NCBI GenBank assembly: GCA_947487175.1
Contig: CANKVM010000015.1
Coordinates: forward strand, 1 to 39,943
Direction: 5' to 3'
DNA: 39,943 bases
From: Flavobacteriales bacterium
GTDB taxonomy: Bacteria > Bacteroidota > Bacteroidia > NS11-12g > UBA955
This document shows, piece by piece, positions 1 to 39,943 of the stretch. Under the pieces are notes generated by a model. The model saw only the letters and a list, made by a program, of their open reading frames with translations. It made no database searches and was not told where the DNA came from. Made by a program: the position numbers and the translations under genes. Within the stretch, counting starts at the first letter, position 1, and the number at the start of each line of letters is the position of its first letter.

Positions 1-1
1 T

Positions 2-448
2 GAAATTGCTAATTTAAAAGCAAATAGTCAAAAAATTGTTTTTACGAATGGTTGTTTTGATATTTTACACGCTGGTCATGTTCAATATCTCGAGGAAGCT
101 TCTGAACTAGGCGATTTCCTCATTGTTGCCTTAAATACGGATGAGTCTGTTCAAAGATTAGACAAGTCTCCTGCCCGCCCATTGCAAAACGAATATTCTA
201 GGTGTCACGTAATGGCTTCTCTTAGTTTTGTTGGGGCAGTGATACTCTTTAATGAAGACACCCCAAAAGAAATCATTGAAATCATTACCCCAGATGTCCT
301 TGTAAAAGGAGCAGATTATGAAATTTCAAATATTGTAGGTGCCGATTGGGTTTTAAAAAATGGAGGTTTGGTTAAAACCATAGAATTTTTGCCGGGATTT
401 TCTACCTCCGCCATTGAAAAAAAGATAATTGCAGCACATAAATTGTGA
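2..448 (+). CDS. rfaE2: D-glycero-beta-D-manno-heptose 1-phosphate adenylyltransferase, 5' end cut by window
   Basis: The frame is open from base 2, so the N-terminus lies outside the window. The visible 148 residues begin just before the nucleotidyltransferase motif FTNGCFDILHAGH (HxGH ATP-binding signature). They continue with GDFLIVALNTDESV and end with the LPGFSTSAIEKKI stretch typical of RfaE domain II and stand-alone RfaE2 proteins. By family knowledge the enzyme activates heptose-1-phosphate to ADP-heptose for LPS core synthesis in the cytoplasm. Whether a kinase domain is fused upstream cannot be seen. The stop overlaps the GTG start of the next gene by 4 nt, so the two are probably co-transcribed. 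Confidence 0.9.
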   Translation, partial: EIANLKANSQKIVFTNGCFDILHAGHVQYLEEASELGDFLIVALNTDESVQRLDKSPARPLQNEYSRCHVMASLSFVGAVILFNEDTPKEIIEIITPDVLVKGADYEISNIVGADWVLKNGGLVKTIEFLPGFSTSAIEKKIIAAHKL

Positions 449-1620
449 TCTCTTTCCTTGAAATATTATCAATATCTAACAATTTTTATCTTTTATTTTT
501 ATGGCTAATTTCTTTACTGCTAATTGGCAAATACTTTTTTGCATGGTATAAAATTGCATTATGCAATTCTAAAAACTTCAAATCCGCTGAAACACATTCG
601 TTAAATGAAAAAATGCCAAATATTTCGGTAATTATACCGTTCCGAAATGAAGCATATAGAATTATTCCACTCTTAAATTCAATTCAAGAAACTGATTTTG
701 AGGGACAAATTGAGTTTCTATTTATCAACGACCATAGTACAGACAATTCCAACGCCGTTATCCAAAATCACGATACTTTTCGATCACATAACTGCAAAAT
801 AATCAATCTTGAAGGCAACAAAAACGGCAAAAAAGATGCATTAGAAATAGGGATTTCAGCAGCAGAAAACGAAATCATCATCACAACCGATGCGGATTGT
901 GTATTAATGGCTTCTACCCTAAAAACGCTAACAAAAGCATTTATCGAAAAAAATGCAAACATGGGAATTGGTCCAGTTATATTTAACACTACCAGATTTT
1001 CAATGCACCAGATTTATCAAAAAATTGAAAATACCGCATTAGTAGCTCTGGGATTTTATCAATTTCATATTGGCAAACCAACCATGGCGAACGGTGCCAA
1101 TTTGATTTTTAAAAGGTCAATTTTTCTAGAATTAAATCCGTTTGGAAAGAATAAAAATATTGCTGGAGGTGATGATATTTTTACGTTAGAAGCCTTTTAC
1201 AAATTTGACCCAACCAAGGTTATTTCAATTCCAGACCCAAACGCAGCTGTCTTTACGAATGTTCTCATCAACTTGAATGAATTATGGAAACAAAGAATTC
1301 GTTGGGTTAAAAAAACCACATTCCAAACAACATCAAATACTGAAAAATCGCAAAAATCTCTAGCAATATTTTTCATGCTTTTTTGGGGATTAACAAGCAT
1401 ATCATTGTACTATTCGTGCTATGAAATCATGCTTATTCTTTGGCTTGGAAAAGTTGTTGCCGATACAATTATCCTTAAAAAAACATTCCAATCCTTTAAA
1501 CAACCAATTTCTATTTTCGAAATTGTGGTGGCTTCGATTTTTCAAAATATTTTCATTCCAATTTTGGGTATTTTGCATCCGTTCAGCAAAACAAATTGGA
1601 AACAAAGGGTTTATTCTTAA
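445..1620 (+). CDS. Membrane-anchored family 2 glycosyltransferase
   Basis: The protein has 391 residues and a GTG start overlapping the rfaE2 stop. An N-terminal hydrophobic helix (about residues 12-32) is followed by a GT-A fold: ISVIIPFRNEA near residue 60, FINDHSTDN near 95, the DAD-type motif TTDADC near 147, GGDDIF near 235 and QRIRW (QxxRW) near 285. Two or three hydrophobic segments close the C-terminus. This is the layout of transmembrane GT2 enzymes that use nucleotide sugars to build surface glycans or glycolipids. The link to ADP-heptose synthesis upstream suggests cell-envelope polysaccharide work. The acceptor and sugar cannot be told from the sequence. Confidence 0.85.
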   Translation: MISFLEILSISNNFYLLFLWLISLLLIGKYFFAWYKIALCNSKNFKSAETHSLNEKMPNISVIIPFRNEAYRIIPLLNSIQETDFEGQIEFLFINDHSTDNSNAVIQNHDTFRSHNCKIINLEGNKNGKKDALEIGISAAENEIIITTDADCVLMASTLKTLTKAFIEKNANMGIGPVIFNTTRFSMHQIYQKIENTALVALGFYQFHIGKPTMANGANLIFKRSIFLELNPFGKNKNIAGGDDIFTLEAFYKFDPTKVISIPDPNAAVFTNVLINLNELWKQRIRWVKKTTFQTTSNTEKSQKSLAIFFMLFWGLTSISLYYSCYEIMLILWLGKVVADTIILKKTFQSFKQPISIFEIVVASIFQNIFIPILGILHPFSKTNWKQRVYS

Positions 1621-4114
1621 CGCTTTAATTTCCATTTCAACCGGCACATCTGTCTATGGCCAAGTAAATTTAACCGACAGTACCACCTCATTTAAATGGC
1701 CAATTGGTATTTCCGGGGATACATCCAAATTCAAAAGAACCCAATCTTCTGTTATTACAAATTCCACAAATCCTTTAAAACATCAATTTCAGCTAAACTT
1801 TAATAGCTCACAATTAAAAGAAGCTCAATATCACATCGAAATCACCTCCGAAATTAATTTATCTAGTTCAAATTTTCTGGAATTCGGTTTTACCGATTCA
1901 ACAAATCAAAAAATCCAAGTTCGCATCGGCAATACGCTAGATCAATTACAAGTATTAAAAAACGATACAATAGTATTTCGAGAACAAGAAAACGAATTCA
2001 ACGTTTCGAAATTCCATTATGCATTTGATCTCAAAATCAAATCAAACAAAATATTCTTACAGAAAATCAATCTCCTAAATTCTGTTGTTACAAATGATAC
2101 CCTATTATTAAACGTACAATTTGAAAAAATAAACGCATACTTAAAAATTCAACAATACGGAACGAGTGCAATCGGAAAAATTAGCTACAATTTTCTATAT
2201 TTCGGCGAAAACAAAACCAATCTATCCCTTCCAGAAATTTCTGAATTGAGGCAATTTGACAATCAAAGAATCTTGATTGTATTCAAAAAACCAACTCAGC
2301 CAATCATAAAACCACAATGTAAAGTAGACAAACTAAAAATTGATTCTTTGTTGCAATTTTCCAACACACAATTCTTATTGAAAATCTCAAATTTTAATAA
2401 AATTATTCGCGATTCAATTACCATAGAACTAAGTAATATTCAAGACCTATTTTCTAACAACACAGTACAATTCAAAATAAAATTGGATTACATCTATCTC
2501 GACACACCCATCTTTGGCGACCTTATCCTTTCTGAAATCATGTCGAATCCAAGTCCAACTAAAGGCATTCTTCCCGAAAAAAAATATATTGAAATTTATA
2601 ATCGAAGTTCAAAATATATAGCAGCAAATACTTTGTATATCTCTGATTCTAAAAGCACGGCAAAACTTCCCGTTAATACCATTGAGCCATTTCAATACTA
2701 TTTAATCATCAATGAAATTGATTCTAATTTCTTTTCAAAAATCCATACAATTAATATCAAAAGTTTGCCAAGCTTCAATATTGAATCCGATTTCATTTCC
2801 CTGAAAAACACAAAAAACGAATATCTTTTTCAATTCGAATATATCCAAGATATGCATCAGCCAGACAAAATTGACGGAGGATATTCCCTCGAAAAAAGCA
2901 ACATAACAGCTGGCGCATTAGAAACAGATAATTGGCAAAGCAATTCCACAGTTGGAGGCTCCCCGGGCGCTCCAAATAGCAATGATACTATGTTCAAAAT
3001 CAATCCATTCAAAATAATTGAATCCTATTTCAAAAATGACACTTTGGTAATAAAATTCAATCACAATACCAATCCTAATAAAATAGGCAAAGCAAGATTC
3101 CTAACTCAATCCGACACTATTTGTTTGAATTATTCCCAAAACACTGCCAAAGGATATTGCAAATGCCCAACGCAAAACTCTGAGAAAATTATTCCAATTC
3201 TGCTAGAAGATGCCTTAAGAAATAAAATCCAAAATCCCTTTGTGACTTACAATTCGAACTCTTCAAATTCGAATATTCAATTCAATGAAATATTATTTCG
3301 CAACTATGCTTACAAACCCGATTTCCTTGAATTCATAAATACCGACACTTCTGCCGTTTTTTTTGAAAATATTAACTTAAAAATCTACGATGAATATTTG
3401 CAAAATTCCAAATCTACCCTCGCCTTTAAAAATCAATTTCGAGAATTAATCTTGCCAAATGAAATATTGGCTTTCACAAGCTATTCAAATGTTTTATTTA
3501 GTCAATATCCCTCATCAAACAAAGAAAATATCATTGAATTACCCAGTTTCCCAAATTTATCGTCAGAAGGAGGATCATTATTGCTAGTCAATATAAAAAA
3601 TGGAATATCAATTGATAAACTTTCATTTGACGACAAATATCATAGTCCTAATATTACAAATCTAATTGGCACTTCCCTTGAAAAAAATTCACCCAATGCA
3701 GAAAGTGGCGATTATAGAAATTGGCAAAGCGCTATAGAGGCTAGTGGAGGCGCAACGCCAGGACTTACAAATTCAGTTTTCACGAAGGCAATTGAAACAA
3801 CAAATGTAAAACACTTTACCATCCCTCAAAAAAGAATAATAAATAAATCATTATCAATTTCACCCTTGCATATTGAGTATCAATTTCCCCAATCGGGTTA
3901 CATTTGCAATGCAATTATTTTTAATAAGTTTGGACAAATTATTTGTGAAAGCATAAACAACCAAAGACTTACACAACAAGGTACATTAACAATTTGGCCA
4001 AGTAATCGTGATCAAATTTTACCCAATGAAAATTATGTAATAAAACTTGAAGCTTTCTACCCAAATGGTGACCTTTGCAGAGAAATACATAGATTTACCA
4101 TTCTAAACCAATAA
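1595..4114 (+). CDS. Large exported lamin-tail-domain protein
   Basis: The frame is open from an ATG at 1421, but that start would overlap the glycosyltransferase by 200 nt. The part resembling a mature exoprotein begins after a hydrophobic stretch ending in SVYGQ at about 1595-1665. No ATG, GTG or TTG lies in frame between 1562 and that signal-like segment, so an ATT at 1595 or the TTG at 1523 may be used; the start is uncertain. Two lamin-tail-domain-like modules are visible. One begins GDLILSEIMSNPSP (near 2516) and ends with a GGSPGAPN motif; the second begins IQFNEILFRN (near 3276) and ends with GGATPGLTN. The C-terminal 90 residues look like a beta-sandwich resembling FlgD or T9SS-type domains, but without a clear type A sorting signature. 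A surface or secreted role is inferred; the function is unknown. Confidence 0.8.
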   Translation: MGNKGFILNALISISTGTSVYGQVNLTDSTTSFKWPIGISGDTSKFKRTQSSVITNSTNPLKHQFQLNFNSSQLKEAQYHIEITSEINLSSSNFLEFGFTDSTNQKIQVRIGNTLDQLQVLKNDTIVFREQENEFNVSKFHYAFDLKIKSNKIFLQKINLLNSVVTNDTLLLNVQFEKINAYLKIQQYGTSAIGKISYNFLYFGENKTNLSLPEISELRQFDNQRILIVFKKPTQPIIKPQCKVDKLKIDSLLQFSNTQFLLKISNFNKIIRDSITIELSNIQDLFSNNTVQFKIKLDYIYLDTPIFGDLILSEIMSNPSPTKGILPEKKYIEIYNRSSKYIAANTLYISDSKSTAKLPVNTIEPFQYYLIINEIDSNFFSKIHTINIKSLPSFNIESDFISLKNTKNEYLFQFEYIQDMHQPDKIDGGYSLEKSNITAGALETDNWQSNSTVGGSPGAPNSNDTMFKINPFKIIESYFKNDTLVIKFNHNTNPNKIGKARFLTQSDTICLNYSQNTAKGYCKCPTQNSEKIIPILLEDALRNKIQNPFVTYNSNSSNSNIQFNEILFRNYAYKPDFLEFINTDTSAVFFENINLKIYDEYLQNSKSTLAFKNQFRELILPNEILAFTSYSNVLFSQYPSSNKENIIELPSFPNLSSEGGSLLLVNIKNGISIDKLSFDDKYHSPNITNLIGTSLEKNSPNAESGDYRNWQSAIEASGGATPGLTNSVFTKAIETTNVKHFTIPQKRIINKSLSISPLHIEYQFPQSGYICNAIIFNKFGQIICESINNQRLTQQGTLTIWPSNRDQILPNENYVIKLEAFYPNGDLCREIHRFTILNQ

Positions 4115-4118
4115 ACCT

Positions 4119-4925
4119 TTGACAATTCAAGAATACAAAGCCGACTTTCAAGAAAAATGCAGTCCTCATTTTTCAAAAGAGGAAATTCAAAGCTTTTGGC
4201 AATGGTTTAATGAAAACTTGATACGTATTTCTGACTCACCAGAGGTAGAAAATAATTACACAATATGGTTACGCGAATTAATGAGTGGAAAACCCATTCA
4301 ATACATTTTTGGATATTCATTTTTTCATAAATATTGTTTTGAGGTAACATCCGATACATTGATTCCAAGGCCAGAAACCGAAGAATTATGCGAATTAATT
4401 TTAAATCAAAATACGAATACGCCATTAATCGGAATTGACATTGGAACTGGAACTGGATGTATTCCAATTACATTGTTGTGTGAACGCTCAAATTGGGAAT
4501 TCAAAGCATTAGATATATCTAAAGCAGCTTTGATAGTTGCTGACACAAATACTAAAAAATACCAACTTTCGAACAGATTGGAATTGATGAATCAAAACTT
4601 TTTAGAAAACAACCTTTCAGCGAATAATTACGATATTATTGTTTCTAATCCTCCATACATTCATCCAAACGAAATAGAAAGTTTAGAAAACAGAGTGACT
4701 CAATTTGAACCTCATATGGCACTGTTTGTAACCAACAATATTCTAGAATTTTACACAGCTTTGTTTGATTACTTTGAACAAAATACTAATCCGAATGCAC
4801 AACTTTGGATGGAAACACACCAAGACTATTGTGATGATGTAGTTGCGTTATTTAATAAAAAATTTACGGCAAAAAAAATCGAGGATCTTTCAAAAAACCC
4901 TCGATTTGTATATGTTGTAAAATGA
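4119..4925 (+). CDS. prmC: Peptide chain release factor N5-glutamine methyltransferase
   Basis: The protein has 268 residues from a TTG start 4 nt after the LTD gene stop. It contains the SAM-binding glycine motif GIDIGTGTGCIPI near residue 108 and the catalytic NPPY motif (IIVSNPPYIHP) near 185. The RPETE segment near residue 89 is characteristic of PrmC/HemK. It methylates the glutamine of the GGQ motif of release factors RF1 and RF2 in the cytoplasm. Length matches the family (about 280). The last 50 nt hold a hairpin that appears to serve the converging minus-strand gene, whose stop is only 2 nt away. Confidence 0.93.
   Translation: MTIQEYKADFQEKCSPHFSKEEIQSFWQWFNENLIRISDSPEVENNYTIWLRELMSGKPIQYIFGYSFFHKYCFEVTSDTLIPRPETEELCELILNQNTNTPLIGIDIGTGTGCIPITLLCERSNWEFKALDISKAALIVADTNTKKYQLSNRLELMNQNFLENNLSANNYDIIVSNPPYIHPNEIESLENRVTQFEPHMALFVTNNILEFYTALFDYFEQNTNPNAQLWMETHQDYCDDVVALFNKKFTAKKIEDLSKNPRFVYVVK
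4876..4907 (-). terminator. Rho-independent terminator for the AT-hook gene, inside prmC
   Basis: A perfect 9-bp inverted repeat (AAATCGAGG at 4876-4884, CCTCGATTT at 4899-4907) encloses a 14-nt loop. Read on the minus strand, the hairpin is followed by a run of T residues (the A run at 4871-4878 on plus). On the plus strand no T run follows, so the orientation fits the minus-strand gene ending at 4928. Confidence 0.5.
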
Positions 4926-4927
4926 AA

Positions 4928-5566
4928 TTACTTTTTAGAAAGGGTAATAACTCCGCCATTATTCAACAACTCACCCGTTTTATATATTTGGGTTAATGTT
5001 GTGTAAATTCCTTGAGAGTATCTTTTGGCGTCACTTTCACCACTCAATAAAAACAATTGTTTAATTAATTCTTTAGAAGTAATTTCATTGTTAAAATTGC
5101 GCATGAAATTTAAGATAATATCTTTCTTCGTTAGTTCACCTGCTTTTTTGCGACCTCCACCTCTTCTTGGTTCGCCAACTTTAATAGGACGACCACGTTT
5201 AACCGGCGGCTTAGCAACTAACGATGCTGGTCTACCAACTGATCTCTTTTTAATTGAGCCAGCATTCAACATTTTCTGACGATATTCTTTCGCGCGTTCT
5301 TTCCAAATCTTGATAGACAAATCGGATTTGTCTTTAACTTTGGCTATTTCTTTTTTATGCTTGGCTTCTAATTTTTCAATTTGTTTGGCAGACAATTCTT
5401 GGGCCTTTTGGATTGCTCCCAATACCACAGACACTTCATTCTCAAGATTCTTGAAAATTTCACTGTGGCCATTGTTCACAGTAGTTCTTTTTGACTTTAC
5501 TTTGTTTTTTGAACCTTTTTTTCTGCCACGTTTTTTAGTTTCAATTATTTCTTTTTTTTGATTCAT
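4928..5566 (-). CDS. AT-hook / coiled-coil DNA-binding protein
   Basis: The frame is open further upstream to 5614, but the ATG at 5566 (MNQKKEII) is the more natural start and gives 212 residues. Residues 1-30 are Lys/Arg rich with an RGRKKGSKN element. Residues about 45-105 are charged and helical, likely a coiled coil. Residues about 105-145 contain three AT-hook-like cores (SVGRPAS, KRGRPIK and the variant RGGGRKK). The last 70 residues (from about KKDIILNFMRN) look like a small winged-helix-like module. No enzyme signature is present. A nucleoid-associated or architectural role binding the minor groove of AT-rich DNA is inferred from AT-hook family knowledge. It is convergent with prmC and divergent from dxs. 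Confidence 0.75.
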   Translation of the reverse strand: MNQKKEIIETKKRGRKKGSKNKVKSKRTTVNNGHSEIFKNLENEVSVVLGAIQKAQELSAKQIEKLEAKHKKEIAKVKDKSDLSIKIWKERAKEYRQKMLNAGSIKKRSVGRPASLVAKPPVKRGRPIKVGEPRRGGGRKKAGELTKKDIILNFMRNFNNEITSKELIKQLFLLSGESDAKRYSQGIYTTLTQIYKTGELLNNGGVITLSKK

Positions 5567-5954
5567 ATTAATTAGAGTTTTATAAAGAGATTTTAGACTC
5601 GCAAAATTCAACAAAGTAATCCAATAAATTGTTTTTACTATCGAATAATTTAGGAGATTTAACGAAACTAATTATTCAAAATATCAGTCACAATTAAATA
5701 ACTAATATATCTAATTCAAAAATTACAATACATTGAATTACAACTTCTTGTATTTGGATTAACAAACAAATAGGCAAAGTAAATTGTTGTTATTTTATCT
5801 CGATTAAAAAAATTTAATATTTTTAAAAATGACTTAAACCTTACAAAAAAAACACAAATCAATTGGCCCAAATTAAATTTGATTATCTTCCAAATTTCTA
5901 AATATTTAAATTAAATGCATATTCGATTCAATATTCAACCCTATTTTTGCGCGC
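5567..5954. other. AT-rich divergent intergenic region
   Basis: This 388-bp stretch separates the AT-hook gene and dxs. It is very AT rich, with many A and T tracts. The only structure I can support is a short inverted repeat CAAATT-A-AATTTG at 5869-5881 and the dxs minus-7 box at its right end. No tRNA, small RNA fold or open reading frame of note is seen. A minus-strand near-match to the minus-7 consensus (GAATTTTG) lies about 35 nt upstream of the AT-hook gene start. Confidence 0.5.
5942..5949 (+). promoter_or_regulatory. Minus-7 box of dxs (TAnnTTTG)
   Basis: TATTTTTG matches the Bacteroidota sigma factor minus-7 consensus TAnnTTTG exactly. It ends only 5 nt before the dxs ATG, so the predicted transcription start falls at or next to the start codon. 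No convincing TTTG minus-33 element is seen at the expected distance. Confidence 0.55.
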
Positions 5955-7658
5955 ATGTTTCTTGAAAATATTCAACACCCCTCCGAAATCCAGTCTCTCA
6001 ATACTGAAGAGTTGATTGAATTATCAAAAGAACTGCGAGAATATATCATTGAAACTATTTTACATAACGGAGGACATTTTGCTGCGAACCTTGGCGTAAT
6101 TGAACTAACCACAGCTTTACTTAAAAACTATGATTTAAATTCAGATCAGATTGTTTGGGATGTGGGACATCAGTCTTATCCATTTAAGGTGCTCACCCTG
6201 CGCAAAGAAGAACTCAAATCAATTAGAAATTTCAACGGTCTTTCGGGCTTCCCAAAAATAGAAGAAAGCAATTTTGACCATTTTGGCACCGGTCATTCAA
6301 GCACTGCAATTTCTGCCGCAATGGGCATGGCGCAAGCTGCAAAAATCAACAATGAACCCCATAGAAATTTCATTGCTGTGGTTGGTGATGGCGCCCTTAC
6401 CGGAGGCATGAGCTATGAGGCACTGAACAATATTGTAAATAGCAATCTAAATATCACAATTGTACTCAATGATAATCAAATTGGCATAGATCCAAATACT
6501 GGAGCTTTAAATAATCATTTAACCAATGAAGATTATCCTCAAATAAAGCAATGGTTCGAATGGTTTGGATTGAATTACAATGGTCCTATTGATGGGCATA
6601 ACGTATATGAATTATTGTCGGCTTTTAAAAAATCAAAGTCCATCCAAGGACCAAAAATTATTCATGTAAAAACAATCAAAGGAAAAGGTTACCTACCTGC
6701 AGAAAAAGAACAAACCAAATACCACAGTACCAATAAATACGTAAAAATTCAACCAAACGAGAATCATGTTTCAAAGAAATGGCAAGATGTTTTTGGTGAA
6801 ATCCTTATTGAATTGGCCGAACAAAACTCCCAAGTTGTAGGCATAACCCCTGCCATGCCGAGCTCTTGTGGTATGCAAAAAGCAATGGATATATTTCCAG
6901 ATCGTTTTTTCGATGTTGGAATTTCCGAACAACACGCAGTAACATTTGCCGCAGGTTTGGCAACCCAGGGTAAAATTCCTTTTGTAAATATTTACAGCAC
7001 ATTTATACAACGTGCTTATGATCAAATAATTCATGACGTTGCTCTCCAAAATTTACCTGTAGTTTTTTGTATTGACCGTGCTGGTTTGGTTGGAGAAGAT
7101 GGACCAACCCATCATGGAGCATTCGATATTTCTTTTTTAAATTGCATACCAAATATTGAAATTTTTGCTCCTAAAAATGCGCAAGAGTTATTTAACAATA
7201 TGAAATATGCCGTTTCTGCAGGAAAGCCAATTGCAATTCGATATCCAAAAGGTTCGGTTAAAAATGACTCTTGGTTCACAGAAAATACTGATGTTGTTGA
7301 ATATATAATTGAAAACAAACATGAAATCTTAGTAATTTCTACGGGTATTGCCAGCAATTTTGTAGAATCCGTAAAAAGCAAAACTTCAATTTCGTTCGAT
7401 TCTTTGCATATCAATCAAATTAAACCAATTCCACATTTTAACCTCTCAAATTATTCAAAAATAATTACCGTTGAAGATGGCTCCATTATTGGGGGATTTG
7501 GGCAGTCCATAAAAATGAATCATGCTAATTTCAAGGGAAGTTGGTTGCATCTGGGTATTCCAGATCAATTTATCCCTCATGGAAACAATGAAAATTTATA
7601 TGAATTGGCGGGATATGGAATAGATGCAATCGTTACGGCTATCGAATCAACCCACTAA
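5955..7658 (+). CDS. dxs: 1-deoxy-D-xylulose-5-phosphate synthase
   Basis: The protein has 567 residues, somewhat shorter than the usual 600-640. The thiamine diphosphate domain shows VWDVGHQSYPFK near residue 63, LSGFPK, HFGTGHSSTAISAAMG near 110 and the GDGALTGGMSYEALNN metal/TPP motif near 144. The pyrimidine domain shows DVGISEQHAVTFAAGLA near 320 with the catalytic Glu, and DRAGLVGEDGPTHHG near 375. It condenses pyruvate and glyceraldehyde-3-phosphate to DXP, the entry step of the MEP isoprenoid pathway (also feeding thiamine and pyridoxal synthesis). The missing residues appear to come from a shortened middle loop, not from loss of a catalytic motif. The 3' end overlaps the converging pabA by 20 nt. 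Confidence 0.95.
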   Translation: MFLENIQHPSEIQSLNTEELIELSKELREYIIETILHNGGHFAANLGVIELTTALLKNYDLNSDQIVWDVGHQSYPFKVLTLRKEELKSIRNFNGLSGFPKIEESNFDHFGTGHSSTAISAAMGMAQAAKINNEPHRNFIAVVGDGALTGGMSYEALNNIVNSNLNITIVLNDNQIGIDPNTGALNNHLTNEDYPQIKQWFEWFGLNYNGPIDGHNVYELLSAFKKSKSIQGPKIIHVKTIKGKGYLPAEKEQTKYHSTNKYVKIQPNENHVSKKWQDVFGEILIELAEQNSQVVGITPAMPSSCGMQKAMDIFPDRFFDVGISEQHAVTFAAGLATQGKIPFVNIYSTFIQRAYDQIIHDVALQNLPVVFCIDRAGLVGEDGPTHHGAFDISFLNCIPNIEIFAPKNAQELFNNMKYAVSAGKPIAIRYPKGSVKNDSWFTENTDVVEYIIENKHEILVISTGIASNFVESVKSKTSISFDSLHINQIKPIPHFNLSNYSKIITVEDGSIIGGFGQSIKMNHANFKGSWLHLGIPDQFIPHGNNENLYELAGYGIDAIVTAIESTH

Positions 7659-8217
7659 CCCAATTGTCCATTATTTGTTGCCCCAGCGGAGTTAATACAC
7701 TTTCTGGATGAAATTGCACTCCTACAATAGGTAATCCCTTATGCTTCAGTGACATAATTTCACCATCTGCATCAGCCAATATCTCCATGACTTCTGCCGA
7801 TTCGGCGGTTTGTTCTACCAATAGTGAGTGGTATCTACCCACAGAAATTGGCGATTTAATTCCATTAAAAATACCTAAACCGTTATGCACAATTTCAGAC
7901 GATTTTCCATGCATCGGAATTTTGGCATGCTCTAAATTCATTCCAAAGTATTCTCCTATTGCCTGCTGTCCCAAACACACACCAAATATTGGCATTTTCG
8001 CACCAATTAAAATAGGCAAAAAGGACATCAACTCGCCAGATTGCTCAGGAGTATTTGGGCCCGGACCAATCAAAACTCCATTGCATTTTAAAATTTCAGA
8101 TTGAAATTTAAATAAATCACAATTATGGTAAACTTGTATCTCTACCCCCGCTTTTTCGAGGTAATGCACCAAATTAAAGGTAAAACTGTCGAAATTATCT
8201 ATGAAAGCAATTATCAA
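7639..8217 (-). CDS. pabA: Glutamine amidotransferase, anthranilate / aminodeoxychorismate synthase component II
   Basis: The 192-residue class I glutamine amidotransferase begins FIDNFDSFTFNLVHYL, the hallmark of TrpG/PabA. The oxyanion motif is GVLIGPGPNTPEQSG near residue 47, the nucleophile elbow GVCLGQQAIGE near 78 (catalytic Cys) and the His/Glu pair FHPESVLT near 169. It supplies ammonia to a chorismate-using partner for folate (PabB) or tryptophan (TrpE). No trpE or pabB lies beside it; the chorismate-binding enzyme at 11276-12289 looks like isochorismate synthase, which needs no ammonia. TrpG and PabA cannot be separated here, and the protein may serve both. It overlaps tsaB by 4 nt, suggesting translational coupling. 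Confidence 0.85.
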   Translation of the reverse strand: MIIAFIDNFDSFTFNLVHYLEKAGVEIQVYHNCDLFKFQSEILKCNGVLIGPGPNTPEQSGELMSFLPILIGAKMPIFGVCLGQQAIGEYFGMNLEHAKIPMHGKSSEIVHNGLGIFNGIKSPISVGRYHSLLVEQTAESAEVMEILADADGEIMSLKHKGLPIVGVQFHPESVLTPLGQQIMDNWVSGLIR

Positions 8218-8882
8218 ACCGCGAACTTTTTACTAATTCCTGGCACAAAATCCTTCAAATAAAAAGGCTCAAAATATGCCACATTTTGAAATTGATTGTT
8301 TTGAAATAATTTACTCGCTTCAATACAAAGTTGATTCGCAAAAGGACCAAATAACATAACCCTAGGTTCCTTTTCAATGATACGAAGGGCCTTTTCATTA
8401 GAATTTCCTACAAAGCCAACTTCTTCCCAATTTTCTTCTGAAATTAAATTATCTAAAATTTTTGCTTCCACTTTTGCAAAAGAATTTGAAGTGTTCAACC
8501 TCTTCATAAAAACTTCATCGCGGCGAGCATCAATCATTGCATACACTATTTTCAACTCCGAATGCTGAGAAAACAAATATTGTCCCATCGCTTCAAATGC
8601 ATCGATGGCGAGCAGTGGTATATTTTTGGCATAACACAATCCTTTTGCCAAACTCACCCCTATTCTAAGTCCAGTATAACTTCCTGGACCTTGATTGACA
8701 CCAATGGCAAGTAAATCAAATGATTGATCAGTTATCCAATCCAAAGCAATTTTAACCAATACAGGAAGTTGTTCTGAATGACTTTGAAAAACATCGGCTT
8801 TTTTTTCAAATTGCACAATTCCTTGCAAATCACAAATTGCAACAGAGGGAAAATCAGCCGAAGATTCAATGATAAGAATCAC
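8214..8882 (-). CDS. tsaB: tRNA threonylcarbamoyladenosine biosynthesis protein TsaB
   Basis: The protein has 222 residues from a GTG start. It opens with the ASKHA-fold strand ILIIESSADFPSVAI and has the TsaB signature GVNQGPGSYTGLRIGVSLAKGL near residue 62, followed by LLAIDAFEAM. TsaB partners TsaD and TsaE in making t6A37 on ANN-decoding tRNAs in the cytoplasm. The length is typical (about 220-230). A TAnnTTTG box sits only 4 nt upstream of the GTG. Its stop overlaps the pabA start, so the two form a minus-strand pair. Confidence 0.92.
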   Translation of the reverse strand: MILIIESSADFPSVAICDLQGIVQFEKKADVFQSHSEQLPVLVKIALDWITDQSFDLLAIGVNQGPGSYTGLRIGVSLAKGLCYAKNIPLLAIDAFEAMGQYLFSQHSELKIVYAMIDARRDEVFMKRLNTSNSFAKVEAKILDNLISEENWEEVGFVGNSNEKALRIIEKEPRVMLFGPFANQLCIEASKLFQNNQFQNVAYFEPFYLKDFVPGISKKFAV

Positions 8883-8886
8883 CTTG

Positions 8887-8894
8887 CAAATATA
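8887..8894 (-). promoter_or_regulatory. Minus-7 box of tsaB (TAnnTTTG)
   Basis: On the minus strand this reads TATATTTG, an exact match to TAnnTTTG. It ends 4 nt before the tsaB GTG, predicting a leaderless or near-leaderless transcript. The minus-33 element is not clear. Confidence 0.5.
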
Positions 8895-8928
8895 GGGAAA
8901 ACACCTTTTGGCTTTGCCCTATTTTCAA

Positions 8929-8936
8929 TACCTTTG
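8929..8936 (+). promoter_or_regulatory. Minus-7 box of the thiolase gene (TAnnTTTG)
   Basis: TACCTTTG matches TAnnTTTG and is preceded by a TTTG at 8907-8910, 18 nt upstream, close to the reported TTTG-N19-TAnnTTTG spacing of Bacteroidota promoters. The box ends 17 nt before the ATG at 8954. It lies back to back with the tsaB promoter in a 71-bp divergent gap. Confidence 0.6.
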
Positions 8937-8953
8937 TAATACAAAATAAAGCT

Positions 8954-10132
8954 ATGACAAAAGAAGTGTATATCGTAGGTGCAATGCGCACACCCCTTGG
9001 CAGTTTTAACGGATCTTTGGCTTCAGTTTCTGCCACCAAACTTGGTGCTGTAGCAATCAAAGCTGCGTTAGAGCAAGCAAATATCAATCCTGAATTGGTT
9101 CAAGAAGTTATAATGGGGAGCGTTTTACAAGCTGGTTTGGGTCAAGCTCCTGCTAGACAAGCTGCAAAATTTGCCGGTATTCCCGACAATGTTCCTGCAA
9201 CTACAGTGAATAAAGTTTGCGCAAGTGGAATGAAAGCAATTGCTTTGGCTGCTCAAAGTATTCAACTTGGATACGCAGACGTGGTTGTTGCCGGTGGAAT
9301 GGAAAACATGAGCCAAGTGCCTCATTACTTACCTGGTTCTCGCTCTGGTTACAAATATGGCAATATCAACATGCTTGATGGCATTATTACCGATGGATTA
9401 ACCGACGTTTACAGCCAAACACTAATGGGTACTTGCGCTGAAATGTGTGCCGATGAATACAATTTTACCCGTGAAGACCAAGATAATTTTGCCATTGAAA
9501 GCTATAAGCGTTCTGCAAAAGCTTGGGCTGAAGGCAAATTTGCAAATGAAATTGCTCCTGTTACTATTCAAACCCGCAAAGGTGATGTAATTGTTTCAGA
9601 AGATGAAGAATATAAAAGTGTAGATTTCACTAAAATCCCAGGTTTAAGAACCGTTTTCAAAAAAGATGGTACTGTAACTGCTGCAAATGCCAGTACAATG
9701 AACGACGGCGCTGCTGCGCTTATTTTGGTAAGTGGTGAAAAATTGAAAGAATTAGGGTTAACTCCTTTGGCTAAATTGGTTGGCGCTGCAGACGCAGAAC
9801 AAGCACCTGAATGGTTTACTACCACTCCAAGCAAAGCACTTCCAATTGCAGCACAACGTGCTGGTATATCTGTAGCAGATTTAGATTATGTTGAACTAAA
9901 CGAAGCATTTGCTGTTGTTGGCTTGGCTAATAACAAATTATTGAACTTGTCTGCTGACAAAGTCAATGTAAACGGCGGTGCGGTTTCTTTAGGTCATCCA
10001 TTGGGTGCTTCTGGTGCAAGAATCATTGTTACCCTTATCAACGTTTTGAAACAAAACAATGGTAAATTTGGTGGCGCTGGTATTTGTAACGGTGGCGGCG
10101 GTGCATCTGCTATGGTTATTGAAAATTGCTAA
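8954..10132 (+). CDS. Acetyl-CoA C-acetyltransferase (thiolase)
   Basis: The 392-residue thiolase has all three signatures: the acylated cysteine in TVNKVCASGMKAI near residue 88, the NEAFAVV motif near 316 and GGAVSLGHPLGASGARI near 346, with the second active cysteine in GICNGGGGASAMVIE near 380. It interconverts two acetyl-CoA with acetoacetyl-CoA, or acts in the last step of beta-oxidation; the length and motifs fit the biosynthetic/degradative acetyl-CoA acetyltransferase type (AtoB/ThlA-like). It stands alone, with no hydroxyacyl-CoA dehydrogenase next to it, so its pathway is not fixed by context. Base composition is a little richer in G+C than its neighbours, as often seen in well-expressed genes. 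Confidence 0.93.
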   Translation: MTKEVYIVGAMRTPLGSFNGSLASVSATKLGAVAIKAALEQANINPELVQEVIMGSVLQAGLGQAPARQAAKFAGIPDNVPATTVNKVCASGMKAIALAAQSIQLGYADVVVAGGMENMSQVPHYLPGSRSGYKYGNINMLDGIITDGLTDVYSQTLMGTCAEMCADEYNFTREDQDNFAIESYKRSAKAWAEGKFANEIAPVTIQTRKGDVIVSEDEEYKSVDFTKIPGLRTVFKKDGTVTAANASTMNDGAAALILVSGEKLKELGLTPLAKLVGAADAEQAPEWFTTTPSKALPIAAQRAGISVADLDYVELNEAFAVVGLANNKLLNLSADKVNVNGGAVSLGHPLGASGARIIVTLINVLKQNNGKFGGAGICNGGGGASAMVIENC

Positions 10133-10175
10133 TTTTTTAACGTACCTCAATAAATTCATTCATATTAGCGTTATA

Positions 10176-11279
10176 ATGAATATGTTGCGATTTAAGTTTT
10201 TATTCCTTTTGTTTTTTGCATCTTTCTTGCAATTTAATACTGCGCTTTGTCAAGATTTTATAGCACCACAAACACTAGAAAAGAACATTTTATCTATCAA
10301 TTCAAAACCACTCTCCGCACCCACAGATGCCGAGAGAATTAAGGCTTCTATTGAAATACAAGATCAACTTCTTGAGGGATTATTGAATCCTCTGTCATTT
10401 ACATATCCGTTTGATTCTCTTAAGTTTACTACGATTGCCATTGCAAGTCATAAAGATGCCGATTGCCGCATTTTCACCTACAATGCCATTTTGTTAAACG
10501 GAAAATTTATGCACTTTGGTGTCATTCAAAGGAAAATCAAAAAGCAAATGAGAACTTTTATTCTCATGGATACTTTAGAAAATATTGCCAAAGACGCCGA
10601 AGAGGAAACCTATACCCTTGCAAAATGGCCCGGGGCATTGTATTATCAATTACAGCCCTACAAGTTCGATGGTAAGAATTTAATTTTATTAATGGGATTT
10701 GATGGGCATAACAACCAATCAAACCGCTCCTTCCTCGATGTGCTTTATTTTGAAGATGGGGAACCCCTTTTTGGGTATCCTCTATTTAGAGATGGACAAG
10801 ACGATCCGAGTGCTTCAAATAGAGTCGTTTTCGAATACCACAAATCTTCTCAAATGGTTTTGCGTTATCAACCTGAAGAAAAAGTAATTGTGATGGACCA
10901 TCTTGGTCCGGCCTATGAAAAAGTGAGGGGCAATAAAGCCTATTACATTCCAACTGGCGATTATGATGGTTACCCATTAAATGGAAAAACCTTAGTAAAA
11001 AAGTCAATGACATCTATGAATTTTGGACAAGATCCAAAACCATTAGACCCAAAAACACTTGCCCTACCGGAAGATTTAACTCCCCCACCTGATGAGCCTT
11101 CAGACAACCCTGAAGAAATTAAGCCAACAAAGGAGACTAAAAAATCAGAGTCCAAAACTAGCAAACCAGAAGAAAAAAAGCCCGAGCCTAAAACTGATTC
11201 TAAGAAAAAAGAAAAAAAGAAAAAATCAGATGACGACGACGACGATGATGACGACGACGACGACGAGGACAACGATTAA
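10176..11279 (+). CDS. Secreted hypothetical protein with Lys-rich linker and poly-Asp tail
   Basis: The start chosen is the ATG at 10176 (MNMLRFKFLFLLFF), which begins a signal peptide ending near ALCQ; the frame is open upstream but inside the thiolase gene. Length is 367 residues. The folded part (about 25-300) has no motif I recognise; it includes LFGYPLFRDGQ and YIPTGDYDGYPLNGK segments. From about residue 305 the chain is low complexity: a Pro/Glu/Lys linker, then a Lys-rich stretch, then 12 consecutive Asp and an EDND end. The Asp run is encoded by a mix of GAC and GAT codons. The stop overlaps the converging menF stop by 4 nt. A surface or periplasmic location is inferred. Confidence 0.75.
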   Translation: MNMLRFKFLFLLFFASFLQFNTALCQDFIAPQTLEKNILSINSKPLSAPTDAERIKASIEIQDQLLEGLLNPLSFTYPFDSLKFTTIAIASHKDADCRIFTYNAILLNGKFMHFGVIQRKIKKQMRTFILMDTLENIAKDAEEETYTLAKWPGALYYQLQPYKFDGKNLILLMGFDGHNNQSNRSFLDVLYFEDGEPLFGYPLFRDGQDDPSASNRVVFEYHKSSQMVLRYQPEEKVIVMDHLGPAYEKVRGNKAYYIPTGDYDGYPLNGKTLVKKSMTSMNFGQDPKPLDPKTLALPEDLTPPPDEPSDNPEEIKPTKETKKSESKTSKPEEKKPEPKTDSKKKEKKKKSDDDDDDDDDDDDEDND

Positions 11280-12289
11280 TTCCAGTAACTTCGAATCACA
11301 TTCATTTTAGCTTCAGTTTCTAACCATTCTTTTTGCACTTCACTTCCGCTATTTATGCCACAACCCGCAAAATACAAATGTTGATTTTGGGTAATTTTCG
11401 CACAGCGCAAATTCACCAAGAGCAATAATTTATGATTCGTTTTGGGACCAATAAATCCCGTAAATAATTCACGGTTGTGTAATTCATTCTTTAGCAACCA
11501 TTCTACAGATTCTTTTTGAGGATATCCCCCAACTGCAGGAGTAGGGGAAATAGCGTTAACCAATTTCAACAATTGAGAAGCTTCTAACTTTGCCTTAAAC
11601 CCACTTTTCAAATGCCTTAGTTTGCCACTTGTTGATTCATTAATCGATGTTGGCTCTATAATTCCTATAGCAAATTGCTCAAGCGTTTCATGTATAAATT
11701 TACTTGTAACACTTTGTTCCAATGCCTCTTTTGACGACCACTTATCGTTTTCGTTGACCAAAGTTCCGGCCAAACTCATTGTCTGAACATTATCATTTTC
11801 GTAAGAAATCAATGTTTCAGGAGTAGCACCTATCCACAAACCAAACTCAGAAGTATAAACCAATGAAACAAATGCATTCTGATGATTTTCAAGAAGTAAT
11901 TGAAACCAAGTGACAATTTTTTCAATATCAAAAGTTTCACTTGTTACATCTATTCTACTCGCCACTGCCTTTTCGAAATTTTGAACTTCAATTTCCTTTT
12001 GGATTTTTAAAACTTCATTTTCAAATTCATTATACGTAATTGATAAACTTTGAGTTGAATTTAATTGAAATTCAATGTCCCTCAAAAAATCAAATACTTG
12101 ATTTTCGGCTACTGATTCAATACTTCCGGAAATACACCATATCTCATTTGATTTAGCCCATGGCGAGAGTATAAATCCTTCGGGTAAATTTTGAAATTCT
12201 TTAATCTCTGGTAATTTCTCACAACTACCCTTGCAAAAGTAGATCTGATTGTCACTAGCTTCTCTAAATATGGCAAATGAATTATCCAT
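11276..12289 (-). CDS. menF: Isochorismate synthase
   Basis: The 337-residue chorismate-binding enzyme shows EKAVASR near residue 102, the GATPETLISY motif near 173, SLAGTLV near 190, ISPTPAVGGYPQ near 267 and YFAGCGINSGSE near 315. The TPAVGG and AGCGI variants are those of isochorismate synthases (MenF/EntC) rather than of PabB or TrpE. It converts chorismate to isochorismate, the first committed step of menaquinone synthesis. The hotdog thioesterase directly upstream (adjacent stop and start, no gap) suits the DHNA-CoA hydrolase step of the same pathway. No menD, menC or menB is seen in the window. PabB is a less likely alternative. Confidence 0.82.
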   Translation of the reverse strand: MDNSFAIFREASDNQIYFCKGSCEKLPEIKEFQNLPEGFILSPWAKSNEIWCISGSIESVAENQVFDFLRDIEFQLNSTQSLSITYNEFENEVLKIQKEIEVQNFEKAVASRIDVTSETFDIEKIVTWFQLLLENHQNAFVSLVYTSEFGLWIGATPETLISYENDNVQTMSLAGTLVNENDKWSSKEALEQSVTSKFIHETLEQFAIGIIEPTSINESTSGKLRHLKSGFKAKLEASQLLKLVNAISPTPAVGGYPQKESVEWLLKNELHNRELFTGFIGPKTNHKLLLLVNLRCAKITQNQHLYFAGCGINSGSEVQKEWLETEAKMNVIRSYWN

Positions 12290-12727
12290 TTAACTTATAG
12301 CAATCACAGCCATATTCATCGTTCCTTTACACACCAATTTACCTTCAGATTGATAAATTGACACCTCCCAAACTTGACTTTTTCTACCAATATGAATGGG
12401 TGTTGCAATTGCCTCTATCCAATCTCCTTCCTTAACTGGACGAAAATGGTTGCCTGTAATTGATTGTCCCAGGGCAACTTCTTTTTTCCTATCTAAAATT
12501 AAATTCGCCGCCATACTTCCCAAGATCTCAACAACTGCCATAGAGGCACCTCCGTTTAACATACGCAAAGGTTGACAATTAGAGGCATTAACTAACATTT
12601 TTGCTTTTAATGCATTTTCAGCAATTTCGGTAAAGACCAAACCAATTGCTGTTGACATGGTGTTTTCGCAACGCTTGTTTAATTCGTCAATGCTTATATT
12701 TGCAGTATCAAAAATATTGGTCATCAT
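12290..12727 (-). CDS. PaaI-family hotdog thioesterase, probable DHNA-CoA hydrolase
   Basis: The 145-residue protein has the hotdog fold pattern of the PaaI/MenI family. LNGGASMAVVE near residue 58 corresponds to the family's LHGG-A-x-x-x-x-E helix with the catalytic acid, followed by SITGNHFRPVKEGDWIEA. An ATG at 12724 (MTNIF) is an equally possible start. It is fused operon-style to menF (stop and start abut), so hydrolysis of 1,4-dihydroxy-2-naphthoyl-CoA in menaquinone synthesis is the best inference. A phenylacetyl-CoA or general acyl-CoA thioesterase cannot be excluded. The first 30 nt carry the promoter of the divergent phosphatase gene. Confidence 0.78.
   Translation of the reverse strand: MMTNIFDTANISIDELNKRCENTMSTAIGLVFTEIAENALKAKMLVNASNCQPLRMLNGGASMAVVEILGSMAANLILDRKKEVALGQSITGNHFRPVKEGDWIEAIATPIHIGRKSQVWEVSIYQSEGKLVCKGTMNMAVIAIS
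12695..12702 (+). promoter_or_regulatory. Minus-7 box for the histidine phosphatase, inside the thioesterase CDS
   Basis: TATATTTG matches TAnnTTTG, with a CTTG at 12674-12677 giving a 17-nt spacer. It lies within the first codons of the divergent thioesterase gene and upstream of the phosphatase start. The start codons of the two genes are almost adjacent, leaving no separate intergenic space for promoters. Confidence 0.45.
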
Positions 12728-12747
12728 TCATGCAAAATTCACTCACA

Positions 12748-13368
12748 ATGAGCAAAAAAACAATTTATTTAATTCGACATGGTCAAACAGATTTCAATAA
12801 ACAAGGAATTGTTCAAGGTTCTGGCGTTGATTCTTCTTTAAATAATGAGGGACATGCTCAAGCGAGGAAATTTTACGAAGCCTATCACCACGTAAATTTC
12901 GACAAAATATATGTAACCGAACTACAAAGAACCCACCAAACAGTGGCTCCTTTTAGTCAAAAAAATATTCCTATAGAAATTGTACCAGAGTTTAATGAAA
13001 TAAATTGGGGGATTTTTGAAGGAAAATTGCCAACACCAGAAAATACCAAAATATTTTTGCAAATATTGCAACGGTGGCGCAACGGTGAACTAGATCATTG
13101 TATAGAGAATGGCGAAACTCCATTAGAAATGTTTGAACGCCAATCAAAAGGACTACGCCGAATTCTAGAAAACGAATCGGAAGATATTATCTTAATTTGC
13201 ATGCATGGACGCGCAATGAGAAGTTTCTTGTGTTTACTTACCGGCACTGAATTACAAAATATGGACAATTTCGATCATGCAAATGTCTGTCTTTATAAAT
13301 TGGAGCAGAAAAACAACCAAGCTTTTGAAATTGTTCTAAGCAATTATTTAGAACATTTAAACGGATAA
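12748..13368 (+). CDS. Histidine phosphatase family protein (phosphoglycerate mutase-like)
   Basis: The chosen start is the ATG at 12748 (MSKKTIYLIRHG); an in-frame ATG at 12730 is possible. The 206-residue protein has the catalytic RHG motif (LIRHGQTDFN near residue 9), an ELQRTHQT phosphate-pocket motif near 63, a FNEINWGIFEGK motif with the acid residue near 90 and the second catalytic His in ICMHGRAMRSFL near 152. These place it in the cobC/gpmB-like branch-1 histidine phosphatases. The substrate is unknown: phosphosugars, nucleotide-loop or other phosphoesters are all possible. It is followed after 1 nt by the ferredoxin gene, so both are likely on one transcript. Confidence 0.85.
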   Translation: MSKKTIYLIRHGQTDFNKQGIVQGSGVDSSLNNEGHAQARKFYEAYHHVNFDKIYVTELQRTHQTVAPFSQKNIPIEIVPEFNEINWGIFEGKLPTPENTKIFLQILQRWRNGELDHCIENGETPLEMFERQSKGLRRILENESEDIILICMHGRAMRSFLCLLTGTELQNMDNFDHANVCLYKLEQKNNQAFEIVLSNYLEHLNG

Positions 13369-13369
13369 T

Positions 13370-13699
13370 ATGGAGAATATCAATGTAACTATCACAATTA
13401 TCGATAGAAATGGCGTGGCCCAAACCTATGAGGCACCCACTGACATGAATATGAATTTAATGGAATTTTGCAAAGCTGTTGAACTTCCTATTAAAGGCGA
13501 ATGCGGGGGGATGGCAATGTGCGCCACCTGCCAAGTTTATGTCGAAAGCAGTACCCAACTTCCTGAGCGTTCAGAATCAGAATTAGATATGTTAGATCAA
13601 GCATTTTTTGTACAGGATAATTCACGTTTAGGTTGTCAAATCCACCTTAACCCAAGCATAGAAGGACTTATTGTGAGGTTGGCTCCTGAAATTGATTAA
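13370..13699 (+). CDS. 2Fe-2S ferredoxin, adrenodoxin type
   Basis: The 109-residue protein has the four cluster cysteines in the plant/adrenodoxin pattern: GECGGMAMCATC (C-x5-C-x2-C) near residues 45-54 and the fourth in SRLGCQI near 86. The spacing matches vertebrate-type (ISC-Fdx) ferredoxins. It would carry electrons in the cytoplasm, for example to iron-sulfur assembly or hydroxylases. No isc genes are nearby, so the partner is unknown. The ATG lies 1 nt after the phosphatase stop. Confidence 0.88.
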   Translation: MENINVTITIIDRNGVAQTYEAPTDMNMNLMEFCKAVELPIKGECGGMAMCATCQVYVESSTQLPERSESELDMLDQAFFVQDNSRLGCQIHLNPSIEGLIVRLAPEID

Positions 13700-13738
13700 T
13701 TTTTTTCAAATATTCTTGACTAAATAAAAGATTCGTCG

Positions 13739-13746
13739 TATATTCG
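13739..13746 (+). promoter_or_regulatory. Minus-7 box of rpsT
   Basis: TATATTCG differs by one base from TAnnTTTG. A CTTG at 13715-13718 lies 20 nt upstream as a possible minus-33 element. The box ends 20 nt before the rpsT ATG, giving the S20 gene its own promoter in the 67-bp gap after the ferredoxin gene. Confidence 0.5.
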
Positions 13747-13766
13747 CACTCCTTTTTAGCAAAGCA

Positions 13767-14021
13767 ATGGCAAATCATAAATCCGCAATTAAAAGAATCA
13801 GAGCCAATGAGGCTAAGCGTGAGCTCAATAAATATCAGCACAAAACCGCGCGTAACATAATCAAAACTATTCGTAAATCAACTGACAAAGCGGAGGCTTC
13901 TTCATTGTTGATTAACGCAATAAGCGCTCTTGATAAATTAGCAAAGAAAAACGTTATTCACAAAAACAAAGCAAGCAACTTGAAATCAAGTTTGCAAAAG
14001 CATGTGAATGCATTAGCATAA
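13767..14021 (+). CDS. rpsT: 30S ribosomal protein S20
   Basis: The 84-residue basic helical protein begins MANHKSAIKRIRANEAKRE, the standard S20 N-terminus, and ends with helix residues NLKSSLQKHVNAL. It binds 16S rRNA at the bottom of the 30S body. The length is typical. It appears monocistronic, with a promoter upstream and a strong terminator 30 nt downstream. Confidence 0.96.
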   Translation: MANHKSAIKRIRANEAKRELNKYQHKTARNIIKTIRKSTDKAEASSLLINAISALDKLAKKNVIHKNKASNLKSSLQKHVNALA

Positions 14022-14052
14022 ACTTAAAGTTATTTTTTTTTCATACAAAATA

Positions 14053-14077
14053 AAGACGGTTTATCCGTCTTTTTTTG
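14053..14077 (+). terminator. Rho-independent terminator of rpsT
   Basis: A perfect 7-bp stem AAGACGG (14053-14059) and CCGTCTT (14065-14071) with loop TTTAT is followed by a run of T. The orientation serves the plus-strand rpsT transcript. Confidence 0.85.
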
Positions 14078-14115
14078 TTTTATTCTACTTCAAATTAGAC
14101 AATTACTTTAGCTTA

Positions 14116-14766
14116 TCAATTTGATAACGGTAATTTTACTCTATACAAGTGGTATTGTATTCCAAACATCAAACCACAACCGTAATTTCTAGAACCGGGT
14201 ATATACTTAATTACATCTACCAAGCCCGCATCAAACACAAATGACCCCATACAACTAAGATTATCTTTCAAGCGGAATTCAACGTTAAATGACCCATTGG
14301 TTCCCCAATCTACTTCATGTACATTCATTGTAAAGTCTCTCGTTGATTGAATATCGCTCAATAATCGTTGTGTTGCATTCATTCTATACGAACCATAAGC
14401 ACCTATTTGAAATGAATAATGACCATTCCGGAAGTTTCCTAGTGGAATCTTAACAGATATGGGTAACCTCAGATATTGAATATCAATTGAATTTTCATAA
14501 CTACCCATGTAAGATGAAAAAGGATCTATTGTAATCGGCGATATTTGCAAATACCCTTTTTGCAAATAGGCCAATCCAAATACCATTTGTATTTTATTAT
14601 TCAATGTTGCTTGATAGGTAAAGGATACATTAGCGCCTGGCTTTAACCCAACAGTTTCCGTCTGTGATAGCAAATTTAGCGCACCTCCTATTTGAATACT
14701 TAAACTATTTTGACTAAATAATAGATTGGAGAGACTTAACAATAATATGATGATATAATTTTTCAT
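14116..14766 (-). CDS. Small outer-membrane beta-barrel protein
   Basis: The ATG at 14766 (MKNYIIILLLSLSNLLFSQ) starts a clear signal peptide; the frame is open to 14796 but that would overlap the gene upstream. The mature 196 residues alternate polar and hydrophobic positions, with strands such as LSIQIGGALNLL, ANVSFTYQATL and GCGLMFGIQYHLYRV, as in the PorT/OMP beta-barrel domain proteins of Bacteroidota. A two-glycine strand pattern near the C-terminus supports a barrel. The function is unknown. It follows a 59-residue HhH-type gene by 16 nt and is probably co-transcribed with it. Confidence 0.7.
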   Translation of the reverse strand: MKNYIIILLLSLSNLLFSQNSLSIQIGGALNLLSQTETVGLKPGANVSFTYQATLNNKIQMVFGLAYLQKGYLQISPITIDPFSSYMGSYENSIDIQYLRLPISVKIPLGNFRNGHYSFQIGAYGSYRMNATQRLLSDIQSTRDFTMNVHEVDWGTNGSFNVEFRLKDNLSCMGSFVFDAGLVDVIKYIPGSRNYGCGLMFGIQYHLYRVKLPLSN

Positions 14767-14782
14767 GTAAATATTTTTTATA

Positions 14783-14962
14783 TTAGAATTGAACAATAGA
14801 GTAAGTTAAAAATGGCTCCAACTTTACCAATGAAGTTGGACCCAGACCATGAGCGTTTACTAATGATTCCGGGGAAATTTTACCCAAATCTAACAAAGTA
14901 TATACATTCAAACGAATGAGAGCTCTGAATGCAGGCTTCGTTTTCAACTCACATTGTTTCAT
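14783..14962 (-). CDS. 59-residue protein resembling the RNA polymerase alpha C-terminal domain
   Basis: A short open frame begins at the ATG at 14962 (MKQCELKTKPAFRALIRL) and ends with TAA at 14783-14785. KPAFRALIRLNVYTLLDL followed by SPESLVNAHGLGPTSLVKL matches the pattern of the alpha-CTD and related helix-hairpin-helix proteins: an Arg-Ala-Leu helix, a TLxDL turn, then HGxGPxSLxKL. These folds bind DNA upstream elements or activators in RpoA; the stand-alone copies in Bacteroidota are of unknown role. The frame has good codon use for its neighbours, and its stop supports the later start of the downstream OMP gene. I consider it a real gene, with function inferred from fold only. Confidence 0.65.
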   Translation of the reverse strand: MKQCELKTKPAFRALIRLNVYTLLDLGKISPESLVNAHGLGPTSLVKLEPFLTYSIVQF

Positions 14963-15040
14963 ATTTTAACCAAATAAAACTAAGCAAAATTGCTCAAATA
15001 ATTCGATATTATAAAAAAACAATTTATAAATAACATAAAA

Positions 15041-15066
15041 AAAGCCATTGAAGAATCAATGGCTTT
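15041..15066 (-). terminator. Rho-independent terminator of pyrH
   Basis: A perfect 10-bp inverted repeat AAAGCCATTG (15041-15050) and CAATGGCTTT (15057-15066) with loop AAGAAT. On the minus strand it is followed by a T run (A run at 15037-15043 on plus). It lies 19 nt beyond the pyrH stop. Confidence 0.85.
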
Positions 15067-15085
15067 CAAAATATATTGTGTTAGC

Positions 15086-15793
15086 TTATTTTACTAATGT
15101 ACCCACAGACTCGCCATTCATTAATTTAAGCAAGTTTCCTGGAGTATTTATATCAAAAACTACAATGGGTTTATTGTTTTCTTGGCATAAAGTAATTGCC
15201 GTTAAGTCCATTACTTGCAATCCCAAATCATATACTTGTTTAAAAGAAATTTCATTGTATTTAACGGCATTTGGATTCTTTTCAGGATCAGAATCGTAAA
15301 TACCATCTACCCTAGTTCCTTTAATAACCAAATCAGCTTCAATCTCAACAGCGCGCAAAGATGCAGCCGTATCTGTTGTGAAATAAGGATTACCAGTACC
15401 AGCACCAAAAATAACTACCCTGCCTTTTTCTAAATGTCGCATTGCCCTGCGGCGGATAAATGGTTCACCAATTTGTTCCATTTTGATTGCCGATAACAAA
15501 CGGGTTGTCATACCAAACTTCTCGAAAGAACCTTGAATAGCCATGGCATTCATCATTGTAGCCAACATTCCCATATAATCGCCGGTTGCCCTGTCAACAA
15601 CCCCACCTTGGGCACCTTGCACACCTCTGAATATATTTCCACCACCAATAACAATTGCTACTTCAACACCAGCATCTACAATTGATTTAACTTCTTTTGC
15701 GTATTGTTCCAGTACAGAAGGATCAATACCGTATTGTTGATTCCCTAAAAGGGCTTCACCGCTTAATTTGAGTAGGATTCTTTTATATTTCAT
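15086..15793 (-). CDS. pyrH: Uridylate kinase (UMP kinase)
   Basis: The 235-residue protein belongs to the amino-acid-kinase fold. It opens [16 protein letters not shown], contains [13 protein letters not shown] near residue 45, [14 protein letters not shown] near 72 and [13 protein letters not shown] near 131, all PyrH signatures. It phosphorylates UMP to UDP in pyrimidine nucleotide synthesis, in the cytoplasm. The length is normal. It lies downstream of tsf, separated by a terminator-like hairpin; the tsf-pyrH neighbourhood is widely conserved in bacteria. Confidence 0.96.
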
Positions 15794-15812
15794 ATTGTTC
15801 AGTATTTGCCAA

Positions 15813-15843
15813 AAAAAATCCCCCGAAATTCGGAGGATTTTTT
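15813..15843 (-). terminator. Terminator or attenuator between tsf and pyrH
   Basis: An inverted repeat pairs 15813-15825 with 15831-15843 around loop AAATT, ending in T residues on the minus strand. The single mismatched position is C/A if read on plus but a U-G wobble in minus-strand RNA, so the stem is built for the minus-strand transcript coming from tsf. Read-through would carry transcription into pyrH. Confidence 0.75.
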
Positions 15844-15859
15844 GAATATTTTAAAATTA

Positions 15860-16693
15860 TTATCCGAGTTGAACTCTTCTAAATTGTTTAATAGTTAAAC
15901 CAGCTTCAGTGTCTTGCAACATTTTGGCAACAGTTTTGCTACCGTCTTTTACAAACTCTTGATTCAATAGAGTAGAATCTTTGTAAAACTTCTCAAGTTT
16001 ACCCATTGCAATTTTTTCAATCATTGCTTCAGGCTTACCTTCTTGACGGGCTTGTTCTTTACCAACTTCAAGTTCACGCTCTATTGTAGTAGAATCTACG
16101 CCATCACGGTCTACAGCAACTGGATTCATTGCAGCAATTTGCATTGCAGCATCTTTACCAGCAACCATATTAGAATCAGAAGGAGCATTGTTCATTTCAA
16201 CCAACACACCCATACGATTTGCACCGTGAATGTAGGCTACAACATTTGAACCTTCAATTAACTCGTATTTAACTACATCGATTTTTTCGCCAATTTTAGC
16301 AACTTCATCAAGCAAACGCGCTTCGATAGTAGCATTACCCATTGGAAGGGCTTTCAATGCATCTAAAGTAGCAGGTTTGTTATTCAAAGCAATTTCAGCA
16401 ACTTCTTTTGCAAAAGCTACGAAGTTTTCGTTTTTACCAACGAAATCAGTTTCGCAACTCAATACAATAATTACACCGGTAGTTGAATCAGCAGAAGTCA
16501 ATGAAATCACTGCACCTTCTGTTGCATCTCTATCGGCACGTTTTGCTGCAATTTTTGCGCCTTTTTTACGTAAAAAGTCAATTGCACTTTCAAAATCGCC
16601 ACCTGTTTCAGTCAAAGCAGCTTTACAATCCATCAGACCTGCACCAGTTACTTGGCGCAATTTGTTAACTTCTGAAGCGGTTATAGTTGTCAT
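15860..16693 (-). CDS. tsf: Elongation factor Ts
   Basis: The 277-residue protein has the two EF-Ts signatures: LRQVTGAGLMDCKAAL near residue 12 with FLRKKGAKIAAKRA, and ETDFVGKNENFVAFA near 80. It is the guanine-nucleotide exchange factor for EF-Tu. The C-terminal half matches the standard dimerisation region with EAMIEKIAMGKLEKFY. It lies 25 nt after rpsB, in the usual rpsB-tsf order. Confidence 0.97.
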   Translation of the reverse strand: MTTITASEVNKLRQVTGAGLMDCKAALTETGGDFESAIDFLRKKGAKIAAKRADRDATEGAVISLTSADSTTGVIIVLSCETDFVGKNENFVAFAKEVAEIALNNKPATLDALKALPMGNATIEARLLDEVAKIGEKIDVVKYELIEGSNVVAYIHGANRMGVLVEMNNAPSDSNMVAGKDAAMQIAAMNPVAVDRDGVDSTTIERELEVGKEQARQEGKPEAMIEKIAMGKLEKFYKDSTLLNQEFVKDGSKTVAKMLQDTEAGLTIKQFRRVQLG

Positions 16694-16718
16694 ATTCTGT
16701 TATAAATATTAGATTAAA

Positions 16719-17465
16719 TTATGCTTCAGCAACAACCTCTTTAGGAACTTCTACTTTATTTTCTTCTTCAGATTTCTCACGTTTGCGTTCAGCAGTACCT
16801 TCTAGGATTGCATTCGCCAATTCAGAAGCAATCAATTGAATACTTTTAGAAGCATCATCATTACCTGGAATTGCGTAATCAACTTTAGTAGGATCAGAGT
16901 TTGTATCAACCAACCCGAAAGTAGGAATATTCAAACGAACTGCTTCAGAAACTGCAAGATGTTCTCTTTTCACGTCAACCAAGAAAATAGCACCAGGAAG
17001 TTTGGTCATATCTTCGATACCACCTAGCATTCTAGCCAATTTAATTTTTTCACGATCAAGCATCAAGCGCTCTTTTTTATTGATACGTTCGAAAGTACCA
17101 TCGTTCGCCATTCTGTCGATTATTTGCATTCTTTTAATGCTTTTACGAACAGTTTGGAAGTTAGTAAGCATACCGCCTAACCAACGTTCAGTAACGTAAG
17201 GCATTCCTGCACGCTGAGCTTCTTGCATCACGATTTCTTTTGCTTGTTTCTTAGTTGCCACAAATAATATGCGACGACCAGATTTAGCAATATTTTTAAT
17301 CGCTGCTTTAGATTCTTCTAATCTTGCCTCTGTTTTTTTAAGATCGATGATGTGAATACCATTCTGTTCCATAAAAATATACGGAGCCATTCTAGGATTC
17401 CATTTGCGGGTAAGGTGACCGAAATGTACACCAGCATCGAGCAAATCTTGTTGAGTATAAGCCAT
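16719..17465 (-). CDS. rpsB: 30S ribosomal protein S2
   Basis: The frame is open to 17519, but that start overlaps rpsI; the ATG at 17465 ([17 protein letters not shown]) gives the normal S2 N-terminus and 248 residues. [12 protein letters not shown] near residue 18, [10 protein letters not shown] near 92 and [12 protein letters not shown] near 180 are S2 motifs. The C-terminal tail is Lys/Glu rich, common in Bacteroidota. It starts 7 nt after rpsI and precedes tsf. Confidence 0.96.
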
Positions 17466-17472
17466 TTTGTAA

Positions 17473-17853
17473 TTAACGTTTTGAGAATTGGAAACGCTTA
17501 CGCGCTTTCTTCTGACCACTTTTCTTGCGTTCTACAACACGAGAGTCACGTGTCATAAAGCCCGCATGTCGTAATACAGGTTTAAATTCAGCATCAATCT
17601 CTACCAAGGCTTTAGAAATACCTAAACGAATAGCTTCCGCTTGTCCGCTGATACCTCCTCCACGAACATTTACCATCACGTCATACTTGTTGTCGTTTGA
17701 GGTAAGTGCAAATGGCGCTTGTACAGATGTTTGATGCCATGCCAATGGAAAATAAATATCCAAAGCTTTATTATTAACAGTAATTTGCCCGCTTCCCTCC
17801 TTGAGGTAGACTCTCGCCACTGCGGCTTTTCTTCTGCCTGAGTTGTTTATCAT
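17473..17853 (-). CDS. rpsI: 30S ribosomal protein S9
   Basis: The 126-residue protein begins [18 protein letters not shown] and contains [21 protein letters not shown] near residue 65. It ends [12 protein letters not shown], the conserved S9 tail whose last Arg contacts P-site tRNA. It is 5 nt from rplM in the conserved L13-S9 pair. Confidence 0.97.
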
Positions 17854-17858
17854 AATTC

Positions 17859-18302
17859 TCAGTTATCGAATTTTAAATCTTTTGGTTGTTGTGCTTCGTG
17901 TGGATGAGTAGTTCCTTCATAAACAAATAAGTTATGAAATAACTTTCTTCCTAAACGATTTTTAGGCAACATGCCTTTAATCGCCATTTCGATTAATTTT
18001 TCCGGTCTAACGTTTTTAGCAAGGGTGCTACGTTGTCCTCCTGGATATCCAGTATGGCGCAAGTATTCCTTGTTCTCCATTTTTTGTCCGGTTAATACTA
18101 CCTTCTCCGCATTGATAACAATAACATTGTCACCACAATCTACGTGAGGGGTAAAACTTGGCTTGTTCTTGCCACGAATGATCATTGCAATCTGAGACGA
18201 CATACGTCCCAAAGTTTGACCGTCAGCATCTACAACATACCAGCACTTAGTGGCTGTTGCTTTATTTGCTGAAATTGTTTTATATGTACTCAGTGGGTTC
18301 AC
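17859..18302 (-). CDS. rplM: 50S ribosomal protein L13
   Basis: The 147-residue protein has [20 protein letters not shown] near residue 20, [17 protein letters not shown] near 58 and a [13 protein letters not shown] motif near 110, the standard L13 signatures. It leads the rplM-rpsI-rpsB-tsf minus-strand operon. A minus-7 box lies 32 nt upstream of the ATG. Confidence 0.97.
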
Positions 18303-18334
18303 TTTACGTAACGCTTAATTCTTATTTGGGGTTG

Positions 18335-18342
18335 CAAAAATA
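18335..18342 (-). promoter_or_regulatory. Minus-7 box of the rplM-rpsI-rpsB-tsf operon
   Basis: On the minus strand this reads TATTTTTG, matching TAnnTTTG. A CTTG (plus 18363-18366) lies 20 nt upstream as a likely minus-33 element. The predicted leader of about 25-30 nt is short for a possible ribosomal-protein autoregulatory site. Confidence 0.55.
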
Positions 18343-18451
18343 GTAATTTTTTTCTTGGATTACAAGATATCCACAAACTTTTTTTATGAGATATTAAATT
18401 AGACACTAAAAATTAGTTTTTTAGACCCCTTTTTAGCAAACAACAAATTGA

Positions 18452-19192
18452 CTACCACTCATCTTCTTCGGGGCGGTATGGTTCACGCAATGCATAAGTA
18501 ATTGCTGTAACCATGTCCTTGACCTCTCTATCTGATGCCAAAAGGAACTTATCCGTTGCCTCATATCCACGTTTTACACGCATATAATACTCGTGGTAAG
18601 TTTTGGTTGGATTACCTACCAAGCCTTCCCCAGTTTGTAAATGAAAAAAGTTTCCAAATTGATATTTGAATCGAGAATCTTGAAATCTTAAACACAATTT
18701 GTATTCCATCATTCCCTTTGCCGCTTTGTTATATCTTCCATTAATTACAACCATTGGCAAAGTTACTTTTATGGTTATATGATGTCCAATCTTTTCATCC
18801 AATATCATTTTTTTCAAAACAGACTTGCCGTACTTTTTTGATAAATATTTTTTAGCTCTCCAATACAATGAATCAGCAGTACACAATTGACAATCTTCAT
18901 TCTCTACAACACCTTCGTAAAAAATGATTTCACGCATGGTATCGTATGGCGGCACAAAACGTACGTATGGAATTTTTTTAAGTGCTGAGCTATCAATCTT
19001 AGCGGTATCTACCGAACCACCCATATCCCACTGCGCACCTAGATCGCCTCCAATTACAAATAATAATCCTATAACAAAAACCTTGAAATACTGACTCAAG
19101 CCTTTCTTCTCTTTATCTATGAAATTGTTCAATTTTATCCTTATTTTTATTTTAAAAAGTGCGAATATAATTCTCACTGGCATTTTTTGCAT
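18452..19192 (-). CDS. Exported DUF4468-like protein
   Basis: The 246-residue protein has an extended N-terminus and then a hydrophobic segment, YFKVFVIGLLFVIGGDLGAQ (residues about 35-54), that acts as a signal peptide or anchor; a start closer to this segment is possible. The rest resembles the DUF4468 TBP-like domain of Bacteroidota: IIFYEGVV, DSLYWRAKKYLSKKYG, then a KVTLPMVVINGRYNKAA core and EYKLCLRFQDSRFKYQFGN. The function of the family is unknown. Charged residues end the protein (PYRPEEDEW). It stands between rplM and trhO without a clear operon partner. Confidence 0.65.
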   Translation of the reverse strand: MQKMPVRIIFALFKIKIRIKLNNFIDKEKKGLSQYFKVFVIGLLFVIGGDLGAQWDMGGSVDTAKIDSSALKKIPYVRFVPPYDTMREIIFYEGVVENEDCQLCTADSLYWRAKKYLSKKYGKSVLKKMILDEKIGHHITIKVTLPMVVINGRYNKAAKGMMEYKLCLRFQDSRFKYQFGNFFHLQTGEGLVGNPTKTYHEYYMRVKRGYEATDKFLLASDREVKDMVTAITYALREPYRPEEDEW

Positions 19193-19267
19193 AAATCTTT
19201 TGCAAATAACTTAACGAGTGTCCTAAATATACTGCGCTTGACATTGTAAAACGTAAAAAAATCGATT

Positions 19268-20287
19268 TTATTGTAATGGAGCTCTAAATCTTCCTTTACT
19301 AAATATTCTACCTGCAGGTTTTCCCTTTCTCATTTCCCTTTGAACCTCATCAGGAAGATGTATTGTTTCCTTGCACCTATCGCTACAGCACAATTCATAT
19401 GCTGACGCACATTCCTCACACTGAATAAATAACAAATGACAACCAACATTGGCACAGTTAATATGAACATCTGCAGGCTTGCCACACTGATGGCAAGTAG
19501 AAATTACATCTTCGCTAACGCGTTCATGCAAACGTTGATCAAATACAAAATTCACACCCTTAAATTTATTTTCTAATTCCTCAGAACGCACTTGATTCAC
19601 ATAATTAATAATGCCACCTTTTAAATGATACACTTCATTGAATCCGTTATGTTTCATCCAAGCGCTCGCTTTTTCGCATCGAATTCCTCCGGTGCAATAC
19701 ATCAATATTGTTTTGTCTTTGTTGTTATTGTATTCATCAATAACCAATTTTAACTCTTCCCTGAAAGTATCGGCATCAGGACAACTAGCGCCTTCAAACC
19801 TTCCCACTTCGCTCTCATAATGATTGCGCATGTCAATCACAACCGCATTGGGGTCATTTAGCTTTTCATTCCAACCATTGGCCTCTAAATATCTACCCGT
19901 ATTACTCGGATTAAACGTAGGGTCTTCAATTCCATCTGCAACTATTTTAGATCTTACTTTAATATCCAATTTAATGAAGGACTTTTGACGTTCTTCAATT
20001 GCAACATTCAAGCGGACATTATTTAAAAAATCTACAGTATAAAGGTTCTCTTTAAATCCCTCAAAATAAACAGAGGGAAGCGCAACCTGTGCATTTATTC
20101 CTTCATTGGCAACATAAACCCGACCAACCACTTCAAATGGCTGTAAGTTTACATAGAGTTGATTCCTGAAATCTGTAGGATTTTCAATTGAATGATAACA
20201 ATAGAAGGAGACGGTAGTATAAGGACGCTCATCTGCATCCATTTTACGTTTTAACTCCTCCCTACTAACAATGTTTCGCAATAACAT
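19268..20287 (-). CDS. trhO: tRNA uridine(34) hydroxylase, rhodanese family
   Basis: The 339-residue protein has the YceA/TrhO layout: an N-terminal domain with VGRVYVANEGINAQVALP near residue 55, a rhodanese domain with VIDMRNHYESEVGRFEGA near 150 and the active-site loop MYCTGGIRCEKASAWM near 197 (catalytic Cys), then a cysteine-rich tail with CHQCGKP, CANVGCHLLFIQCEEC and CCSDRC clusters that may bind zinc. TrhO hydroxylates U34 of tRNA to ho5U in an oxygen-dependent way. The family is well conserved in Bacteroidota. An upstream minus-7 box sits at 20320-20327. Confidence 0.92.
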   Translation of the reverse strand: MLLRNIVSREELKRKMDADERPYTTVSFYCYHSIENPTDFRNQLYVNLQPFEVVGRVYVANEGINAQVALPSVYFEGFKENLYTVDFLNNVRLNVAIEERQKSFIKLDIKVRSKIVADGIEDPTFNPSNTGRYLEANGWNEKLNDPNAVVIDMRNHYESEVGRFEGASCPDADTFREELKLVIDEYNNNKDKTILMYCTGGIRCEKASAWMKHNGFNEVYHLKGGIINYVNQVRSEELENKFKGVNFVFDQRLHERVSEDVISTCHQCGKPADVHINCANVGCHLLFIQCEECASAYELCCSDRCKETIHLPDEVQREMRKGKPAGRIFSKGRFRAPLQ

Positions 20288-20319
20288 GGTGGGGATGTTT
20301 GAGTTTAGATTTTACTCCA

Positions 20320-20327
20320 CAAAGATA
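20320..20327 (-). promoter_or_regulatory. Minus-7 box of trhO
   Basis: On the minus strand this reads TATCTTTG, matching TAnnTTTG, 32 nt upstream of the trhO ATG. It lies just downstream of the terminator of the preceding Omp28-like gene, so trhO seems separately transcribed. Confidence 0.5.
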
Positions 20328-20357
20328 ATAAAAAACAGAAAAATAATTAAACAAAAA

Positions 20358-20379
20358 AGGAGCCCTATAAAGGACTCCT
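20358..20379 (-). terminator. Terminator of the Omp28-like T9SS cargo gene
   Basis: A 9-bp inverted repeat pairs AGGAGCCCT (20358-20366) with AGGACTCCT (20371-20379), loop ATAA. The one mismatch is C/A on plus but a U-G wobble in minus-strand RNA. A T run follows on the minus strand (A run at 20353-20358). Confidence 0.8.
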
Positions 20380-20413
20380 CTTCTGATATTTAATTTAGTT
20401 TAGTTGTTTAAAA

Positions 20414-22501
20414 TTAGTGACGAACAACCATTTTGGTGTTCAAGTTTTTAGAACCAGATTGAACTGATACCATGTACATTCCTTCGCTAAGGTTAGCAAC
20501 ACTAATTTGTGCATTACCGTTAACCAAAGAACCGTTATAAACGATTTGACCTTGAGCATTTGTTACAGTTACATTTGCTTTTTCAGAAGCCAAAGCACCT
20601 ACGTTGATATTGAACATGTCATTTGCAGGGTTAGGATACAAGTTGATACCTTGCTCAATTGCTTCAACACTAGTCAAAGCTATTGGGAAAGTTTCAGATT
20701 GCAATACCTCTTTGGTAGTAGCATCTTGTACAAATACAACTACAGACAAATCATCCCAAGTTTCAATACTGTTTTCAGTACTATTATTTATATGTTGAGC
20801 TGTAGAACCATCTAAAGGCAAACGATAATTTCCATTAAATGTAAAGTTCAAAGATTTAGAAACTGAAGTACTTTTTGTCATCGGACTCAAAACCATACCA
20901 GTGCTTGATGGCATGATCTTCTTCGTAACATCTTCAAATTCTTTTTCACCGTTAGATTTCTTGTTAAAGAAAGTAGTACCTTCTGTAATTACCGCAAACA
21001 ATTTCAAATTATTTGAAGCAAAGTTCACCAAAGGATTTAATGTAATATCGGCAGTAACTTTATTTTTCCACGTCAAGCTAACCGCACCTGTAATTTCTAA
21101 GAAAGAAGGCTTTGCATTGAATTGATCATATAAAGCACTTGTAAATGAAGATGCGTTGCCATCCCATCCACCATCAACTTCCATTCTAGGAACAGAGTTA
21201 ATTCCATAAAATGAAACTCTATCACGTACTTCTTGTGTGCAATAAGGATCACCAGTACCAGGCCAGTTTACTTGATATTTGATTGTAGAGTGTTGTGTAA
21301 GACCATTAGTTACTTTTAAGTAGTTAGCATTTCCTGCTACACAAGGTCCACAAGTAGAAGAAGTAAATATTTCATTCAAAATTTTACGAGGAGCAAATTT
21401 ATCTACAACATTTAATACGAATGTAGTAGTATCATTCTTTAAATTTTCATCAGCAACACCATTCAAATTTGAAGCCCAAATTTTCAAAGTATAAATACCA
21501 ACAGCAGAAGGCGTCCATTTAACTGGAGAGCTTAATTCTTGAGTACCAAAAGTAGAAATACCAACTGAGGAAGCAGCACCGGTTTCAACAGCACCACCAT
21601 TTACTGAATAATTTACATCAGCAGAAGTAATTTTATCAGTACCATTGTTAAAGAAAGTTGCTTTGCAAGTAAATGGAGCTTGATTCAACATCAAAAATGG
21701 GGTCATGGTTACTTTTACACCTGACAAATCTTTTGCAGGTTGGTTACCAGGTAAAAATTGGTAATAACTGTTATCAGCAGCTGTGAAAATATTTGCAGTA
21801 ATTTGTTGCGCAGCTACGTTTGGAGAACCAACTACATTGTATGCAGTAGTGCTATTAACCTGAATACCCAATGACATTTTTACATTGTTAGTACAAAGAT
21901 TACCTGCGTTCACGCACAAGGTTTTCATATCTACTATATAAATATTATTGGTTGTTTCTTCCAATACTATTGCCCAATAAGTCCAACCAGAATTGATATT
22001 CGCTTCACTAAAGAAGTTAAACCAAATCCAATGTTGGCGTTTGCCTGTAGTACCATATGTTTTAGACATTACGGCACTTTGGTAGGTAGTAGTTCCACTT
22101 ACAAGGCTTTGAGGTTTAATACCCAATACACAAACTGAATTGTCAGGAATTTGCGCAGAAGGCAAAGTGATATTAGAAAATGCAGTAGGAATTACGCTTG
22201 GAGTTCCTGCATCAAAAGAAATAGATCCAAAGTTACTTGGGGTATATTTTGTTACAGAAGTACCGTTAAATTTAAATGCAAATGGTATACTTTTTTCAGA
22301 GCTATATTCGGGAGTTGCAGTTGCATCGCCATTCCAAATATTTGTCCAACCTACATTTGCAGCTGCAGGGTATGGGTTTTCACCATCGGGATTAACACCA
22401 CCTGGATTTTGCCCAGCGTTCAAAAAGGGGATATTGTAGTATTGTGCATTAGCAACTTCGCTCGCACAAAACAATCCCACCAATAGTAATAATTTTCTCA
22501 T
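20414..22501 (-). CDS. Omp28-like T9SS cargo protein with thioredoxin-like module
   Basis: The 695-residue protein starts with a signal peptide (MRKLLLLVGLFCASEVANAQ). The first part (about 20-260) is a beta-rich, anchor-like domain. Residues about 270-365 look like an Ig-like domain. An Omp28-related domain follows, with a thioredoxin-like NEIFTSSTCGPCVAGN active-site-like CGPC near residue 385 and the cis-Pro region YGINSVPRMEVDG near 433. The end is a T9SS type A sorting domain: LYPNPANDMFNINVG near 622, a conserved NLSEGMYMV strand and a basic last residue stretch. It is therefore predicted to cross the outer membrane by T9SS and be anchored or released. Codon use is cleaner and less AT rich than neighbours, hinting at high expression. 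Redox activity is only inferred. Confidence 0.87.
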   Translation of the reverse strand: MRKLLLLVGLFCASEVANAQYYNIPFLNAGQNPGGVNPDGENPYPAAANVGWTNIWNGDATATPEYSSEKSIPFAFKFNGTSVTKYTPSNFGSISFDAGTPSVIPTAFSNITLPSAQIPDNSVCVLGIKPQSLVSGTTTYQSAVMSKTYGTTGKRQHWIWFNFFSEANINSGWTYWAIVLEETTNNIYIVDMKTLCVNAGNLCTNNVKMSLGIQVNSTTAYNVVGSPNVAAQQITANIFTAADNSYYQFLPGNQPAKDLSGVKVTMTPFLMLNQAPFTCKATFFNNGTDKITSADVNYSVNGGAVETGAASSVGISTFGTQELSSPVKWTPSAVGIYTLKIWASNLNGVADENLKNDTTTFVLNVVDKFAPRKILNEIFTSSTCGPCVAGNANYLKVTNGLTQHSTIKYQVNWPGTGDPYCTQEVRDRVSFYGINSVPRMEVDGGWDGNASSFTSALYDQFNAKPSFLEITGAVSLTWKNKVTADITLNPLVNFASNNLKLFAVITEGTTFFNKKSNGEKEFEDVTKKIMPSSTGMVLSPMTKSTSVSKSLNFTFNGNYRLPLDGSTAQHINNSTENSIETWDDLSVVVFVQDATTKEVLQSETFPIALTSVEAIEQGINLYPNPANDMFNINVGALASEKANVTVTNAQGQIVYNGSLVNGNAQISVANLSEGMYMVSVQSGSKNLNTKMVVRH

Positions 22502-22521
22502 AGTTGTCGTTTCTTAAAACA

Positions 22522-22529
22522 CAAATGTA
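22522..22529 (-). promoter_or_regulatory. Minus-7 box of the Omp28-like gene
   Basis: On the minus strand this reads TACATTTG, matching TAnnTTTG, 20 nt upstream of the ATG. It is embedded in an 8-bp inverted repeat, AAATGTAA (22523-22530) and TTACATTT (22538-22545) with a 7-nt spacer. The repeat could be an operator or a weak terminator for dusB. Confidence 0.5.
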
Positions 22530-22560
22530 ACAAAATTTTACATTTAGTTAAAAAAAATTA

Positions 22561-23559
22561 TTACAAGGTAATTAAATGGTTATCGGCGTATTCATCTACT
22601 ATCTTGTTTAGTATAGATTGGATTTCCAAAATATCTTCACTTTGAACCAATTTCATACGAAATTCTTTAAAATGCGACAATCCCCTAAAATAATTGGCAT
22701 AATGCCTCCTCATTTCAACTATTCCAACGCGTTCACCTTTCCATTGAATCGACTTTTCAAAGTGTGTGGTACAAGCATTTACCCTTTCTTGCATGGTGGG
22801 TCCATCCAAAAGTTCACCCGTATTTAGGTAATGTTTGATTTCTCTAAAAATCCAAGGATGGCCAATACTCGCTCTGCCAATCATGATGCCATCTACACCG
22901 TACCTGTTTTTATATTCAAGGGCTTTTTCGGGGGAATCAATATCGCCATTGCCAAAAATAGGGATGTGCATTCTGGGGTTATTCTTTACTTCGGCAATTA
23001 AAGACCAATCCGCTTCACCTTTATATAATTGCACCCTGGTTCTTCCATGAATGGTTAGGGCTTTGATACCAACATCTTGCAACCTTTCTGCAACGTCTAA
23101 AATATTCTTTGTGCTATCATCCCAGCCCAACCTGGTTTTTACCGTTACAGGCAAATGGGTGCATTCAACGATGGCCTTTGTCATTGCCATCATTTTGGGT
23201 GGATTGGTTAATATACCGGCGCCAGCACCTTTACAGGCTACTTTTTTAACTGGACAACCGTAATTTATATCAATTAAATCTGGATTAACTTTGGTTGCTA
23301 TTTTAGCTGCTTCAACCATTGAATCAATCTCAGAACCAAAAATTTGAATCCCTATTGGACGTTCATATTCAAAAATGTCCAATTTTTGGACACTTTTTGC
23401 CGCATCTCTAATGAGTCCCTCACTACTAATAAACTCAGTGTACATAAGGTCTGCGCCGTTTTCTTTGCATACAAAACGAAAGGGAGGATCACTCACGTCT
23501 TCCATGGGTGCCAACAATAATGGAAAATCTCCTAGCGCTATGTCACCAATTTTTACCAA
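22561..23559 (-). CDS. dusB: tRNA-dihydrouridine synthase
   Basis: The 332-residue FMN enzyme starts at a TTG (codon at 23557-23559; VKIGDIALGDFPLLLAPME). It has the Dus signature DINYGCPVKKVACKGAGAG near residue 97 with the catalytic Cys, TVKTRLGWD near 137, LTIHGRTRVQLYKG near 167 and PIFGNGDIDSPEKAL plus GVDGIMIGRASIGHPWIF near 200-235. The 'NCGCP'-type motif here is NYGCP. It reduces specific uridines in the tRNA D-loop with NADPH. It is divergent from the CPBP protease gene with only 22 nt between starts. DusB is the best subfamily guess by length and motif. Confidence 0.9.
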   Translation of the reverse strand: MVKIGDIALGDFPLLLAPMEDVSDPPFRFVCKENGADLMYTEFISSEGLIRDAAKSVQKLDIFEYERPIGIQIFGSEIDSMVEAAKIATKVNPDLIDINYGCPVKKVACKGAGAGILTNPPKMMAMTKAIVECTHLPVTVKTRLGWDDSTKNILDVAERLQDVGIKALTIHGRTRVQLYKGEADWSLIAEVKNNPRMHIPIFGNGDIDSPEKALEYKNRYGVDGIMIGRASIGHPWIFREIKHYLNTGELLDGPTMQERVNACTTHFEKSIQWKGERVGIVEMRRHYANYFRGLSHFKEFRMKLVQSEDILEIQSILNKIVDEYADNHLITL

Positions 23560-23566
23560 ATTTGTG

Positions 23567-23574
23567 CAAATTTA
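23567..23574 (-). promoter_or_regulatory. Minus-7 box of dusB in the 22-bp divergent gap
   Basis: On the minus strand this reads TAAATTTG, matching TAnnTTTG, 7 nt before the TTG start. A near-match CAAATTTG occupies 23557-23564 in the plus direction for the divergent protease gene, so the two promoters would overlap and compete. Confidence 0.45.
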
Positions 23575-23581
23575 ATATCTT

Positions 23582-24505
23582 ATGACAAGCAGAACTGATT
23601 TATTCTCGAAAAACATTTTTTTGAATCTTTGGGGATTGGCAATATTGCTTATTCTCATTATTCTTTTTCAGCTTGTTGGATACTTTATTTCCATTTATTT
23701 CTTGAAAATTTTTTACCATATTTCAATATCAGATGTAAAATCCCTCATGAACCATCCCGATGGCTCAGCATTGGGGGTAAACATAGGTAGATGGTCGAAT
23801 TTTATCCAATTTTCTTTTTACATGGGTATCCCTGCCTTAATTTTCACATTTATTAATGGCAGCAAAATTGGCGATTTTACTCAGTTCAAAACGAAGCCAA
23901 ATGGCAAAAAAATAACCTTGGCAATCATTACAGGAATAACCGCATTGCCAGTTGTGAATGTGATTACAACACTTACACAACAATTTCCTTGGCCAACTAG
24001 CTTTCGCTACATTGCCCAAAAACTAGAATTTACAAGAAGTAGCATTTTCGAAAATATGCTTGATATGCACTCATTGAACGAACTTTTGATTTGTATTTTT
24101 ATCTTGGCATTTTTACCGGCATTGCTCGAAGAATATGTTTTTAGAGGACTCGTTCTAAAAATTGGATTGACTCAGTTTTCTAAAGCAAAGAGAGCGCTGT
24201 TTTTTCAGGCTTTCATTTTCACCATATTACATTTATCGCTCTACGAATTCTTAGGAATATTTATGATGGGCAGTGTATTGGGAATTATTGCATACCGCAA
24301 CAATAGTTTGTGGTATAATGCCATTACCCATTTTACATTTAATGCAGTTACAGTAATTTTGCATTATGCTTTGCTTAACAATTTTGAAAAAACAGGCGTT
24401 ATGGGAAATCCAGAATCGTATTTAAACAATTTCTTTGTTGCCATTCCGGCTTCACTTATATTTGGATTCACTTTTTATCAATTAACTAAAAAAGACAATG
24501 AATAA
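23582..24505 (+). CDS. CPBP-family intramembrane metalloprotease
   Basis: The 307-residue integral membrane protein has about seven hydrophobic segments. The catalytic motifs of the CPBP (CAAX protease, Abi) family are present: LEEYVFRG (EExxxR) near residue 181, FTILHL with a His near 220 and ITHFTFNAVTV (HxxxN) near 257. Members cleave membrane substrates, including prenylated or peptide precursors; some are bacteriocin self-immunity factors. In this core-gene context a housekeeping or membrane-lipid-linked role is more likely than phage defence. The end overlaps cdsA by 8 nt, so the two are translationally coupled. Confidence 0.85.
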   Translation: MTSRTDLFSKNIFLNLWGLAILLILIILFQLVGYFISIYFLKIFYHISISDVKSLMNHPDGSALGVNIGRWSNFIQFSFYMGIPALIFTFINGSKIGDFTQFKTKPNGKKITLAIITGITALPVVNVITTLTQQFPWPTSFRYIAQKLEFTRSSIFENMLDMHSLNELLICIFILAFLPALLEEYVFRGLVLKIGLTQFSKAKRALFFQAFIFTILHLSLYEFLGIFMMGSVLGIIAYRNNSLWYNAITHFTFNAVTVILHYALLNNFEKTGVMGNPESYLNNFFVAIPASLIFGFTFYQLTKKDNE

Positions 24506-25337
24506 TTTTTGGACAAGAATTATAACCGGCATATTTATGATTGCCGCAGTTATTTTACTCATCAATCAGGGGCAAATTGGCATAACCATTTTGGCAATCA
24601 TCATCGGTTTAGGCAGCCACTATGAATGGTTAAAATTGAAAGGCAAGTTATCAAAGTCAAATTTAGCAATTAGCATTTTCTATTTTTTAATCATCCTATT
24701 TTTCAAACAAATTAATGATTCAGACCTTCAAAATTTGTTCAGAAGCATGAGCATTTTGATAATTGTTGTACTTGGAGCGAATTATACCAAACGAGAAAAT
24801 AAAATTTTCAATTTCGATTTAATTCTGAACCATATTTACATATCTGTTCCTTTATTGTTATTTACATTAACTCCTTATACAAAAAATATTTACAACCATT
24901 ACAATGCTATGTTGCCTATCATGCTCATGGTTTTGGTTTGGTCGTCGGATTCTTGGGCCTATGTTTCAGGAAAACTTTTTGGAAAACACAAACTTGCTCC
25001 GAGTATCTCTCCTGGAAAAACGTGGGAAGGATTGATTGGTGGAACTATTTTAACGGGTCTTACAGGTTACTTTTTTGTGAAATATCTTTTGGAACCGGGT
25101 GGAGGTTTTATTGGTACCGACGGTGCCCATAATTTCACTTTAATTAAAGGCCTAATTTTGGGAATTGCCATCTCTATATTTGGAACAATGGGTGATCTTT
25201 TCGAAAGTTCCCTCAAAAGAAAAGCCGATGTCAAAGACAGTGGAAACATACTTCCAGGACATGGTGGAATGTTAGACCGGTTCGATGCTTTCTTATTCGC
25301 TGCTGTAGTGTTTACTATCGTTTCGCGAATTCCTTAA
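24498..25337 (+). CDS. cdsA: Phosphatidate cytidylyltransferase
   Basis: The 279-residue polytopic membrane protein has the CdsA core: WSSDSWAYVSGKLFGKHKL near residue 148, SPGKTWEGLIGG near 172 and the C-terminal signature KRKADVKDSGNILPGHGGML followed by DRFDA (near 238-263) with the metal-binding Asp residues. It makes CDP-diacylglycerol from CTP and phosphatidic acid for phospholipid synthesis in the inner membrane. The length is normal. It forms a pair with the overlapping protease gene upstream. Confidence 0.95.
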   Translation: MNNFWTRIITGIFMIAAVILLINQGQIGITILAIIIGLGSHYEWLKLKGKLSKSNLAISIFYFLIILFFKQINDSDLQNLFRSMSILIIVVLGANYTKRENKIFNFDLILNHIYISVPLLLFTLTPYTKNIYNHYNAMLPIMLMVLVWSSDSWAYVSGKLFGKHKLAPSISPGKTWEGLIGGTILTGLTGYFFVKYLLEPGGGFIGTDGAHNFTLIKGLILGIAISIFGTMGDLFESSLKRKADVKDSGNILPGHGGMLDRFDAFLFAAVVFTIVSRIP

Positions 25338-25367
25338 AATTCATTGTGCCAAACACTTTTTTTTAGG

Positions 25368-25375
25368 TAAATTTG
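25368..25375 (+). promoter_or_regulatory. Minus-7 box of odhA
   Basis: TAAATTTG matches TAnnTTTG, ending 15 nt before the odhA ATG. An ATTG about 21 nt upstream may serve as minus-33. The box sits in the 53-bp gap after cdsA. Confidence 0.55.
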
Positions 25376-25390
25376 CGTTCATATTGAATT

Positions 25391-28205
25391 ATGAGCGCAC
25401 CTGATACATCTTACCTAATGAATGCCGATCCTACGGCTATCGACAATTTGTATAGCCAATATCAAAACGACAAAGAAAGCGTTGATTTTGGTTGGAGAAA
25501 ATTTTTTGAAGGATTTGATTTAGGAGCTCAAAAACAACCTACAGGCGGAGCAATTAGCGATGATGCAATGAAAGAGATTCACGTTTTGAATCTTATTCAT
25601 GGCTACAGAAGCATGGGCCATTTGTTTAGCAAAACCAACCCACTTCGTCAACGCCGTCAATATTCCCCTAATTTGGATATTGAAAACTATGGCTTAGAAA
25701 AAGGCGATCTAGAAAAAACTTTTAACGCAGGTGCTGAAGTAGGATTAGGAGCAGCCAAATTGAAAGACATCATTGCAAAACTTGATAAAACCTATTGCCA
25801 CAGCATTGGTTGCGAGTTTGCTTACATCCGCGATACAAAACGTCGTAAATGGCTACAAGATCGTTTCGAAGGAACTCAAAATATACCTAATTTAACCATT
25901 GATGAAAAACGTCATTTTCTTGACAAAGTAAATCAAGCTACTGTATTTGAAAATTTCCTTCACAAAAAATTTATTGGACAGAAACGCTTTTCTCTTGAGG
26001 GACTTGAAGCGTTGATTCCTGCTTTAGATGCAGTAATTCAATATGGTGCAGGTCTTGGTTTAGAAGAGTTTGTTTTGGGAATGGCTCACCGTGGTCGCTT
26101 GAACGTACTTGCCAATATTTTTAACAAAACTTACAGCCAAATATTCTCTGAATTTGAAGGTAAAGTTTTCCAAGGTGGAGATTTTGACGATTTTGAAGGA
26201 GATGTGAAATACCATTTAGGTTATAGTGTTGACGTAGATACTGCCGCTGGCAAAAAAGTACATTTGCGTTTGGCCGACAATCCAAGTCACCTAGAAGCTG
26301 TTAACCCGGTTGTAAAAGGATTGGTTAAAGCAAAATTAGACCACAAATACAATGGCGACGTTGAAAAAATATGCCCAATTTTAATCCATGGTGATGCTGC
26401 ACTTGCAGGACAAGGCATTGGATTGGAAATAGTTCAAATGAGTGGCTTGGATGCATATTACGTAGGTGGAACCATTCACATAGCAACCAACAACCAAATC
26501 GGATTTACAACCAATTACCTCGATGCAAGAACTTCAACCTATTGCACCGATGTTGCCAAAATCACCCTTTCTCCAGTTTTACACGTAAATGCCGACGATT
26601 TAGAAGCGGTTGTTCATGCCGTGAAACTCGCAATGGCTTACCGTTTAGAATTCAAATCAGATATTTTCATTGACCTATTGGGTTACAGAAAATATGGACA
26701 TAATGAAGGTGATGAACCTCGTTTCACCCAGCCTGAAATGTATAAGTTAATTGACAAACACCCGAATCCAAGAGAAATATACAAACAACAACTTCTTGAG
26801 CGTGGTGAAATCGATGCTGAGTTGGCTGTAGAAATGGAAAAGAAATTTCAAGAGCTCCTTCAAGAAAAATTTGAAGAAGCAAAAGGCGATTTCAAACCAA
26901 CACCAATTCCAATAAAAAATACTTGGGAAGGATTCAAACACTCCGACAAAAAAGACATTCAACTAGTTGCTAATACCAAGGTTGACTTGAACACTTTGAA
27001 AGAAGTTGGAACCAAAATTTCTACCATCCCTGAAACCAATCAACCAATTAAAAAGGTTCAGAACCTGTTTGCAGACCGCAAAAAGATGATAGATAATGGT
27101 ACCATTGATTGGGCAATGGGCGAATTGTTGGCTTACGCTACTTTATTGAATGAGGGACATCCTGTACGTCTTGTAGGGCAAGATGTAGAGCGTGGAACTT
27201 TCAGTCACCGCCATGCAGTTATCAAACAAGAAATTGGCGAAGCAGAATACACTCCATTAAATAATATTTCTGACAAACAAGCCAAATTCAGTGTTTACAA
27301 TTCTTTGTTAAGTGAATATGCTGCACTTGGTTTTGAATATGGATATAGCACAACTACTCCAAATGGATTGACATTATGGGAAGCCCAATTTGGTGATTTC
27401 TCTAATGGTGCTCAAATTATCATTGATCAGTTTATTGCTTCTGCTGAAGCAAAATGGAATAAATTCAGTGGAATTACAATGCTGTTGCCACATGGTAACG
27501 AAGGACAAGGTCCAGAACATAGTTCTGCGCGTCCTGAGCGTTACTTGCAGTTGTGTGCAGGAACAAACATGCAAGTTCTGAATTGCTCAACTCCTGGAAA
27601 CTATTTCCATGCTTTGCGCCGTCAATTAAAGCGCGATTTCACAATGCCTTTAATTGTGATGACACCAAAGAGTCTTTTGCGTCATCCTAAATGTGTTAGC
27701 TCAATTGATGAATTGTCAAACGGCCATTTCCAAGAATTAATTGATGATCAAAACGGTAATGACACCAAAAAGTTTATTGCGTCACCCTAAATGCGTAAGT
27801 ACTATAGATGAATTGGCAACTGGAAATTTCCAAGAATTAATCGACGATAACAACGTTGCTAACAAGGTTCGCAAAGTACTTTTCTGCACAGGCAAAATCT
27901 ATTATGAATTACTGGCTGAAAAAGAAGCGAAAAACGCTACTGACATTGCCATCGTTAGAATTGAACAATTGTATCCATTACCGGAATGGAAATTAGACGA
28001 AATCTTTGCCAAATACGAAGGCGCAGAATTCTGTTGGGTACAAGAAGAATCTAAAAACCAAGGCACTTGGTTGCATTTGCATCGTTACGACTTCCCTGTT
28101 AAATTAACTTACATTGGTCGCAGAAGCAGTGCAAGTCCTGCTACTGGTTTCAAAAAAGTACACGACGCCGAACAAGCTGAAATTCTTGCAAAATCTTTCG
28201 AATAG
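25391..28205 (+). pseudogene. sucA: 2-oxoglutarate dehydrogenase E1 component, frame broken by a 100-nt duplication
   Basis: The gene encodes the E1 subunit of the 2-oxoglutarate dehydrogenase complex (TPP-dependent decarboxylation of 2-oxoglutarate to succinyl-CoA, TCA cycle; also called odhA). The first frame runs 25391-27790 and starts with the MNADPTAIDNLYSQYQND region that binds E2. It has the E1 motifs LGMAHRGRLNVLANI near residue 232, IHGDAALAGQG near 332, KYGHNEGDEPRFTQP near 436 and TFSHRHAV near 600. The second frame runs from about 27756 to 28205 (VRKVLFCTGKIYYELL). Between them, 27656-27755 and 27756-27855 are two diverged copies of the same 100 nt. Removing one copy restores a 904-residue protein of normal length. 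As given, translation stops at 27788-27790 and the last 150 residues are lost. A true mutation and an assembly join are both possible; the join is more likely. No odhB/sucB follows. Confidence 0.85.
27656..27855. repeat. Imperfect direct repeat, period exactly 100 nt, within odhA
   Basis: Copy 1 (27656-27755) and copy 2 (27756-27855) align without gaps and differ at 20 of 100 positions; 14 differences fall at third codon positions. Both copies encode the same conserved MTPKSLLRHPKCVS...IDEL...FQELIDD segment with five residue changes in 33. The 100-nt offset causes the frameshift. Confidence 0.95.
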
Positions 28206-28293
28206 GGCGAATGCAATTCGCCTCAACGGCCCAACGACCCAACGCACCAAAGGGGAATTTAAAAACTTATTAAATATTACCAATATTGGTAAT
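28206..28293 (+). other. Repeats and palindromes downstream of odhA
   Basis: A hairpin GGCGAAT-GCA-ATTCGCC (28206-28222) follows the odhA stop but lacks a T run. Three tandem 8-nt units of the form CAACGxxC occupy 28224-28247. A perfect 18-bp palindrome, ATTACCAATATTGGTAAT, spans 28276-28293 and is followed on plus by GTTTTTC; it covers the last codons of the minus-strand lipoprotein gene. One or both hairpins could terminate odhA, but the evidence is weak. Confidence 0.4.
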
Positions 28294-29035
28294 GTTTTTC
28301 TAAAATCTTTATTCCATTTTGGGTTGTAATCACCACTACAGGGCGATTTTTTGAATCAAACTGATAAGAATATTCATTGGTATTGATTGACCCTCTCGTT
28401 TTCACCACTTCCTTTTGAATCAAATGATACGATCGATCTTTTTGAAACTGAAAGAAGCCTAAATTGCGATTGTCTGCAGTATTTGTATACGAAACATCAA
28501 CGATTAATTCATTCGCAGGATATTCATAATGGATTAAATTAGGACCTTCCCAGCTTCCAAAATAATTCAAACTTGAATCTGTTATTGTCCTAGCGTAATC
28601 TTTGATTTTATGTCCCTCCGAATTGTACACATAGGAATTCGATTGCAACATCACTCTATTACTGTCTAAGATATATCTTGCTGTTACCGCCCCAACGTTG
28701 TTCAAAATATGCACCATATCATAATTCAGTGCATTTGTAGAATGTTTCTTCTGCGAAATAACAACTTTACCGATTTGGGAATAATCTAATTCCAACAGTA
28801 AATCTTCTTTAACACTCAATTGGGAAACCAATCGATCTTGATTGTCAAACGTAAGTCTAAAAATCATTGAATCCACAATTTTGCCACCTTCGTAGATATA
28901 GGTTTTCGATTCATTCACAGGGTATAATGTTACTGGAGTATATGTAACAGGATTATTTTTCTTTTCCTCGCAAGAAGTGATCAAAAAACCTCCCGAAAGC
29001 AAAAATATCCAAAATAACTTCAGAATAAATTTCAT
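28277..29035 (-). CDS. Lipoprotein of unknown function
   Basis: The 252-residue protein has a type II signal peptide: a hydrophobic stretch followed by the lipobox LITSC near residue 22 and a polar EEKKNN linker. The rest is beta-rich with repeated tyrosine and charged strands (YIYEGGKIVDSMIFRLTFDNQDRL, then YVYNSEGHKIKDYA, then YSYQFDSKNRPVVV given here in short pieces), similar to the YD-like or DUF4595-type lipoproteins of Bacteroidota. No catalytic motif is seen. It lies 4 nt after rlmD at the end of the nadC operon. Confidence 0.7.
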   Translation of the reverse strand: MKFILKLFWIFLLSGGFLITSCEEKKNNPVTYTPVTLYPVNESKTYIYEGGKIVDSMIFRLTFDNQDRLVSQLSVKEDLLLELDYSQIGKVVISQKKHSTNALNYDMVHILNNVGAVTARYILDSNRVMLQSNSYVYNSEGHKIKDYARTITDSSLNYFGSWEGPNLIHYEYPANELIVDVSYTNTADNRNLGFFQFQKDRSYHLIQKEVVKTRGSINTNEYSYQFDSKNRPVVVITTQNGIKILEKHYQYW

Positions 29036-29039
29036 ATAA

Positions 29040-30452
29040 TTAGGACTTCAATATATACAACGCCACATTTTCAACGTGGTGGGTATGCGGAAACATATCT
29101 ACAGGTTGAATTTTCACCAAATCGTATTTTTCACTGAGCAACTTACTATCGCGGGCTTGCGTAGCTGGGTTACAACTTACATACACAATTTTATTAGGTT
29201 CTGCTTCTAGCAACCTAGCAACAACACTTGGGTGCATGCCATCCCTTGGAGGATCAGTAATCACCACATCGGGTTTGCCATGTTCTAAAATAAATTCCTC
29301 AGTTAAAATGTCCTTCATGTCTCCTGCAAAAAAGACACAATTTTCAACCCCATTCATTTTGGCATTTTCTTTTGCATCAATAATTGCTTCTTCTACATAC
29401 TCAATACCCACAACTTTCGATGCCTTATCTGCAACATAAATCGCTATACTGCCAGTACCGGTGTATAAATCATATACCAATTCAGAGCCTGTTAATCCCG
29501 CAAAATCTTTGGTAATGTCATACAACACTTCCGCTTGTTCGCTGTTGGTTTGGAAAAAACTCTGTGCTTGAATTTTGTAGGTTTTATTTCCTAAGGTTTC
29601 AGTCAAATATGGAACACCATCAAATAATTGAACTTCCAAACCATGCAAAGTATCATTTCGTTTTTCATTAATTACATACATCAATGAAACTACGTTATCA
29701 AATGAATTTTTAACATAGTTCATTAGTTTTTGAATGGCATCTTGATCATTTTGATGGAAAGACAATACTATCATCCACTCCCCTTTTCTATTGCAACGCA
29801 CCAACAGGTTACGCATTAAGCCTTCTTGGGTAATCAAATCGAAGAATGTAATTTGATTCTCAAGGCAAAAAGCATGAATACCACGCTGAATTTCATTTAC
29901 AAATTCAGGCATCAAATGACAGTAGTCAATATCTAAAACCTTATCGAATCTACCGGGAATATGAAATCCCAAAGCTTTGGGTTTGTCGCTTTCAGATTGC
30001 TCTAATTTATTAAATGTGGTAACCCAGGCTTTATCACTAAAGGTTAAATCAAGTTTATTTCTATAAGCTGTGGTTTTTGAACTTCCAATGATTGACATAA
30101 CCTCAAAACCAGAAATTCCGCCAATGCGCTCTAAGTTATCAATCACTTGTTGCTGTTTAAACTCAAGTTGATCGGCATAACTTAAGTGCTGCCATTTACA
30201 ACCACCACAAACGGTAAAATGCGAACAGAATGGTTCAATTCTTTTCTCTGATTTTTTATGAAACTTTAGAATTTTACCTTCTTGAAAACTCTTCTTTTTT
30301 ACAATCACCTGAACATCAACCACATCGCCAGGGGCGGCAAATTTCACAAATACGACTTGATTTTCGGTTCTACCGATACAATGTCCCTCAGCAACTGCTG
30401 CGGTTATTTCAAGTTGATCAATCAGCTTGAATTTTGCATTTCTTCTGCCCAT
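29040..30452 (-). CDS. rlmD: 23S rRNA (uracil-1939-C5)-methyltransferase
   Basis: The 470-residue protein starts with a TRAM domain (LEITAAVAEGHCIGRTENQVVFV, residues about 10-32 onward). A [4Fe-4S] cysteine cluster follows in FCSHFTVCGGCKWQHLSY near 75-90. The SAM-binding motif is YDLYTGTGSIAIYVA near 322, then ITDPPRDGMHP near 405 and the nucleophile VSCNPATQARD near 430. This matches the RlmD/RumA/TrmA family; the iron-sulfur cluster favours RlmD. It methylates U1939 of 23S rRNA (or a related uridine). Its start shares one base with the stop of the upstream thioredoxin gene, showing translational coupling. Confidence 0.9.
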   Translation of the reverse strand: MGRRNAKFKLIDQLEITAAVAEGHCIGRTENQVVFVKFAAPGDVVDVQVIVKKKSFQEGKILKFHKKSEKRIEPFCSHFTVCGGCKWQHLSYADQLEFKQQQVIDNLERIGGISGFEVMSIIGSSKTTAYRNKLDLTFSDKAWVTTFNKLEQSESDKPKALGFHIPGRFDKVLDIDYCHLMPEFVNEIQRGIHAFCLENQITFFDLITQEGLMRNLLVRCNRKGEWMIVLSFHQNDQDAIQKLMNYVKNSFDNVVSLMYVINEKRNDTLHGLEVQLFDGVPYLTETLGNKTYKIQAQSFFQTNSEQAEVLYDITKDFAGLTGSELVYDLYTGTGSIAIYVADKASKVVGIEYVEEAIIDAKENAKMNGVENCVFFAGDMKDILTEEFILEHGKPDVVITDPPRDGMHPSVVARLLEAEPNKIVYVSCNPATQARDSKLLSEKYDLVKIQPVDMFPHTHHVENVALYILKS

Positions 30453-31012
30453 TAATTTTTCATTTTAACTGCAGACGACAATAACTTTAAAAAGTCTGCA
30501 GGTGGCAAATAACCAGCTTGATTATCGCGCTTATCGTCTTTATCAGGGTTGAACCAAAAGTAAGTGGTAGGGTAACCACCTGATTCGCCATAACCTAGCC
30601 ATAGCAACAAAGTTCTACCATCCATTTTCCTGTCGCCAAATTGATATGTTTTTTCAATTTCAGGATTAAATTTTACACAAACAAAATTCTTGTTTAGGTC
30701 GGCAATAACATCGGTATTCTTATAGGTTTCACGGTCCATTACTTTGCACCATCCACACCATTCAGTATAGGCATCAACCAATAAAATTTTCTTTTCCTTT
30801 ACTGCTTTTTTATATCCTTCTTCAAAACCAAACCATTTTAATTCATTGTTTGGCAACTCTTTGGCAACTGGAACTTTATCCGTTGAAGTAGTTGCGGCAA
30901 CCTCAGTTTTTTTCTTTTGAGGGACAGTTTTACGTTTTGCCTTTTGAGCAATTAATCCATTACAAAGAAGCACTAGGGCCGCAATGAAAGTTATATTTCT
31001 AATTTTTAACAT
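30452..31012 (-). CDS. Exported thioredoxin-fold protein
   Basis: The 186-residue protein has a signal peptide (ITFIAALVLLCNGLIAQ, residues about 6-22), a Lys-rich linker, and a thioredoxin-like domain with the active site TEWCGWCKVMDRETY near residue 84. The cis-Pro position is in GGYPTTYFWF near 147. This is the Thioredoxin_7/DUF255-like type seen in DsbD C-terminal domains. It is predicted to work as a periplasmic thiol-disulfide oxidoreductase. Its partner is unknown. It is the second gene of nadC-trx-rlmD-lipoprotein, with gaps of 1 nt or less to rlmD and nadC. Confidence 0.85.
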   Translation of the reverse strand: MLKIRNITFIAALVLLCNGLIAQKAKRKTVPQKKKTEVAATTSTDKVPVAKELPNNELKWFGFEEGYKKAVKEKKILLVDAYTEWCGWCKVMDRETYKNTDVIADLNKNFVCVKFNPEIEKTYQFGDRKMDGRTLLLWLGYGESGGYPTTYFWFNPDKDDKRDNQAGYLPPADFLKLLSSAVKMKN

Positions 31013-31013
31013 T

Positions 31014-31871
31014 TTAATATTTCAATTTTGTTTTAAAACTAATATCTAAGGCTTTTACACTGTGTGTTAAATAGCCCAAACTAATATAAGTAACGCCAGA
31101 TTCAGCGTATTCTTTTATGTTACTTAAAGTAATTCCACCTGAAGCTTCTGTTTCACATTGACCTGCAATGATTTTAACCGCTTCAACACATAAAGATGGA
31201 GTAAAATTATCAAGCATAATTCGATCAACACCAACAGCTAAGGCTTCATTTACTTCATCTAAATTTCGGGTTTCAACCTCTATCTTTAAATCTAACTGAT
31301 TATCAGCTAAATACTTTTTTGTTTTATTTACTGCGGTTGTAATGCCTCCGGAAGAATCAATATGATTGTCTTTCAGCATGATCATGTCGTACAAACCAAT
31401 TCTATGGTTATATCCACCACCCATTGTTACGGCCCATTTTTCAAGCATTCTTAATCCTGGAGTTGTTTTTCTGGTATCAAGCAATTTTACAGAAGTATTC
31501 TTCACCAAATCAACCACCACCCTAGTTTGGGTAGCAATACCCGATAAGCGTTGTAATAAATTCAACATGAGTCGTTCTCCTTTCAAAAGAGATTGGGCAT
31601 TTCCAATAGCTGTGGCCAAAATACTTCCTTTTTCATAATAGACACCGTCTGAGGACAAAACGTTTATTTGAACGCCAGGATCAATAACATTAAAAATGAT
31701 TTTAGCCAATTCAAGCCCAGCGACAACCCCTGTTTCTTTGAGAATTAAGTTTGATTCGGCTGTTGCATTCTTATCAATTGAAGCGAGCGATGAATAATCA
31801 CCGGTACCTACGTCTTCTATCAACCATTGTGATATTTGATTTTTAAGAAAGTCAGAGTTAAAATCAATCAT
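31014..31871 (-). CDS. nadC: Nicotinate-nucleotide pyrophosphorylase (carboxylating)
   Basis: The frame is open to 31892 (a TTG), but the ATG at 31871 (MIDFNSDFL) gives a normal N-terminus and 285 residues. Motifs are EDVGTGDYSS near 20, GERLMLNLLQRLSGIATQT near 98, LDTRKTTPGLRMLEKWAV near 132, GGGYNHRIGLYDMIMLKDNH near 152, and a C-terminal EASGGITLSNIKEYA near 240 with the phosphoribosyl-binding region. QPRTase makes nicotinate mononucleotide from quinolinate and PRPP in de novo NAD synthesis. It heads a four-gene minus-strand operon. Confidence 0.95.
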   Translation of the reverse strand: MIDFNSDFLKNQISQWLIEDVGTGDYSSLASIDKNATAESNLILKETGVVAGLELAKIIFNVIDPGVQINVLSSDGVYYEKGSILATAIGNAQSLLKGERLMLNLLQRLSGIATQTRVVVDLVKNTSVKLLDTRKTTPGLRMLEKWAVTMGGGYNHRIGLYDMIMLKDNHIDSSGGITTAVNKTKKYLADNQLDLKIEVETRNLDEVNEALAVGVDRIMLDNFTPSLCVEAVKIIAGQCETEASGGITLSNIKEYAESGVTYISLGYLTHSVKALDISFKTKLKY

Positions 31872-31889
31872 AGTATAAACAATAAACTT

Positions 31890-31897
31890 CAAAAGTA
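31890..31897 (-). promoter_or_regulatory. Minus-7 box of the nadC operon
   Basis: On the minus strand this reads TACTTTTG, matching TAnnTTTG, ending 18 nt before the ATG at 31871. This position supports that ATG against the further-upstream TTG, which overlaps the box. Confidence 0.55.
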
Positions 31898-31973
31898 ACC
31901 CTAAAACGTCAATGATAGAGAATTAGAGCCCACATTTCGACGAATGTATAAGAAAATGGATTTGCATAAAAAA

Positions 31974-31999
31974 AGGGATAATGGCGAACCATTATCCCT
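31974..31999 (-). terminator. Terminator of the nuclease operon, UUCG loop
   Basis: A perfect 11-bp inverted repeat AGGGATAATGG (31974-31984) and CCATTATCCCT (31989-31999) encloses CGAA, which in minus-strand RNA is the stable UUCG tetraloop. A T run follows on minus (A run 31968-31974). It ends the operon whose last gene stops at 32018. Confidence 0.9.
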
Positions 32000-32017
32000 C
32001 AAAAATAAAAAAATAAA

Positions 32018-34222
32018 TTATTGTTTTACAATATTTTGAGCAGCAGTAAGCCCATTGCTTGAGCGGATTAACAACAAATAGTTTCCATTTGACCAATTTT
32101 TCGAATCGAGTTTCAATGTTTTACTTGAAGTGGTGGTTTCAAAAACTGTTCTTTCATAAAAGTCTAGAACATAAACATCTACTTGTTGGCCATTAAACGC
32201 AGACATATCAACGTTGAAATCTTGGGTTGATGGATTTGGATAAACATTCACATTCAATGTTTTTGTTGATTTCACTGAAGACGATGGTTTGGTTTCACCA
32301 CAGTATCCACCTTTGATATAAGTCATGTTGCTAAAATCTATAAAACAAGCCCAATCAGGATTATCTATGAAAGGATTTCTATTATTTTGAACGCTACTTT
32401 GGGCAATATATTCCATTCGGGCAATTTCCCAATTCGTTGGAGGGTATTTCTTATTCCAACGTTTAAGAACATTTTGATCTTGATTCATGCCAAGGAATTG
32501 TTTATCGGTTGGAATTGTAAATGCCTTACCTGGTCTGTTATAGGTTGCACAGACATAAAAATTAGCTCGGGCAACTGTTCCTTTGGCAAAATCGCGTGGT
32601 TCATAAGCAAATTCACCAGCGCTATCGGTACCAAATTTACCAGCATAAAAGTTGGTAGACACTGTTTTTAAATTATTCAAAGGATAATTACTTCTTACAG
32701 CATTGACTTTATTTTGATTCACGGGGAACAAAATATGTAAATCACTATAGTTAAAACTATCTTGACTACTTTCTCCCATCCAACTAGATGGATAGCTATG
32801 CTCGCGAGACATTGTGTCGAATTTAAAAGGAGGGGTATATTTATACTGGTAACCAGAATAGAAACAGTTCAAAATTTGTTTGCCCTCTGTAGTATCTCTT
32901 GCTTCAAAATTGTTGATAATATAAGAAGCAAAGTTTGAATAGTAAATTTGACGGTGCGGACGCACAATTGCTTTTAATTTTGCCACCAACATTGTATCCG
33001 CGGATGTTAATGAACCGTAATAAGAACCAGCAAGTAGTCCAGGAGTTGTAACGCTTTGTTCTAATGGAGCAACAGTTAAATAATTTGTAAAGGTGCCATA
33101 GCCGTTGAAACCAAATACGCGAACTACATAATTAGTATTGGCAACAATGTTATCAAAATCGATATTCATATTATTTCCACCAACATAAATCACCCGAGAA
33201 TTCCCAATATATTGACCACGTTGATATTGAACACCATCAACTGGCAAATCTGTTGAACTTCCTTTTGAACAAACAACCAAATAAGATTCCGTTCCAACGG
33301 CAACTGTAAATTTGCCATTCATTCTCCAAGGGTTGACAGTTATATCCAACGCTTTGGGTTGTAATGTTGGCTCGGAAGCAAATTTACCTTTGATTGTAGA
33401 TAATGTTACAGAAAAAGGATTGTTCAATGTATCATTCGAAGTAATAACAAGGGTTACGTTATAGGTTCCTTGAATAGTAGCTTTTAATTTCACTTGAATT
33501 ACCGTTGAATCTCCTGCTGAAATTTTCATTTGTGCCGCATTCACCAATTGAAAATATGTACTTTGATTACCGGATAATTGAATGTTACTAATATTCAATT
33601 CTGCAGCTTTACTATTATTTAAAACCTTAAGTGGAATAAGTGTATCATTTCCAGTTTTAACAGTTGCGTTGTGAATCAACTTTTTACCTATATAAGATAC
33701 TTGTAATTCAGGGGCATCTCCAGCAGTTGCAGGTTTAATGGTCACATCATCAAGAGCCAAATTAAAACCAGATATTTTAGATTTGTAGTAAAATCGAATA
33801 TATCTAGAAGATGGTTTTACACGAATGGTATACATTTTTGTAGATACACCCAAATCGTTTAAATGGTCTTTAACTGTTGACCATGAAGTTCCATCAGTAC
33901 TTTCATCTACAGATACATTTCCTGACCATGTAGTTACACCGGCAGCAGCTGTTCCACTCATCCAATAAGTAATAGTGTCGGCTTTCCCTGACCAAAAGGC
34001 CAAAGCATACTCCCCAGTTAAATCAAAACGAAGCGCATTTGGAGCACTTTTTACGAATGCGGCAGTTGAATAAGTAAAGTTTCCAGTAGCTCCTTGACTT
34101 AATGTCCAACCAGTTGGGGGATTTAAGTTAGAGTTGCAATCAAAATACATTGGTAATGTACCCTGAGCTTTTAACCCAAAACTAACAGTAAGGGTTAAAA
34201 TTGCGATGATATATTTTTTCAT
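32018..34222 (-). CDS. Secreted endonuclease I (T9SS cargo)
   Basis: The 734-residue protein has a signal peptide (MKKYIIAILTLTVSFGLKAQ). An N-terminal jelly-roll-like region (about 20-180) ends LALDDVTIKP, followed by an Ig-like domain to about 285 and a second beta domain to about 390. The endonuclease I domain follows: the His-metal motif SREHSYPSSWM near 472, SDLHILFPVNQNKVNAVRSN near 493, EPRDFAKGTVARANFYV near 541 and NNRNPFIDNP near 613, as in E. coli EndA and Vibrio Dns. A T9SS type A sorting domain (VYPNPSTQDFNVDMS near 660) ends the protein. It would cut DNA outside the cell. It lies 10 nt after the TonB receptor gene. Confidence 0.9.
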   Translation of the reverse strand: MKKYIIAILTLTVSFGLKAQGTLPMYFDCNSNLNPPTGWTLSQGATGNFTYSTAAFVKSAPNALRFDLTGEYALAFWSGKADTITYWMSGTAAAGVTTWSGNVSVDESTDGTSWSTVKDHLNDLGVSTKMYTIRVKPSSRYIRFYYKSKISGFNLALDDVTIKPATAGDAPELQVSYIGKKLIHNATVKTGNDTLIPLKVLNNSKAAELNISNIQLSGNQSTYFQLVNAAQMKISAGDSTVIQVKLKATIQGTYNVTLVITSNDTLNNPFSVTLSTIKGKFASEPTLQPKALDITVNPWRMNGKFTVAVGTESYLVVCSKGSSTDLPVDGVQYQRGQYIGNSRVIYVGGNNMNIDFDNIVANTNYVVRVFGFNGYGTFTNYLTVAPLEQSVTTPGLLAGSYYGSLTSADTMLVAKLKAIVRPHRQIYYSNFASYIINNFEARDTTEGKQILNCFYSGYQYKYTPPFKFDTMSREHSYPSSWMGESSQDSFNYSDLHILFPVNQNKVNAVRSNYPLNNLKTVSTNFYAGKFGTDSAGEFAYEPRDFAKGTVARANFYVCATYNRPGKAFTIPTDKQFLGMNQDQNVLKRWNKKYPPTNWEIARMEYIAQSSVQNNRNPFIDNPDWACFIDFSNMTYIKGGYCGETKPSSSVKSTKTLNVNVYPNPSTQDFNVDMSAFNGQQVDVYVLDFYERTVFETTTSSKTLKLDSKNWSNGNYLLLIRSSNGLTAAQNIVKQ

Positions 34223-34232
34223 TTTTATAATT

Positions 34233-36920
34233 TTAAAAAGTTAATCGTATTCCAGTGGTATATCTTAAACCTTGCGATAAGAAAACTTCCAAATTTTTTG
34301 GATTAAAAATTGGAGCCGGATTATCATTTGCGCCAAGAGACCGATGCTGTGCATCACTAATATAAATGTTGTTCGTAATGTTATTAATCATACCATAAAT
34401 ATTTAAATTCAACTGATTTGGAAGGGTTATTTTGTAACCTAAATTTAAATTCATATACCAATAATCTGGCAAATTAAATGACTCTTTTCCAGCAAAAGCA
34501 CCGGTAAGGGCGGTTGGTTGAAAATCGGCAAATTGCTTTTCAAACCTTACATATTGGAGCGAAATATAAGAACCCTTCAATTCGGTTGGTTCCCAACGAA
34601 TCATCCCTGTGTATTGCACTTGTGCAGCATCACCAACGTGAACCCCATCGGCATTAAACTTAACCATACCCACTGAATCTCCGGCATCGTCTCTCACAAT
34701 TGCATTCGAACCCGATTTCCAAATCCAGTCACCGAGTGCCATTCCAAATTCAATTGTAATTCCACTTCCTGGTTTGAAAACACTTTGTAATTCAATTCCC
34801 ATATGCCTGGCTCTAAGTCCATTGATATTGAAATACAACATATTTCCTTCGGCATCTGGGAAACTTGGCAGAAAATCAACCGGTCTATTTACCCAATTGG
34901 TGTAATAACCATTCAAATTAATCGAGACTCTTTTTGATTTAAATGCAGCTCCACCTTCAAATGCATAAACTAATTCATTTTCAGCACCTTGTATAACACG
35001 ATTTTTATTGTCAAAAATATTACTATAACGTGTTGGTCGGTTTAAATAACCAATATTCGTAAAAATGTTAAAGTTCTTATTCACGTTATAGTTAACGCCC
35101 GTTTTAAGCGTATAACCTGATCTGTTTATCCAATCCGTTTCAGCTGGATTTCCATTCGAATCAAGTCTAAAATAATCTTTACGCTTGTAAAAACTACTCG
35201 AATAACTAGCATTTATAAAAGCTGAAGTTCTACCCCTACTGTATTCTAATTCGCCAAAAGTTCCAGCCCAATTGACCAAACCATCATTGTGATAATTGAA
35301 TATATCGCCTTGCTTATATTTGTGTAATTTATCATACCTTGGATTTAATTCATTCACATCTGGAATAAAATAATCACCTCCAATTAAATCATAAACTTCC
35401 TTATAATGTTGTCCCACATAACTTCTTAAATCAACCCCCCCTGAAAATGTAAAAAATTTATGGAATTTATATTGAGTGGTATTTAACAATCCATACCAAG
35501 TATGATTATTCACACTTCGGTACAAAATACCTGCCGACTTTCTTTCAGTTGGTGAGTATTTATAATCAATGGCAGATACAAATCCATAGTCGTTGTTCTG
35601 AAACCAAACCGATTGAAAATCCATAGTACCATAATTAAATGGCACTTGGTTAACTCTCTCTTTAGCAGTACCCCCACCAGATCCAGTTGACATATAAATT
35701 ACAGTACTACTTAATACTTTTTTATTTGGCTTAAAATCATACTTTAAATAGACTTGAGGTTTATGAAACGTATTCACGCGCTCATTTAGGATTTTATTTT
35801 GCCCCCAAAGAGTATCTCCAGTGTTATTATCAATTTTGGCTTCATTAAGCGAACCCCAATGTTGATTGTATTTAACCCCTTGATTCACCGCCATATTGGT
35901 CAATACCGTATCCATCCCTAATTTCATGGCCATCGAACGATCATATAATGATAATCTAGCTTTATAAGTTCTTTGCCCATGCGCTTGTGGCGCACCCATT
36001 ACGGTTAAGGATAAACTATGTTTACTCCCCCACTGTTTTTCAATTTTAGCAAAGTACGAATACATATCGTCGAATAGATAGTCTACGTAACCGTTGCTAG
36101 AACGCTTTGTAGCAGCGAGTAAAAATCCCCAGTCACCTTTTAATTTACCACTTGCAAAATCAAACCCAAATTGGGTATATCTTGAATCACCAATTTCAAC
36201 ATTCGCTGACAATTTTTGCTGACTAGAAATCCCCTTAGTAATAATGTTCATTGTACCACCCACTGCTGGATTTGCAATTCTACTTGAGCCCAATCCTCTT
36301 TGCACTTGAGTTAAAGCAGTTACAGAACCCAAGCCAAACCAGTTGCTCCAGTAAACCCACCCATTTTCCATATCATTTACGGGTATCCCATCAATCATCA
36401 CTGCAATATTTCTCTGATTGAATCCTCTGATTGTAATTCGAGCATCGCCAGCACCACCACCTTGTTGAGTGGCATAAACACCAGGAGTATTATTTAACAA
36501 CATTGGCAAATCTGAAGAACCAAGTTTTTCTTGAATGTCTTTTGAGGTAATATTGCTATAAGCAATTGGTGTTTTTCGATCTTTTGCCATAGAAGCCGTA
36601 ATCTGTATGGCCTGCATAGACGCGTTTTGATTTTCAAGTTTGAAAACAATATCAAGAATTAAATTTCGATTCGCATTAATTGTAATGGTATCGTTGTTAT
36701 ACCCATCCAAAGATGCCACCAATTCATACTCTCCTATTGGTAGTTGTAAGGTGAAATTTCCGTTTTTATCGGAAGTTACCACATTGCCATTAGTTTTTAT
36801 GAGAGCTTGATTTAGCATCTCACCACTCATAGCATCCGTCACTTTTCCCTTTATGGTTGATTGAGAAAATCCTTCAACGAACAAAAAAGAAAGAAAGCCG
36901 AATAGTATAAGTTTAGGCAT
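34233..36920 (-). CDS. TonB-dependent outer-membrane receptor
   Basis: The 895-residue protein has a signal peptide (ending VEGFSQ), then a carboxypeptidase-regulatory-like domain (residues about 22-95, IKGKVTDAMSGEML and LVASLDGYNNDTI). The plug follows (about 115-230) with LPMLLNNTPGVYATQQGG, ARITIRGFNQRNIAVMIDGI and a VNDMENGWVYW segment. The 22-strand barrel runs to a terminal Phe (TGIRLTF). No SusD-like partner is adjacent, so it is not a standard SusCD pair. Between an LTD exoprotein and a secreted DNase in one tight operon, import of a nucleic-acid product or a cofactor for it is a reasonable inference, not shown. Confidence 0.92.
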   Translation of the reverse strand: MPKLILFGFLSFLFVEGFSQSTIKGKVTDAMSGEMLNQALIKTNGNVVTSDKNGNFTLQLPIGEYELVASLDGYNNDTITINANRNLILDIVFKLENQNASMQAIQITASMAKDRKTPIAYSNITSKDIQEKLGSSDLPMLLNNTPGVYATQQGGGAGDARITIRGFNQRNIAVMIDGIPVNDMENGWVYWSNWFGLGSVTALTQVQRGLGSSRIANPAVGGTMNIITKGISSQQKLSANVEIGDSRYTQFGFDFASGKLKGDWGFLLAATKRSSNGYVDYLFDDMYSYFAKIEKQWGSKHSLSLTVMGAPQAHGQRTYKARLSLYDRSMAMKLGMDTVLTNMAVNQGVKYNQHWGSLNEAKIDNNTGDTLWGQNKILNERVNTFHKPQVYLKYDFKPNKKVLSSTVIYMSTGSGGGTAKERVNQVPFNYGTMDFQSVWFQNNDYGFVSAIDYKYSPTERKSAGILYRSVNNHTWYGLLNTTQYKFHKFFTFSGGVDLRSYVGQHYKEVYDLIGGDYFIPDVNELNPRYDKLHKYKQGDIFNYHNDGLVNWAGTFGELEYSRGRTSAFINASYSSSFYKRKDYFRLDSNGNPAETDWINRSGYTLKTGVNYNVNKNFNIFTNIGYLNRPTRYSNIFDNKNRVIQGAENELVYAFEGGAAFKSKRVSINLNGYYTNWVNRPVDFLPSFPDAEGNMLYFNINGLRARHMGIELQSVFKPGSGITIEFGMALGDWIWKSGSNAIVRDDAGDSVGMVKFNADGVHVGDAAQVQYTGMIRWEPTELKGSYISLQYVRFEKQFADFQPTALTGAFAGKESFNLPDYWYMNLNLGYKITLPNQLNLNIYGMINNITNNIYISDAQHRSLGANDNPAPIFNPKNLEVFLSQGLRYTTGIRLTF

Positions 36921-36922
36921 TT

Positions 36923-37906
36923 TTATTTGATAAATCTGCGACTTATCGATTGACCTGTAACCGATTTTAAATTTATCGTGTAAATTCCCTCAGTTAAGTT
37001 GGTCAAATTCACAGAAATTAGTTGAATTTGATTCATGTTTGCAATTGACCAATCAGCAGAAACAACTTGTCCATTTGAATTCACTATTTCCACAACTGCT
37101 AATTGCATTGAGGTATTGATAAATAATTGATTGGTAGCTGGATTAGGAAAAATTCTAACATTTGCATTGTTTTCAATATGCTTTGTATTAGACAAGTTGC
37201 AATTGCAATTGTGCATACCTAAAGAATCAAACATGTCACGGGGATTTACATTCCATTCTAAAGTAGGATTAAAATACAATTTGGGATTTACCGCAACATA
37301 AACTCCTTTCAAAATGGTATCTAACCCAGTAAAAACTTGTGGTTTACGAATTAGAGTTTTATCAACACTATACCAAAGTCCTGTTCCTGTGTATGGGAAT
37401 TTATCGCTCCAACCTGGTATCGGACGTTCTCCAATTTTACCAAAAATATCTACCAAATCATACTTTGAAGTGGTTGAATTTAGTTTATCTAAAGACATAG
37501 CGTCATCGCCATTAAAACTCATAGAAAAAGATGTGTTATAATCTTTACTCAAAAACAAATCTGCTTTCAAACGCAATCGCAATACAACGGGAGTATCCTG
37601 ACCAATTTGAGTTGTATCTCTTCTATCTAAAACCAAAACGACAACATCTTTAGGCGCTAATTTACCTGACAACGCATCAGAATATTGAGACGTCCATGAT
37701 GCTGATCCATTTTGCCAACGAGTAACTCTATATTTTGATAGATCTACAGTATCAGTGGTTGGATTGTAAATTTCAAGTGCTTTATTATTCCTAGAACCTT
37801 CAACATATTCACTAATAAACAATTCAGTACAAACAGGAACATTTTGAGCTTCCGCTGAAACTAAAGTTACCAATGCCAATAAACCAAAAAAGAATCTTTT
37901 TGCCAT
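36923..37906 (-). CDS. Lamin-tail-domain exoprotein with T9SS sorting domain
   Basis: The start chosen is the ATG at 37906 (MAKRFFFGLLALVTLVSAEAQ), which begins a typical signal peptide; the open frame extends 12 codons upstream. The 327-residue protein has an LTD (about 23-180): ELFISEYVEGSRNNKALEIY near the start, then LSKYRVTRWQNGS, KDVVVLVLDRRD and DDAMSLDKL. A loop-rich middle part precedes the T9SS type A sorting domain (IFPNPATNQLFIN near 250, NLTEGIYTINL near the end). LTDs of this kind occur in bacterial extracellular nucleases such as ExeM-type enzymes, so a DNA-binding or surface-anchoring role is inferred. It leads the operon LTD - TonB receptor - endonuclease, with a 2-nt gap to the receptor gene. 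Confidence 0.85.
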   Translation of the reverse strand: MAKRFFFGLLALVTLVSAEAQNVPVCTELFISEYVEGSRNNKALEIYNPTTDTVDLSKYRVTRWQNGSASWTSQYSDALSGKLAPKDVVVLVLDRRDTTQIGQDTPVVLRLRLKADLFLSKDYNTSFSMSFNGDDAMSLDKLNSTTSKYDLVDIFGKIGERPIPGWSDKFPYTGTGLWYSVDKTLIRKPQVFTGLDTILKGVYVAVNPKLYFNPTLEWNVNPRDMFDSLGMHNCNCNLSNTKHIENNANVRIFPNPATNQLFINTSMQLAVVEIVNSNGQVVSADWSIANMNQIQLISVNLTNLTEGIYTINLKSVTGQSISRRFIK

Positions 37907-38039
37907 AATTACATTCAAACATCGTAATTTCCTAACAAACAAGCAACTTAAAACAGAAGACTTTTCAATTTTTTAACATTTAGGGCATCCTTGAAATTGA
38001 TTTTTTGATCTAATTTTGTATGAATAACACAAGAGAACT
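37907..38039. promoter_or_regulatory. Divergent promoter region, nuclease operon / 5'-nucleotidase genes
   Basis: On the plus strand TAATTTTG (38011-38018) matches TAnnTTTG with a CTTG 17 nt upstream (37990-37993), driving the 5'-nucleotidase genes. On the minus strand a near-match GATGTTTG lies about 9 nt upstream of the LTD gene ATG. The shared 133-bp region would let one regulator act on both operons, but I see no clear operator palindrome. Confidence 0.45.
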
Positions 38040-38834
38040 ATGAATTTGAACAGGTCCACATATTTTTTTATTCTAATTAGCCTATGTTCAATATTTGCAT
38101 GTAAAACACCTGCCAAAATCATTGTTGGCCAAAATATTGAGGTAACAAATAATAATATTCCTATTGATTCGAATAGCTATTTTTTTCTAAAACCGTTTTC
38201 AGATTCTTTACATTCTGTTTTAAATATCAAACTTGCCTATACCGATTCTAACCTAAATACTGTTCGCCCTGGTAAAATTAACCAAAGAAGGCAAATCGAA
38301 AAAACTGCAAATCTTGGGCGGATTCTGAGCGATTATTTACTGAAAGAAGGGAGTAAATACACATTAAATACCATGGGATTCCCATGCCATTTTGCCTTAA
38401 TCAATCATGGTGGCATTCGCTCGAGCATTCCCAAAGGTGATATTACCAACAAATCAATGTATGAAATCATGCCATTTGAAAATGAAATGGTTATTTTAGA
38501 AATCAATGGCCGCCAAATGGATTCGTTGCTCTCTTTTTTATCGGCTAAAAATATTGCCGCAGTTTCTGGATTAACTTTAGAAGTAAAAGGAAATAACTAT
38601 ACCAAAGCTACAATTGCAGACTTGCCATTCAATTCCGAAAAAAATTATTGGATTGTAGCCAATGACTATGTCCAAAAAGGCGGAGATTTTTTTAACATGT
38701 TAAAATATCCCAAACAAATCATTCGAACTGGCATAAAATTACGAACCATTTTTTACGATGGATTTAAGTCTGAATTTTCTGAAACAAATAAAATCAACCC
38801 TTGTTTAACTCCTAGAATTTTATTCAATGACTAA
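38040..38834 (+). CDS. 5'-nucleotidase C-terminal domain lipoprotein
   Basis: The 264-residue protein has a lipobox-like signal (LISLCSIFACKT, Cys near residue 21). The rest is a 5'-nucleotidase C-terminal substrate-binding domain: HFALINHGGIRSSIPKGDIT near 118, YEIMPFENEMVILEINGRQM near 141 and YWIVANDYVQKGGDFFNML near 207. This domain binds the nucleoside in UshA-like nucleotidases, but the metal-binding catalytic domain is absent here; it is encoded by the next gene. The overlap of 8 nt with that gene indicates translational coupling. The pair probably forms one split enzyme in the periplasm. Confidence 0.85.
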   Translation: MNLNRSTYFFILISLCSIFACKTPAKIIVGQNIEVTNNNIPIDSNSYFFLKPFSDSLHSVLNIKLAYTDSNLNTVRPGKINQRRQIEKTANLGRILSDYLLKEGSKYTLNTMGFPCHFALINHGGIRSSIPKGDITNKSMYEIMPFENEMVILEINGRQMDSLLSFLSAKNIAAVSGLTLEVKGNNYTKATIADLPFNSEKNYWIVANDYVQKGGDFFNMLKYPKQIIRTGIKLRTIFYDGFKSEFSETNKINPCLTPRILFND

Positions 38835-39708
38835 CCGCAGGCGTTTTCTTAAAAAAATTGCACTTTTTATTGGAGGGACATTGACTCTTCCCTACATAGA
38901 GTTATTTGCAAAGCCAGTTTCCCTCGAAATTAAAAAAAAGAAAAGACTCTGCGTGTTGCATACCAACGACTTCCATAGTCACTTCGATGCGTTCCAAAGT
39001 AACCATCCTACATGGCCCAACGAAGGTGGAATTTTACAACTTGGTGGAATTATTCAAAAAATTCGTGCAGAAGAAGAAAATGTATTGCTTTTCGATTGCG
39101 GCGATGTTTTTCAAGGCACCCCCTATTTTAACTTTTTTGAGGGAAAACCGGAACTCGAATGGATGGAAAAAATGGGTTATCATGCGGGTACATTAGGTAA
39201 TCATGATTTCGATTTAGGCATTAATCACCTTGCCAAATTAAAATCAACAAATTCTATTCCACTTGTAAATTGCAATTATAATTTTGAGAATACCCCATTA
39301 AAAAACATCGTCAAAAAGCATATTGTCATTGAAAAAGGCGGAATAAAAATTGGGGTTACCGGCGCTAGCATTGACTTACAAGGCTTACTCACTGAAAATA
39401 TGTATCAGGGAATTATTTATAACGACCCCGTAAATCCAATTCAAAATGAAGTAAACTATTTAAAAAATAAAGAAAAATGCGACTTGGTTTTTGTGCTATC
39501 ACATTTGGGGTATGAATATCAAGATGATAAAATTGACGATTTAAAACTTGCAAAAAGAACTTACGGAATAGATGCAATTTTAGGTGGACATACGCATACG
39601 TTTCTTGAAAAGCCTACCGAAGTAAAAAATTCAAAAGGCAAAACTGTAATTGTAAACCAAGCTGGATGGGCCGGACTAAGATTAGGCAATCTAGTTTTCG
39701 AAATATAA
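38827..39708 (+). CDS. Metallophosphatase domain of a split 5'-nucleotidase, Tat signal
   Basis: The 293-residue protein has a twin-arginine signal (NRRRFLKKIALFIGG, residues 3-17). The calcineurin-like metallophosphatase core follows: LHTNDFHSHFDAF near 42 (first Asp and His), FDCGDVFQGTPYF near 87, TLGNHDFDLG near 117, VLSHLGYEYQ near 218 and LGGHTHTFLEKP near 250, the last with the GHTH metal motif. These match the N-terminal domain of UshA/NadN-type 5'-nucleotidases. It would release phosphate from nucleotides in the periplasm. The substrate-recognition domain is carried by the gene just upstream, in reverse of the usual order in fused enzymes. Confidence 0.9.
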   Translation: MTNRRRFLKKIALFIGGTLTLPYIELFAKPVSLEIKKKKRLCVLHTNDFHSHFDAFQSNHPTWPNEGGILQLGGIIQKIRAEEENVLLFDCGDVFQGTPYFNFFEGKPELEWMEKMGYHAGTLGNHDFDLGINHLAKLKSTNSIPLVNCNYNFENTPLKNIVKKHIVIEKGGIKIGVTGASIDLQGLLTENMYQGIIYNDPVNPIQNEVNYLKNKEKCDLVFVLSHLGYEYQDDKIDDLKLAKRTYGIDAILGGHTHTFLEKPTEVKNSKGKTVIVNQAGWAGLRLGNLVFEI

Positions 39709-39731
39709 CTCTGTATTTCACCTTTATAGCG

Positions 39732-39739
39732 TAATTTTG
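39732..39739 (+). promoter_or_regulatory. Minus-7 box of the terminal pseudouridine synthase gene
   Basis: TAATTTTG matches TAnnTTTG and ends 4 nt before a TTG start at 39744. The transcript is predicted to be leaderless, as for dxs and tsaB. Confidence 0.45.
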
Positions 39740-39743
39740 CAAC

Positions 39744-39943
39744 TTGAATAATTCAGCAATAGACGAAGAAGAGTTACCTAACGAAGAATCGTGGTTTGAA
39801 CATCATGCATTTATTGTAGACAAAGGACAAGAACCTTTGCGCATTGATAAGTGGTTGCAAGTTCGTATAGCAAATGCAACACGATCTAAAATACAAGCAG
39901 GTATTGAAGCTGGCTGTGTGTTGGTTAACAATAAGCCCATAAA
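39744..39943 (+). CDS. RluD-family pseudouridine synthase, N-terminal S4 part only
   Basis: The gene runs off the window after about 66 codons. It starts at a TTG at 39744. An acidic N-terminus (DEEELPNEESW) is followed by an S4 RNA-binding domain: LRIDKWLQVRIANATRSKIQ and IEAGCVLVNNKP, the typical entry of RluA/RluC/RluD enzymes. The catalytic domain with the HRLD motif is outside. It would isomerise uridines of rRNA. RluD versus RluC cannot be told from this part. Confidence 0.75.
   Translation, partial: MNNSAIDEEELPNEESWFEHHAFIVDKGQEPLRIDKWLQVRIANATRSKIQAGIEAGCVLVNNKPI

Follow-up and report, generated by a model that had tools for sequence, protein, structure and literature searches.

The window analysed here is an entire contig of 39,943 nucleotides, so that sequence can be read to position 39943 only. 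Genes for an LTD exoprotein, a TonB-dependent receptor (TBDR) and a T9SS-exported endonuclease I (EndoI) are found on its minus strand, divergent from two plus-strand genes that encode the halves of a 5'-nucleotidase. The gaps separating TBDR from LTD and EndoI from TBDR are 2 nt and 10 nt, respectively, and the two nucleotidase ORFs overlap by 8 nt. ORF analysis and Pfam thus bear out the tight minus-strand operon of the original prediction, and the divergent, coupled nucleotidase pair stands as well. A single Endonuclease_1 match is present in the whole source genome, and most of the loci sampled from the window's family repeat the gene order, showing that this grouping is not due to chance.

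Features of the locus, by position in the window. The LTD gene is given from its ATG start; a longer ORF with a TTG start reaches 37942.
Feature	Position	Strand	Basis
Endonuclease I (EndoI), T9SS-exported	32018-34222	-	Pfam PF04231, Por_Secre_tail
TonB-dependent receptor (TBDR)	34233-36920	-	Pfam Plug + CarboxypepD_reg; predicted structure; phylogeny
LTD exoprotein	36923-37906	-	Pfam LTD + Por_Secre_tail; TIGR04183; predicted structure; 49-row alignment
Divergent promoter region, 133 nt, between the two operons	37907-38039		By-eye comparison
NucC, 5'-nucleotidase C-terminal (substrate-binding) half	38040-38834	+	Pfam PF02872; UshA residues 335-533
5'-nucleotidase N-terminal (metallophosphatase) half	38827-39708	+	Pfam PF00149; UshA residues 28-257

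EndoI satisfies the criterion for the Endonuclease_1 family (E=1.2e-25, 91 bits against a cutoff of 25) and, with a Por_Secre_tail match (1.1e-08) and a TIGR04183 score of 29.8 bits against a cutoff of 23, that for a T9SS type A cargo. It aligns to the Vibrio nuclease 1oup, and carries the REH and NxxRSN motifs that are kept across 60 aligned homologues. The LTD protein has an LTD domain (E=8.4e-12) and a Por_Secre_tail (E=4.6e-12), meets the criterion for a T9SS type A sorting domain (TIGR04183, 35.8 bits, cutoff 23), and also possesses a signal peptide and a conserved LGxHxCxC region. It matches the LTD part of ExeM (5.9e-15), and the structural matches of its model (pLDDT 88.5) are Ig folds, including lamin 1ifr.

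On the plus strand, NucC matches 5_nucleotid_C (E=2.3e-22), aligns with 2z1a and contains the GGIR and GGD motifs. Its N-terminus is lipoprotein-like, as are the lipobox-like N-termini of 25 of 38 called homologues. The product of the overlapping gene matches Metallophos (E=1.9e-19), also aligns to 2z1a with metal-ligand motifs retained, and bears a Tat-like NRRRFLKK signal. Because the two proteins match complementary halves of UshA, the label of split 5'-nucleotidase is correct, and the criterion for an UshA-like enzyme, with both halves and the metal ligands, is met by two adjacent genes. Catalysis by a nucleotidase encoded as two chains is an inference.

The receptor consists of a Plug domain with CarboxypepD_reg as an N-terminal extension. 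Its predicted structure (pLDDT 83.9) suggests a fold of the FhuA/FecA/PqqU type; the best Foldseek match is PqqU (9c4o), followed by FhuA and FecA, all at 12-15% identity, and this comparison does not indicate a substrate. The best NCBIfam match, TonB-B12, is weak and BtuB-like (47.3 bits, far under the cutoff of 599.7), and no siderophore or B12 receptor equivalog in NCBIfam was matched over cutoff. Such resemblances are what would be seen if the receptor imported a siderophore, a cobamide, a PQQ-like cofactor or a metal chelate, and the nuclease were only co-regulated with it. As had been anticipated, the receptor is without a SusD partner, in that the Pfam scan of the locus proteins found no SusD-like domain; nor were carbohydrate-active enzymes found in the locus by Pfam, the domains being only those of nuclease, nucleotidase, LTD protein and receptor.

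The choice of cargo is informed by the company that the receptor keeps in other genomes, for which 80 loci from a scan of a genome collection were combined with loci from further searches. An LTD protein is encoded just upstream of 95 receptors in this sample, with an LTD-TBDR gap of no more than 112 nt in 93 of 97 cases and a gap of no more than 63 nt between TBDR and the next gene in 81 of 89. The LTD-linked receptors group together in a single supported clade (92 rows, SH-aLRT 97), and an LTD/T9SS protein lies directly upstream of 87 of the 92 clade members, as opposed to 0 of 18 rows outside the clade; the LTD label changes 5 times on the receptor tree, compared with 21.2 times in shuffles. 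The LTD protein is therefore the near-constant genetic partner of the receptor. Contig ends leave 84 LTD loci uninterrupted; in 80 of these, a nuclease domain is encoded among the three codirectional genes that come next, namely endonuclease I in 53, a PLD-type nuclease in 25 and both in 2, and a few LTD-TBDR loci lack an adjacent nuclease (L088, L123, L158). T9SS tails were present in 30 of 33 scanned downstream proteins. In one locus (L103), three endonuclease I genes are arranged in tandem.

The PLD-type proteins are unrelated to endonuclease I, and most have two HxKxxxxD..GSxN (HKD) motifs. On the receptor tree the nuclease superfamily is exchanged at least nine times while the LTD protein and receptor stay in place, a pattern difficult to account for unless selection next to this receptor favours nuclease activity as such. 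The nuclease is also the most widely recurring gene family beside the receptor (76 genes among the downstream clusters, followed by NucC with 17, the metallophosphatase with 16, and then small groups). Both observations weigh against import of a siderophore, cofactor or chelate, which we regard as unlikely. The closest homologues of the receptor adjoin LTD proteins and nucleases, not siderophore, B12 or peptide genes, and so the first of two outcomes that would have refuted the original prediction did not occur.

The second, a lack of conserved linkage to the nuclease and nucleotidase, did not occur either: nuclease linkage is conserved across the phylum, and the nucleotidase is linked in two groups of genomes that differ in arrangement, being divergent in the window's family and codirectional in Crocinitomicaceae-type genomes (L063, L120, L131 and others). 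The nucleotidase pair is missing from most PLD loci. Thus, the proposed five-gene unit is real and recurrent, but its conserved core comprises three genes, LTD-TBDR-nuclease, to which the nucleotidase pair is optional; this three-gene module is repeatedly conserved across Bacteroidota. Within the window's family, 33 of the 36 receptor-bearing genomes have endonuclease I, as opposed to 5 of the 23 that lack the receptor (Fisher 4.7e-08, although the genomes are not phylogenetically independent). Two loci of the family retain the nuclease without a TBDR, one (L187) with the nucleotidase and no LTD protein, the other (L188) with the LTD protein, so that the nuclease is not dependent on the receptor.

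Other candidate associations were discarded. The NadC-Trx-RlmD genes and the pseudouridine-synthase-like gene that flank the locus on opposite sides do not accompany it beyond the window's family, and the glycosyltransferase, dihydroorotase and MORN-like protein genes found 3' of some Bacteroidales PLD loci occur in only five or six loci and were considered ordinary synteny. A second LTD-TBDR locus in the window genome (L041, on the 4.4 kb contig C132) was rejected as a duplication, as very short branches place its receptor next to Crocinitomicaceae sequences; the contig is probably mis-binned and was left out of the evidence. The third gene of that locus is truncated by the contig end, and its remaining portion shows no nuclease domain. 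A look for a conserved motif in the divergent promoter region had also been suggested; when up to 16 homologous regions from the window's family were compared with it by eye, without a formal test, no obvious shared motif was seen, AT-rich promoter-like stretches being the sole evident common trait.

LTD and nuclease domains are also found fused, as LTD+EndoI (L098) and LTD+PLD (L153), and single LTD+EndoI ORFs exist in other genomes; no receptor of the LTD-linked clade was adjacent to the Flavobacterium-type fusions. PLDc_2 proteins include phospholipases, and one could imagine that the locus is a phosphate-scavenging system for phosphodiesters of any kind, such as phospholipids, with nucleic acids as one case and the PLD versions acting on lipids. 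The PLD proteins match Zucchini/MitoPLD and bacterial Nuc (1byr), their best solved relatives, which we take to be nucleases although the PDB name of Zucchini/MitoPLD is cardiolipin hydrolase, and the same position is held by endonuclease I in most loci. A general phosphodiester role thus seems very improbable, even though the LTD+EndoI genes of Flavobacterium johnsoniae, EndA1 and EndA2, respond to phosphate depletion (up 4.66 and 4.13 in the transcriptome column, on the fold-change scale of Table 1 in PMC8115612). The same response also counts in favour of nucleic-acid use. Induction of the window locus by phosphate depletion could be supposed only by analogy, there being no expression data for the source organism.

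The function that we consider probable, by inference and without experiment, is that of a TonB-powered nucleic-acid utilisation locus. The T9SS-exported nuclease, EndoI here and PLD-type elsewhere, would act on or close to the cell surface, cutting extracellular DNA and perhaps RNA; at the surface, the exported LTD protein probably holds substrate, nuclease or receptor together. Oligonucleotides or nucleotides released in this way would then pass the outer membrane through the TBDR, and in the window's family and Crocinitomicaceae-type genomes the periplasmic two-piece 5'-nucleotidase would strip phosphate, such that nucleosides and phosphate enter the cell. The substrate of the receptor is inferred, as is the nutritional purpose (phosphorus, nitrogen, carbon or nucleobase salvage); context alone is the basis for import of nucleic-acid fragments and for the idea that they serve as a source of phosphorus. 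Points against this function are the loci in which the nuclease lacks the receptor or the receptor lacks a neighbouring nuclease, the Flavobacterium-type fusions without an adjacent receptor, and the absence of the nucleotidase pair from most PLD loci. DNA binding by the LTD protein is inferred without binding data and is unproven; the domain is largely or fully dispensable in ExeM and Xds: ExeM with its LTD deleted retains slow in vitro activity and a clearing zone near wild-type (PMC6085458), and the LTD of Xds is dispensable (PMC6746945). Secreted nucleases of a similar kind act on Vibrio and Shewanella biofilms (PMC6085458, PMC6746945), and one SusC/RagA-type and one CarboxypepD_reg-type protein affect natural transformation in Riemerella (PMC8459023), so the locus might instead dissolve or remodel extracellular DNA in biofilm matrix or DNA traps, or feed transformation, with nutrition secondary. 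This we doubt strongly, since matrix removal needs neither a dedicated receptor nor a periplasmic nucleotidase, and a co-made nuclease would, by inference, destroy transforming DNA.

Nucleic-acid utilisation of this sort has partial parallels in known systems. Like SusCD-type PULs, the locus joins a secreted depolymerase, a surface protein, a TonB-dependent importer and periplasmic finishing enzymes in operons; unlike them, it has a T9SS-exported LTD protein rather than SusD, nucleases rather than glycoside hydrolases, and a receptor whose best fold matches are not SusC-like, and by Pfam and fold matches it does not meet the criterion of a SusC-like receptor with a SusD-like lipoprotein. The PUSI-IV loci of F. 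johnsoniae are TBDR-based systems for scavenging organic phosphorus, as proposed here, and each of the secreted proteins EndA1 and EndA2 combines an LTD with an endonuclease I, but in the PUS loci the phosphatases are accompanied by SusCD or other lipoproteins, and the EndA genes are listed as orphans (PMC8115612). ExeM and Xds of Shewanella and Vibrio combine LTD, a nucleic-acid-binding fold and a nuclease (LTD-OB-EEP), but as a single polypeptide with an EEP nuclease and neither receptor nor T9SS (PMC6085458, PMC6746945). DNA-degradation loci of Candidatus Izemoplasmatales co-localise extracellular nucleases, phosphate-removing enzymes and transporters, and include a nuclease with LTD and nucleic-acid-binding domains, but these bacteria have no outer membrane and use ABC transporters, without TBDR or T9SS (PMC8289736). 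No prior description of the module as a unit was found in the open-access literature searched, in keeping with the earlier remark that no described Bacteroidota system of such composition was known.

Bacteroidota are reported to be widespread degraders of extracellular DNA, for which the accessible portions of the reports name nucleases and nucleotidases, but not the passage of fragments across the outer membrane (PMC8289736, PMC11495043). Its genetic linkage to secreted nucleases of interchangeable type makes the present receptor a concrete candidate for such passage in DNA-feeding Bacteroidota. It is possible, though as yet a tentative proposal, that these loci represent a phylum-wide, unnamed class of TonB-energised oligonucleotide or nucleotide importers with PUL-like organisation, in which the LTD protein takes the role of SusD and unrelated nucleases are interchangeable. 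The named strain Brumimicrobium oceani C305 carries a receptor-nuclease locus, making the role of the receptor testable. If the proposal is true, the PUL principle would be widened from glycans to nucleic acids, and the module would serve to flag DNA feeding in metagenomic data.

A check of the open reading frames recovered the five genes at the positions of the original prediction, with the same gaps of 2 nt (LTD protein to TonB-dependent receptor, TBDR) and 10 nt (TBDR to endonuclease I) in the minus-strand trio; the plus-strand genes overlap by 8 nt. Profile searches place the plus-strand proteins as complementary halves of UshA with metal-ligand and substrate motifs retained, in keeping with the split 5'-nucleotidase first proposed. 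Because the 5'-nucleotidase C half (NucC) is lipoprotein-like and the metallophosphatase carries a Tat-like signal, both should, as inferred from sequence, act outside the cytoplasm. The endonuclease I retains the REH and NxxRSN motifs common to 60 aligned homologues, and aligns with the Vibrio-type endonuclease I structure 1oup. The window spans its whole contig, which ends at 39943; in relatives the genes that come next resemble, by reading of their sequences, a pseudouridine synthase and a ferredoxin-type reductase, so that housekeeping genes appear to flank the five genes on either side.

Coordinates of the locus and of other features mentioned in the text
Feature	Position	Strand	Remarks
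LTD protein	36923-37906	-	ATG start; Pfam/NCBIfam LTD + T9SS tail
LGxHxCxC motif of LTD protein	~37199-37222		residues 229-236; after LTD domain, ahead of T9SS tail
TBDR	34233-36920	-	Pfam/NCBIfam Plug + CarboxypepD_reg
Endonuclease I	32018-34222	-	Pfam/NCBIfam Endonuclease_1 + T9SS tail
NucC	38040-38834	+	5_nucleotid_C
Metallophosphatase half	38827-39708	+	Metallophos
Larger LTD-domain protein	1421-4114		897 aa ORF; LTD residues 366-472, E=6.5e-11
sucA fragments	25391-27790, 27741-28205		split at tandem copies
sucA tandem copies	27656-27855		two of 100 nt, 80% alike
Lipoprotein-like proteins	L167:5227-6888, L168:5005-6162		between related receptor and endonuclease I; one consists of repeated segments
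CP034120.1 locus	L122:1-22718		

The linkage expected among relatives was found, as the divergent five-gene order is kept in most sampled loci of the window's family with a long enough contig. When the receptor alignment was scanned against 84,980 species genomes, the receptor was directly preceded by an LTD protein in nearly all of the best 80 loci, whose labels include Bacteroidales, Flavobacteriales, Saprospiraceae and Crocinitomicaceae. A quick, midpoint-rooted tree of 110 receptors groups those linked to LTD in a supported clade (87/92 rows with LTD, versus 0/18 outside rows), with 5 changes of LTD label against 21.2 in shuffles. The LGxHxCxC motif is strongly conserved among receptor-linked LTD proteins. 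Loci were sampled by similarity to the window receptor, and the counts contain same-contig duplicates (L081/L044, L084/L057).

Record names are partly at odds with the receptor tree. CP034120.1, labelled Glaciecola amylolytica (Gammaproteobacteria), has a Crocinitomicaceae-type locus and flanking gene sizes, and its title is probably wrong; MAG titles of L081, L100 and L148 ('Chitinophaga pinensis') and L085 ('Sphingomonadales') also conflict with the tree. A contig of 4.4 kb in the bin of the window's genome (L041, contig C132) carries an LTD-TBDR operon whose receptor is close to Crocinitomicaceae, and is probably mis-binned. In the window itself, the tandem copies that break the frame of sucA (2-oxoglutarate dehydrogenase E1) seem to be an assembly artefact from a strain chimera, not a biological feature.

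Among 95 LTD-linked loci, 84 are uncut at the gene downstream of the receptor, of which 53 have endonuclease I, 25 a PLD-type protein and 2 both; one further endonuclease I ORF, in L060, was missed by the gene caller. The PLD proteins, initially genes without a phmmer match, were assigned later by Pfam. A joint scan of 33 downstream proteins gave a T9SS tail in 30, PLDc_2 in 24, DUF5689 in 21 and Endonuclease_1 in 7. Both HxKxxxxD..GSxN motifs are intact in 23/28 PLD entries, and for one such protein the best matches among solved relatives are Zucchini/MitoPLD and bacterial Nuc (1byr). At least nine switches of nuclease type fall on the receptor tree. That unrelated nucleases are repeatedly exchanged beside a receptor with a constant LTD partner is the strongest argument, albeit from sequence alone, that the receptor handles nuclease products. 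One Bacteroidales locus (L103) has three tandem endonuclease I genes after LTD and receptor. In six Bacteroidales-type loci (L092, L109, L118, L143, L149, L156) a glycosyltransferase-like gene lies downstream, and dihydroorotase-like and MORN-like genes do so in five loci.

LTD domains and nucleases are also linked by independent evidence. In the same position, LTD is fused to endonuclease I in L098 and to PLD in L153. When 296 Bacteroidota genomes were surveyed reciprocally with the LTD-protein profile, only receptor-linked matches scored above 300 bits (the window locus, C132, and genomes G041 and G045); the next scored 185 bits, and lower ones were mostly LTD domains within larger ORFs. Where the genomes were also searched for endonuclease I, 18 of 47 such matches lie within 6 kb of an endonuclease I match on the same strand, several in one ORF. 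The LTD-endonuclease I fusion loci that were read had no receptor of this clade next to them. Their counterparts are Flavobacterium johnsoniae EndA1/EndA2, which combine fn3, LTD and endonuclease I domains and are induced by phosphate depletion (PMC8115612). A larger LTD-domain protein is encoded at the opposite end of the window contig. Outside the LTD clade, related receptors occur with a lipoprotein and endonuclease I (L167, L168) or a different T9SS protein and endonuclease I (L169), so the receptor's surface partner can vary too; the L167/L168 proteins, with no family above cutoff in a Pfam scan, may be alternative surface partners.

The nucleotidase pair has two arrangements: it is transcribed divergently in the window's family, and elsewhere (L063, L095, L120, L122, L131, L134 and others) it is codirectional and follows endonuclease I directly. 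Most PLD loci lack it, and short separate nucleotidase C genes are present in receptor-less genomes of the order. The pair is thus, as judged from gene content, an optional finishing step outside the LTD-TBDR-nuclease core. Within the window's family, L187 has retained nuclease and nucleotidase but neither LTD nor receptor, and L188 has LTD and nuclease but lacks the receptor, showing that this site can lose the import part. Endonuclease I occurs in 33/36 family genomes with the receptor versus 5/23 without it, counts that are phylogenetically non-independent.

In the probable mechanism, T9SS secretion would put the LTD protein and nuclease outside the cell, the nuclease would cut DNA (perhaps RNA), the receptor, FhuA/FecA/PqqU-like by fold comparison, would import the fragments in a TonB-driven step, and the periplasmic nucleotidase would strip phosphate. 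Least certain is what the LTD protein does. Its structure model is confident, and the folds that it matches, all with low scores, are of Ig type, among them the lamin tail and a Bacteroides DUF4876 protein. Deletion of the LTD from ExeM slowed activity in vitro and left the clearing zone near wild-type (PMC6085458), and the LTD of Xds is dispensable (PMC6746945). The LTD protein of the locus may plausibly stand in for SusD, as a scaffold or by holding substrate, but proof is lacking.

LTD-nuclease proteins, phosphate-regulated TBDR loci and Izemoplasmatales DNA-degradation loci are already described in the open-access literature. As the original prediction supposed, no description of an LTD-TBDR-nuclease locus was found in open-access full texts (subscription papers and preprints being outside the scope). 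The locus is best regarded as a variant of PUL-like nutrient loci whose inferred substrates form a new class.
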